Shown: positions 1 to 33,807 of the stretch, in pieces
Numbering within the stretch: the first letter of the stretch is position 1
Layout of the letters: each line of letters opens with the position of its first letter
IMG/VR virus record: IMGVR_UViG_3300021961_000331
Coordinates: 1-33,807 of that record
DNA: 33,807 nucleotides
DNA from: a virus
Direction: 5' to 3' (one strand)
Notes under the pieces: model-generated
Database searches by the model: none
Seen by the model: the letters and a program-made list of their open reading frames with translations, nothing else
Told to the model about the DNA's origin: nothing
Position numbers and translations under genes: made by a program

Positions 1-82
1 GGGCTGCGGTGATTTGGTCGAAGTCAAAGGTTTGGCCCTCTTTAATTTTGTTCAACAGTAAATGGCCCTCATTTCGGGTCAT
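1..82 (-). CDS. Partial copy: N-terminus of small orphan protein
   Basis: Bases 3-82 duplicate the first 27 codons of the ORF at 33267-33578. The ATG (80-82) overlaps the TGA stop of the upstream gene in an ATGA junction, which is translational coupling. The gene runs off the left edge because the contig was opened here; in a circular molecule it continues at about 33498. The product starts MTRNEGHLLL and is not recognised. Confidence 0.7.
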   Translation of the reverse strand, partial: MTRNEGHLLLNKIKEGQTFDFDQITAA

Positions 83-353
83 GTGTTCTTCTCCTTGAGT
101 TTGGCTTCAATGGCTCGGATATGCTCTTGGCTTGGTTCGTATGGTAAATTCCACACAAAATCTTTTACTTCCTCATCCGTCAGCCCAACAAATGTGCGTT
201 GTGCTTTGTAATGGCAAAGGCCAGTGCTGCATACGAACTCTTGTGCGGGTGGGGTGGTGTAGAGAGGCTGAACACCGCCATCTCCCATGAAACGCTTTGC
301 TTCTGCAATACGCTCGCCATCATCGGAATAAACCCACTGTTTCCAATACGGTG
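3..353. repeat. Left copy of terminal repeat (contig overlap)
   Basis: Bases 3-118 are identical to 33499-33614, and bases 248-353 are identical to 33702-33807, the last base of the window. Between these two perfect blocks the copies differ: 119-247 (129 bases) here against 33615-33701 (87 bases) at the right end. The arrangement is what an overlapping circular or terminally redundant phage assembly produces, but with two alleles of the internal segment. The difference of 42 bases keeps the reading frame. Confidence 0.93.
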
Positions 354-567
354 CAGGCATCCAACGCCACGCCACAGGCTCCTGCTTTTCTGCTTGCTCT
401 ATGGCTTGGCGTAGGGATGTGATGATTTTAATTGAGATGGTCACACGCTCGCGCAAGGCATATGCTTTGCCGGGATGTGTTTCCTTCAAGAACAGTTCGC
501 AGATATCTGCGTAACGCGCCAAATTGTCCAATGCCTCCAGCGCCTGTTTCATTACTTCTATGCTCAT
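79..567 (-). CDS. Orphan early phage protein, allele A (TTPP-linker type)
   Basis: A 162-aa protein with no recognised enzymatic domain. Residues 1-60 look helical. The middle is Trp/Tyr-rich (PVAWRWMPAPYWKQWVY), followed by an LYTTPP linker and a short tail containing an LTDEE motif. Related Thr/Pro-linked proteins with variable tails are common in phages of aquatic betaproteobacteria (recollection, not checked). The start ATG overlaps the upstream stop by ATGA (564-567), and its own stop overlaps the next gene by ATGA (79-82), so it sits inside a coupled early operon. A second version of its C-terminal half, with a different tail, occurs at the right end of the window. Function unknown. Confidence 0.75.
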   Translation of the reverse strand: MSIEVMKQALEALDNLARYADICELFLKETHPGKAYALRERVTISIKIITSLRQAIEQAEKQEPVAWRWMPAPYWKQWVYSDDGERIAEAKRFMGDGGVQPLYTTPPAQEFVCSTGLCHYKAQRTFVGLTDEEVKDFVWNLPYEPSQEHIRAIEAKLKEKNT

Positions 568-953
568 TTTGGGAACCTCATTTTTTCTGTCATTTCGCGC
601 AACTTGGCCAACGCTTCCTGTTTGGCTTTTTCGGTTGCAATTTTTTCGTGTAACGTTGGCTGCCTGGTTATCAGCGTTTCAGGCTTGTCAGGAATGCGCG
701 GGCCATCGTTCAATAGTTTTTTGAACGCCAGGGCCGACGGTGGCCGGTCGGGGTTCATGTGCTGCAACGCGTAATCCATCTTTGGCCGGTAAATCAATCC
801 GCGGCCGCATTCGTCAATCCACACCTGGCGAACCAGGTTTGGGTCAACATCGCGCCAATGGTTGGCAAACGTGGCGCCATAAATGGCATTCATTTTGCTG
901 AACACGTAATCAAAGCCGCTGTCGGCATCACAAAAGTCGCTTGCGTTCCACAT
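564..953 (-). CDS. Putative replication accessory protein
   Basis: A 129-aa protein immediately downstream of the DUF1376 gene, which it overlaps by 26 bases. It has a Trp/Tyr-containing helical N-terminus (FANHWRDVDPNLVRQVW), a central RPPSALAFKKLL motif and a Lys/Glu-rich, probably coiled-coil C-terminus. In lambdoid phages the gene after the initiator often encodes the helicase loader or another replication partner. The position suggests a similar role, but no Walker motif is visible, so it is not a DnaC-type ATPase. Role inferred from position only. Confidence 0.6.
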   Translation of the reverse strand: MWNASDFCDADSGFDYVFSKMNAIYGATFANHWRDVDPNLVRQVWIDECGRGLIYRPKMDYALQHMNPDRPPSALAFKKLLNDGPRIPDKPETLITRQPTLHEKIATEKAKQEALAKLREMTEKMRFPK

Positions 954-1674
954 TGGACACCTCCACGGTTTGTTCAGGTTTTGCCCAAAATGGGGCTGGC
1001 TTTGGTGTGGCCAGGCCGCGGGTTAATTCGCCCATCGCGTTTTGCCTGGCTTCCGATGCTGTCACCTGATCTTTTGCCCAACTGGCTTTAAAACTTTGCC
1101 AACCACGGGTGCAACACATCGCCAATGCCTGTTCCAAGGTCATAGCAGCCTTTTGGGCCTCTTTTTCGATGCCAGCCAAAGCCACGGTAGTCACCGGCGC
1201 CCGTTTAGCCTTCCTGATGGCCAAAAACGATTCCCAAACTTCCTGTGAAACGCCGCCAGGCGGGGCGGTGACAACCGCCTTTGTTTTCTTGGGTTTTGTA
1301 TCTTGGGTCTTGGGTCTTGGGTCTTGTATAGCATTGCATTCGGATTGCGGTCGCATTGCGGTCGCATTCCAACGCGCCTGGGCGCTGGCTTTGGCTTTTT
1401 CACTTTTGTCCTGAATGGCTTGAATTTCACGGCCAACACGTTCCGACCACCAACCGCCGTCGATCAATTCAAAAAATTCACGCAACACGTTCGCAATGCT
1501 TTCGGAATGCGAACGCATACGGATCAACCTGGCAATTTCGCCAACGTCTTCCGGTAAAGATTTTTCGTGAAGGTAGCACCAATCAAGCATTCGGCGATAT
1601 GCCAAATCTTCTGATTCGTCCAGGTGCGCGGTGTGACTTTGATAGTCACCAATGTTGAATTGGTAATAGTGCAT
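928..1674 (-). CDS. DUF1376 replication-initiator-like protein
   Basis: A 248-aa protein. Residues 1-90 match the DUF1376 pattern: YYQFNIGDYQSHTAHLDESE, then LAYRRMLDWCYLHEK and the RLIRMRS segment. The family is found in phage and prophage replication regions and behaves as an O/DnaD-like DNA-binding initiator module. A low-complexity linker (about residues 95-135, repeated QDPRPK/TQDTKPK) separates it from a C-terminal helical part containing ALAMCCTRGWQSFKASW, a motif often seen in phage replication proteins. Short tandem DNA repeats encode the linker, as in lambda O where the origin iterons lie between the two protein domains. A strong SD (AAAGGTGGG) precedes the ATG. Confidence 0.8.
   Translation of the reverse strand: MHYYQFNIGDYQSHTAHLDESEDLAYRRMLDWCYLHEKSLPEDVGEIARLIRMRSHSESIANVLREFFELIDGGWWSERVGREIQAIQDKSEKAKASAQARWNATAMRPQSECNAIQDPRPKTQDTKPKKTKAVVTAPPGGVSQEVWESFLAIRKAKRAPVTTVALAGIEKEAQKAAMTLEQALAMCCTRGWQSFKASWAKDQVTASEARQNAMGELTRGLATPKPAPFWAKPEQTVEVSNVERKRLL
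1302..1365. repeat. Tandem repeats inside initiator gene (candidate origin)
   Basis: Three exact 7-bp units CTTGGGT (1302-1322) are followed by two exact 11-bp units ATTGCGGTCGC (1344-1354, 1355-1365). They lie in the linker-coding part of the DUF1376 gene. An inverted repeat GTTCGCA...TGCGAAC flanks at 1489-1495/1508-1514. The position within an initiator gene resembles lambda ori. The repeats could instead be simple microsatellite drift in a disordered linker. Confidence 0.5.
1489..1514. repeat. 7-bp inverted repeat in initiator gene
   Basis: GTTCGCA (1489-1495) and TGCGAAC (1508-1514) form a perfect inverted repeat with a 12-base spacer inside the DUF1376 coding sequence, about 125 bases from the tandem repeats. 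It could be part of an origin or a binding site, or be chance. Confidence 0.4.
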
Positions 1675-1777
1675 AACCCACCTTTCATCCCACCAAAAAA
1701 AGGAAACATCGGAAGGCGGGTGGGTCGCTTTTCGGGTGGCTCATGACTTCCACCCTATCCGTGCTTCGCAAAAAATT

Positions 1778-1936
1778 CTACGCCTTAAACCATTTCGGAC
1801 GCAATGCTTTCAACTGCCACACCCGTGCTGGTGGAACATCGTTCCCCCATTGGCTGACGGCCGCCCTGGTGATTCCCAACAGTTCGGCCAACGCTTTGGC
1901 TGATCCCGCCAGTTTGATTGCTTTTTCTTTGTCCAT
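1778..1936 (-). CDS. P22-Cro-like transcriptional repressor
   Basis: A 52-aa protein: MDKEKAIKLA start, helix-turn-helix ALAELLGITRAAVSQWG (about residues 15-31), then VPPARVWQLKAL. This is the short P22_Cro/YdaS-type HTH layout (helix 2 AELLG, recognition helix RAAVSQW, then VP..R..QL). The stop is the TAG at 1778-1780. The gene opens the leftward early operon. A consensus promoter (TTGACA-N17-TAACAT) places +1 at or beside the ATG, and no SD is visible, so translation is probably leaderless, as with lambda cI from PRM. A likely operator overlaps the -10. No CI-type partner is encoded nearby. Confidence 0.85.
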   Translation of the reverse strand: MDKEKAIKLAGSAKALAELLGITRAAVSQWGNDVPPARVWQLKALRPKWFKA

Positions 1937-1942
1937 CTTTCG

Positions 1943-1971
1943 ATGTTAAGCGGCCTTGCGCCGTGTGTCAA
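1943..1971 (-). promoter_or_regulatory. Leftward early promoter of cro-like operon
   Basis: On the minus strand, TTGACA (complement of 1966-1971), a 17-bp spacer, then TAACAT (complement of 1943-1948). The -35 is perfect and the -10 matches 4 of 6. Expected +1 is about base 1936, the A of the repressor's ATG. Confidence 0.7.
1946..1959. promoter_or_regulatory. Operator-like half-degenerate site O1
   Basis: TTAAG-CGGC-CTTGC is a degenerate form of the TTAAG-N4-CTTAA palindrome found at 2029-2042 and 2969-2982. It overlaps the -10 and the spacer of the leftward promoter, where a repressor would block the cro-like gene. Confidence 0.5.
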
Positions 1972-1992
1972 TAGCAACAAATCCCCTAAAAG

Positions 1993-2006
1993 TTAAGGGG
2001 GCTTTA
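1993..2006. promoter_or_regulatory. Operator-like degenerate site O2
   Basis: TTAAG-GGGG-CTTTA matches the perfect site at 11 of 14 positions. It lies midway between the two divergent promoters, 36 bp from site O3. Confidence 0.5.
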
Positions 2007-2016
2007 CAAATAGTTC

Positions 2017-2045
2017 TTGCAAGGGTTGTTAAGTTGGCTTAATAT
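2017..2045 (+). promoter_or_regulatory. Rightward early promoter PR1
   Basis: TTGCAA (2017-2022), a 17-bp spacer, then TAATAT (2040-2045). Each hexamer matches 4 of 6. It drives the LPD29 gene. The perfect operator palindrome (2029-2042) covers the spacer and the start of the -10. Expected +1 is about 2052. Confidence 0.55.
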
Positions 2046-2094
2046 TCACCCATGCCCTAGCGAATTGCACGGGGTCTTTTAAAAGGAAATCAAA
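2028..2094 (+). repeat. Duplicated early leader, copy 1
   Basis: This operator-promoter-leader block recurs at 2968-3025. Shared parts are GTTAAGTTGGCTTAA, CCATGCCCTA, and GGTCTTTTAAAA(A)GGAAAT just before the start codon. Copy 1 has about 10 extra bases between the mini-ORF and the SD. Bases 2052-2060 read ATG-CCC-TAG at the predicted transcript start. Confidence 0.8.
2029..2042. promoter_or_regulatory. Operator O3, perfect TTAAG-N4-CTTAA palindrome
   Basis: TTAAGTTGGCTTAA, identical in all 14 bases to 2969-2982. Each copy sits in the spacer/-10 of a rightward promoter. Likely bound by the Cro-like protein encoded next to it. Confidence 0.65.
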
Positions 2095-2685
2095 ATGTCA
2101 AACACTCAATATCTCACTTGTGCCGAAACCGCAAAATTGGTTCGCGCTGCCCTCAAAGAATCTTTCCCTGGTGTGAAGTTCAGCGTCAAGTCCAGCACAT
2201 ACGCTGGCGGCGCCAGCATCAACGTTTCGTACATCGACGGCCCAACAGCCGCCCAGGTCGAAGCGGTTGCCAAGGCTTTCCAGGGCGCTTACTTTGACGG
2301 CATGACAGATTACAAAGGCAGCAACTACAACAGCCTGGACGGCCAGCCCGTTCGCTTTGGTGCTGATTTTGTTTTTGTAAGCCGCCGGTTTACTGCCCCA
2401 ATTTTGACCAGCGTTGTTGTTGAAACTTGCAATTACTACGGCTTCGAAAACGAAATTCTGATTGACGGCGGCGGCCAATATTTTGGCGCTTACATCAAAG
2501 CGGTTGGCCCTAACGCTGACAGCGAAGCCCGCGGTTTTAGCACTTCAGACATTGAACGAATTATTCGCCAACGTGCTGGTGAATACAGTATGGATGACGT
2601 GGCCCCAAGCGCCACATTGGCCCGCGTTGCCTTCCAGGGTGACGACGGTTACGGATGGAATTCAGTTGGCCGCATGGCCGCATAA
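2095..2685 (+). CDS. LPD29-domain early protein
   Basis: A 196-aa protein opening the rightward operon. Residues 8-90 resemble the LPD29 domain (large polyvalent protein-associated): a CAETAKLVRAALKESFPGVK start, then SINVSY.DGPT and YFDGMTDYKG. That domain occurs in phage and plasmid accessory proteins, and its biochemical role is not established. The C-terminal half (FVFVSRRF, then SDIERIIRQRAG) is also shared with such proteins. The SD AAAAGGAAAT is strong. As the first gene after a repressed early promoter it may take over host functions, which is inference. Confidence 0.75.
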   Translation: MSNTQYLTCAETAKLVRAALKESFPGVKFSVKSSTYAGGASINVSYIDGPTAAQVEAVAKAFQGAYFDGMTDYKGSNYNSLDGQPVRFGADFVFVSRRFTAPILTSVVVETCNYYGFENEILIDGGGQYFGAYIKAVGPNADSEARGFSTSDIERIIRQRAGEYSMDDVAPSATLARVAFQGDDGYGWNSVGRMAA

Positions 2686-2695
2686 GGGGAACGCC

Positions 2696-2794
2696 ATGAA
2701 CCGCGAACCAACCGATTGGGAAGTTTTGGTGATGGCGCTGGTGGCAGCACCGGCCATCTATGTTTTGATTTGGCTTGCAATGGCCATCTTTTAA
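2696..2794 (+). CDS. Small single-span membrane protein
   Basis: A 32-aa product with a charged N-terminus (MNREPTDWE) and a hydrophobic stretch over residues 10-32 that would span a membrane once. An AAGGGGAACGCC SD precedes the ATG, and it lies between two early genes with tight spacing. Function unknown. Early one-span phage peptides often act on host membranes, but nothing here specifies a target. Confidence 0.6.
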   Translation: MNREPTDWEVLVMALVAAPAIYVLIWLAMAIF

Positions 2795-2804
2795 GGGGAA
2801 CGAA

Positions 2805-2972
2805 ATGACAGTCCGAATTACCAGGGTACATCGCGGCGGCCGCGTGTTCTATGCCGCCACCGTCGGCGGCATTTACCTGGAACGCGCCAGCCTTGCCGAA
2901 TTGCGTGAAGCCATTGCGGTTCGTGAAGGATTTGCAAAATTATTTGCACCACCTGTTGACACCGCAAGTTAA
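2805..2972 (+). CDS. Small early orphan protein
   Basis: A 55-aa protein starting MTVRITRVHRGGR. The ATG at 2805 is preferred because AAGGGGAACG lies just upstream, almost the same SD as its left neighbour. It is predicted to have a beta-hairpin (FYAATVGGIYLE) followed by a helix (SLAELREAIAVREG), a layout seen in small phage proteins of unknown role. Its TAA stop (2970-2972) lies inside the next operator, so repressor binding and translation termination coincide. Confidence 0.65.
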   Translation: MTVRITRVHRGGRVFYAATVGGIYLERASLAELREAIAVREGFAKLFAPPVDTAS

Positions 2973-2985
2973 GTTGGCTTAAAAT
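2956..2985 (+). promoter_or_regulatory. Rightward early promoter PR2
   Basis: TTGACA (2956-2961), an 18-bp spacer, then TAAAAT (2980-2985, 5 of 6). It lies at the 3' end of the 2805-2972 gene and is the best early promoter in the window. Expected +1 is about 2992. Operator O4 overlaps it. Confidence 0.72.
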
Positions 2986-3025
2986 CAAACCATGCCCTAA
3001 CCGGTCTTTTAAAAAGGAAATTGAA
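2968..3025 (+). repeat. Duplicated early leader, copy 2
   Basis: Second copy of the operator-promoter-leader block of 2028-2094. Bases 2992-3000 read ATG-CCC-TAA, at the predicted +1. The stop codon differs from copy 1 (TAG) but is still a stop. Confidence 0.8.
2969..2982. promoter_or_regulatory. Operator O4, perfect palindrome
   Basis: TTAAGTTGGCTTAA, identical to O3. It overlaps the spacer and -10 of PR2 and contains the stop codon of the preceding gene. Confidence 0.65.
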
Positions 3026-3232
3026 ATGAATTCAACCATCACCACCGCAAACCAAATTGCGACATTCACCAACCCTGATTTTGGCATTGCTTCCCTGGTA
3101 ACCCAGGTCAAAAAAGGTTATGCCGTCACGCTGTTGGACACCGACGCCGAAATGGTCGTGGCCACCAAAATTTATCCTGTGGCCATGCTTGCCCAGGCCA
3201 TCAACTACGCCAAAAAAATTGCCAATGTCTAA
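3026..3232 (+). CDS. Small early orphan protein
   Basis: A 68-aa protein behind PR2 with a strong SD (AAAAAGGAAATTGAA). The N-terminus is Thr/Asn/Ala-rich. The centre has alternating hydrophobic segments (KKGYAVTLLDTDAEMVVATKIYP) that suggest a small beta-sheet, followed by a helix. Having its own operator-controlled promoter suggests high early expression. Not recognised. Confidence 0.68.
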   Translation: MNSTITTANQIATFTNPDFGIASLVTQVKKGYAVTLLDTDAEMVVATKIYPVAMLAQAINYAKKIANV

Positions 3233-3335
3233 CTGGCCATTTCCACCGCCAGGGGGGCCAATCCCCTGGTCGCGTAAGCAAGAACGCGATTACCAAAACC
3301 AACGGCGGGACAACTTGCCACCCGCACCATTTTGA
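3225..3335 (+). CDS. Tiny Pro/Arg-rich protein
   Basis: A 36-aa ORF beginning MSNWPFPPPGGPIPWSRKQE and ending in an Arg/Asn-rich segment. It overlaps the previous gene by 8 bases (ATGTCTAA), the kind of coupling used throughout this phage. No separate SD is obvious beyond GCCAAT. It could be a real coupled gene or a chance ORF. Confidence 0.45.
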   Translation: MSNWPFPPPGGPIPWSRKQERDYQNQRRDNLPPAPF

Positions 3336-3346
3336 AAGTTACTGCA

Positions 3347-3673
3347 ATGAAAAAAATAATTCGCATTGATGTTGACGGCCCTTACTACCCAAAACCAACG
3401 CTTTACCAACGCGTTTGGAATTGCCTGGTTGTGGTGGTAATTGCTGTTGGTGTTGTCGCCTGGTTGTCCGGTTGTTCAACAACCACAACCGGCGGCGCCC
3501 AGGATTTGGTGCTGGACAAAAGTATCCAGCCCATGTCGCGGAATGAAGTCGTGTCGGCCATTGGCGATTGCCAGGCCAACGGGCTTCGCGCCGTGTTGAT
3601 GTACGGCAAACGCAAGGTCAACGGTTACACCGCTGACGTTGTGATTGACGTTACTTGCGCCCCCAAATGGTAA
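3347..3673 (+). CDS. Putative early lipoprotein or membrane-anchored protein
   Basis: A 108-aa protein (ATG at 3347; a TTG lies 15 bases upstream in frame). Residues 27-42 are strongly hydrophobic and run into a lipobox LSGC with Cys43, followed by a Thr/Gly linker. The n-region is unusually long (26 residues), so it may be a signal anchor rather than a classical type II signal peptide. The exported part has two Cys (Cys74 in IGDCQANGL and one near the C-terminus in DVTCAPKW). Early phage lipoproteins include superinfection-exclusion factors (Cor and Llp types). No homology to those is claimed. Confidence 0.65.
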   Translation: MKKIIRIDVDGPYYPKPTLYQRVWNCLVVVVIAVGVVAWLSGCSTTTTGGAQDLVLDKSIQPMSRNEVVSAIGDCQANGLRAVLMYGKRKVNGYTADVVIDVTCAPKW

Positions 3674-3684
3674 AGGAACCAATC

Positions 3685-4272
3685 ATGGAAAATTCATTCA
3701 GCAAAGTCGCCGCGGCCCTGGTCAAAGCGCAAAAAGAATTCGGCCCCGCGCTGAAGTCGTCCAGCAATCCGCATTTCAAATCGCGTTACGCCGACTTGGC
3801 CGCTTGCGTTGAAGCCGTGATCGAAGGCTTGAACAACAACGGCATTGCATTGACGCAACGCGTCAGTTCATACGACAACGGCGTGATTGTCGAAACCGTG
3901 TTCATTCACGAATCCGGCGAAGTTATCAATTGCGGCCAATTGCACGTTCCGGCCACCAAACAAGATGCCCAGGGTTACGGCAGCGCGTTGACGTATGCCC
4001 GCCGCTATTCGTTGATGGCAGCCTGTGGCATTGCACCGGAAGATGACGATGGCAACGCGGCCAGCAAACGCCCAACAGCGCCAGCAATCCCGACGCCTGA
4101 CATTACCGACCACCTGGCAGCCATCCAGGCCAGCGCCAACAGCGACGAATTGGCCAAGGTTTACAAAGATGCGTTCGACGCTTGCCAGGGCAACCAGGCA
4201 TTGCAAGCCAAAGTGATGGCAGCCAAAAAAGAACGCGTGGCCCGCGCCAAAAAGGAAATGTCAAATGCTTGA
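3685..4272 (+). CDS. erf: ERF-family single-strand annealing protein
   Basis: A 195-aa protein. The start at 3685 is chosen because it follows an AAAGGA SD and gives the family N-terminus. Diagnostic ERF features are NPHFKSRYADLAACVEAV (about residues 28-45), NNNGIALTQ, then LHVPATKQDAQGYGSALTYA and RRYSLMAACGIAPEDDDGN. ERF proteins anneal complementary single strands and help circularise or recombine phage DNA, as in P22. It sits three genes upstream of, and works with, the YqaJ exonuclease at 4528. The C-terminal Lys-rich tail overlaps the next start. Confidence 0.93.
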   Translation: MENSFSKVAAALVKAQKEFGPALKSSSNPHFKSRYADLAACVEAVIEGLNNNGIALTQRVSSYDNGVIVETVFIHESGEVINCGQLHVPATKQDAQGYGSALTYARRYSLMAACGIAPEDDDGNAASKRPTAPAIPTPDITDHLAAIQASANSDELAKVYKDAFDACQGNQALQAKVMAAKKERVARAKKEMSNA

Positions 4273-4531
4273 ATTTAAATCACAAACAATGCGCCAGGTT
4301 CTTGAATCCATGATGGACATTATGCAAAGGTGGCAAGAATCCAGCGACGACGAAAAACAAGACTTAATCAATCCTGACGCGCCCATGATTGTTCAATGCG
4401 GTGACTTTGGTTACGAAGTGCAAAGCATTGGCGGCGATGGCGACATTGAAGGGTTTGTGATGATGCTTAAACCCGAAAAAGTGTGCCAATGGAAAGGCAT
4501 GGAATTCAAACAACTGAAAGGTAAAAAATGA
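4265..4531 (+). CDS. Small acidic orphan between ERF and exonuclease
   Basis: An 88-aa protein overlapping both neighbours (8 bases upstream, an ATGA-type overlap downstream). The N-terminal helical part is SQTMRQVLESMMDIMQRWQE. It is acidic in the middle and ends in Lys-rich KQLKGKK. Its position inside the recombination pair suggests an accessory role, but no domain is recognised. Confidence 0.65.
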   Translation: MLEFKSQTMRQVLESMMDIMQRWQESSDDEKQDLINPDAPMIVQCGDFGYEVQSIGGDGDIEGFVMMLKPEKVCQWKGMEFKQLKGKK

Positions 4532-5154
4532 CTGACGAAATTGAACAACGCACCGACGAATGGTTTGCCGCCCGCCTGGGCAAAGTCACCGCGTCCAAAG
4601 TGGCCGACGTGATGGCCCGCACAAAGTCGGGTTACAGCGCCAGCCGCGAAAACTACATGGCCCAACTGGTGGTCGAACAAATCACCGGCACACGCCAGGA
4701 ATCATTCACCAACAGCGCGATGCAATGGGGAACCGACCAGGAACCATTCGCCCGCGGGGCGTATGAGGCCGCCACCGGCAACATGGTTGAGGAAGTGGGT
4801 TTTGTAAACCACCCAACCATTGCGATGGCTGGCGCGTCACCCGACGGCCTGATTGGCGACGACGGATGCGTGGAAATCAAATGCCCCAACACGGCCACCA
4901 TGATCGAAACGCTGCTGACCGGCGCCGTGCCGCAAAAGTATTTCGCGCAAATGCAATTCCAAATGGTTTGCGCTGGCCGCGCCTGGTGCGATTACGTCGT
5001 GTTTGATCCACGGATGCCAACCAAAGCGCAATTGTTTATTAAGCGCGTACCGCGTGACGAAGTGTTTGTGGCCGACATGGAATCGGAAATCATCAAGTTC
5101 CTGGCCGAAACCGCGGTCAAGGTCGATCAACTTAAAAAAATCATTGGGGAATAA
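4528..5154 (+). CDS. YqaJ / lambda-exonuclease-type nuclease
   Basis: A 208-aa protein of the PD-(D/E)XK YqaJ family. The N-terminus carries EQRTDEWFAARLGKVTAS, then WGTDQEPFAR (about 67-76). The catalytic core is GASPDGLIG (Asp106) and CVEIKCP (Glu116, Lys118), followed by the Gln-rich helix FAQMQFQMV. Such enzymes degrade one strand of dsDNA from ends to make the ssDNA used by the annealing protein. The overlap with the upstream gene is ATGA (4528-4531). Length is typical. Confidence 0.93.
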   Translation: MTDEIEQRTDEWFAARLGKVTASKVADVMARTKSGYSASRENYMAQLVVEQITGTRQESFTNSAMQWGTDQEPFARGAYEAATGNMVEEVGFVNHPTIAMAGASPDGLIGDDGCVEIKCPNTATMIETLLTGAVPQKYFAQMQFQMVCAGRAWCDYVVFDPRMPTKAQLFIKRVPRDEVFVADMESEIIKFLAETAVKVDQLKKIIGE

Positions 5155-5157
5155 ATC

Positions 5158-5430
5158 ATGGCCAAACTTATCAACGAAATCACCGTAATCACCGGCACGT
5201 ACAACAACGCCCAGGGCCAACAAAAAAACCGTTACCAGCGGATTGGTTCAATCATTGAAACCAAAAACGGGCCAATGCTCAAAATTGACGTGATTCCGCT
5301 GAAGGAAGGCGGTTGGGACGGTTGGGCATACATCAACGAACCACGCGAACGCGACGACCAGCCGCAACAGCGACGCGCCCCCCAGGGCAGCGGGTTTGAC
5401 GATATGGCCGACGACGTTCCCAACTTCTAA
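5158..5430 (+). CDS. SSB-like small protein with acidic tail
   Basis: A 90-aa protein: an N-terminal beta-rich part (ITVITGTYNNAQGQQKNRYQ, then RIGSIIETKNGPMLKIDVIP), a disordered Arg/Gln region and a C-terminal FDDMADDVPNF. The ending resembles the acidic DDDIPF tip of bacterial SSB, which docks partner proteins. It lies directly after the exonuclease (3-base gap). A compact OB-like ssDNA-binding partner of the ERF/YqaJ pair is a reasonable inference, but I see no canonical SSB domain. Confidence 0.65.
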   Translation: MAKLINEITVITGTYNNAQGQQKNRYQRIGSIIETKNGPMLKIDVIPLKEGGWDGWAYINEPRERDDQPQQRRAPQGSGFDDMADDVPNF

Positions 5431-5439
5431 GGGCTGGCC

Positions 5440-5952
5440 ATGCAATTGGATTTTTTTGGCGACGAAGGCGATTACCTGGCGCAACTGAAAACCAACTGGC
5501 GGGCCACCATCGAAGGCGACGGGGGCCATTGCCCCTGTTGCGGGAAGTGGGGGAAGGTAAGCCCCCAGGGCATGAACGAAACACGCGCCCTGGCCCTCCT
5601 GTGGCTTTCCCGCGCCCCTTCCGATGTTGACGGTTGGGTAAACGTTCCAAAAACTGGCCCGCGCTGGTTGATGCGTGGCAAAACGCACACAACCTTGCAG
5701 CATTGGGGGTTTGTGGAATCAGGCGGCCACGCGGAAGACAACAAAAAATCCGATGGCGCTTGGCGCGTTACGCCCAAAGGCTTGCACTTTATTTGCGGAA
5801 CGATTACTGTTCCACGTAAGGCATATATTTACAACAACGTTGTTGAAGGCTGGTCGGATGAATGCGTTTCGTTCAGGGATTGCTTTGGCCGCCATTTTGA
5901 CTATGCTGAAGTGATGGCCGACAACTTCAACCTGAACGCGATCAAACTATGA
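5440..5952 (+). CDS. Orphan protein with CPCC zinc-binding motif
   Basis: A 170-aa protein. The N-terminal CPCCGKWG (about residues 32-39) is a zinc-knuckle half. The middle (MNETRALALLWLSR, then TTLQHWGFVES and WRVTPKGLHFICG) reads like a winged-helix fold ending in a hairpin, a layout common in small phage DNA-associated proteins. It overlaps the next gene by ATGA. No family name is assigned. Confidence 0.7.
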   Translation: MQLDFFGDEGDYLAQLKTNWRATIEGDGGHCPCCGKWGKVSPQGMNETRALALLWLSRAPSDVDGWVNVPKTGPRWLMRGKTHTTLQHWGFVESGGHAEDNKKSDGAWRVTPKGLHFICGTITVPRKAYIYNNVVEGWSDECVSFRDCFGRHFDYAEVMADNFNLNAIKL

Positions 5953-6179
5953 CTTGCTGCGACTATCAATGCAATGACGGGCCAGGATGCCCCGCACATC
6001 AAACCGCGTGGGTTTGCCCATTCTGCTACGTTAAAGGCTGCCAAACGCCCGAAAACTGCCGTTCCATGGCCATCCGAAACCACACATTGGACGAAGTGGC
6101 CAGCGAATTTGACAAAATGCGAAGCCTGGGCGACACCGCGGCGTCATTTGCCGCGTATGTCAGGAATATGAAACGTTAA
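5949..6179 (+). CDS. Cys-rich terminal gene of rightward operon
   Basis: A 76-aa protein with seven Cys in the first 40 residues (MTCCDYQCNDGPGCPAH, then WVCPFCYVKGCQTPENC) and a helical C-terminus. The pattern suggests metal binding or disulphides. It is coupled to its upstream neighbour by ATGA. Its stop TAA overlaps the stop of the convergent endolysin gene in a shared TTAA. Confidence 0.68.
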   Translation: MTCCDYQCNDGPGCPAHQTAWVCPFCYVKGCQTPENCRSMAIRNHTLDEVASEFDKMRSLGDTAASFAAYVRNMKR

Positions 6180-6613
6180 GCAAACGGGCGCGTTCCGGCC
6201 TTGTCAATAATCAGGGCTTGTTTGCGAGGGCTGGTGTCGTCGCTGTTTGGAATGCTGATATGCGTCCAGCGATCAAATTCACGGATCACCTGGTCAAATG
6301 CAATTCCGCTGGCCATGATCTTTCGCACCACTTCGTCAGGCGTCATCCCTGGCACACGAAAATCGCAAGCGCAACCCGTGCGGTGCTGGCTGCTGTCTTT
6401 GCTGCCCACCGCGTCATTCACTTTTTTTGTTCTTAGGCCGGACGAAATCATAATGGCCTTGCCGTCCAACACCACTTTGACTTGTTCAAGAAAATCAGCC
6501 AGCCTGGTCAAGTTGGCCAATTCGGTGTCGTTGGGGCTGTTGTCCCATCCGTTGCGTTCAGCGGTTTCGGATGCGGTCAATTCTTCCAGGGTGAAATGCG
6601 GCGTCAGGTTCAT
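6176..6613 (-). CDS. M15-family endolysin
   Basis: A 145-aa peptidase of the M15A type (Peptidase_M15_3 style). The N-terminal MNLTPHFTLEELTASETA is typical. Zinc ligands are visible as His77 and Asp84 in SSQHRTGCACDF, plus His118 in RWTHIS. SSGLRTKKVN precedes them. Such enzymes cut peptidoglycan cross-links as L,D- or D,D-peptidases. It is the last gene of the late operon, ATGA-coupled to the holin. There is no signal peptide, which fits a holin-dependent endolysin. Confidence 0.9.
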   Translation of the reverse strand: MNLTPHFTLEELTASETAERNGWDNSPNDTELANLTRLADFLEQVKVVLDGKAIMISSGLRTKKVNDAVGSKDSSQHRTGCACDFRVPGMTPDEVVRKIMASGIAFDQVIREFDRWTHISIPNSDDTSPRKQALIIDKAGTRPFA

Positions 6614-7020
6614 TTTTTGGCTTTCATGTCGGCAAGTTTTTCAACCGTGCGGCCTCCAAAATAGGCCAGGAAAATAATTTGGCCCCATTGGCCCAGGAGA
6701 TTTACGTAACTTTCCTGGGCGTTGTAGCCAAATGCACTCATCATTGTGAACACAAAATAAGCCACAAAAATGGCAATCAACGCCATCGGCCGAATGTTCT
6801 TTGACAACCAGGAATCGGAACCCATGTCGGCTTTCCAACGATCCGACACGTTGTTCATTTCCACTTCAAACAGTTTGGTTTCGTTGGCCATCCTGGCCAG
6901 TTCGCCATCCTGGGCCATTTTGGCCAAATCCAATTGGGCTTTGGCTTTGGCTTCAGGATCGGGAATTAGTTTGTCAATCAACTTACCGCCAACGTTCAGC
7001 AATGCGTCAAGTCCTAACAT
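6610..7020 (-). CDS. Holin (GTA_holin_3TM-like)
   Basis: A 136-aa protein: amphipathic N-terminus, charged helix (PDPEAKAKAQLDLAKMAQ), then hydrophobic segments at about 78-98 (ALIAIFVAYFVFTMM) and 107-123 (LLGQWGQIIFLAYFGG), and a Lys-rich end. Layout and motifs match the holin-of-three-TMs family of gene transfer agents and phages. The adjacent endolysin supports the role of timing membrane permeabilisation. Confidence 0.82.
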   Translation of the reverse strand: MLGLDALLNVGGKLIDKLIPDPEAKAKAQLDLAKMAQDGELARMANETKLFEVEMNNVSDRWKADMGSDSWLSKNIRPMALIAIFVAYFVFTMMSAFGYNAQESYVNLLGQWGQIIFLAYFGGRTVEKLADMKAKK

Positions 7021-7023
7021 TAA

Positions 7024-7479
7024 TTACCCCTTCAAATAAAAACTAAGATTGGCATGACGGGGGTACTGCACAACGCGTTCCCCTTCAGGACATTTGTATT
7101 TAATGGTCGCCAGCAAAGTTGCGTTGCCGCTGGCAATTTTTTCTTTTCTCACCATTGTGAGTTGGTATGTAAACGTGTCAATTTCCGGCCCCGCTGGCCC
7201 GCTAAACTTGCTGGCGGTGGTGGTTGCCTCATGCACCATACCCGCCGCATCACGAATGCTTGGCGTAAAACTTTCAACGGAACAATCATCGCGTTTTTTA
7301 ATTCGGGCAACCGTTACGTTGATGGGTTTGCTTTCCTCCGCAACAATTTTAAAATGTTCGGGCGCCCATTCCAATATGGCTTTATCAAACCATCCAAATT
7401 TATCGGCAAGTGTATAACCGCCACCAAGCGCGGCAACACTTGCGGCAACTGCACTAATTGTTTTTGCAACGTCAATCAT
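7024..7479 (-). CDS. Membrane-anchored lysis-cassette protein, unknown
   Basis: A 151-aa protein with a hydrophobic N-terminus (residues 5-25, ISAVAASVAALGGGYTLADK) and a beta-rich remainder containing two Cys. It lies between two small membrane proteins in the lysis region and is ATGA-coupled upstream. A spanin-like or periplasmic role is possible, but neither a coiled coil nor a lipobox is present. Confidence 0.65.
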   Translation of the reverse strand: MIDVAKTISAVAASVAALGGGYTLADKFGWFDKAILEWAPEHFKIVAEESKPINVTVARIKKRDDCSVESFTPSIRDAAGMVHEATTTASKFSGPAGPEIDTFTYQLTMVRKEKIASGNATLLATIKYKCPEGERVVQYPRHANLSFYLKG

Positions 7480-7718
7480 TTGTGAAAATAACTAGACATA
7501 TACCCAACTGCGCTGGATGCAGCCGACACTAGGGCCATGCCAACCCAAAAGCCACCACGGCCCTGGTTGGCCAGCGCGACCAGTTTTTCCAACTGGCTTT
7601 CCATTTTGTCCATCTTGGTTTCCATTTGGTCAAACCGGCGTTCATAGTCCTGAACCTTTTGCCAAAGGACGCCGTATTTCACGGGGTCAATTTCTGCTTG
7701 TGCCATTTCGTCGTTCAC
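7476..7718 (-). CDS. Coiled-coil membrane protein, lysis region
   Basis: An 80-aa protein with a coiled coil at residues 20-50 (ERRFDQMETKMDKMESQLEK) and one C-terminal membrane span (about 56-75). It starts at GTG 7718, which overlaps the upstream stop as GTGA; an ATG at 7706 is an alternative. Similar small coiled-coil/TM proteins occur beside holins and may be second holins or haemolysin-XhlA-like proteins. Confidence 0.68.
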   Translation of the reverse strand: MNDEMAQAEIDPVKYGVLWQKVQDYERRFDQMETKMDKMESQLEKLVALANQGRGGFWVGMALVSAASSAVGYMSSYFHK

Positions 7719-10360
7719 TTTTTAACCAAATCTTGAATAGGGACAAAACGCGATTGCGTATTTTCAAATGCTTTTTGTTCGGCCTGGGCTTGGGCCTTGG
7801 CTCTTTTACCGGCAAAACGTTGGCTCATTAGTTCATTTGCACCCAATGCAGCCGCACCGCCAGCGGTTCCAAGAGTAATGCCGCCAGTTCCAACTTCAGC
7901 AATGCCACCGGCCGTTAAGGCTGCGCCTTTTGAAATTACTTGTTCGGCAATTTTGGAACCCAACTTTTGTTCCACGTTGATTTTTTGAACCGCTGCGCCT
8001 TTGTAACCGGTATCGGTAGCCAAGATGTGAACGGCATTGTGGTAATCACGTAGATTGGCCATTTCGTCAGGCGTGAACAAACGGTTCATCACCTCACGGT
8101 TGTCGTTCATGTATTTGGTAATTTGGCGCGGTGTCTTTTGTTCCGCAACGCGGTTAGCAAACTGCGCTTTGATTTCTGACAGCGCGGCGCCAGCCTGGGG
8201 TTGCAATTGCGGCGGCACATTTCGCAAAGTGTCAATAACGTGGGTGAATTGTTCCACCGGCATATTGGCGATGTTTTGCGCGATCTTTTCAATGTCAACT
8301 TTGCGATTTATGCCTTTTGGCCCTTCGGCGTCCAAAATGTTGGCAATGCCGTTCGGATTATCCAAAGTGTTTTTGCGAAGGGTCACCAAGTCGCGGGCTT
8401 CTTTGTAAAGCGGCGAATTGGTATCCAAATTGGCCAACACGTCTTCATCAACAGCATTTTTCAATTCTCTGTGAAGGTTGGCATTCTTGCGATCATAATT
8501 TTCGTTCAAGAATTTGCGGAAGTTTTCGGCCGTCTTGGCATTGGTTGGCAATAGGTTGCCATCCTTGTCAATCATGCCCAATTGCTTCATTCGCGCTTCG
8601 GCGATCTTGGCCAAACCAATTGTTTCGGTATTGGCCAAAGTCAAAGATTCGTCAGCCAAAACTTTTTTGATGTTGCTGGCTTCTACCGGAACGGTTTGCG
8701 CGATGGCGTCGCGGTCTGCGTAGATTTTGCGCGTGGCGTCGTCGAAGTATGTTTCCAGGTCTTGCAACGGCTTCAGAATAGTGTTGCCGCGTTTGTAAAC
8801 GGTGCTTTCGTCTAGGCCAACCGTGCCGCCGGTGTTCTTGACTTGACGTTCGGCAAAATCTGCCAGGCGTTTTTGTTCATCAGCAAACCGTTCTTTCAGG
8901 AAATTGCCTGGCGCGGTATCGGTGTTTGACGTGGCGTAATTGGTGGCGCGTTCTTTGCCTTTGCCTTCGATGGCAGCCAGGTCGGCGACATGATCCGAAC
9001 CCAACACGCGGTTCAACGTTTGGGCGCGGGAATATTGCTCATCCAATGGCAAACCGCTTTCAGCATATTTGACTTCCGTAAATGGCGCGTCCGGCGTAGT
9101 CGGCTTGCTGGTTCCAAGTGGCGACGCGGCGGGTTGTGCTGGCGCTGGTTGACCTGGCGCGGCTGGCTGCGTTGCCGCCTGGCGTTCGGCCTGATAACGC
9201 TGATCCAATTCGTCCACGTTGCGTTTCAGTTCCACGCCAGGCACTTCGGGCGTGACGCCAGGAATAGGCGCTGGCGCTGGTTTTGGCTTGACATTGGTAG
9301 TGCCAGGTGCGACGGCTTCAACAACGCCACCAACAACGCGTTGGACGGGTTCAGGCGTCACGGCTTTAACTGCCTGGCCAACGTAACCGGCTTCGCGCCC
9401 AATGGCTTGGCCAACTTTCGATTTGGCAGCCGATTTCACGGCGCCAGGCACGGCCAACGTGGCCGTTTGCATCATGTTTTCAACGTCGGCCTTGGGTACA
9501 CCGGTTTGCTTGGAAATCCAATCTGCGCCTTTTTCCATGTTGGCGCCAATGAAGTTCATCAATTGCTGGCTGGCTTCGCCTTTGTATTCCGGCGTTTCGG
9601 ACACGCCAAAGGCTTTGCCAAATGGTTTGTCAACAGCGGAAACAACTTGCTGTTGCGTTGCCGATGCCTGTTCAGGCGTTTGACCAGCAACACGGGCGCC
9701 AGCATAGGTGACAGCGCCAGCAACGCCAGGAATGACGCCGCCTAAAGTTGTATCTGCCAGGCTTGCGGCTGCGCGGCCTTGGCCACGTAGGAATTGACCA
9801 ACCTTGCCAACAACACCGCGGGGTTTTTCAACTTCGCCAGGCTTTGTTGTAAATGCTTCCTGAACCGCGCTGTTAATGTTTTGCGGGTTGAAATCGGCAA
9901 ACCCTTGTGGGGTTTCCGTGCCGGTGACTTGACCAGGCATTAACACCGCATGAACGGGGTCTTTTTTGCCAAGCGGCCGATGAATGCCAAAACGATTCAA
10001 GAATTCTTCGGGAACCTTGGATGATATGTCCACGGCTTCGGTGTGGAATGCGGGCTGCCCTGGGGCGCTGGCGGGGTCTATGGGCGAATAAATGCCAGGC
10101 TTTCCGGCCTTGCTTTGTTCAAACAATTTTTGCTGTTCGGCGCGGGTTCGAACGCCGCTGGTAATTGGCATATCCGTGCCAAATTCTTGCTTATAAGCCG
10201 CCTGGGCTTTTTGCAAATTGGAAAGCAATGCGGGGTTTAGCCCTTCCAAATTTACTTGGCTTGGCTGGCTTGATTGGCTTGGCTGCGGTGCGGCTTTTGG
10301 TTTGCGTCCAAACGCTTGCCCCACCGCATTATCAATGTCGGCAAGGTTTAAGGTTTCCAT
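7715..10360 (-). CDS. Large DNA-ejection protein with M15-like N-terminus
   Basis: An 881-aa protein, last and largest of three ejection candidates. Residues 45-145 resemble a D-Ala-D-Ala carboxypeptidase-like fold: ITSGVRTRAEQQKLF (67-80), FHTEAVDIS with His106 and Asp111, and DPVHAVL with His137. The His-Asp spacing is 5 instead of the usual 7, so activity is uncertain. A long Pro/Ala-rich region (about 350-440) is followed by helical sequence and a C-terminal Gly/Ala hydrophobic stretch (about 810-850). The architecture fits an injected virion protein that cuts cell wall and helps form the DNA channel, as T7 gp16 and P22 gp16 do. Confidence 0.75.
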   Translation of the reverse strand: METLNLADIDNAVGQAFGRKPKAAPQPSQSSQPSQVNLEGLNPALLSNLQKAQAAYKQEFGTDMPITSGVRTRAEQQKLFEQSKAGKPGIYSPIDPASAPGQPAFHTEAVDISSKVPEEFLNRFGIHRPLGKKDPVHAVLMPGQVTGTETPQGFADFNPQNINSAVQEAFTTKPGEVEKPRGVVGKVGQFLRGQGRAAASLADTTLGGVIPGVAGAVTYAGARVAGQTPEQASATQQQVVSAVDKPFGKAFGVSETPEYKGEASQQLMNFIGANMEKGADWISKQTGVPKADVENMMQTATLAVPGAVKSAAKSKVGQAIGREAGYVGQAVKAVTPEPVQRVVGGVVEAVAPGTTNVKPKPAPAPIPGVTPEVPGVELKRNVDELDQRYQAERQAATQPAAPGQPAPAQPAASPLGTSKPTTPDAPFTEVKYAESGLPLDEQYSRAQTLNRVLGSDHVADLAAIEGKGKERATNYATSNTDTAPGNFLKERFADEQKRLADFAERQVKNTGGTVGLDESTVYKRGNTILKPLQDLETYFDDATRKIYADRDAIAQTVPVEASNIKKVLADESLTLANTETIGLAKIAEARMKQLGMIDKDGNLLPTNAKTAENFRKFLNENYDRKNANLHRELKNAVDEDVLANLDTNSPLYKEARDLVTLRKNTLDNPNGIANILDAEGPKGINRKVDIEKIAQNIANMPVEQFTHVIDTLRNVPPQLQPQAGAALSEIKAQFANRVAEQKTPRQITKYMNDNREVMNRLFTPDEMANLRDYHNAVHILATDTGYKGAAVQKINVEQKLGSKIAEQVISKGAALTAGGIAEVGTGGITLGTAGGAAALGANELMSQRFAGKRAKAQAQAEQKAFENTQSRFVPIQDLVKK

Positions 10361-12000
10361 TATTTGCCCCCGATCAATTTTTGCATTTGTCCAATTTTAT
10401 TGACCAGGCTTTGGTAACCAGCGGAATTTGCACCACCCGCTTGGTTTACCACTTCCTTAATGGCTTCATTGTCTTTGCTTCGAATTGCATCATACAAACG
10501 AATTGCATTGATGCCATCGTTGCCAAGTGTTTGCGACCAACGTTGCTGAAATTCTGATGCTGCAAAAGGATTTTTTGTGCGGTTGAAATTATTTTCAACG
10601 CCCTGGGCAAATAATTCCGTACCGGTTGAAAGGGCGCGGTTTACACGGGCAGTTTGCTTGATGGCTGCGGGTGTCCATTCGGTTGTACCGGACATTTGGC
10701 CAGCAATTGCGCGGCCAGCGTCCGTACTTGCCAAACCAGTACCGGCCGATAAGGCTTGCGTTTGCAGCGCCATGTAATGGCCTAGTTGCTGAAGGTTGGT
10801 TGCATTGTCACCACCAATGCCAAGGCCATTCAAACCAGCATAACCACCAGTTAAGTTTGCAAGTGTGCCGGAACCTTTACCGGAAATTACATCATCGGCC
10901 AACTTTATGATTTGGTTGCTGTTGAATTGCTGCACCGGCACTTGTTGGGCCATTGCACGGGTATCCAAACGCAATTTTGTTGCGGCTTCCAATGTGGCGG
11001 CATTTTCGCCCGCTGGCATCCGCACGGGCGCGTTTGCTGGCATTACTGGCTGCGCTGTAACGGCCGGACGCGGCATTGGGCCGCCAACAACGGGGCCACC
11101 AGGCGCTTGAATGTTATTTTGCGGCTGTACGCTTCCACCCATAATTCCGGTGGGCATTTGATTGGCAGCCGCCCCGCCTGGTTGCATTGCTGGATTTGCG
11201 CCACCTGGAATGGTTACCTCGCCCAACAATTCGCCATTTGGGCCATAAGCCAAAGCGGTTGGAATGTTGTTCATGTCAACGCGGCCGGTTGGCACATAAC
11301 GCGCACCTGGGGCAAGTTGGTTCGTTACCAAAGGTGCTTGGCCAACCTGAATACTTGGCGCTTGACCAGCCACGGACGGACGGGTAACGGTTGGCAAAAT
11401 TTGTGCGCCGGTGTTTACCGTGCCAGGCTGTGGATTGAATTGAGATTCTTGCGACGCAACCGGCATCAACGTTTGTGCGCCCGAAATCGCCAATTGCGAA
11501 AAATTGGTGTTTTCCGGCATCTTGTTCCAAATCGTTTTATACGAATCGGCAAGGCGCCCAAGGTCTTTGTTGTCGGGGTTGGTGGCCACTAGATCGTCCA
11601 ACGCCTTTAAATAAGTGTTTCTGTCGTTGACACCGGCTTTGCCCAAGATGTTGAACGTTTGGCCGACCAATGCTTTTTGGTCTTGCGTCAAACCCATTTT
11701 TGCTTTGTTGGCTGCCGTTTGGGCCGTGCTTAAATCAGACACGTTTTTCATCACATCGCGGCCAGTAAGTGGCGCAATTTTTGGAATTGCCGCATTGACT
11801 TTGCTCATGTCAATGTTGCCATCGGTTTGGAAATTTTCAGGATTGGAAAAAAAGTCCTGAAGCCCAACGCGTTCGGTATTTGCTTGTTTTTCTTTTTGCA
11901 AAGCAATACCCCCGCGGCCAATGTTAATCATGTCCGACAGCGAAATTGGTTGCGGCGCTTTAATTTGGGCGCCAATTGGTTCAACGTTGAAAGTAGCCAT
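10360..12000 (-). CDS. DNA-ejection / internal virion protein
   Basis: A 546-aa protein with a helical N-terminus (DMINIGRGGIALQKEKQANT), a long Pro/Gly/Ala/Gln-rich middle (about 190-350) and a helical C-terminus (SEFQQRWSQTLGNDGINAIR). There is no membrane span. Its position between the gp7-like and the large M15-bearing protein fits the middle (gp20-like) component of a three-protein ejectosome. Its stop and the next start share an A (TAATG). Confidence 0.7.
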   Translation of the reverse strand: MATFNVEPIGAQIKAPQPISLSDMINIGRGGIALQKEKQANTERVGLQDFFSNPENFQTDGNIDMSKVNAAIPKIAPLTGRDVMKNVSDLSTAQTAANKAKMGLTQDQKALVGQTFNILGKAGVNDRNTYLKALDDLVATNPDNKDLGRLADSYKTIWNKMPENTNFSQLAISGAQTLMPVASQESQFNPQPGTVNTGAQILPTVTRPSVAGQAPSIQVGQAPLVTNQLAPGARYVPTGRVDMNNIPTALAYGPNGELLGEVTIPGGANPAMQPGGAAANQMPTGIMGGSVQPQNNIQAPGGPVVGGPMPRPAVTAQPVMPANAPVRMPAGENAATLEAATKLRLDTRAMAQQVPVQQFNSNQIIKLADDVISGKGSGTLANLTGGYAGLNGLGIGGDNATNLQQLGHYMALQTQALSAGTGLASTDAGRAIAGQMSGTTEWTPAAIKQTARVNRALSTGTELFAQGVENNFNRTKNPFAASEFQQRWSQTLGNDGINAIRLYDAIRSKDNEAIKEVVNQAGGANSAGYQSLVNKIGQMQKLIGGK

Positions 12001-12010
12001 GTTTTTCCCC

Positions 12011-12643
12011 TTAACCTAAAAGCGCGTACATCATGGCAGCGTTGCCAACACCTTGCATTGCACCCGAATAGGCATTTGCCGAACCAACTTGGCCACCGGC
12101 AATTGCATTTGCGCCACCAACGGCCAACTGGCCCAAATTGGTTGCCGTGTTTTGGCCAATCTGATTGGATTGATTTTGTGCGTTTTGACCAATACCGGCC
12201 ACACCGGCCAAGGTGTTGTAAATGTCACGGCGCTGCGCCATGTATTGCGGAAGGGCGGTTCCCATTGTGTAGTCAATGGCAAACTTTTGGCCAGCGCGTT
12301 GAACGTTTGATCCACCGCCACCAACATTCATGCCTTGCATGGCCCCGCCAGTTCCTTGCTCGACAGCAAATTGGTAACCAGGCATATTTCGAATATCCTC
12401 AGCGGTCACCGGCTTGGTCAGGCTTGGCAGTAATTCATTGATTCGGTTCAGCGCACCATATCCGGCTTCCCGATACGGTTTGTTTTGCTCGTTCAGAATG
12501 TCGAACATTTCGCGCTGTTGCTGCGACGCTTCACGCGTTCCTTGCAATTGCGTGTTTGCGGCGCTTTTTGCGCCCTGGGAACCCAGGTAACCGCCTACTA
12601 GGCTTGTTCCACCAACAATTAACGCGGCAGTTATGAATGACAT
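12011..12643 (-). CDS. Gp7-like DNA-ejection protein
   Basis: A 210-aa protein. N-terminal hydrophobic Gly/Ala segment (ITAALIVGGTSLVGGYLGSQ), then a helical Gln-rich region (TREASQQQREMFDILNEQNK), PYREAGYGALNRI, and a Gly/Ala/Asn-rich C-terminus. This closely resembles the small injection protein of P22-like podoviruses. A Gly-rich hydrophobic N-terminus is expected for a membrane-inserting pore protein. Confidence 0.78.
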   Translation of the reverse strand: MSFITAALIVGGTSLVGGYLGSQGAKSAANTQLQGTREASQQQREMFDILNEQNKPYREAGYGALNRINELLPSLTKPVTAEDIRNMPGYQFAVEQGTGGAMQGMNVGGGGSNVQRAGQKFAIDYTMGTALPQYMAQRRDIYNTLAGVAGIGQNAQNQSNQIGQNTATNLGQLAVGGANAIAGGQVGSANAYSGAMQGVGNAAMMYALLG

Positions 12644-12644
12644 T

Positions 12645-13109
12645 TTATTTCCCTTCCAATTTTTGCATTTCGCAAATGATTTGCTTTAGTTTGTTGCCTG
12701 GGCCAAACATGGCGGCTTCATCGGCTTCTACTAATTCTTCCTCGATCTTTTCAATGTCCGTTTCGTCAGTCTTATGAAACGTTATTCCGACCGAATCCAT
12801 AGTCGCCAAAGTCACGCGTTTTGTTCCAGGTTGGCACTCAACAACATCACCAGCCTGAAGTTTTTTCATGCCTTTTTCCGTCCAGGCAATTATCTCGCCT
12901 TTGGCGCATAAAAAGAAGTGGGGATGCTTGTGAACCTTGCCCACAATCAGCGTTCCAGCCGGACGAAATAAGCGGCGGCAATACATACCAGGCACAAAAT
13001 AATGTTCAGTCACCAAACCTTCGGCTTGCGGATGCTTAACCATTTCGGCTTGCAGCCGTTCGATTTGCTCTCGCGTTGGCGCCTCGTTGATAAGTTCAAT
13101 GTCTTTCAA
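12645..13109 (-). CDS. Cupin-fold virion-module protein
   Basis: A 154-aa protein with cupin motifs: PAGTLIVGKVHKHPHFFLCA (about residues 51-70, His-rich) and LQAGDVVECQPGTKRV (about 84-99), then an acidic/Lys C-terminal helix. The metal pattern is incomplete, so catalysis is doubtful. It starts at TTG (13107-13109), which overlaps the upstream TGA, with GGGGGT as SD. Small cupin-like proteins occur between tail and ejection genes of podoviruses; role unknown. Confidence 0.7.
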   Translation of the reverse strand: MKDIELINEAPTREQIERLQAEMVKHPQAEGLVTEHYFVPGMYCRRLFRPAGTLIVGKVHKHPHFFLCAKGEIIAWTEKGMKKLQAGDVVECQPGTKRVTLATMDSVGITFHKTDETDIEKIEEELVEADEAAMFGPGNKLKQIICEMQKLEGK

Positions 13110-13390
13110 AATGTACCCCCGCCAATGCCGTTCAAGGCTGTCAAATCGGTAAATTTACCCGCGGCCGGTGTTGTCAGGCCAATGGTGGAACCGTTAATTA
13201 CCGCGTTGTCAATTGACACGTTGGTAATCGTGCCGCCGTTGACAATGATGTAAGCAAAGGTCGCCGACGCAACATCGGGGTTTTGCAGCCAAATGATCCA
13301 CTCACGCGCTGGCCGTCCGGTTGTCGGATCAAGGAACGCCGATTGCGGGAATCGAATGTTTGTGGATGATGTTGGATTTGGGGCGACCAT
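13106..13390 (-). CDS. Small fibre-like virion protein
   Basis: A 94-aa protein (ATG at 13390; TGATG junction with the gp10-like gene). The first half is NPTSSTNIRFPQSAFLDP and a Trp-rich REWIIWLQNP. The second half is a fibre-style repeat, GTITNVSIDNAVINGSTIG and then AAGKFTDLTALNGIGGGTF. The last residues (GGGTF) are the same as those of the 710-aa fibre at 19429. It stands where P22 has its needle gene 26, but is much shorter. Confidence 0.65.
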   Translation of the reverse strand: MVAPNPTSSTNIRFPQSAFLDPTTGRPAREWIIWLQNPDVASATFAYIIVNGGTITNVSIDNAVINGSTIGLTTPAAGKFTDLTALNGIGGGTF

Positions 13391-14859
13391 CAATTATCCC
13401 CTACGGATGCCTTTAGGTTTGCGGAAACGATCACGGCCTTTATTGGGTCGGTCACCACCACTTCAAAAATGCGGTCACGCGACCAGCCCAGGCGTCGCCA
13501 AATCGCACGGTTTTGATATTGGCCAATTTTGCCAATAGTTATCCAATGTTCGTTTGACCAGGTAGAACCGCCATCATTTGACCATCGCAACATGGCTTGG
13601 GGATCGTCGCCCTGGCCAGTTGTAAGCCCAACACCAGGCTGAAATTGGATTTGGAATTCCTCAAAAAACTGGCGTTGCAAATCCGCGGTCAGGTGAACCG
13701 CACGGCGCAAACGACGAATTGTTGAACCGTTGTCGGCATAAACCGCATTGTCCAGGCTGTAAATTTTGCCATTTTCAAAATCTCCCACCAGGTTTTTGCC
13801 AGCAAAAAACGCATAGCAATTTGAACGGTGGCGATAGTAAGTTCCAGCACCTTCGTTCCAGGAAAGCCATTTGTGCCATTGTTGCGTGGCCAGGTCATAA
13901 ACCCATGTCAGGTCAATCGAAGGGAACGTCACGACATACATTTCGTGTCCTTCGATTTGATAGGTGTAAGCAAACGCGTCGGACACGTCAGCGCCTACCA
14001 GGCTGTTTTCCACCGCGTGGGTTGATGTTCGCACCAGGCTGTAACCATTGATGGCGCCAATAATTGCCTGACCGCGGGTGTCGCGGCTAACAAACATAAA
14101 CGATTCTCCAAACCTGGCAACCGAATATTTGGCGGCGCAGCCGTGTTGCATGGTCGTGCCGCTTACCCGTTGAAACGGAAATGTCGTTAGGCCGGAAATT
14201 ACGTTGCCAACGTCCACCCAAACTTCGGTAGTGACTTCGCCAAGCAAATAAACCTGGCGGTGGTCAACAATCAAAGCCACTAAGTTATCAGGGGCGCCGT
14301 CTTTGCTGCCATAGTTGCCTGTTGTGCTGACTGCAAGGCCAAGGTTAGTCGCCGCCCAATTTTGCGTTCCTGGCTCGTTGTAAATGATGTACGAATCCAC
14401 CGTGTCGGTGGACGTGGCGCCTTGCCAAAGGCCGTCAGATGGCGGCAAAACTGTAAATGTGTTTGTACTTGCAACCCATGTATAACGGTTTCCACCATCC
14501 ACAATATATGCCGTCAAACCATTATTTGTGGTTACGTTGTCGGTAATATCCACCTGGCCGGTGTTGGTGTTTAGCGTTCCAATTTGTGTGGCCACAAAAG
14601 CGGTTGTAACGCTGTAAACAAGATTGCCCACAACAACAACTAAATACTGACTGCCGGACAAAGCCCGCATTCCACGCACTTCCGCTTGATTTAAAGCCAG
14701 TTCTTGAACCAGTCCAGGGGTTGGATACAACGCAACAATGCCGCGGCTTCCAGGCTGCTTTGTGGGGTCAATTTCAGGGTAAAAATTGATGCACTCTTGC
14801 GCGTCTTGGTAGATTGACGGGGCTTCGTAAGAAGCGCCCACGAAACCAAAGTCAGGCAT
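13390..14859 (-). CDS. Gp10-like tail accessory / DNA-stabilisation protein
   Basis: A 489-aa protein with N-terminal FGFVGASYEAPSIYQDAQEC and INFYPEIDPTKQPG, then LYPTPGLVQE, the common start of the P22 gp10 (packaged DNA stabilisation) family. The rest is beta-rich, with repeated aromatic strands ending in RRLGWSRDRIFEVVVTDP. gp10 plugs the portal-gp4 channel and anchors the needle. It follows the gp4-like gene directly (TAATG), the same order as in P22. Confidence 0.85.
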   Translation of the reverse strand: MPDFGFVGASYEAPSIYQDAQECINFYPEIDPTKQPGSRGIVALYPTPGLVQELALNQAEVRGMRALSGSQYLVVVVGNLVYSVTTAFVATQIGTLNTNTGQVDITDNVTTNNGLTAYIVDGGNRYTWVASTNTFTVLPPSDGLWQGATSTDTVDSYIIYNEPGTQNWAATNLGLAVSTTGNYGSKDGAPDNLVALIVDHRQVYLLGEVTTEVWVDVGNVISGLTTFPFQRVSGTTMQHGCAAKYSVARFGESFMFVSRDTRGQAIIGAINGYSLVRTSTHAVENSLVGADVSDAFAYTYQIEGHEMYVVTFPSIDLTWVYDLATQQWHKWLSWNEGAGTYYRHRSNCYAFFAGKNLVGDFENGKIYSLDNAVYADNGSTIRRLRRAVHLTADLQRQFFEEFQIQFQPGVGLTTGQGDDPQAMLRWSNDGGSTWSNEHWITIGKIGQYQNRAIWRRLGWSRDRIFEVVVTDPIKAVIVSANLKASVGDN

Positions 14860-16046
14860 TATGCAAATCCCCCATCCATAATGAAACCGGCATCTTTCGA
14901 TTTGCCCATCAACAATGTGTCAGGGTAACGCGCCACTTGCGGCGGCCGCATATTGGTGCGTTTAATTGTTGCTTTGGCTTGGGCGGCTAGGGAATTTATC
15001 ATGGCCATTTGAACCTGGTTCATCTTGCCGTACATTGGCAGCAAACGTTCAGCCAAACACCAGCGCAACGCGTTGATGTAGCCAGGCGGCAACGCAATGT
15101 CGTCGGTCTGCGCTGTGAAAGTGCGAAATTGCGTATAAGCAAAAATGTGCATTTCGCCTTGGGCGGGGTTTGGCCAAACGTAAATTGTGCCAAGGTTTTC
15201 GCTTGCCTGGTAATAAACGCCTTTTGGCCAAGGGCCGTTCAATTGCTTCAGGCCGATGGATTCGTATTGTTCCAGGGCAAAAATTGCCACGGGGTAATCC
15301 AAGCCGCCCCCATAGATTGGGGCGCCGTTGCTGGTTGTGGTCACGCGCACAAATGCCGATTCCAGCGTAAGCGGGCGTTCGTAATAACCCGAAATTGGAA
15401 AAGGCGTAACAGTCCCCGTCATTGCAATGCTGCCAACAGTTTGTGATACCGAAACGGTATAAGTCCCAACACCACCCGATGCCGATATAACTGCGGTAAT
15501 CGTGGTTCCGCTAGTGACGCCGCTTCCGCTGACAACGCAACCAACACCCAAATAACCAACGGAAATGGCGCTTACCGTAAGGATGGTTCCGCTGATTGAT
15601 CCCGTAAAAATAGGATTTGGCGTTGAAGCATTTTGGCTCAATGTGTAAGTTCCGGCTTCATTGACGTTGCCGCCGCCACCGCTATTGAAATTCACAATCG
15701 TGGTTCCGGCTGAGATGCCAATTCCCGTCAACGTTTGGCCAATGGTGATGGCGCCGGACGTGACGCCGTTGGCCGGAATGGTCAGGGTTTTGCCGCTGAT
15801 CGAACCCGTAAATGTGCAACCCACTTGGCCACCTGGGCCAATGGTGTATTGTGTTTGGTTTTGAACGACGGGAAAAATGATTTCAGTTTTGTAGAAAACC
15901 ATCATGTTTTCGTTCGACCATTGGGCGCACATATCGTTCAACATATCGTAGCCGTCTTGGGCTTCGTCAGCGGTTGGAACCTCACCGGCAGCCAACGCGC
16001 CAATGTCTTTCATTGCGCGGGTAACAATGTCAAATGGCGTTGTCAT
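14859..16046 (-). CDS. Gp4-like tail accessory factor with inserted repeats
   Basis: A 395-aa protein. Residues 1-70 ([20 protein letters not shown], then [18 protein letters not shown]) and 222-395 ([58 protein letters not shown]) form the P22 gp4-type head-tail connector, normally about 170-200 aa. Residues 77-213 are an insertion of two diverged beta repeats, each FTGSISG..LT, then [10 protein letters not shown] and GTYT.S.SQ. They replace the loop between YTIGPGG and the ERPL strand and probably project from the tail hub. Confidence 0.83.
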
Positions 16047-16076
16047 TTTGTGCCTTAAAAATTTATCGTAATAAAA

Positions 16077-16247
16077 TTACGCTAATTGTTCATCAGTAGG
16101 TTTTGCAAGTGTTTTGTGATCCCATTTTGCAAGATAGTCTCCATTACCATCGGAATCATTTTGCAGAATGATAGTACCGTTGGCAAACACTTCGGGCGTG
16201 TCTTTTAACTCAGGATAAATTGCGATGATTTTGTCATAAAGCGACAT
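16077..16247 (-). CDS. XkdW-like small tail protein
   Basis: A 56-aa protein starting MSLYDKIIAIYPEL with a central IILQNDSDGNGDYLAKWDH segment. This matches the short phage tail-region proteins of the XkdW type (YPEL start, LQ.DSDG..YIAKW). The SD AGGAGAG is consensus and the stop is TAA at 16077-16079. It sits between the tail spike and the gp4-like gene. Confidence 0.75.
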   Translation of the reverse strand: MSLYDKIIAIYPELKDTPEVFANGTIILQNDSDGNGDYLAKWDHKTLAKPTDEQLA

Positions 16248-16259
16248 TTTTCTCTCCTA

Positions 16260-18095
16260 TTAAGTGTTTCTGACGTATTCAATTTGCAGACTGCATTGAT
16301 TGAATCCAGGCGTGTAACTCTGTGTTGAACCACTGTCTTGATAGATGTAAATTTCAAAATAATCAGTGCTTCCATTTGCATATTGCAAACAATCAACAAC
16401 AGCACCAATGTTGGCTGTGTTTAATTGCTGACCTCTAAAATTTTCAGCCCCGTTTTGATAAACAGAAATCCAAAATGCAGTTCCCGCTGCGGGAAAACCA
16501 TTTACTCGTGCGCTAAGTCTGTAATAACCCGCAATAGTCGGGGTAAACCGACTTGTGACTATGTTGAAGTTTTGATTTGTATCCCACGGCTCTTGGTCAA
16601 AAATTATTTTGGTAAACGTAACATTTGGAACACTTAATGTGGTTGTTGTATTTGTATATGCAAATACAGTAGGTGCTGTTCCAGTTGCCAATTGTGGGCT
16701 TGCAAAATGAGTACCAGCGTATTTGTTGATTGTTCCAGCACCTAATGGAATATAGGTGTTATTTTTTTCAACAAAGTTTCCATTGTCTAAACTTGCGTTG
16801 ATGTAAAAAAGTGTGTTTGTGTTTCCAGTATTTGCACCATAAGCCAACCAACAATCTTCAACAACGATGTTTGCCCATGGGCCAGTTGCGTAAAGCAAAG
16901 CACCTATTGCAACATCATATCCGTTGTATTCAAAATAAGTTTGTTTGAAATGAACCAATCGAGAAGACGCGCCCCCTGGTGCATCACCAACATAAACACC
17001 ATATCCGTTGTTGGATTCAATAATGCCGCCAATCCAAGAAACGACAGATGCGCCTTGCACCTTAATGCCGCCAGCGTCACTACCAAAACCGCTGATAGAA
17101 CCACCATTGTGGCGAGAATCACATTGAAAGAATGTCACTCCATTTGGGCCACCAAGGTCGCCCGGAATAACCGTATTCAAGAACACGCCAAGCCTACCAT
17201 TGTAATGAAACTTGCATTGCGAATATCGAGTTGCCCACGCATAACGATGGTACAAACCATGTCGTCCATTGTTATATGAATAGACGTTGAAGAAATGGCA
17301 ATACGCTACATTTCCAGTGTTTGTTGATGTGTTGTAAAGGCTAATGCCATCACGACTAGATGCGTTTCCAGAACCATCTATGGAAAAGTTTTCAAATGTT
17401 GTGTAGTAAACCGATCCACTTAAATCAAGTGCATCGCCTGTGCCGTAGTTTTTAATCACGGAAACCATTGGCCCATCGCCACGAATTGAACAACTTGCAG
17501 CAATTGCGGTTGTAATTTTGTATATTCCAAAAGGAATATACATTGACAAACCATTGTTAGTGCAATATGTGGCGCAAGCCTGAATTGCGGTTGTGTCATT
17601 TGTTGAATTATCACCGACAGCGCCAAAATCTTTAACGCTAACCATTTCTTGAAATTTTTGATGAACAGTTTTTCCAACCGAACCAGTTAAATTTCCTGAA
17701 GAATTAGATTGACGAAAACCGACCAGCGCATCGCCTTTTGCAACATTAGATGTATTGGCCAAATCTGCTTCAAATGCGGTTAACAATGCAGCAATTGAAG
17801 AAACATCGTTAACGCCAACAATATTGTCATAAGTCCCCAAAGTCACACCAGCCGATGTTTTAAGGACAAACTTATAAGTACTTCCAGTAGTTAGCCAAAC
17901 CTCATTAACTCGACCAGCCGAATCCAAAACGATTGGGTTTGTATTTGCAATTAAGCCCGTGCTGCTGGTGTAAGTCACGGCTGGCGTGGTGGTTCCGGCC
18001 GTGTACGAATACAACAAACCACCAGCAAGAGGAACGCCATTGTTGTCAAAAAATTGCCAGCCAGCGCCCGCAAAATAAGAAATATTTACAGTCAT
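16260..18095 (-). CDS. Tail spike (pectate-lyase-like) with C1q-like tip
   Basis: A 611-aa protein. The N-terminal 120 residues are a head-binding-like beta domain (FFDNNGVPLAGGLLYSYTAG). VSVKDFGAVGDNSTNDTTAI (about 153-172) opens a right-handed beta-helix of the pectate-lyase superfamily, typical of depolymerase spikes. Residues about 470-611 form a jelly-roll tip with TPTIAGYYRL and QNGAENFRGQQL. That tip is paralogous to the end of the neighbouring fibre at 18098. Codon choice is visibly more AT-rich than in flanking genes, suggesting separate acquisition. It likely cleaves or binds a surface polysaccharide. Confidence 0.85.
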   Translation of the reverse strand: MTVNISYFAGAGWQFFDNNGVPLAGGLLYSYTAGTTTPAVTYTSSTGLIANTNPIVLDSAGRVNEVWLTTGSTYKFVLKTSAGVTLGTYDNIVGVNDVSSIAALLTAFEADLANTSNVAKGDALVGFRQSNSSGNLTGSVGKTVHQKFQEMVSVKDFGAVGDNSTNDTTAIQACATYCTNNGLSMYIPFGIYKITTAIAASCSIRGDGPMVSVIKNYGTGDALDLSGSVYYTTFENFSIDGSGNASSRDGISLYNTSTNTGNVAYCHFFNVYSYNNGRHGLYHRYAWATRYSQCKFHYNGRLGVFLNTVIPGDLGGPNGVTFFQCDSRHNGGSISGFGSDAGGIKVQGASVVSWIGGIIESNNGYGVYVGDAPGGASSRLVHFKQTYFEYNGYDVAIGALLYATGPWANIVVEDCWLAYGANTGNTNTLFYINASLDNGNFVEKNNTYIPLGAGTINKYAGTHFASPQLATGTAPTVFAYTNTTTTLSVPNVTFTKIIFDQEPWDTNQNFNIVTSRFTPTIAGYYRLSARVNGFPAAGTAFWISVYQNGAENFRGQQLNTANIGAVVDCLQYANGSTDYFEIYIYQDSGSTQSYTPGFNQCSLQIEYVRNT

Positions 18096-18097
18096 TT

Positions 18098-19108
18098 TTA
18101 ACCCTTACGAATAATTGAACCGCCAAAATAGCATAAACCCGCGCCTGGGTTGTATGTTTGGCTTATGCCAGTTGATTGAAACAATCTCAATTCCAAATAA
18201 TCTGTCGAACCGTTCATCGAGACAATTCCATTAACGCTAAGTCCAAAAAACAAACCAGCATCAACATAAGCGGGGCCGCGCAAATATTCAGAACCATTTT
18301 TGAAAATTGAAAGAAAACAATTTCCACCACCCGCTGGAAAATAATTTGCTACCGCACTAATTTGATAATAGCCAGCAACATTTGGGGTAAATCTGTAAGT
18401 TGTTGTGTTGAAATTTGTTGCCGTGTCAAATGTTGTTGTATTTATTGGTAAAACCGTATATGTTGCTGTCGCAATATTGATGCTTGCATTTTGGTAAGCC
18501 AAAAATGTTGGCCCACTATTGTTTACATCAATTGAACCACCAAGACTTACAGATGTGCCATTGATGGTGATGCTTGAATTTGCTAAGTTTGCATTTGGCA
18601 AAGAACCAGTAACGCCGTTTGATAAATCAATTTGCGCCCAGGCTGGATTGTTGCTGGCGCCAGTATTTGACAAATATCTAGTGGCTGTTGTGTTTTTGGC
18701 CAAACGCGCCAAAATATTAGCGGCAGACGCATAAAGCAAATCGCCCTGGGTGGTCAAAACGGAAGTGGCCGAAGGCTGCCAGGATGGCGCCGTAGCGCCA
18801 GCGTTGACTTGCAATGCTTGATATGCAGTTCCAATTGCCAACTTTGACAATGTTGTGCCGGTTACGTAATAAAGCAAATCGCCCGCGGTATATGAAGTCA
18901 AGCCAGTGCCGCCCGCGGTTGTTGGCGTGGTTTTCCAGCCAATTACCTGGATTGCGTTGGCATTGTCTTTATAAAACAATTTGCCATCGGTAATGTTGAT
19001 GGCCAGTTCCGATCCCAACGTGCTGTTGGTTAAATTTCCAACAGCGGGCGCGTTTGTGGTCGTGCTGCTGCTGTAAATTAAAATTGGTGTAAAGCCGGTT
19101 TGCGCCAT
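18098..19108 (-). CDS. Tail fibre with C1q-like C-terminal domain
   Basis: A 336-aa protein. N-terminal fibre repeats contain TAGGTGLTSYTAGDLLYYVT and LTTQGDLLYASAANILARLA. Residues about 195-336 are a jelly-roll domain: TATYTVLPINTTTFD, then YRFTPNVAGYYQISAVANYF and FKNGSEYLRGPAY. The domain is shared with the downstream spike at about the same spacing. Such C1q/TNF-like tips trimerise and bind receptors. Its first half has the genome's usual GC level, whereas the tip is AT-rich. Confidence 0.82.
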   Translation of the reverse strand: MAQTGFTPILIYSSSTTTNAPAVGNLTNSTLGSELAINITDGKLFYKDNANAIQVIGWKTTPTTAGGTGLTSYTAGDLLYYVTGTTLSKLAIGTAYQALQVNAGATAPSWQPSATSVLTTQGDLLYASAANILARLAKNTTATRYLSNTGASNNPAWAQIDLSNGVTGSLPNANLANSSITINGTSVSLGGSIDVNNSGPTFLAYQNASINIATATYTVLPINTTTFDTATNFNTTTYRFTPNVAGYYQISAVANYFPAGGGNCFLSIFKNGSEYLRGPAYVDAGLFFGLSVNGIVSMNGSTDYLELRLFQSTGISQTYNPGAGLCYFGGSIIRKG

Positions 19109-19111
19109 CTT

Positions 19112-19429
19112 TTAAATCTCCGGTGTGAACGTTTGGGGCGCCCAGGGAAGCGGTGTAACGCGCTGCGCCTTCAAAGCGGCCAATTGTTCGTTCAGACGCT
19201 TTTCAATCATGTTGGCGCCGTCTTTTATGGTTTCGGCTTGAACCCAGGCCACGATCATGTCTTCCGTCACGTCTGCAAATGCGACGTTCAGTTTTGGCTC
19301 TTGGAACGTCCAAAAACCTTCCGTTTCAACAACCAAATCCTTGTCGCTGACGGAAGCAAAGTATTTTGCCCTGGTAATCAGTTCACCATCGGATGAATCA
19401 ATGCCCAGAATTTTCCATTTTGTTGTCAT
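19112..19429 (-). CDS. Small fibre-associated protein (DUF7936-like)
   Basis: A 105-aa protein starting MTTKWKILGIDSSDGELITR, with DVTEDMIVAWVQAE (about 56-70) and a C-terminal PLPWAP. The layout (a beta-sandwich-like first half, then a VTEDMIVAWV helix and a LPW end) resembles small proteins found next to phage tail fibres. It starts in a TAATG junction with the upstream fibre. It may be an assembly factor or a minor tail protein. Confidence 0.65.
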   Translation of the reverse strand: MTTKWKILGIDSSDGELITRAKYFASVSDKDLVVETEGFWTFQEPKLNVAFADVTEDMIVAWVQAETIKDGANMIEKRLNEQLAALKAQRVTPLPWAPQTFTPEI

Positions 19430-21561
19430 TAGAATGTGCCCCCGCCAGTTCCACCGATCATGGTCAAAACACCGGTCGATGGGTTGAATTTCAGTTTAGT
19501 CGATGACACGTAATTGGGCAAATTTCCAGTGGTACTGGTCACCCAGGTTGGGTACATATCTGCGTTCGTTGTCGTGTCGTCAATGATTGCAATGTTTGTT
19601 GCGTTTGTTGCGTTTGTTGCACTTGCCGCGCTGCCATCAATCGACACACCGTTCAATGTTTGGCTGGCGCTGGTGCGGTTCAACGCAATGCCGGTCGTAC
19701 CAATGTAAACGGTCGAATTGCCCAACACGGTCGAAGGGATCGTGCCGGTCAGTTGGCCAGCCGGAATGCTGGTCAGGCTGGCAGCCGATCCGCTGAACAC
19801 CGTGGCCGACAATGTGCCGGTGGACGGATTGAATTGGAATTTCGTGCTGCTGACGTATTCGGTCGCCAGGTTGCCGGTCGTTTGATTGGCAAAAAGCGGA
19901 TACCTGGTTGCGTTGGTCGTCGTGTCGTCGGTCACCGTCGCGTAGGCGGTCGGCGTCACCCAGGAAGGGGCCGAAGTCCCGTTCGATTGCAGCACCTTGT
20001 TTGCGTCACCGGCTGCGGAAGCCAGGAACGCGGTGACACCCGTTGCCGATTGGTAAGGGATGCTGGCCGCCGCACCGCCAGCCAGGTTTGAAGCCGTGCC
20101 GGTGATGTTGATTGCAGCCGTGCCGGTCAGGTTTGTGACTGTTCCGCTGGATGGTGTACCCAAAGCCCCGCCATTGACCACAAAAGCGCCCGCGCTGCCC
20201 GTATTCACGCCCAGGGCTGTAACCACCCCTATGCCGGTTGTAATCGTGCCAGGGGCCGCGCCAGCCCCGCCGCCGATCATCAAAGCATTGGCAGCCAAAA
20301 CGGCCGATGATGCCCAGGTCGTGCCGCTTGAAAAATACGGAATGCCGCCGCTGGTTCCGGCGATTGTCAGCGCCAGCGTTCCCGATCCGGTGATTGGCGA
20401 ACCGCCAACCGAAATGATGCCGCCGGTAAATGTTTGGGACACCGATGTGACGGTTCCCGTTGTGGGCGTCGCCCAGGAAGGAACACCCGCGGCCAAGGTA
20501 AGCACCTGGCCATTTGATCCAGCCGCCAGGAATGCGGTAGTATCGGCTGCGCTTTGGTATGGAACCGAACCGGCTGCACCACCGGCCAAGTTTGTGGCCT
20601 TTGTGGCCGTGCCAGCGTTGCCGGACACCGAACCGGTGATCGTGTTGGTCACCGTCAGGTTGGTCAAAGTTCCCAAACCCGTAATTCCGGAATAAGAACC
20701 CGACAACCTGGCGGTGTCAAATGTGCCGCTGGTGATTTGCGTGGCAGCAATCGCAATGCTGGTGCTGGCCGCCAAAGTCAATTGGCCCTGGGCGTTCACC
20801 GTAAACGTGGCCACCTGGGAAGCCGAACCATAAGCGGCTGCGGTCACCGCGGTGTTGGTGATGCTGAATGTGTTGCCGGTCAGGGTTAACCCTGTTCCAG
20901 CCAAATAAGAACCAGCGCCCGAAAATTGCGACCAGGTGATTGGCGTCACGTCAATTGTGCCGCCCTGGTTAGATGTGCAAACCCAACCGGTATCACTTAG
21001 GGTTGTCCCTGATTCAATAAACGTGAACGCGCTTGGCACTTCGGCCCAAGTGTTCATGTCGGCGCTGCGCGTCCATCCGCTGGCGCTGGCCACATAAATG
21101 CCGTTGGCTGCCTGGTTGGTTTGGTTTTTAACCAGGATGCGGTCGCCCGCGGTCAGCGTTGCAGCCCAATCGCCACCAGCCTGGACAGCCAAGCCAGACA
21201 GCGTGATGTTATTTGTGGTCGCGTAAACGCATGACGCTTTCACGTCCAAACCTTGGGCGACGGAATCGACGTAAGCCTTATTGGCAATGTCTAGGTCGGC
21301 TGAAGGGGTTGTGGCCACCTGGCCGGTGGTTGCGTAAATGCTGGTGAAATAACCGGCTGCTGGCGCGGTTCCACCAATCACGGACGAATCAATCGTGCTG
21401 TTGGTAATCGTCAACCCTGATTGAATCGGGCTGATCGGGGGGAAAAATAAACTTCCCGCGGGGCCGACGAACGCAATTAGTTCAAACGTCGGTTCAGGTT
21501 TGAAAAGTCCCTGAACCGGTTTGATGTTCGTCGTGTTCGTAACAGCGGTGCTGTTCGACAT
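19429..21561 (-). CDS. Long tail fibre protein
   Basis: A 710-aa protein. A short N-terminus (VQGLFKPEPTFELIAFVGPA) is followed by a conserved fibre module, SADLDIANKAYVDSVAQGLD, then ILVKNQTNQAANGIY and SGWTRSADMNTWAEV. The remainder consists of repeated Gly/Thr/Ser units: LAGGAAGSVPYQSA (about 328) is repeated as LAGGAAASIPYQSA (about 498), and DDTTTNATRYPLF is repeated as DDTTTNADMYPTW near the end. It ends GGTGGGTF with no visible S74 chaperone domain. Probably a trimeric receptor-contacting fibre. Confidence 0.85.
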   Translation of the reverse strand: MSNSTAVTNTTNIKPVQGLFKPEPTFELIAFVGPAGSLFFPPISPIQSGLTITNSTIDSSVIGGTAPAAGYFTSIYATTGQVATTPSADLDIANKAYVDSVAQGLDVKASCVYATTNNITLSGLAVQAGGDWAATLTAGDRILVKNQTNQAANGIYVASASGWTRSADMNTWAEVPSAFTFIESGTTLSDTGWVCTSNQGGTIDVTPITWSQFSGAGSYLAGTGLTLTGNTFSITNTAVTAAAYGSASQVATFTVNAQGQLTLAASTSIAIAATQITSGTFDTARLSGSYSGITGLGTLTNLTVTNTITGSVSGNAGTATKATNLAGGAAGSVPYQSAADTTAFLAAGSNGQVLTLAAGVPSWATPTTGTVTSVSQTFTGGIISVGGSPITGSGTLALTIAGTSGGIPYFSSGTTWASSAVLAANALMIGGGAGAAPGTITTGIGVVTALGVNTGSAGAFVVNGGALGTPSSGTVTNLTGTAAINITGTASNLAGGAAASIPYQSATGVTAFLASAAGDANKVLQSNGTSAPSWVTPTAYATVTDDTTTNATRYPLFANQTTGNLATEYVSSTKFQFNPSTGTLSATVFSGSAASLTSIPAGQLTGTIPSTVLGNSTVYIGTTGIALNRTSASQTLNGVSIDGSAASATNATNATNIAIIDDTTTNADMYPTWVTSTTGNLPNYVSSTKLKFNPSTGVLTMIGGTGGGTF

Positions 21562-21570
21562 GGCGCCCCC

Positions 21571-21912
21571 TTAATCTGCTTGGATGGGGCAAATGTAAAG
21601 TGTGTTTGTGCCGCTGCTAATCGCCTTGATGTAGAACGGGCCTTTGGGCGCCGCAATAATCAGGGGAAAATTCATGCCGCCAGGTAACACGTAAGAACCG
21701 GAAGTGCCGGTGGTGGCCACTTTCGGGGTCACCAGGTTGGCCGATTCGGGCGCCATTTCAATGGCTGCAACGCCGGTTCCAACATTCAACAAACTGACAT
21801 AGTTTGTTTGATCGTTGGTCGATGGAACGATTTGCAAAGCCGCCGACGCTGATGTTGTCAAGTCAAGCGCATAGGTTGGCCCGCTTGTTCTAATGGCTGA
21901 TAAATTGACCAT
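21571..21912 (-). CDS. Small virion or tail protein, unknown
   Basis: A 113-aa beta-rich protein (MVNLSAIRTSGPTYALDL start, LPGGMNFPLIIAAPKGPFYI near the end). It is the first gene after the terminator/promoter pair and precedes the long fibre. Length and Gly/Thr/Ser composition fit a small structural protein such as a fibre adaptor or head decoration. No family is recognised. Confidence 0.65.
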   Translation of the reverse strand: MVNLSAIRTSGPTYALDLTTSASAALQIVPSTNDQTNYVSLLNVGTGVAAIEMAPESANLVTPKVATTGTSGSYVLPGGMNFPLIIAAPKGPFYIKAISSGTNTLYICPIQAD

Positions 21913-21938
21913 TTTTAACCCTTTCCCGTGTTTTGAAA

Positions 21939-21944
21939 ATTATA
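21939..21944 (-). promoter_or_regulatory. Candidate tail-module promoter (-10 TATAAT)
   Basis: The complement of 21939-21944 is a perfect TATAAT, 27 bases upstream of the 21912 start and just after the terminator's T-tract. No good -35 is visible at 16-18 bp, so this would be weak or activator-dependent. Confidence 0.4.
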
Positions 21945-21957
21945 GTGCCGACCATAG

Positions 21958-21985
21958 AAAAAAAGCCACCCCTTTTGAGGGCGGC
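21958..21985 (-). terminator. Intrinsic terminator after coat module
   Basis: On the minus strand GCCGCCCT-CAAAA-GGGGTGGC forms an 8-bp stem (two G-U pairs) with a 5-base loop. It is followed directly by seven T. It lies after the 22007-22429 gene and would limit coat-operon transcripts from entering the tail genes. Confidence 0.8.
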
Positions 21986-22006
21986 CTTCTTTCACTTCAT
22001 GCCATA

Positions 22007-22429
22007 TTAAGGCAAGAATGTCAGGTCGTAACCGTAGATGAACACATCGGCGGTTGCGGCTGCGCCCTGGGCGGTAGTGTTGCGAATGTAAAGGGGTGTG
22101 CCCGATACTGCGTCGGTTGACGTAGCGGCGGTAACAACCACTTTCGCGGGGGCGCTGTTGCCGGTCAAGGCATAAGCGGTTTTGACAGCCGTACCGGTTG
22201 CGCCTGGGCCTGTGTAAACGGCCAGTTGGGCCGTAGTCAGGTTAACGGACGCGTTGGTGACGATGATGCTTTGAACGCTGACGCTACCGGCCACCAGGAT
22301 GGGGGCAACGGTGTCGGCGACTGCGTTCAGGTTCACGCCTTGGGCCGAAGCAATCAGGCGAAGTGCCTGGTTCGTTGCTAGGGGGGTAGGGTGATTTGTG
22401 GTGGTTGATGCTGGCCCTGGATTGCTCAT
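22007..22429 (-). CDS. Putative head-decoration or minor virion protein
   Basis: A 140-aa protein directly after the coat gene. The N-terminus MSNPGPASTTTNHPTPLATN is disordered. The rest is a beta-sandwich-like Ala/Val/Thr-rich fold (VSVQSIIVTNASVNLTTAQL, then GTPLYIRNTTAQ). The position right after the major capsid gene and before a terminator suggests a capsid-associated protein made in quantity. Unproven. Confidence 0.65.
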   Translation of the reverse strand: MSNPGPASTTTNHPTPLATNQALRLIASAQGVNLNAVADTVAPILVAGSVSVQSIIVTNASVNLTTAQLAVYTGPGATGTAVKTAYALTGNSAPAKVVVTAATSTDAVSGTPLYIRNTTAQGAAATADVFIYGYDLTFLP

Positions 22430-22451
22430 GTTAATTTCTCCAAATTAGGTT

Positions 22452-22487
22452 TAATGAAGGGCGACCGAAGCCGCCCCCGTTTCATTA
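22452..22487 (-). promoter_or_regulatory. Long hairpin at coat gene stop
   Basis: On the minus strand GGGCGGC-TTCG-GTCGCCC (22459-22476) is a 7-bp stem capped by a UUCG tetraloop. Outer arms TTCATTA and TAATGAA (22481-22487 and 22452-22458) add 7 more pairs with a 4-base bulge. The structure includes the coat stop codon. No T-tract follows, so it is not a classical terminator; it may stabilise mRNA or lower downstream translation. Confidence 0.7.
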
Positions 22488-23732
22488 GGCTGCGACGCGG
22501 CAAGCCAGTTCGGGGTACAAAGGCGCCCAACCATACAACACATCCAAACGGGTCGGAATGCTGTCGTTGTTGATCGTGTATTGACGAACAACACGGATGG
22601 ACAAGCCCAGGTCTTTGTCGGACGCACGGCCCGCAAAGTGAACCCCGTCGGGCAACTCAAGGTCGGCCGTGGCCAAGGTCGCAAAATTCTTGTGGAAAAC
22701 CAAGTTTTGCGGGCTGACGGTTCCGGTGTTGTTGAAGGGCGTCACGGCAGCGGTGGCGCTGGTCGTTTGCACAACAACGTTTTGGAATTGGCCGCCGGTG
22801 ATGATCGCGGGCGAAACAGTCACGGCCGTGCCGCCACCAGTTGCCACGGCGGTGGTTGACATCACAACGAAGTTGCGAAGTTTGCCGGAACCGTAGGCAG
22901 CGCGGTTTTGGGGGTTGACAGCGTAAACGCCAGCAATTTGGATCACGTCGCCTTGGTTCAGGGTCAGCGCGGAAGATGCAACCAGTTGCACCGTGCCGAA
23001 TTGCGCCCAACCAGTAGCGATGCCGAAGGATGCCGAAGTGGTGTCCACGGACAAGGTTTTGCCGCTGTAAGAACCAAAAGTTTGGTTCACAACGTTCTGA
23101 TCCATGTACCAGTTCATGCCAGCGGAATCGCGGCCCATCATGCCTTTGGTGTATTGCTTGCCGATCACGTCGGAAGGAACAAACAAACCTTTCAGGCTGT
23201 CAACGATGGTTGCGGAAGTGAAAGGTTCCACCACGCAAGAACGGCGACCGTCGCGGGGTGCGCCTTCGCTGTCCAGGTAAGCGCCAGCGGTCAAGTACGT
23301 AATCAAACCGGTGGGCGGTGTGCCAGCCGTGCCGACGATGTTGGCCACGTTGTTTTTGGCCATTGTCAAGCCGTCCAAGTCCATCTTGTTGGCGATGGCA
23401 GCAACAGCGGGCTTCAACACGCGGTCGCTGAACATATCCAAAGACAAAGCCAAATCCTGGGTCGTGAATTGGGTATCCACGTGGAATTGGGTGGACAAAG
23501 TAACTGGCACGGAAGTTTCGTTGAAGTCTTCAACGTTCAGCGCGGGGCCAGTAGTACCGATGAATCGGCCAGGACGACGGACGTTCAAAGTGTTACCGAT
23601 TTTGGCGCCGGTGACAGCAAATTGGTCGTCGTATTCGCGGGTGACGTTGTTAGTGAACGTCAATTCGTTTTCCAAAACCATCAACGCTTCGTTGGTGATC
23701 TTCGAAATCGTCAGTAAATTATTTCCAGACAT
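22485..23732 (-). CDS. Major capsid protein, P22 coat (gp5) family
   Basis: A 415-aa protein, close to P22 coat length (430). The N-terminus LLTISKITNEALMVLENEL, then DDQFAVTGAKIGNTLNVRRP and TQFHVDTQFTTQDLALSLD, is typical of the family's N-arm/E-loop. The middle contains AQFGTVQLVASSALTLNQGD, an inserted-domain-like beta region. The C-terminus is LSIRVVRQYTINNDSIPTRL. The RBS TTAGGAAACCAAAATG is strong and shared with other highly expressed genes here. Confidence 0.9.
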   Translation of the reverse strand: MSGNNLLTISKITNEALMVLENELTFTNNVTREYDDQFAVTGAKIGNTLNVRRPGRFIGTTGPALNVEDFNETSVPVTLSTQFHVDTQFTTQDLALSLDMFSDRVLKPAVAAIANKMDLDGLTMAKNNVANIVGTAGTPPTGLITYLTAGAYLDSEGAPRDGRRSCVVEPFTSATIVDSLKGLFVPSDVIGKQYTKGMMGRDSAGMNWYMDQNVVNQTFGSYSGKTLSVDTTSASFGIATGWAQFGTVQLVASSALTLNQGDVIQIAGVYAVNPQNRAAYGSGKLRNFVVMSTTAVATGGGTAVTVSPAIITGGQFQNVVVQTTSATAAVTPFNNTGTVSPQNLVFHKNFATLATADLELPDGVHFAGRASDKDLGLSIRVVRQYTINNDSIPTRLDVLYGWAPLYPELACRVAA

Positions 23733-23762
23733 TTTGGTTTCCTAATTGAAAAGGGTTAATTG

Positions 23763-24722
23763 TCAGCGAATCTGCCTGTTTTGGCGGGCCGCTTTCCATT
23801 GGGCAAATGTACCGTGAAAATTGCCATCGGCATCCACGTTATTGTCCGTTTTAGAAACGGCGCCGCGAATCGGGCTGATTGGCGCTGGCGCTTTAGATTT
23901 CACCGCGGTTGATTTCACTTCAGGGGCGCTGGCTTTTGGGGCGGTTTTCTCAAACTGCGCCTCAAGTCTGCCGATTTGTCGAAGGGCTGAAATTACGGAA
24001 CCTTCGCCAAGTTTTTTGGCAAAGTCGGGATTTTCGGCCAGGTGATAAAGGATTTGTGGCCCCACATCACTTTCCATGATCGCGTCGCGCACGGGGTCTG
24101 AAATAGACACATCGCTTGACTGAACCATGTCGTCGAAATCCGGCAATTCGCTTCTCGCTGCATTCACGCGGTCGGCCCAACTCTTTTCGAATTGCGCCCG
24201 TTGTTCCGCGGCCTTGCGATTTGCTTCTGCCTGGTCACGTTCCATCAACTTCTTGTCAGCGGTATATTCTGCCAACGCTTTCGCGTATTCGAACATATCG
24301 TTGAATTCTTCAGGCTTGGGTTCGGGGCCAAAATCGTCCTGGGCTTTCGCCTGGGGGTTCGCTTTGGTTTCCAGTTCCTTCAGCCTGGCTTCCAGTTCTT
24401 GCCTGGCTTCGCGTTCCTTTTGGGCCTCGGCCCGTGCGGCTTCGCGTTGCTTGGTAATCTCTGAAAAGCGCCTTTCGATCTTCGGGTTCGCCTTGCGTTC
24501 CTTTTGATCGTCTTCTACGGTCGCCTCATTCCCTTCCCCGTCTGAATCACTCTGATCGGCCTTGGTTTCCGGCTCGTCGGCAGCGTAGGTTTCCCCATCG
24601 GCTGCTGGCGCCACGGTGTCTTCCGGCGTCGCGTCAACTAATCCAAGTTTACGGGCGGTGAATTCCGCTAAATTGTCACTTGTCACCAGGTTACCGGCGA
24701 CACGTTCTTGCACTTCGGACAT
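23763..24722 (-). CDS. Scaffolding protein
   Basis: A 319-aa highly charged protein between portal and coat, the P22 scaffold position and about its size (303 aa). The acidic N-terminus (residues 30-75) is followed by a long coiled coil (about 80-120, REARQELEARLKELE). A conserved middle, PEEFNDMFEYAKALAEYTAD, precedes a basic C-terminal end (FAQWKAARQNRQIR) that would bind coat. It would be expelled from the procapsid during assembly. Confidence 0.85.
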   Translation of the reverse strand: MSEVQERVAGNLVTSDNLAEFTARKLGLVDATPEDTVAPAADGETYAADEPETKADQSDSDGEGNEATVEDDQKERKANPKIERRFSEITKQREAARAEAQKEREARQELEARLKELETKANPQAKAQDDFGPEPKPEEFNDMFEYAKALAEYTADKKLMERDQAEANRKAAEQRAQFEKSWADRVNAARSELPDFDDMVQSSDVSISDPVRDAIMESDVGPQILYHLAENPDFAKKLGEGSVISALRQIGRLEAQFEKTAPKASAPEVKSTAVKSKAPAPISPIRGAVSKTDNNVDADGNFHGTFAQWKAARQNRQIR

Positions 24723-24773
24723 ACGTATCCCTACGAATCAACCCAATGAAAACCCATTGGTAGGTTTTGGTCA

Positions 24774-24803
24774 ATTGTGAACCTAAATCATTTGTATTGT
24801 CAA
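24774..24803 (-). promoter_or_regulatory. Candidate promoter between portal and scaffold genes
   Basis: On the minus strand TTGACA (complement of 24798-24803), an 18-bp spacer, then CACAAT (complement of 24774-24779, 4 of 6). It abuts the portal stop codon. A 6-bp hairpin CCAATG/CATTGG (24743-24760) lies in the leader. This is the longest gap in the late operon (81 bases). Confidence 0.5.
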
Positions 24804-27020
24804 CTATTGTGGCATTCCCATCGGTGGTTGCATTTCAGGCGCCATTTGCGGTTGCTGCTGCGGCATTTGGGGCGCTTGACCAGGAAGGCCCGACGCCATA
24901 TCCATTTGACCAATAAACGGGCTTGAACCTTGGTGAATATCTTGGGCAGCCACTTCGGAATACGCATATTGTTCGGCGTTCATTTGGTCAATTTTTTGCA
25001 CCAAGTCACCTGGCGACATATTGGCCAATAACAGTTTGACAATCGCTTCAATTTCCGTTTTGTTTTGGCTGGTAATTGACCTGGTGTTTTGGTCGTTGAC
25101 CTTGACTTCGGCATTTGTTTCGGTGTTGTGCGCCCTGGCAATGCCTTTAATAAGTTCGCGGCGGGTTTCGCCTTCCTGGCGCACGCCTTCCTTAGTCATG
25201 CCATATTTTATGTCCAGGCCCATCATTTGCATTTGCTGTTGCTGGTCTTGAACCATCTTTTGCAATTGCATCAACTTCATTTGAACCTGGGGTGGAATGT
25301 CAATCTTTTCGTCAATCTGCGCCAGCGGGTTCATGGCGGCCAGGCGGTCGGCGATTACGTCGGCGCCAGGGAAATCCATGTTGCGGAACAATAGGTCGCC
25401 CGCCACTTGGAAAATCTCGCTTTGCGCCATCATTGGCATCATGGCTTCCACGGCTTCCATGCGTTTGCTGTTGTAGCCTGGGCCGGTATCCATCACCACG
25501 TCGTAAAGCCCAACGGTAACGTCGTTCAGCACTTCGCCGGTGGCCTGAAGGTCATTCAAGGTTGTCAGGTCGGGTTTACCGTCCACGCCAATGATTCGCA
25601 ACACGCGTTTGGTATCGTAAATCTTGGGAATCAAATCCAGGATGATTTTGCCGGTGTGCTTAATCGAACGCGTCATGTTGTCGTAGAAGTGGAAATTGCT
25701 CATGTCCACTTGCTGTTGCTGGCCTTGCAAGGCTTTGCCCGACACGTTGCCCATCATTTGCTGCGCTGGATCAAAGATGCCCAACACGGTTTGCAAATCC
25801 TGGCCAACTTCGCTGGCGGCTTCCATAATGCCCGCGGGTGGTGGTTCAGGCTGCAAACGCTGCGGCGGCTGCGGAACCACGCGCCCTTCAATGTCGGTTT
25901 GCTTGTAACGCAAAACCGGCGTTGATTTGATGTTGGCCAACGCCCATTCGTTTTCGTGGCCTTCGTCCTGGCCTTCAGCCATCAACCATTTGGCTTTGGG
26001 CGCCAGCGCAATGGATTCGGTTAGGCTGGTGCGCCAAAAGTTAAACATCCGCTGCGGGTCTTTGGCGTTGCGAACCAAGCCGTATTTTTTGCGCTTGCCT
26101 TCAATGGTTACCTGGGCGCCGTAACAAGGAATGATCGGAATATATTTACCGGCCCATTCTTTTTCTTCCAGGATTTCCATTGCGGTCAGTTTGCACCACT
26201 TCACAACCTTGCGGTAGGACGAACGGCGTTCAACTTCCACAACGCCAGCGTCGTCCAGCACTTGCTTGGGCGGCAGTTTGTCGGCCCAATCCTTTGTCCC
26301 ATCGGACAGCATCACCAGGTCAACTTTTTTGCGGTCAATGTAAAAGTATTCGGCAATACGTATGTCTTCCTTAGTCACCCATTCGGCGCTGCTGTCACCG
26401 GTCGCACGGGGCTGGAATCCCACGCCGTCGTCGGCGCCTGGGTACATTTGCCGAAATACGTGCTTGGGGATGACGCTGGCCACCAGGCATTTTTCAGCGT
26501 CGGAACCATCGGGCGCCACGCTGTTGGGGTCGAAGTAAACGGAAAACGGATCGTCGATTGGCTCAATATAGATTTCCTGTTCAAACGAATTTTCGCTGAC
26601 GTAATCGGTCACCACGCGCCAGTAACCCCAACCCATCCGCACGGCATAAGCAAACGCGGTGTCGTAAGCGGTGTCGGCGTTGCTGTTGACTTCAATGTGA
26701 CGGGTAATGCCTTCGATCACCTGGGCGACTTTCAAATCGCCTTCATTGTTGACGGGGTGAACCTTGATCCTGGGGCGTTGCTGGCGCTGCTGATTCTCGA
26801 CCTGGCGGCAATATGCGTCAATCTTGTTGATCGTCAGGCACGGGCGGGCTTCCAGGTTGCGGCTGTTTTGAATCTCGACCGGCCATTGATCGCCAGCGGC
26901 AAATTTCAAATCCTGAAGGGCCGATGAACGGTTCATCGAATCGGCTTCGCCAACCAGGCGCAAAAATTTAATCGCGTCCTGGATGCGTGGATCGCTTGAT
27001 TCATCTTGGTAATCTGACAT
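24804..27020 (-). CDS. P22-type portal protein
   Basis: A 738-aa protein, the size of P22 gp1 (725). Signature segments include DLKFAAGDQWP, ARPCLTINKIDAYCRQVENQ, PRIKVHPVN, YAVRMGWGYWRVVTDY, EIYIEPIDDPFSVYFDPNS and FNFWRTSLTESIALAPKAKW, all at the expected places for the P22 portal family. The helical C-terminus is Met/Gln-rich (MQLQKMVQDQQQQMQMM) and could form the long barrel typical of podoviruses. It follows TerL. Confidence 0.92.
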   Translation of the reverse strand: MSDYQDESSDPRIQDAIKFLRLVGEADSMNRSSALQDLKFAAGDQWPVEIQNSRNLEARPCLTINKIDAYCRQVENQQRQQRPRIKVHPVNNEGDLKVAQVIEGITRHIEVNSNADTAYDTAFAYAVRMGWGYWRVVTDYVSENSFEQEIYIEPIDDPFSVYFDPNSVAPDGSDAEKCLVASVIPKHVFRQMYPGADDGVGFQPRATGDSSAEWVTKEDIRIAEYFYIDRKKVDLVMLSDGTKDWADKLPPKQVLDDAGVVEVERRSSYRKVVKWCKLTAMEILEEKEWAGKYIPIIPCYGAQVTIEGKRKKYGLVRNAKDPQRMFNFWRTSLTESIALAPKAKWLMAEGQDEGHENEWALANIKSTPVLRYKQTDIEGRVVPQPPQRLQPEPPPAGIMEAASEVGQDLQTVLGIFDPAQQMMGNVSGKALQGQQQQVDMSNFHFYDNMTRSIKHTGKIILDLIPKIYDTKRVLRIIGVDGKPDLTTLNDLQATGEVLNDVTVGLYDVVMDTGPGYNSKRMEAVEAMMPMMAQSEIFQVAGDLLFRNMDFPGADVIADRLAAMNPLAQIDEKIDIPPQVQMKLMQLQKMVQDQQQQMQMMGLDIKYGMTKEGVRQEGETRRELIKGIARAHNTETNAEVKVNDQNTRSITSQNKTEIEAIVKLLLANMSPGDLVQKIDQMNAEQYAYSEVAAQDIHQGSSPFIGQMDMASGLPGQAPQMPQQQPQMAPEMQPPMGMPQ

Positions 27021-27042
27021 ATTCGCCCCTTATTTTTTAAAA

Positions 27043-28326
27043 TTATCCCATCCAACCACCGGCTTCGGCAACCGTTCGCTGCTTTTTGCGCGTTGTTGGC
27101 TCTTTAATCATCAACGCAATGTATCGGAATGCGTCGGCGCCGTGGGAATATTGGTCGTGCAATGGTGACTTGCTGAATTGGCCCGATTCGGGATCGACCT
27201 CATAACGGTAATGACGAAGGCAATTCAAGCCATCGGCGCAATTGTCGCGGTCAAACCAAAGGTTGGGAAAGATGGTACGGGCCGCGTTGATCGAATCGAC
27301 CACCGGAACCCGCGGCATAACGCTGGTTTTGAATCCAGCCCCGCGCACAATTTCCTCAATCGTGCGACCGGCTGCCGCCAGGGTTTTGTTTTCGGCATCA
27401 TGCGGCAGCCAAATGGTGTCGTACACGTAGCCAAATGTTTGAAGTTGCGCCAGGTACGAAGTCATTGTGCGCTGGCTGCCTTCAAAGTATCGGATCAACC
27501 TGGTTTCCATGCCCACAAACTGAACAAACCACCAGGCGGTGGCGTCCGACCAGCCCAGGTCGCAAACGGCGTGAACGGGCTTGGTTGGATCGTAGGGCAC
27601 GGACGTGATGCGGCCATTGTTTTCGGCCACTTGCATTTCATTGCCAAACACGGCGCCATCGACCGACCGGCGGCACATTCCTTCCCAAACCTGGTTGTAT
27701 GCGGCGGGGTCGCGTTCCTTCAATGCGTCTTTTTCCAGGCGCAAGGTTTCAGGGAACCAGGGATTGTCCGACCAGTTGATCCGCATGATGATGCAATCCC
27801 GCGGGGGCTTGGCAACAAACCGCTGGTAAGTTTCGTCGGTTTCCAGGTCAGGGTTGAACGAAATCCATATCTCGCTGCCCTGTTTGCGGATCGTCGGGAT
27901 CAACACGTTCCAGGACAACCGGCTGACGGTTTGGGCTTCCTCCACCCAACAAATATCCACACCTTCGAACGACTTGATGTTGGTCGGGTTGTTCTTCAGG
28001 CCGATGAAGGCGAATTCCGTACCGTTAAAGCCACGGATCGACGTTTGCGTAATCTCGTAAAAGGGCAGCAAGCCCAGGGCCTCGATTTGGTCGCATAACA
28101 GTTTGTGGACGGAATCCTTGATGCTGGCCTGGAATTCCCGCGCACACAAAATCCGCATTGGGCTTTTGGCCCCCAGGATCAACAAGGCGCGGGCGATTCC
28201 CCAGGATTTTGCACCGCCGCGGCCGCCCAGGCAAACTTTGTAACGGGCCTTTTTGAACAGTCCTTGCAACTTGACCGGAAATTCGGCCTTTGCAATGGCG
28301 TTTTCAATTGTCGGGGTTTGTTCCAT
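27043..28326 (-). CDS. terL: Terminase large subunit
   Basis: A 427-aa packaging motor. The Walker A-like loop is GGRGGAKS (34-41), Walker B is DICWVEEAQ (124-132). The nuclease domain has Asp256 (HAVCDLGWSD), Asp310 (IWLPHDAEN) and Asp398 (YSHGADAFRY), the standard acidic triad of TerL nucleases. The PBSX/Terminase_3-like layout fits a headful-packaging phage, consistent with the P22-type portal. It overlaps TerS by 23 bases. Confidence 0.95.
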   Translation of the reverse strand: MEQTPTIENAIAKAEFPVKLQGLFKKARYKVCLGGRGGAKSWGIARALLILGAKSPMRILCAREFQASIKDSVHKLLCDQIEALGLLPFYEITQTSIRGFNGTEFAFIGLKNNPTNIKSFEGVDICWVEEAQTVSRLSWNVLIPTIRKQGSEIWISFNPDLETDETYQRFVAKPPRDCIIMRINWSDNPWFPETLRLEKDALKERDPAAYNQVWEGMCRRSVDGAVFGNEMQVAENNGRITSVPYDPTKPVHAVCDLGWSDATAWWFVQFVGMETRLIRYFEGSQRTMTSYLAQLQTFGYVYDTIWLPHDAENKTLAAAGRTIEEIVRGAGFKTSVMPRVPVVDSINAARTIFPNLWFDRDNCADGLNCLRHYRYEVDPESGQFSKSPLHDQYSHGADAFRYIALMIKEPTTRKKQRTVAEAGGWMG

Positions 28327-28843
28327 CGGGCGTCACAAATGTCACTTGGATGCCAGCAAAGGCGGCGCCGTCCTTACCGGTGATTTCCTGTTCGATCTTG
28401 TCGCGCCAGCCCAAAACGTTCTTGGCCGTAAAGATGGCGAACGTGCTGTTGTAAGCGCCCGCTATCGTGCCTTCCACCAGGTTTGCTTCCTGTAAATCTT
28501 TGGCCTTTTTATAGGCGTCGGAAAATTCAGGGTGCTTTAGTTCACCGGTTTCGGGATTCTTGGCTGTTGCCCAATCGTGAAGGGTGTGTTTTGTCACCCC
28601 GATGTTTGTGGCAAATCGCGCCAGCGTAGGGAAAACCCCAGGTAGCGTTTGCGTGGATTCATTGCCCTTGGCGTCGCGGTTGGTCACTTCCCTGGTGGGC
28701 GCCTGGCTGAAAAATTCGATCATCATGTCCACGAATTCGTCGCGGTACACGGTGGGGCGACCAACTGGACGTTTGACGGGCGCGGCAACACCCTTGGCGG
28801 CTGCCTTGGGCTTTCGTTTTTTAGGTGCTGCTGCGTCGATCAT
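28304..28843 (-). CDS. terS: Terminase small subunit (gp3-package-like)
   Basis: A 179-aa protein with a basic N-terminus (PKKRKPKAAAKG, then RPVGRPTVY) and an HTH-like segment LARFATNIGVTKHTLHDWA (about 75-93). A helical oligomerisation region, LQEANLVEGTIAGAYNSTFA, leads into AKNVLGWRDK. This matches small terminases that recognise pac. ATGA-coupled to its downstream small neighbour, and just upstream of TerL. Confidence 0.88.
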   Translation of the reverse strand: MIDAAAPKKRKPKAAAKGVAAPVKRPVGRPTVYRDEFVDMMIEFFSQAPTREVTNRDAKGNESTQTLPGVFPTLARFATNIGVTKHTLHDWATAKNPETGELKHPEFSDAYKKAKDLQEANLVEGTIAGAYNSTFAIFTAKNVLGWRDKIEQEITGKDGAAFAGIQVTFVTPDGTNPDN

Positions 28844-28995
28844 TTTTTCTTTGGTTTCTTTTCCGCTGCCTTTTTGGCTTCGCGGGCTTCAGAGTAAGCG
28901 ATGGCCACGGCCTGTTTGACGGGCTTACCGGCCTTCACTTCCGTTTTGATGTTTTGCTTAAACGCCTTCTGCGCCATCGACCGGATTAGCGGCAT
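28840..28995 (-). CDS. DUF6496-like small basic protein
   Basis: A 51-aa protein beginning MPLIRSMAQKAFKQNIKTE and continuing GKPVKQAVAIAYSEAREA with a Lys-rich tail, the pattern of DUF6496. The ATG at 28995 is chosen for its AAAGGGAAAG SD. It overlaps the upstream gene by 38 bases. It may bind DNA; role unknown. Confidence 0.72.
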   Translation of the reverse strand: MPLIRSMAQKAFKQNIKTEVKAGKPVKQAVAIAYSEAREAKKAAEKKPKKK

Positions 28996-29143
28996 GATCT
29001 TTCCCTTTTTCGACGCTGGCCTGGGCCAACACGTTTTGATATTCCTGAATCGCGCCGCTGATTTGCAAAAGGATGGCTTCGTGTTGCTTGGCCATCCCTT
29101 GCAATTCTGCAATGCGGGCATTGATTTTGTCGGCTGTCAGCAT
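28958..29143 (-). CDS. Small coiled-coil protein
   Basis: A 61-aa protein starting MLTADKINARIAELQGMAKQ, predicted to be one long helix (LQISGAIQEYQNVLAQA), followed by a short disordered end. The SD AAGGAA sits before the ATG. Similar short helical proteins are frequent in phages near packaging genes. No function is assigned. Confidence 0.65.
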   Translation of the reverse strand: MLTADKINARIAELQGMAKQHEAILLQISGAIQEYQNVLAQASVEKGKDHAANPVDGAEGV

Positions 29144-29153
29144 TGCGGGTTCC

Positions 29154-29558
29154 TTATGCTTGGCCGTGGATGATGGCAAAGTTAATGATGACGGCTTCCA
29201 ACAATGGGCCAGCGGTGTTGTTGTATAAGCCGATAACGGCTGAACCGGCTGCCTGGCTTGACACAAATGGCCAATAAGCGCCAGCCGTGCCGCCACCTGA
29301 CACGCTAACCACAACAACGTCATTTGCGCTGATTTTGTTGTTGGTCAATGTGAAAAGAACGGATGTACCGGCCCCCAATGACGATGCGTTCATTGTGATG
29401 CGGCCCATGCTTTTGTTCAAAGTAACGCCAGTAGATTTGCTGGTCAATTGGGTAACAGTACCCTGGCCCGCTGGTGCATAACCAATTTCTTCGGTTGCGT
29501 ACATTGTGCTGAATTCGGGGTCGTTATATGCGACGCCTGTTGCGATTGAATTGCTCAT
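29154..29558 (-). CDS. Likely abundant virion protein (decoration/fibre type)
   Basis: A 134-aa beta-rich protein: TQLTSKSTGVTLNKSMGRIT, then LFTLTNNKISANDVVVVSVS and a hydrophobic end EAVIINFAIIHGQ. This sequence style recurs in many phages as a small structural protein. The RBS AAGGAAACCAAAATG is the same as that of the coat gene. It is placed upstream of TerS rather than next to the coat. Confidence 0.68.
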   Translation of the reverse strand: MSNSIATGVAYNDPEFSTMYATEEIGYAPAGQGTVTQLTSKSTGVTLNKSMGRITMNASSLGAGTSVLFTLTNNKISANDVVVVSVSGGGTAGAYWPFVSSQAAGSAVIGLYNNTAGPLLEAVIINFAIIHGQA

Positions 29559-29582
29559 TTTGGTTTCCTTAAAAAAAGTTGT

Positions 29583-29861
29583 TTAACAGTTCCAGTTTTT
29601 TAGGCTGGCTTTGGCCCGTTCAGCGGGGCCTTTCGCATTCTTAACCACCCCTTCCATCCTGGCACAAAACGACGCTTTTCTGCCCGCGTCGGCTTTTGTT
29701 TTCGGGTTTGGTGCTGGCGGTTTCAAATTTGCATTGTTCTTTGCGTTGTATTCTGCACGGCCTTTGGCAGTCATGCCAGCCCCCTGTTCCGTCGGGTTGT
29801 AGGTTTTGCCCTTGCCCGTGGTTTTGTGGGGAATTGGCTTGTCATGTTTCTTGGTAGCCAT
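29583..29861 (-). CDS. DUF6321-like basic protein
   Basis: A 92-aa Lys-rich protein: HKTTGKGKTYNPTEQGAGMT, then PAPNPKTKADAGRKASFCAR and a C-terminal AERAKASLKNWNC. This is the DUF6321 pattern, frequent in bacterial and phage genomes. The basic, disordered character suggests nucleic-acid binding, but the biological role is not known. It lies 2 bases after the next small basic gene. Confidence 0.8.
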   Translation of the reverse strand: MATKKHDKPIPHKTTGKGKTYNPTEQGAGMTAKGRAEYNAKNNANLKPPAPNPKTKADAGRKASFCARMEGVVKNAKGPAERAKASLKNWNC

Positions 29862-29863
29862 GA

Positions 29864-30028
29864 TTATTTTTTCGCCGTCTTTGCTGATTGTTTGAATGCT
29901 GCGGCTGTTGGCGCACCCTTGCTTCCAGGTGTTCGCATTTTTTCTACGGGTTTACCCGCCGCCTTTTGGCGTTCAATGCGTTCCTGTTTGGCGTGAATGT
30001 TGGCGTAAAGCCCTGGTTTTGTTGCCAT
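29864..30028 (-). CDS. Small basic phage protein
   Basis: A 54-aa protein, MATKPGLYANIHAKQERIER followed by MRTPGSKGAPTAAAFKQSAK. Short proteins with this ending are widespread in phages and usually accompany DUF6321. The ATG at 30028 with a GGAGGATTA SD is preferred to upstream in-frame starts that run into the GroES gene. Confidence 0.78.
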   Translation of the reverse strand: MATKPGLYANIHAKQERIERQKAAGKPVEKMRTPGSKGAPTAAAFKQSAKTAKK

Positions 30029-30030
30029 GA

Positions 30031-30291
30031 TTAATCCTCCACGACGCAAGCCACGTCGCCTTCCTGAATCAATTGGTGATCTTCCCCGTCGATTTTGTGG
30101 ACGGGCCAATCCAAATACGTGCCATTGCCGTATTTGATCCGTTCGCCAACCTTAACGTCATTCACTTTGAGGCCAATGGCCACAATTATGCCTTCGTTGA
30201 ATTTTTCGGTGTTTTTGACGATCAAAACGTCCGACAAACTTCGGACGATTGGTTTGACCAGGACACGATCATGCAGCGGTGTTATCACCAT
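30031..30291 (-). CDS. GroES-like co-chaperonin
   Basis: An 86-aa protein of the Cpn10 family. PLHDRVLVKP (5-14) and the mobile loop with hydrophobic tripeptide (DVLIVKNTEK) are followed by GIIVAIG, VKVGERIKYG and the C-terminal EDHQLIQEGDVACVVED. It is shorter than E. coli GroES (97 aa), like T4 gp31-type phage versions in being diverged. It would cap host GroEL during folding of the coat protein. No GroEL partner is encoded. RBS AAGGAAACC is shared with the coat gene. Confidence 0.9.
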   Translation of the reverse strand: MVITPLHDRVLVKPIVRSLSDVLIVKNTEKFNEGIIVAIGLKVNDVKVGERIKYGNGTYLDWPVHKIDGEDHQLIQEGDVACVVED

Positions 30292-30502
30292 TTTTTGGTT
30301 TCCTTCCAGGCTTTTTACGTTCGGGGGGCATTGTGGTGGTGTCCGTCATAATGTCGTAAACCGGCAACGCCAGGATTTTCATTTGATGTTCACCGCACCA
30401 ATCGTTTTGGTGTTTGTTTTGCGGCGCTGGATAGCGTCGGCAAGTTCCCATCACCTGGGCGTTGCGGAAAAATTCGCACGTAAGGCACGTCGGTTCAGCC
30501 AT
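30269..30502 (-). CDS. Small Cys-rich metal-binding protein
   Basis: A 77-aa protein beginning MAEPTCLTCEFFRNAQ, then TCRRYPAP and WCGEHQ, a four-Cys plus His array like small zinc or Fe-S-binding phage proteins. The C-terminus is basic (PERKKPGRKPKNG). ATG 30502 is chosen because AAGGGAAA lies 7 bases upstream. It overlaps the preceding ORF by 8 bases and the GroES start by 23. Confidence 0.72.
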   Translation of the reverse strand: MAEPTCLTCEFFRNAQVMGTCRRYPAPQNKHQNDWCGEHQMKILALPVYDIMTDTTTMPPERKKPGRKPKNGDNTAA

Positions 30503-30677
30503 TTGGCAATTTCCCTTCAATTACGCTTTGGTTTAAAGCGCGGGCAATGGCTTCGGCCATAGCGGTAGCCTCGGCTTCGTTCTTACGGTTTTCGCGATGC
30601 TGCGCGGGCGTAATCTGCGGTTCCGCGGTAAATGGCGTCACTAATGGCGCCTGACTTTTTGGCTCGTTCGAGTGCAT
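30495..30677 (-). CDS. Small ORF overlapping the kinase gene end
   Basis: A 60-aa frame beginning MHSNEPKSQAPLVTPF, helical from about residue 27 (NRKNEAEATAMAEAIARALN). It overlaps the last 95 bases of the zeta-like kinase in another frame, which is more than is usual here. An internal ATG at 30560 would give only 21 aa without such overlap. Codon use is acceptable in both frames. Unresolved whether the long or the short version is made. Confidence 0.4.
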   Translation of the reverse strand: MHSNEPKSQAPLVTPFTAEPQITPAQHRENRKNEAEATAMAEAIARALNQSVIEGKLPNG

Positions 30678-31500
30678 CTTGTAATCCTTTCCTCACTTCA
30701 TTTTCCTTCAGTTTAGGCAACTTGTCAAGGCTGCTTAACTGGGCTTTTCCCGCGCCACGGCTGTTGTCAATGACGCGGATTTGAACCTGGGGGTTGTTGC
30801 GGTACTTGGTCGCAATCTGATCGATTACCTGGCGGGCGCCAAGATGCGTTTTCATGTGTTCGGAAAGCGGAACGGTGCGGCCGGTTCCCATTGATTCTTC
30901 CATGCGCCTGGCCCGCTTTAAAGCGCCGTTTACCAGGGCTTCCACGGGGTCGCGGTAGGTGTAAACAATGTCCACCTTGCGTTTGGCGTCCAATGCCTGG
31001 CGAATTTTTTTGTCGGCCGAATCAAACGAATTCATGTTGGTGTCGTACACCAGTTCGGCTTTGCCCAAACGCGGATCAACTTGTTTGGCCATTTCCATGC
31101 CGCTGGTTTTACCCGCGCCCGTGCCACCGGCCGTAAAAACTACGGTTGGGTGGCGATCTTTGGGGGTCGGCTGCGCCAGCCGTTCGGCGTAATACTGTTT
31201 TACAAACGCGCTGGATGGTTCATGCACGTCGGCCGATTTGGTTCGGTCAGCGCGGTAATGTTCGGACAGTTCGCGGGCCACGTCGGTGTTTAACGTGCGC
31301 CCTTGATCCGATTCCATTAACGCTTGGTATTGCTGCACTAGGCCAGGATAGTCGTTTTGCAGCCGCCCGAAATATTCCTGGGTAATAGGATTTTCAGGCT
31401 GGTCGCCCATTTGTGGCTGCGGCGCAAGCGCGGAAAGCCGGTTCGCGACCGGCATTTGCCCTGGCTGCACCGCTGCCATTGCTGACAGCGGCGTGGCCAT
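30583..31500 (-). CDS. Zeta-toxin-like P-loop kinase
   Basis: A 305-aa protein (ATG 31500 in a TAATG junction). After a disordered 40 residues, VVFTAGGTGAGKTSGMEMA holds a Walker A (GGTGAGKTS, 125-133). LVYDTNMNSFD (150-160) and YTYRDPVEALVNGALKRARR follow, with GRTVPLSEHMKTHLGA (208-223). These are the zeta-toxin/chloramphenicol phosphotransferase features; classical zeta phosphorylates UDP-N-acetylglucosamine. No epsilon antitoxin is recognisable beside it. Its late-operon position suggests either lysis-time attack on cell wall synthesis or a virion-delivered enzyme. Substrate unknown. Confidence 0.82.
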   Translation of the reverse strand: MATPLSAMAAVQPGQMPVANRLSALAPQPQMGDQPENPITQEYFGRLQNDYPGLVQQYQALMESDQGRTLNTDVARELSEHYRADRTKSADVHEPSSAFVKQYYAERLAQPTPKDRHPTVVFTAGGTGAGKTSGMEMAKQVDPRLGKAELVYDTNMNSFDSADKKIRQALDAKRKVDIVYTYRDPVEALVNGALKRARRMEESMGTGRTVPLSEHMKTHLGARQVIDQIATKYRNNPQVQIRVIDNSRGAGKAQLSSLDKLPKLKENEVRKGLQDALERAKKSGAISDAIYRGTADYARAASRKP

Positions 31501-31730
31501 TACATTTTGCCGCTGCGGCTGTGGGTGTAGCAAACGCCGCTGCTGCGGCCGCCGTCAAACTTTTTGTCGGCGCCAGTAGCGTCGGCCTTGCCCATTGCAA
31601 TGCCGTTTTTAATCATGCCCTTGCGTTCGCCACCGGCGTCGCTGGCTTTTACGCCGGAAGGTTCTTTTGCATTGCTGCCGTAGCCGTAGCCTTTGGGTTG
31701 TTTCATATCGTTCATGGTTTTCCCTTTCAT
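31500..31730 (-). CDS. Small Gly/Lys-rich orphan
   Basis: A 76-aa frame; the ATG at 31715 has AAAGGGAAA 6 bases upstream and is the more likely start (71 aa). The ATG at 31730 overlaps the upstream TGA. It is low complexity, Gly/Ala/Lys-rich (KQPKGYGYGSNAKEP, then GRSSGVCYTHSRSGKM). Probably disordered and basic. Not recognised. Confidence 0.6.
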   Translation of the reverse strand: MKGKTMNDMKQPKGYGYGSNAKEPSGVKASDAGGERKGMIKNGIAMGKADATGADKKFDGGRSSGVCYTHSRSGKM

Positions 31731-32086
31731 TTGAGGAATCGAAGTTTATACAACGTGGAATTGATAAGGTCGGCGATTTCGTCAACCAGGTTTTGTAATT
31801 CCGTATCTTGGGGAAGTTCCTTACGGGCGTCTTCCACAAAATCTTTTAGGCTGCTGAAGTATTCCACGGGGTTTTTGGCGTTGTGAAATTCTTGCGGCCA
31901 GGATTTCAATTGCTCATAGCGGCCCATAAAGCATTCAGCGTAACTATCAACCAGGTCGATAATGTCGTTGTAATAATGCCGAAGGGTTTTGTGTTGAGCA
32001 TAGGAATTCGTGGACAAGTGCATGAAATGTGCAACTGTCCCTGAATGCAGCAAGGCTGCAATAAATTCTGCTGATTCGTCTTCCAT
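31727..32086 (-). CDS. DUF5856-like helical (ferritin-like) protein
   Basis: A 119-aa all-helical protein: AALLHSGTVAHFMHLSTNSY, then AQHKTLRHYYNDIIDLVDSY and FVEDARKEL. The motif HF.HL.T.SYAQHKTL.HYY recalls the Dps/ferritin-like DUF5856 family reported from large phages. The iron-binding pattern is incomplete. First gene after the 32.1-kb terminator, so it may head the late operon. Role unknown. Confidence 0.68.
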   Translation of the reverse strand: MEDESAEFIAALLHSGTVAHFMHLSTNSYAQHKTLRHYYNDIIDLVDSYAECFMGRYEQLKSWPQEFHNAKNPVEYFSSLKDFVEDARKELPQDTELQNLVDEIADLINSTLYKLRFLK

Positions 32087-32104
32087 ATTTGCCCATGATA
32101 ATGG

Positions 32105-32130
32105 AAAAAAGCGGGGGCCGAAACCCCCTA
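32105..32130 (-). terminator. Intrinsic terminator after HNH gene
   Basis: On the minus strand GGGGG-TTTCGG-CCCCC (32113-32128) then GC and six T (32105-32110). The stem includes the HNH gene stop codon (TAG). It ends the leftward early unit before the late genes, where read-through or antitermination would decide early/late timing. Confidence 0.85.
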
Positions 32131-32511
32131 TAAAGGCAACGGCTCAAAAAGCCGTTCCCATTCTGCATCATTTGGGATTGGCACGTCAACTGGCCATTTA
32201 CCCCCATTCACCAGGCAATCAACCGTTTTTTTGTGGGCAACCCACCAGGCTTGTTGCCGTTCACGTTTTGACCATTGGGCGCCCTGGTCAATGTTGTGGT
32301 GGCACGACATACAAAGCGCGGCCACCAAGTTGTCGTCGGCCTTGATGCCGCGGCCCTTGCCCCCGCCCCAATTGGTGTGCGCTGCCTGAACGAAATGTGC
32401 GCTGCCGCACAATTGGCAATCCAGGCTGGCCACCAGGCGCAACAACTTTTTGCTTCGGACGTAAGAATGTTTTTGCACTTGCATAATTTGTTTTTTGCGC
32501 CAGCCAGTCAT
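32128..32511 (-). CDS. HNH nuclease (DUF1364/NinG-neighbour type)
   Basis: A 127-aa protein with Cys32/Cys35 (CQLCGSAH), then His45 and an Asn (AAHTNWGGGKGRGIKADDN), then CMSCHHNID (Cys67, Cys70, His71). This is the HNH beta-beta-alpha-metal core with a zinc site. The N-terminus is basic (KKQIMQVQKHSYVRSKKLL). It overlaps the upstream mini-gene by ATGA; the ORF has an upstream TTG, but ATG 32511 fits the coupling. Likely acts on branched or recombining DNA with NinB. Confidence 0.85.
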   Translation of the reverse strand: MTGWRKKQIMQVQKHSYVRSKKLLRLVASLDCQLCGSAHFVQAAHTNWGGGKGRGIKADDNLVAALCMSCHHNIDQGAQWSKRERQQAWWVAHKKTVDCLVNGGKWPVDVPIPNDAEWERLFEPLPL

Positions 32512-32588
32512 TTTCCGCAATTTCTACATTTGGTCAAAATTGTAAAAACGGGGCGTTTGCAATAAACACAACGATATTGATTTGTCAT
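32508..32588 (-). CDS. 26-aa zinc-knuckle peptide
   Basis: A 26-residue ORF, MTNQYRCVYCKRPVFTIL then KCRNCGK. Two CxxC pairs (Cys7/Cys10, Cys21/Cys24) 10 residues apart are a minimal zinc-ribbon. ATGA junctions at both ends (with NinB upstream, HNH downstream) show it is translated in the coupled chain. Too small for most gene callers. Confidence 0.72.
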   Translation of the reverse strand: MTNQYRCVYCKRPVFTILTKCRNCGK

Positions 32589-32986
32589 GCTTCTATTCCT
32601 TTTTCTGCACACCAGGCCAACAGCCACTCAATGAATTCGGTGGCGTCAGGGATGGTGAATTTGTGGGTTTGCCAACCCAACTGGACAACGCGCTGGCCAT
32701 CCAGGCTTGGCGATACTTTGCCGATCTTGCGGTCGGTTTCGTGCGCCCATTGGTCAATCAACAACCGTTTCCAATCGTCGGCCGACCAAGTTGAACCGGC
32801 CACGCGCATGGCCAAATAAATTTGGTGGATGATGGCATGGAACATATCGTTTTGATCGCTTGACCTGGTGGCCCGTTTGATTTCCAAGCGCATTTTGTGG
32901 CCAGCCATCAAATTGTTTTTAACTTCCGGCCAAATGTTATCCATCAAAACTTTGGCTTGCTGCACGTTGTGTAGTTCATAAATCAT
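32585..32986 (-). CDS. ninB: NinB recombination protein
   Basis: A 133-aa protein of the NinB family. The start at 32986 (ATGA with the upstream stop) gives MIYELHNVQQAKVLMDN; longer in-frame starts are unlikely. Key sequence is RLEIKRATRSSDQNDMFHAI, then SADDWKRLLIDQWAHET and the C-terminal TEFIEWLLAWCAEKGI. Lambda NinB (Orf) is a single-strand DNA-binding recombination mediator. It lies between two nucleases in the same operon. Confidence 0.92.
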   Translation of the reverse strand: MIYELHNVQQAKVLMDNIWPEVKNNLMAGHKMRLEIKRATRSSDQNDMFHAIIHQIYLAMRVAGSTWSADDWKRLLIDQWAHETDRKIGKVSPSLDGQRVVQLGWQTHKFTIPDATEFIEWLLAWCAEKGIEA

Positions 32987-33270
32987 TTTAAAACCCCCAA
33001 CATTCGCAACGCCGCGTCGGGGCTGTCCACAATGGCCAGGGGGCCGCCGCGCCAGGCGCCATGCCACTTCAATTGGGCTTCAGTCAGCCGCCGTTCCGAA
33101 GGCGTCTTGCGGCCGTCCTTAATTTCCATAAGCAATGTCTTGCCTTGAAATCCCACCAGCAAATCAGGTACACCTTGGCCAACAGCCGCCAAAGATTGAA
33201 CCGTAGCGCCAGCCGTGCGTAATGCCAATACAACTTGTTCATGGTTTGCGTCGATCCTTGCTGCTCTCAT
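32983..33270 (-). CDS. VRR-NUC-like nuclease
   Basis: A 95-aa protein of the VRR-NUC type. GVPDLLVGFQGKTLLMEIKD (33-52) contains Asp36, Glu49 and Lys51 of the PD-(D/E)XK core. RLTEAQLKWHGAWRGGPLAI follows, the usual C-terminal QxxW/H helix and strand. Stand-alone phage VRR-NUC enzymes act as Holliday-junction-resolvase-like nucleases. SD AAGGTC before the ATG; overlaps both neighbours. Confidence 0.88.
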   Translation of the reverse strand: MRAARIDANHEQVVLALRTAGATVQSLAAVGQGVPDLLVGFQGKTLLMEIKDGRKTPSERRLTEAQLKWHGAWRGGPLAIVDSPDAALRMLGVLK

Positions 33271-33478
33271 TTTTGACCTTGTTCATATCGTCGCGCAATG
33301 TACGCGCTGCACCAGGGCCGCGGATTTTCTCGATTTTCTCTATCGTTTGCAGCCACCAAAGGTTGGCCAACTTCGTCCCCCTCTCGCGCTGGTGAATTTT
33401 GAACCGGCGCAACCAATCCCTGGCTTCGCATTCCCGTCGCCAGGAATCTGACCATGTTGGGTTCACGCCATCCAGCAA
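33239..33478 (-). CDS. DUF7696-like frame, start uncertain
   Basis: The frame contains WSDSWRRECEARDWLRRFKI, then WLQTIEKIEKIRGPGAARTL, a pattern I recognise as DUF7696-like. Possible starts are TTG 33478, CTG 33475 and GTG 33466, all without a clear SD. The open frame extends to 33523. It almost fully overlaps the ORF at 33267-33578. Either a frameshift joins the two, or only one frame is real. Confidence 0.55.
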   Translation of the reverse strand: MLDGVNPTWSDSWRRECEARDWLRRFKIHQRERGTKLANLWWLQTIEKIEKIRGPGAARTLRDDMNKVKNESSKDRRKP

Positions 33479-33578
33479 GGTCGCCGGTTGCGATAAGTGC
33501 TGCGGTGATTTGGTCGAAGTCAAAGGTTTGGCCCTCTTTAATTTTGTTCAACAGTAAATGGCCCTCATTTCGGGTCAT
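33267..33578 (-). CDS. Small orphan, coupled at both ends
   Basis: A 103-aa frame: MTRNEGHLLLNKIKEGQTFD, then ITAALIATGDLAGWREP, and a less protein-like remainder to its TGA at 33267-33269. Its ATG overlaps the upstream stop by ATGA (33575-33578) and its stop overlaps the next ATG (33268-33270) likewise, which supports translation of this frame. But the +1 frame below residue 35 looks more conserved (DUF7696-like). Its first 27 codons are repeated at 3-82. Confidence 0.55.
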   Translation of the reverse strand: MTRNEGHLLLNKIKEGQTFDFDQITAALIATGDLAGWREPNMVRFLATGMRSQGLVAPVQNSPAREGDEVGQPLVAANDRENRENPRPWCSAYIARRYEQGQK

Positions 33579-33807
33579 GTGTTCTTCTCCTTGAGTTTGG
33601 CTTCAATGGCTCGGGCAAATGAGATTTCTGGCCTTTGGTGTGGGTTGTAGTGATCTCGGGCTACTTCAATAATCTCCTCATCTGTCAGCGGCTTGCGCTG
33701 TGGTGGGGTGGTGTAGAGAGGCTGAACACCGCCATCTCCCATGAAACGCTTTGCTTCTGCAATACGCTCGCCATCATCGGAATAAACCCACTGTTTCCAA
33801 TACGGTG
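33499..33807. repeat. Right copy of terminal repeat, allele B
   Basis: 33499-33614 equals 3-118 and 33702-33807 equals 248-353, all bases identical. The 87-base centre (33615-33701) is unlike the 129-base centre at the left end. Confidence 0.93.
33575..33807 (-). CDS. Partial orphan protein, allele B of the 79-567 gene
   Basis: A C-terminal 76-residue part, open at the window edge. It starts PYWKQWVYSDDGERIAEA, identical to allele A through LYTTPP, then reads QRKPLTDEEIIEVARDHYNP and rejoins the shared ending RAIEAKLKEKNT. It is 14 residues shorter than allele A but in frame. It may be a strain variant of the same gene, or a tandem paralogue. Confidence 0.78.
   Translation of the reverse strand, partial: PYWKQWVYSDDGERIAEAKRFMGDGGVQPLYTTPPQRKPLTDEEIIEVARDHYNPHQRPEISFARAIEAKLKEKNT

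Follow-up and report, generated by a model that had tools for sequence, protein, structure and literature searches.

Cro is usually seen as half of a lysis-lysogeny switch, accompanied by CI and an integrase. The locus studied here raises the question of what a Cro-like protein regulates in a phage where these partners are not recognised, and whether four related palindromes around the early promoters are its binding sites. The window we analysed is the whole IMG/VR record IMGVR_UViG_3300021961_000331 (33,807 nt), from a freshwater phage related to P22. A sequence-only reading of this DNA had proposed that one small Cro-like repressor acts through the four sites on three early promoters, one of them inside an operon, without any CI. 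We put the probability at roughly 85% that the 52-aa P22-type Cro encoded by this phage uses all four sites as operators, turning off three early promoters. The features on which the argument rests are as follows.

928-1674, minus strand: O-like replication gene (DUF1376/primosomal) behind cro, from family matches
1778-1936, minus strand: cro-like gene, 52 aa, P22_Cro family (PF14549 match)
1943-1971, minus strand: leftward PR-type promoter (cro, O-like, P-like), TTGACA-17-TAACAT, from promoter scan and gene content
1946-1959, no strand: predicted operator O_R, TTAAGCGGCCTTGC, over the -10 of the cro promoter
1993-2006, no strand: predicted middle operator O_M, TTAAGGGGGCTTTA, position kept in relatives
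2017-2045, plus strand: rightward early promoter PL1, TTGCAA-17-TAATAT, read from the sequence
2029-2042, no strand: predicted operator O_L1, TTAAGTTGGCTTAA, in the spacer and -10 of PL1
2052-2079, plus strand: PL1 leader hairpin near the predicted RNA 5' end (ATGCCC...GGGGTCTTTT), from covariation in relatives
2095-2685, plus strand: LPD29-domain protein, first gene of the PL operon (PF18847, 88.2 bits)
2956-2985, plus strand: operon-internal promoter PL2, TTGACA-18-TAAAAT, from promoter scan (11/12 consensus positions)
2969-2982, no strand: predicted operator O_L2, TTAAGTTGGCTTAA, in the spacer and -10 of PL2
2991-3013, plus strand: PL2 leader, same hairpin type but weaker (C-C mismatch at the fourth pair), from leader comparison
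3026-3232, plus strand: 68-aa ORF directly behind PL2, from the ORF list

The gene content on the two sides of this region defines its polarity. By family matches, the leftward strand behind cro carries the DUF1376/primosomal O-like gene, a P-like helicase loader and NinB, and the rightward strand carries LPD29, ERF and a YqaJ exonuclease; the family search with the 68-aa ORF at 3026-3232 gave no match. The late genes come next, leftward (terminase, P22-type portal phrog_156, coat, head-closure). With cro, the O-like and the P-like gene on one arm and the recombination genes on the other, the layout is, judged by gene content, that of a lambda/P22 early region in which PR (cro, O, P) reads leftward, PL (recombination) reads rightward and the cI interval is absent. 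The three early promoters of the sequence-only reading, the operon-internal one included, are all supported; its labels PR1 and PR2 do not hold, because the rightward promoters lead into recombination genes and are therefore PL-type, the cro promoter being PR. PL1 scored under the threshold of the promoter scan and was called by reading the sequence; its -35 is kept as TTGCA/TTGACA in relatives. As to the record itself, its termini share sequence (1 to ~120 with 33499-33616, and 248-352 with 33703-33807) around a middle that differs, and it therefore probably represents a circular or permuted genome that is nearly complete and shows microvariation where its ends join. The late region also holds a GroES-like co-chaperonin gene (30031-30291, minus strand, phrog_3188) and the gene of a P-loop (GGTGAGKTS) protein (30583-31533, minus strand), zeta-toxin/kinase-like by motif, for which the PHROG search returned no match.

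The 33,807 bases contain just two exact copies of the 14-mer, at 2029-2042 and 2969-2982. The two degenerate copies reported earlier were recovered at their positions: the one at 1993-2006 matches the 14-mer at 11/14 positions, or the palindrome at 9/10, and the one at 1946-1959 matches the palindrome at 8/10. Neither a perfect TTAAG-N4-CTTAA nor a pair of sites with at least 9/10 matches within 40 bp arose in 200 first-order Markov simulations of the window. The two perfect palindromes are not chance. Sites with up to two mismatches numbered 12 against 7.5 +/- 2.9 expected, which places the weak forms alone at background; they gain significance because their positions are fixed in relatives. 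The operator proposal would suffer if the motif were scattered through late coding DNA. Outside the early region we found a single 9/10 match in the record, TCAAGGCTGCTTAA at 30725, and rejected it as an operator: it lies in the ORF of the P-loop protein and encodes SSLDKL, though it recurs in relatives. In the early region, the 2029 and 2969 sites occupy the spacer and overlap the -10 of PL1 and PL2 respectively, and the 1946 site overlaps the -10 of the leftward cro promoter in the same register. For these three the earlier placement on or beside an early promoter stands; the 1993 site lies between the divergent promoters, in no identifiable promoter core.

The protein that would bind these sites belongs to the P22_Cro family, as had been suspected, with 49.1 bits against PF14549 at a cut-off of 30.2. 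Its AlphaFold (AF2) model has four helices with a helix-turn-helix (pLDDT 79), and the best PDB match of the model is P22 Cro itself (1rzs; rmsd 1.2 A, TM 0.75, probability 1.00, with a Foldseek E of only 0.03). The recognition-helix stretch AAVSQW is identical in the two proteins. Our literature search found no open paper giving a P22 Cro consensus, and we therefore took the P22 operators from that phage's own annotated genome. As a positive control, the annotated OL and OR regions contain TTAAGACTTCTTAA, TTAAGTCATCTTAA and TTAAGTGTTCTTTA. The OR annotation stops where TTAAGTGTTCTTTA does, and the imperfect right end of this P22 site is shared by the 1993 site.

We quantified the linkage between operator and cro from both directions. 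Among 56 distinct Cro-like proteins chosen by protein search alone, independently of operator DNA, 51 had at least one TAAG-N4-CTTA site within 130 bp upstream of the gene and 50 had at least two; shuffling the upstream regions of all 88 distinct Cro genes gave 9.7% and 0.5%, respectively. Selecting by DNA only, with the 17-mer TTAAGTTGGCTTAAWAT, we found a divergent cro within 200 bp in 57 of the at least 118 places listed and a cro within 4 kb in 30 more, and these 30 resemble PL2 among the matches listed. The motif count in relatives that the sequence-only reading had proposed as a check gave a clear answer. Across 14 whole relatives we counted 38 sites matching at 9/10 positions or better in 24 kb of early region (1.58/kb) versus 8 in 450 kb elsewhere (0.018/kb), an 89-fold difference, and several of those eight are one recurring coding site, that at 30725 in the window. 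Perfect TAAG-N4-CTTA sites numbered 26 versus 1. In the Rhodoferax phage P26218, whose portal is 40% identical, the 27 kb read contained no such site cluster.

Three predicted operators, O_R, O_M and O_L, are conserved between the divergent promoters. O_R begins 10 nt away from the cro ATG in nearly all close relatives, and in most of them O_M starts at ~47-57 and O_L at ~74-101. CI bound at OR2 activates PRM, and the conservation of O_M, outside both promoter cores and centred ~52 bp upstream of the predicted PL1 start, could be read as a sign that Cro bound there activates one promoter rather than only repressing. We regard this as quite unlikely: the spacing between O_M and O_L ranges from ~22 to ~37 bp among relatives, unlike a fixed activation geometry, and the 52-aa protein has almost no surface beyond its helix-turn-helix. 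Repression remains our preferred reading.

The bases of the operator also vary with the protein. In O_R the information content of the AAG/CTT columns rises to 2.0 bits, far above that of several adjacent columns in the spacer and flanks. With an A-type recognition helix (TRAAVSQW and kin) the outer base was T in 22/26 O_R and 23/23 O_M sites (TTAAG); with a Q-type helix (TRQAISQW) it was G in 14/17 and 8/9 (GTAAG); with an IY-type helix the site is ATAAG-N4-CTTAT. Fisher's test of this association gave p = 5e-9, a value that overstates independence since much of the covariation follows clades. For that reason we count the apparent link between outer operator base and Cro recognition helix as support, not as proof. 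The match to P22 operators, the fixed sites upstream of 51/56 Cro genes and this covariation together argue for the operator family that had been proposed.

The apparent absence of CI, also claimed earlier, was upheld across 43 records, in which neither the S24 CI-type repressor family (PF00717) nor the integrase family (PF00589) had a match; both matched in control genomes. HTH_3 in this record matches Cro only, and it exceeded the cut-off in just one of the records, from another phage group. A P22/lambda-type CI-Cro immunity switch would place CI opposite cro at shared operators and bring an integrase or lysogeny module; here cro and the first PL gene are directly divergent, and the 43 records gave no PF00589 match. 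The sites might instead be bound by a different dimeric repressor, supplied by the host or by a CI analogue of the phage that escaped recognition, with Cro secondary, and the phage could then be conditionally temperate. P22 CI and Cro do share operators (annotated as C2 sites), several ORFs of the window gave no match in the family search, and a Thiothrix MAG contig (L286) has a cro-like gene and, divergent from it, the gene of a 125-aa HTH repressor, with the exact operator between the two, possibly a picture of the ancestral arrangement. Even so, we consider this very improbable. Besides the family searches just described, the sites track the Cro helix type, and a scan of ~85,000 bacterial and archaeal species genomes brought up just four cro matches, all distant and one of them the Thiothrix contig, and thus no closely related prophage. 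A second, unrecognised regulator in the record is nonetheless possible because several ORFs have no family match.

The operon-internal copy is part of something larger. The two 14-mers sit inside a longer repeat that runs from promoter to start codon and in which a short variable stretch separates 32 nt that are 88% identical from TTTTAAAAGGAAATnnAAATG. Promoter and operator come first in it, followed by a short covarying hairpin where the RNA is predicted to start, and then by the ribosome site. A distal site in promoter register occurred in 13 of the 14 whole close relatives, ~700-1600 bp downstream of cro; two genomes (G028 and G030) have two, and in one (G010) none was seen. The N4 core varies in relatives (TTGG, CGGG, CTAG, CTGG) and is therefore not fixed by recognition alone. 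The common TTGG of the two exact copies could reflect cassette duplication or gene conversion rather than recognition; since the N4 of PL1 and PL2 is often equal within a genome (TTGG/TTGG, CTAG/CTAG, CTGG/CTGG) but not always (CGGG/TTGG), the two causes are not separable from it. That the repeat reflects only the duplication of a strong promoter with its leader, perhaps carried along with a mobile gene block, and that its palindrome is a by-product of promoter sequence that Cro does not bind, would suit the position of both exact copies within it, the overlap of the motif mostly with a -10 and the differing downstream genes among phages, but is very unlikely given that sigma-70 has no need of the spacer half-site AAG, which is conserved at 2.0 bits in O_R, that the middle site is conserved outside any promoter, that the leftward promoter has the same site without the leader, and that the known operators of P22 match.

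The transcripts that start at these promoters have features of their own. Both PL leaders start with a hairpin, AUGCC[C/G]-loop-[G/C]GGUCUUU. In 29/31 unique leaders its fourth stem pair is either C-G or G-C, a figure that none of 10,000 permutations reached; leaders were selected for ATGCC[C/G] and TCTTT, and pairing of the 3' arm was not required. The hairpin may act as a stabiliser or as a nut/put-like element. In other phage groups that share the operator, different hairpins seem to occupy that place. A two-codon minigene at the leader start (ATG-CCC-TAG/TAA/TGA) was set aside as an account of the conserved letters, which the hairpin explains, and some leaders have no stop (GCCGGAAACGGT). 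On the other side, the gap between the cro -10 and the ATG is 6 nt here (1934-1948) and 5-6 nt in 71/72 relatives with a matched promoter, the matching having allowed 3 to 9 nt. Because of this short gap the cro mRNA is predicted to be leaderless, its 5' end coinciding with the AUG or lying no more than two bases from it. A leaderless cro recalls lambda cI transcribed from PRM more than lambda cro. Directly 3' of cro, at 1690-1765 on the minus strand, the Rfam int-alpA RNA (RF02996) matched with 29.6 bits, below the gathering score of 35.8; a match lies at the same position in 7/8 relatives, three of them above gathering (L032, L030, L027). These matches occur in phages without a recognisable integrase, at what we take to be the place of lambda nutR, and the int-alpA-like RNA may belong to the cro/PR transcript instead of to int or alpA.

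Compared with known systems, the locus is closest to P22. It shares the P22_Cro protein with its AAVSQW helix stretch, the TTAAG-N4-CTTAA operators, a PR operon of cro, O-like gene and ninB, an Erf gene in the PL operon, and P22-type portal and head-closure families. It differs from P22 in lacking c2, c1 and integrase, in having OL and OR merged into one intergenic region of ~160 bp, in the location of operators in the spacer/-10 of each promoter, in the extra operator-promoter inside the PL operon, and in a cro predicted to be leaderless and a PL leader that starts with a hairpin. The all-alpha Cro fold is also that of N15, phiKO2 and PY54 (N15 Cro lies at rmsd 1.2 A from the model here), but PY54 and phiKO2 Cro bind a single operator (PMC4997575), whereas several sites are predicted here. 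Moreover, these three phages are temperate and encode a prophage repressor. With lambda the locus shares the divergent PL/PR logic and the turn-down by Cro. Unlike virulent lambda mutants, this phage group carries intact, unmutated operators, and its apparent loss of CI is a stable trait. A literature search for virulent Cro-only phages gave nothing relevant. On the evidence of the sequences, the P22-type Cro operator set is known, and what is new is the CI-less, integrase-less lineage, the fused PL/PR and the operon-internal operator-promoter.

The proposed mechanism would run as follows. Early in infection, host RNA polymerase would fire the leftward PR-type cro promoter (cro, O-like, P-like) together with PL1 and the operon-internal PL2 (LPD29, ERF, YqaJ exonuclease), and the leader hairpin may stabilise or otherwise control the PL transcripts. 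As Cro accumulates, its dimers would bind TTAAG-N4-CTTAA in the spacer/-10 of each promoter and, at a presumed later time, shut off all three, that of cro included. P22 and lambda Cro carry out a late-lytic turn-down, and we infer that the same turn-down is kept here in a phage without recognisable CI or integrase.

The Cro-only arrangement appears to be a variant found across many uncultured phages. With CI and integrase apparently dropped and Cro and its operators kept, early turn-down by Cro would be valuable in lytic growth itself, and the phage group offers natural material to separate that turn-down from the lysogeny decision. The operator alphabet TTAAG/GTAAG/ATAAG versus the A/Q/IY helices provides a data set for studying how repressors and operators coevolve in uncultured phages, and early promoters in phage metagenomes can be sought with the operator as a marker. 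It is conceivable, although unlikely, that these are stable, widespread CI-less phages with Cro as the sole operator-binding repressor, in which lineages with different Cro proteins share the identical 14-bp operator and the Cro of one would silence the early promoters of an unrelated co-infecting phage. If true, this would be an interference system between virulent phages without lysogeny.
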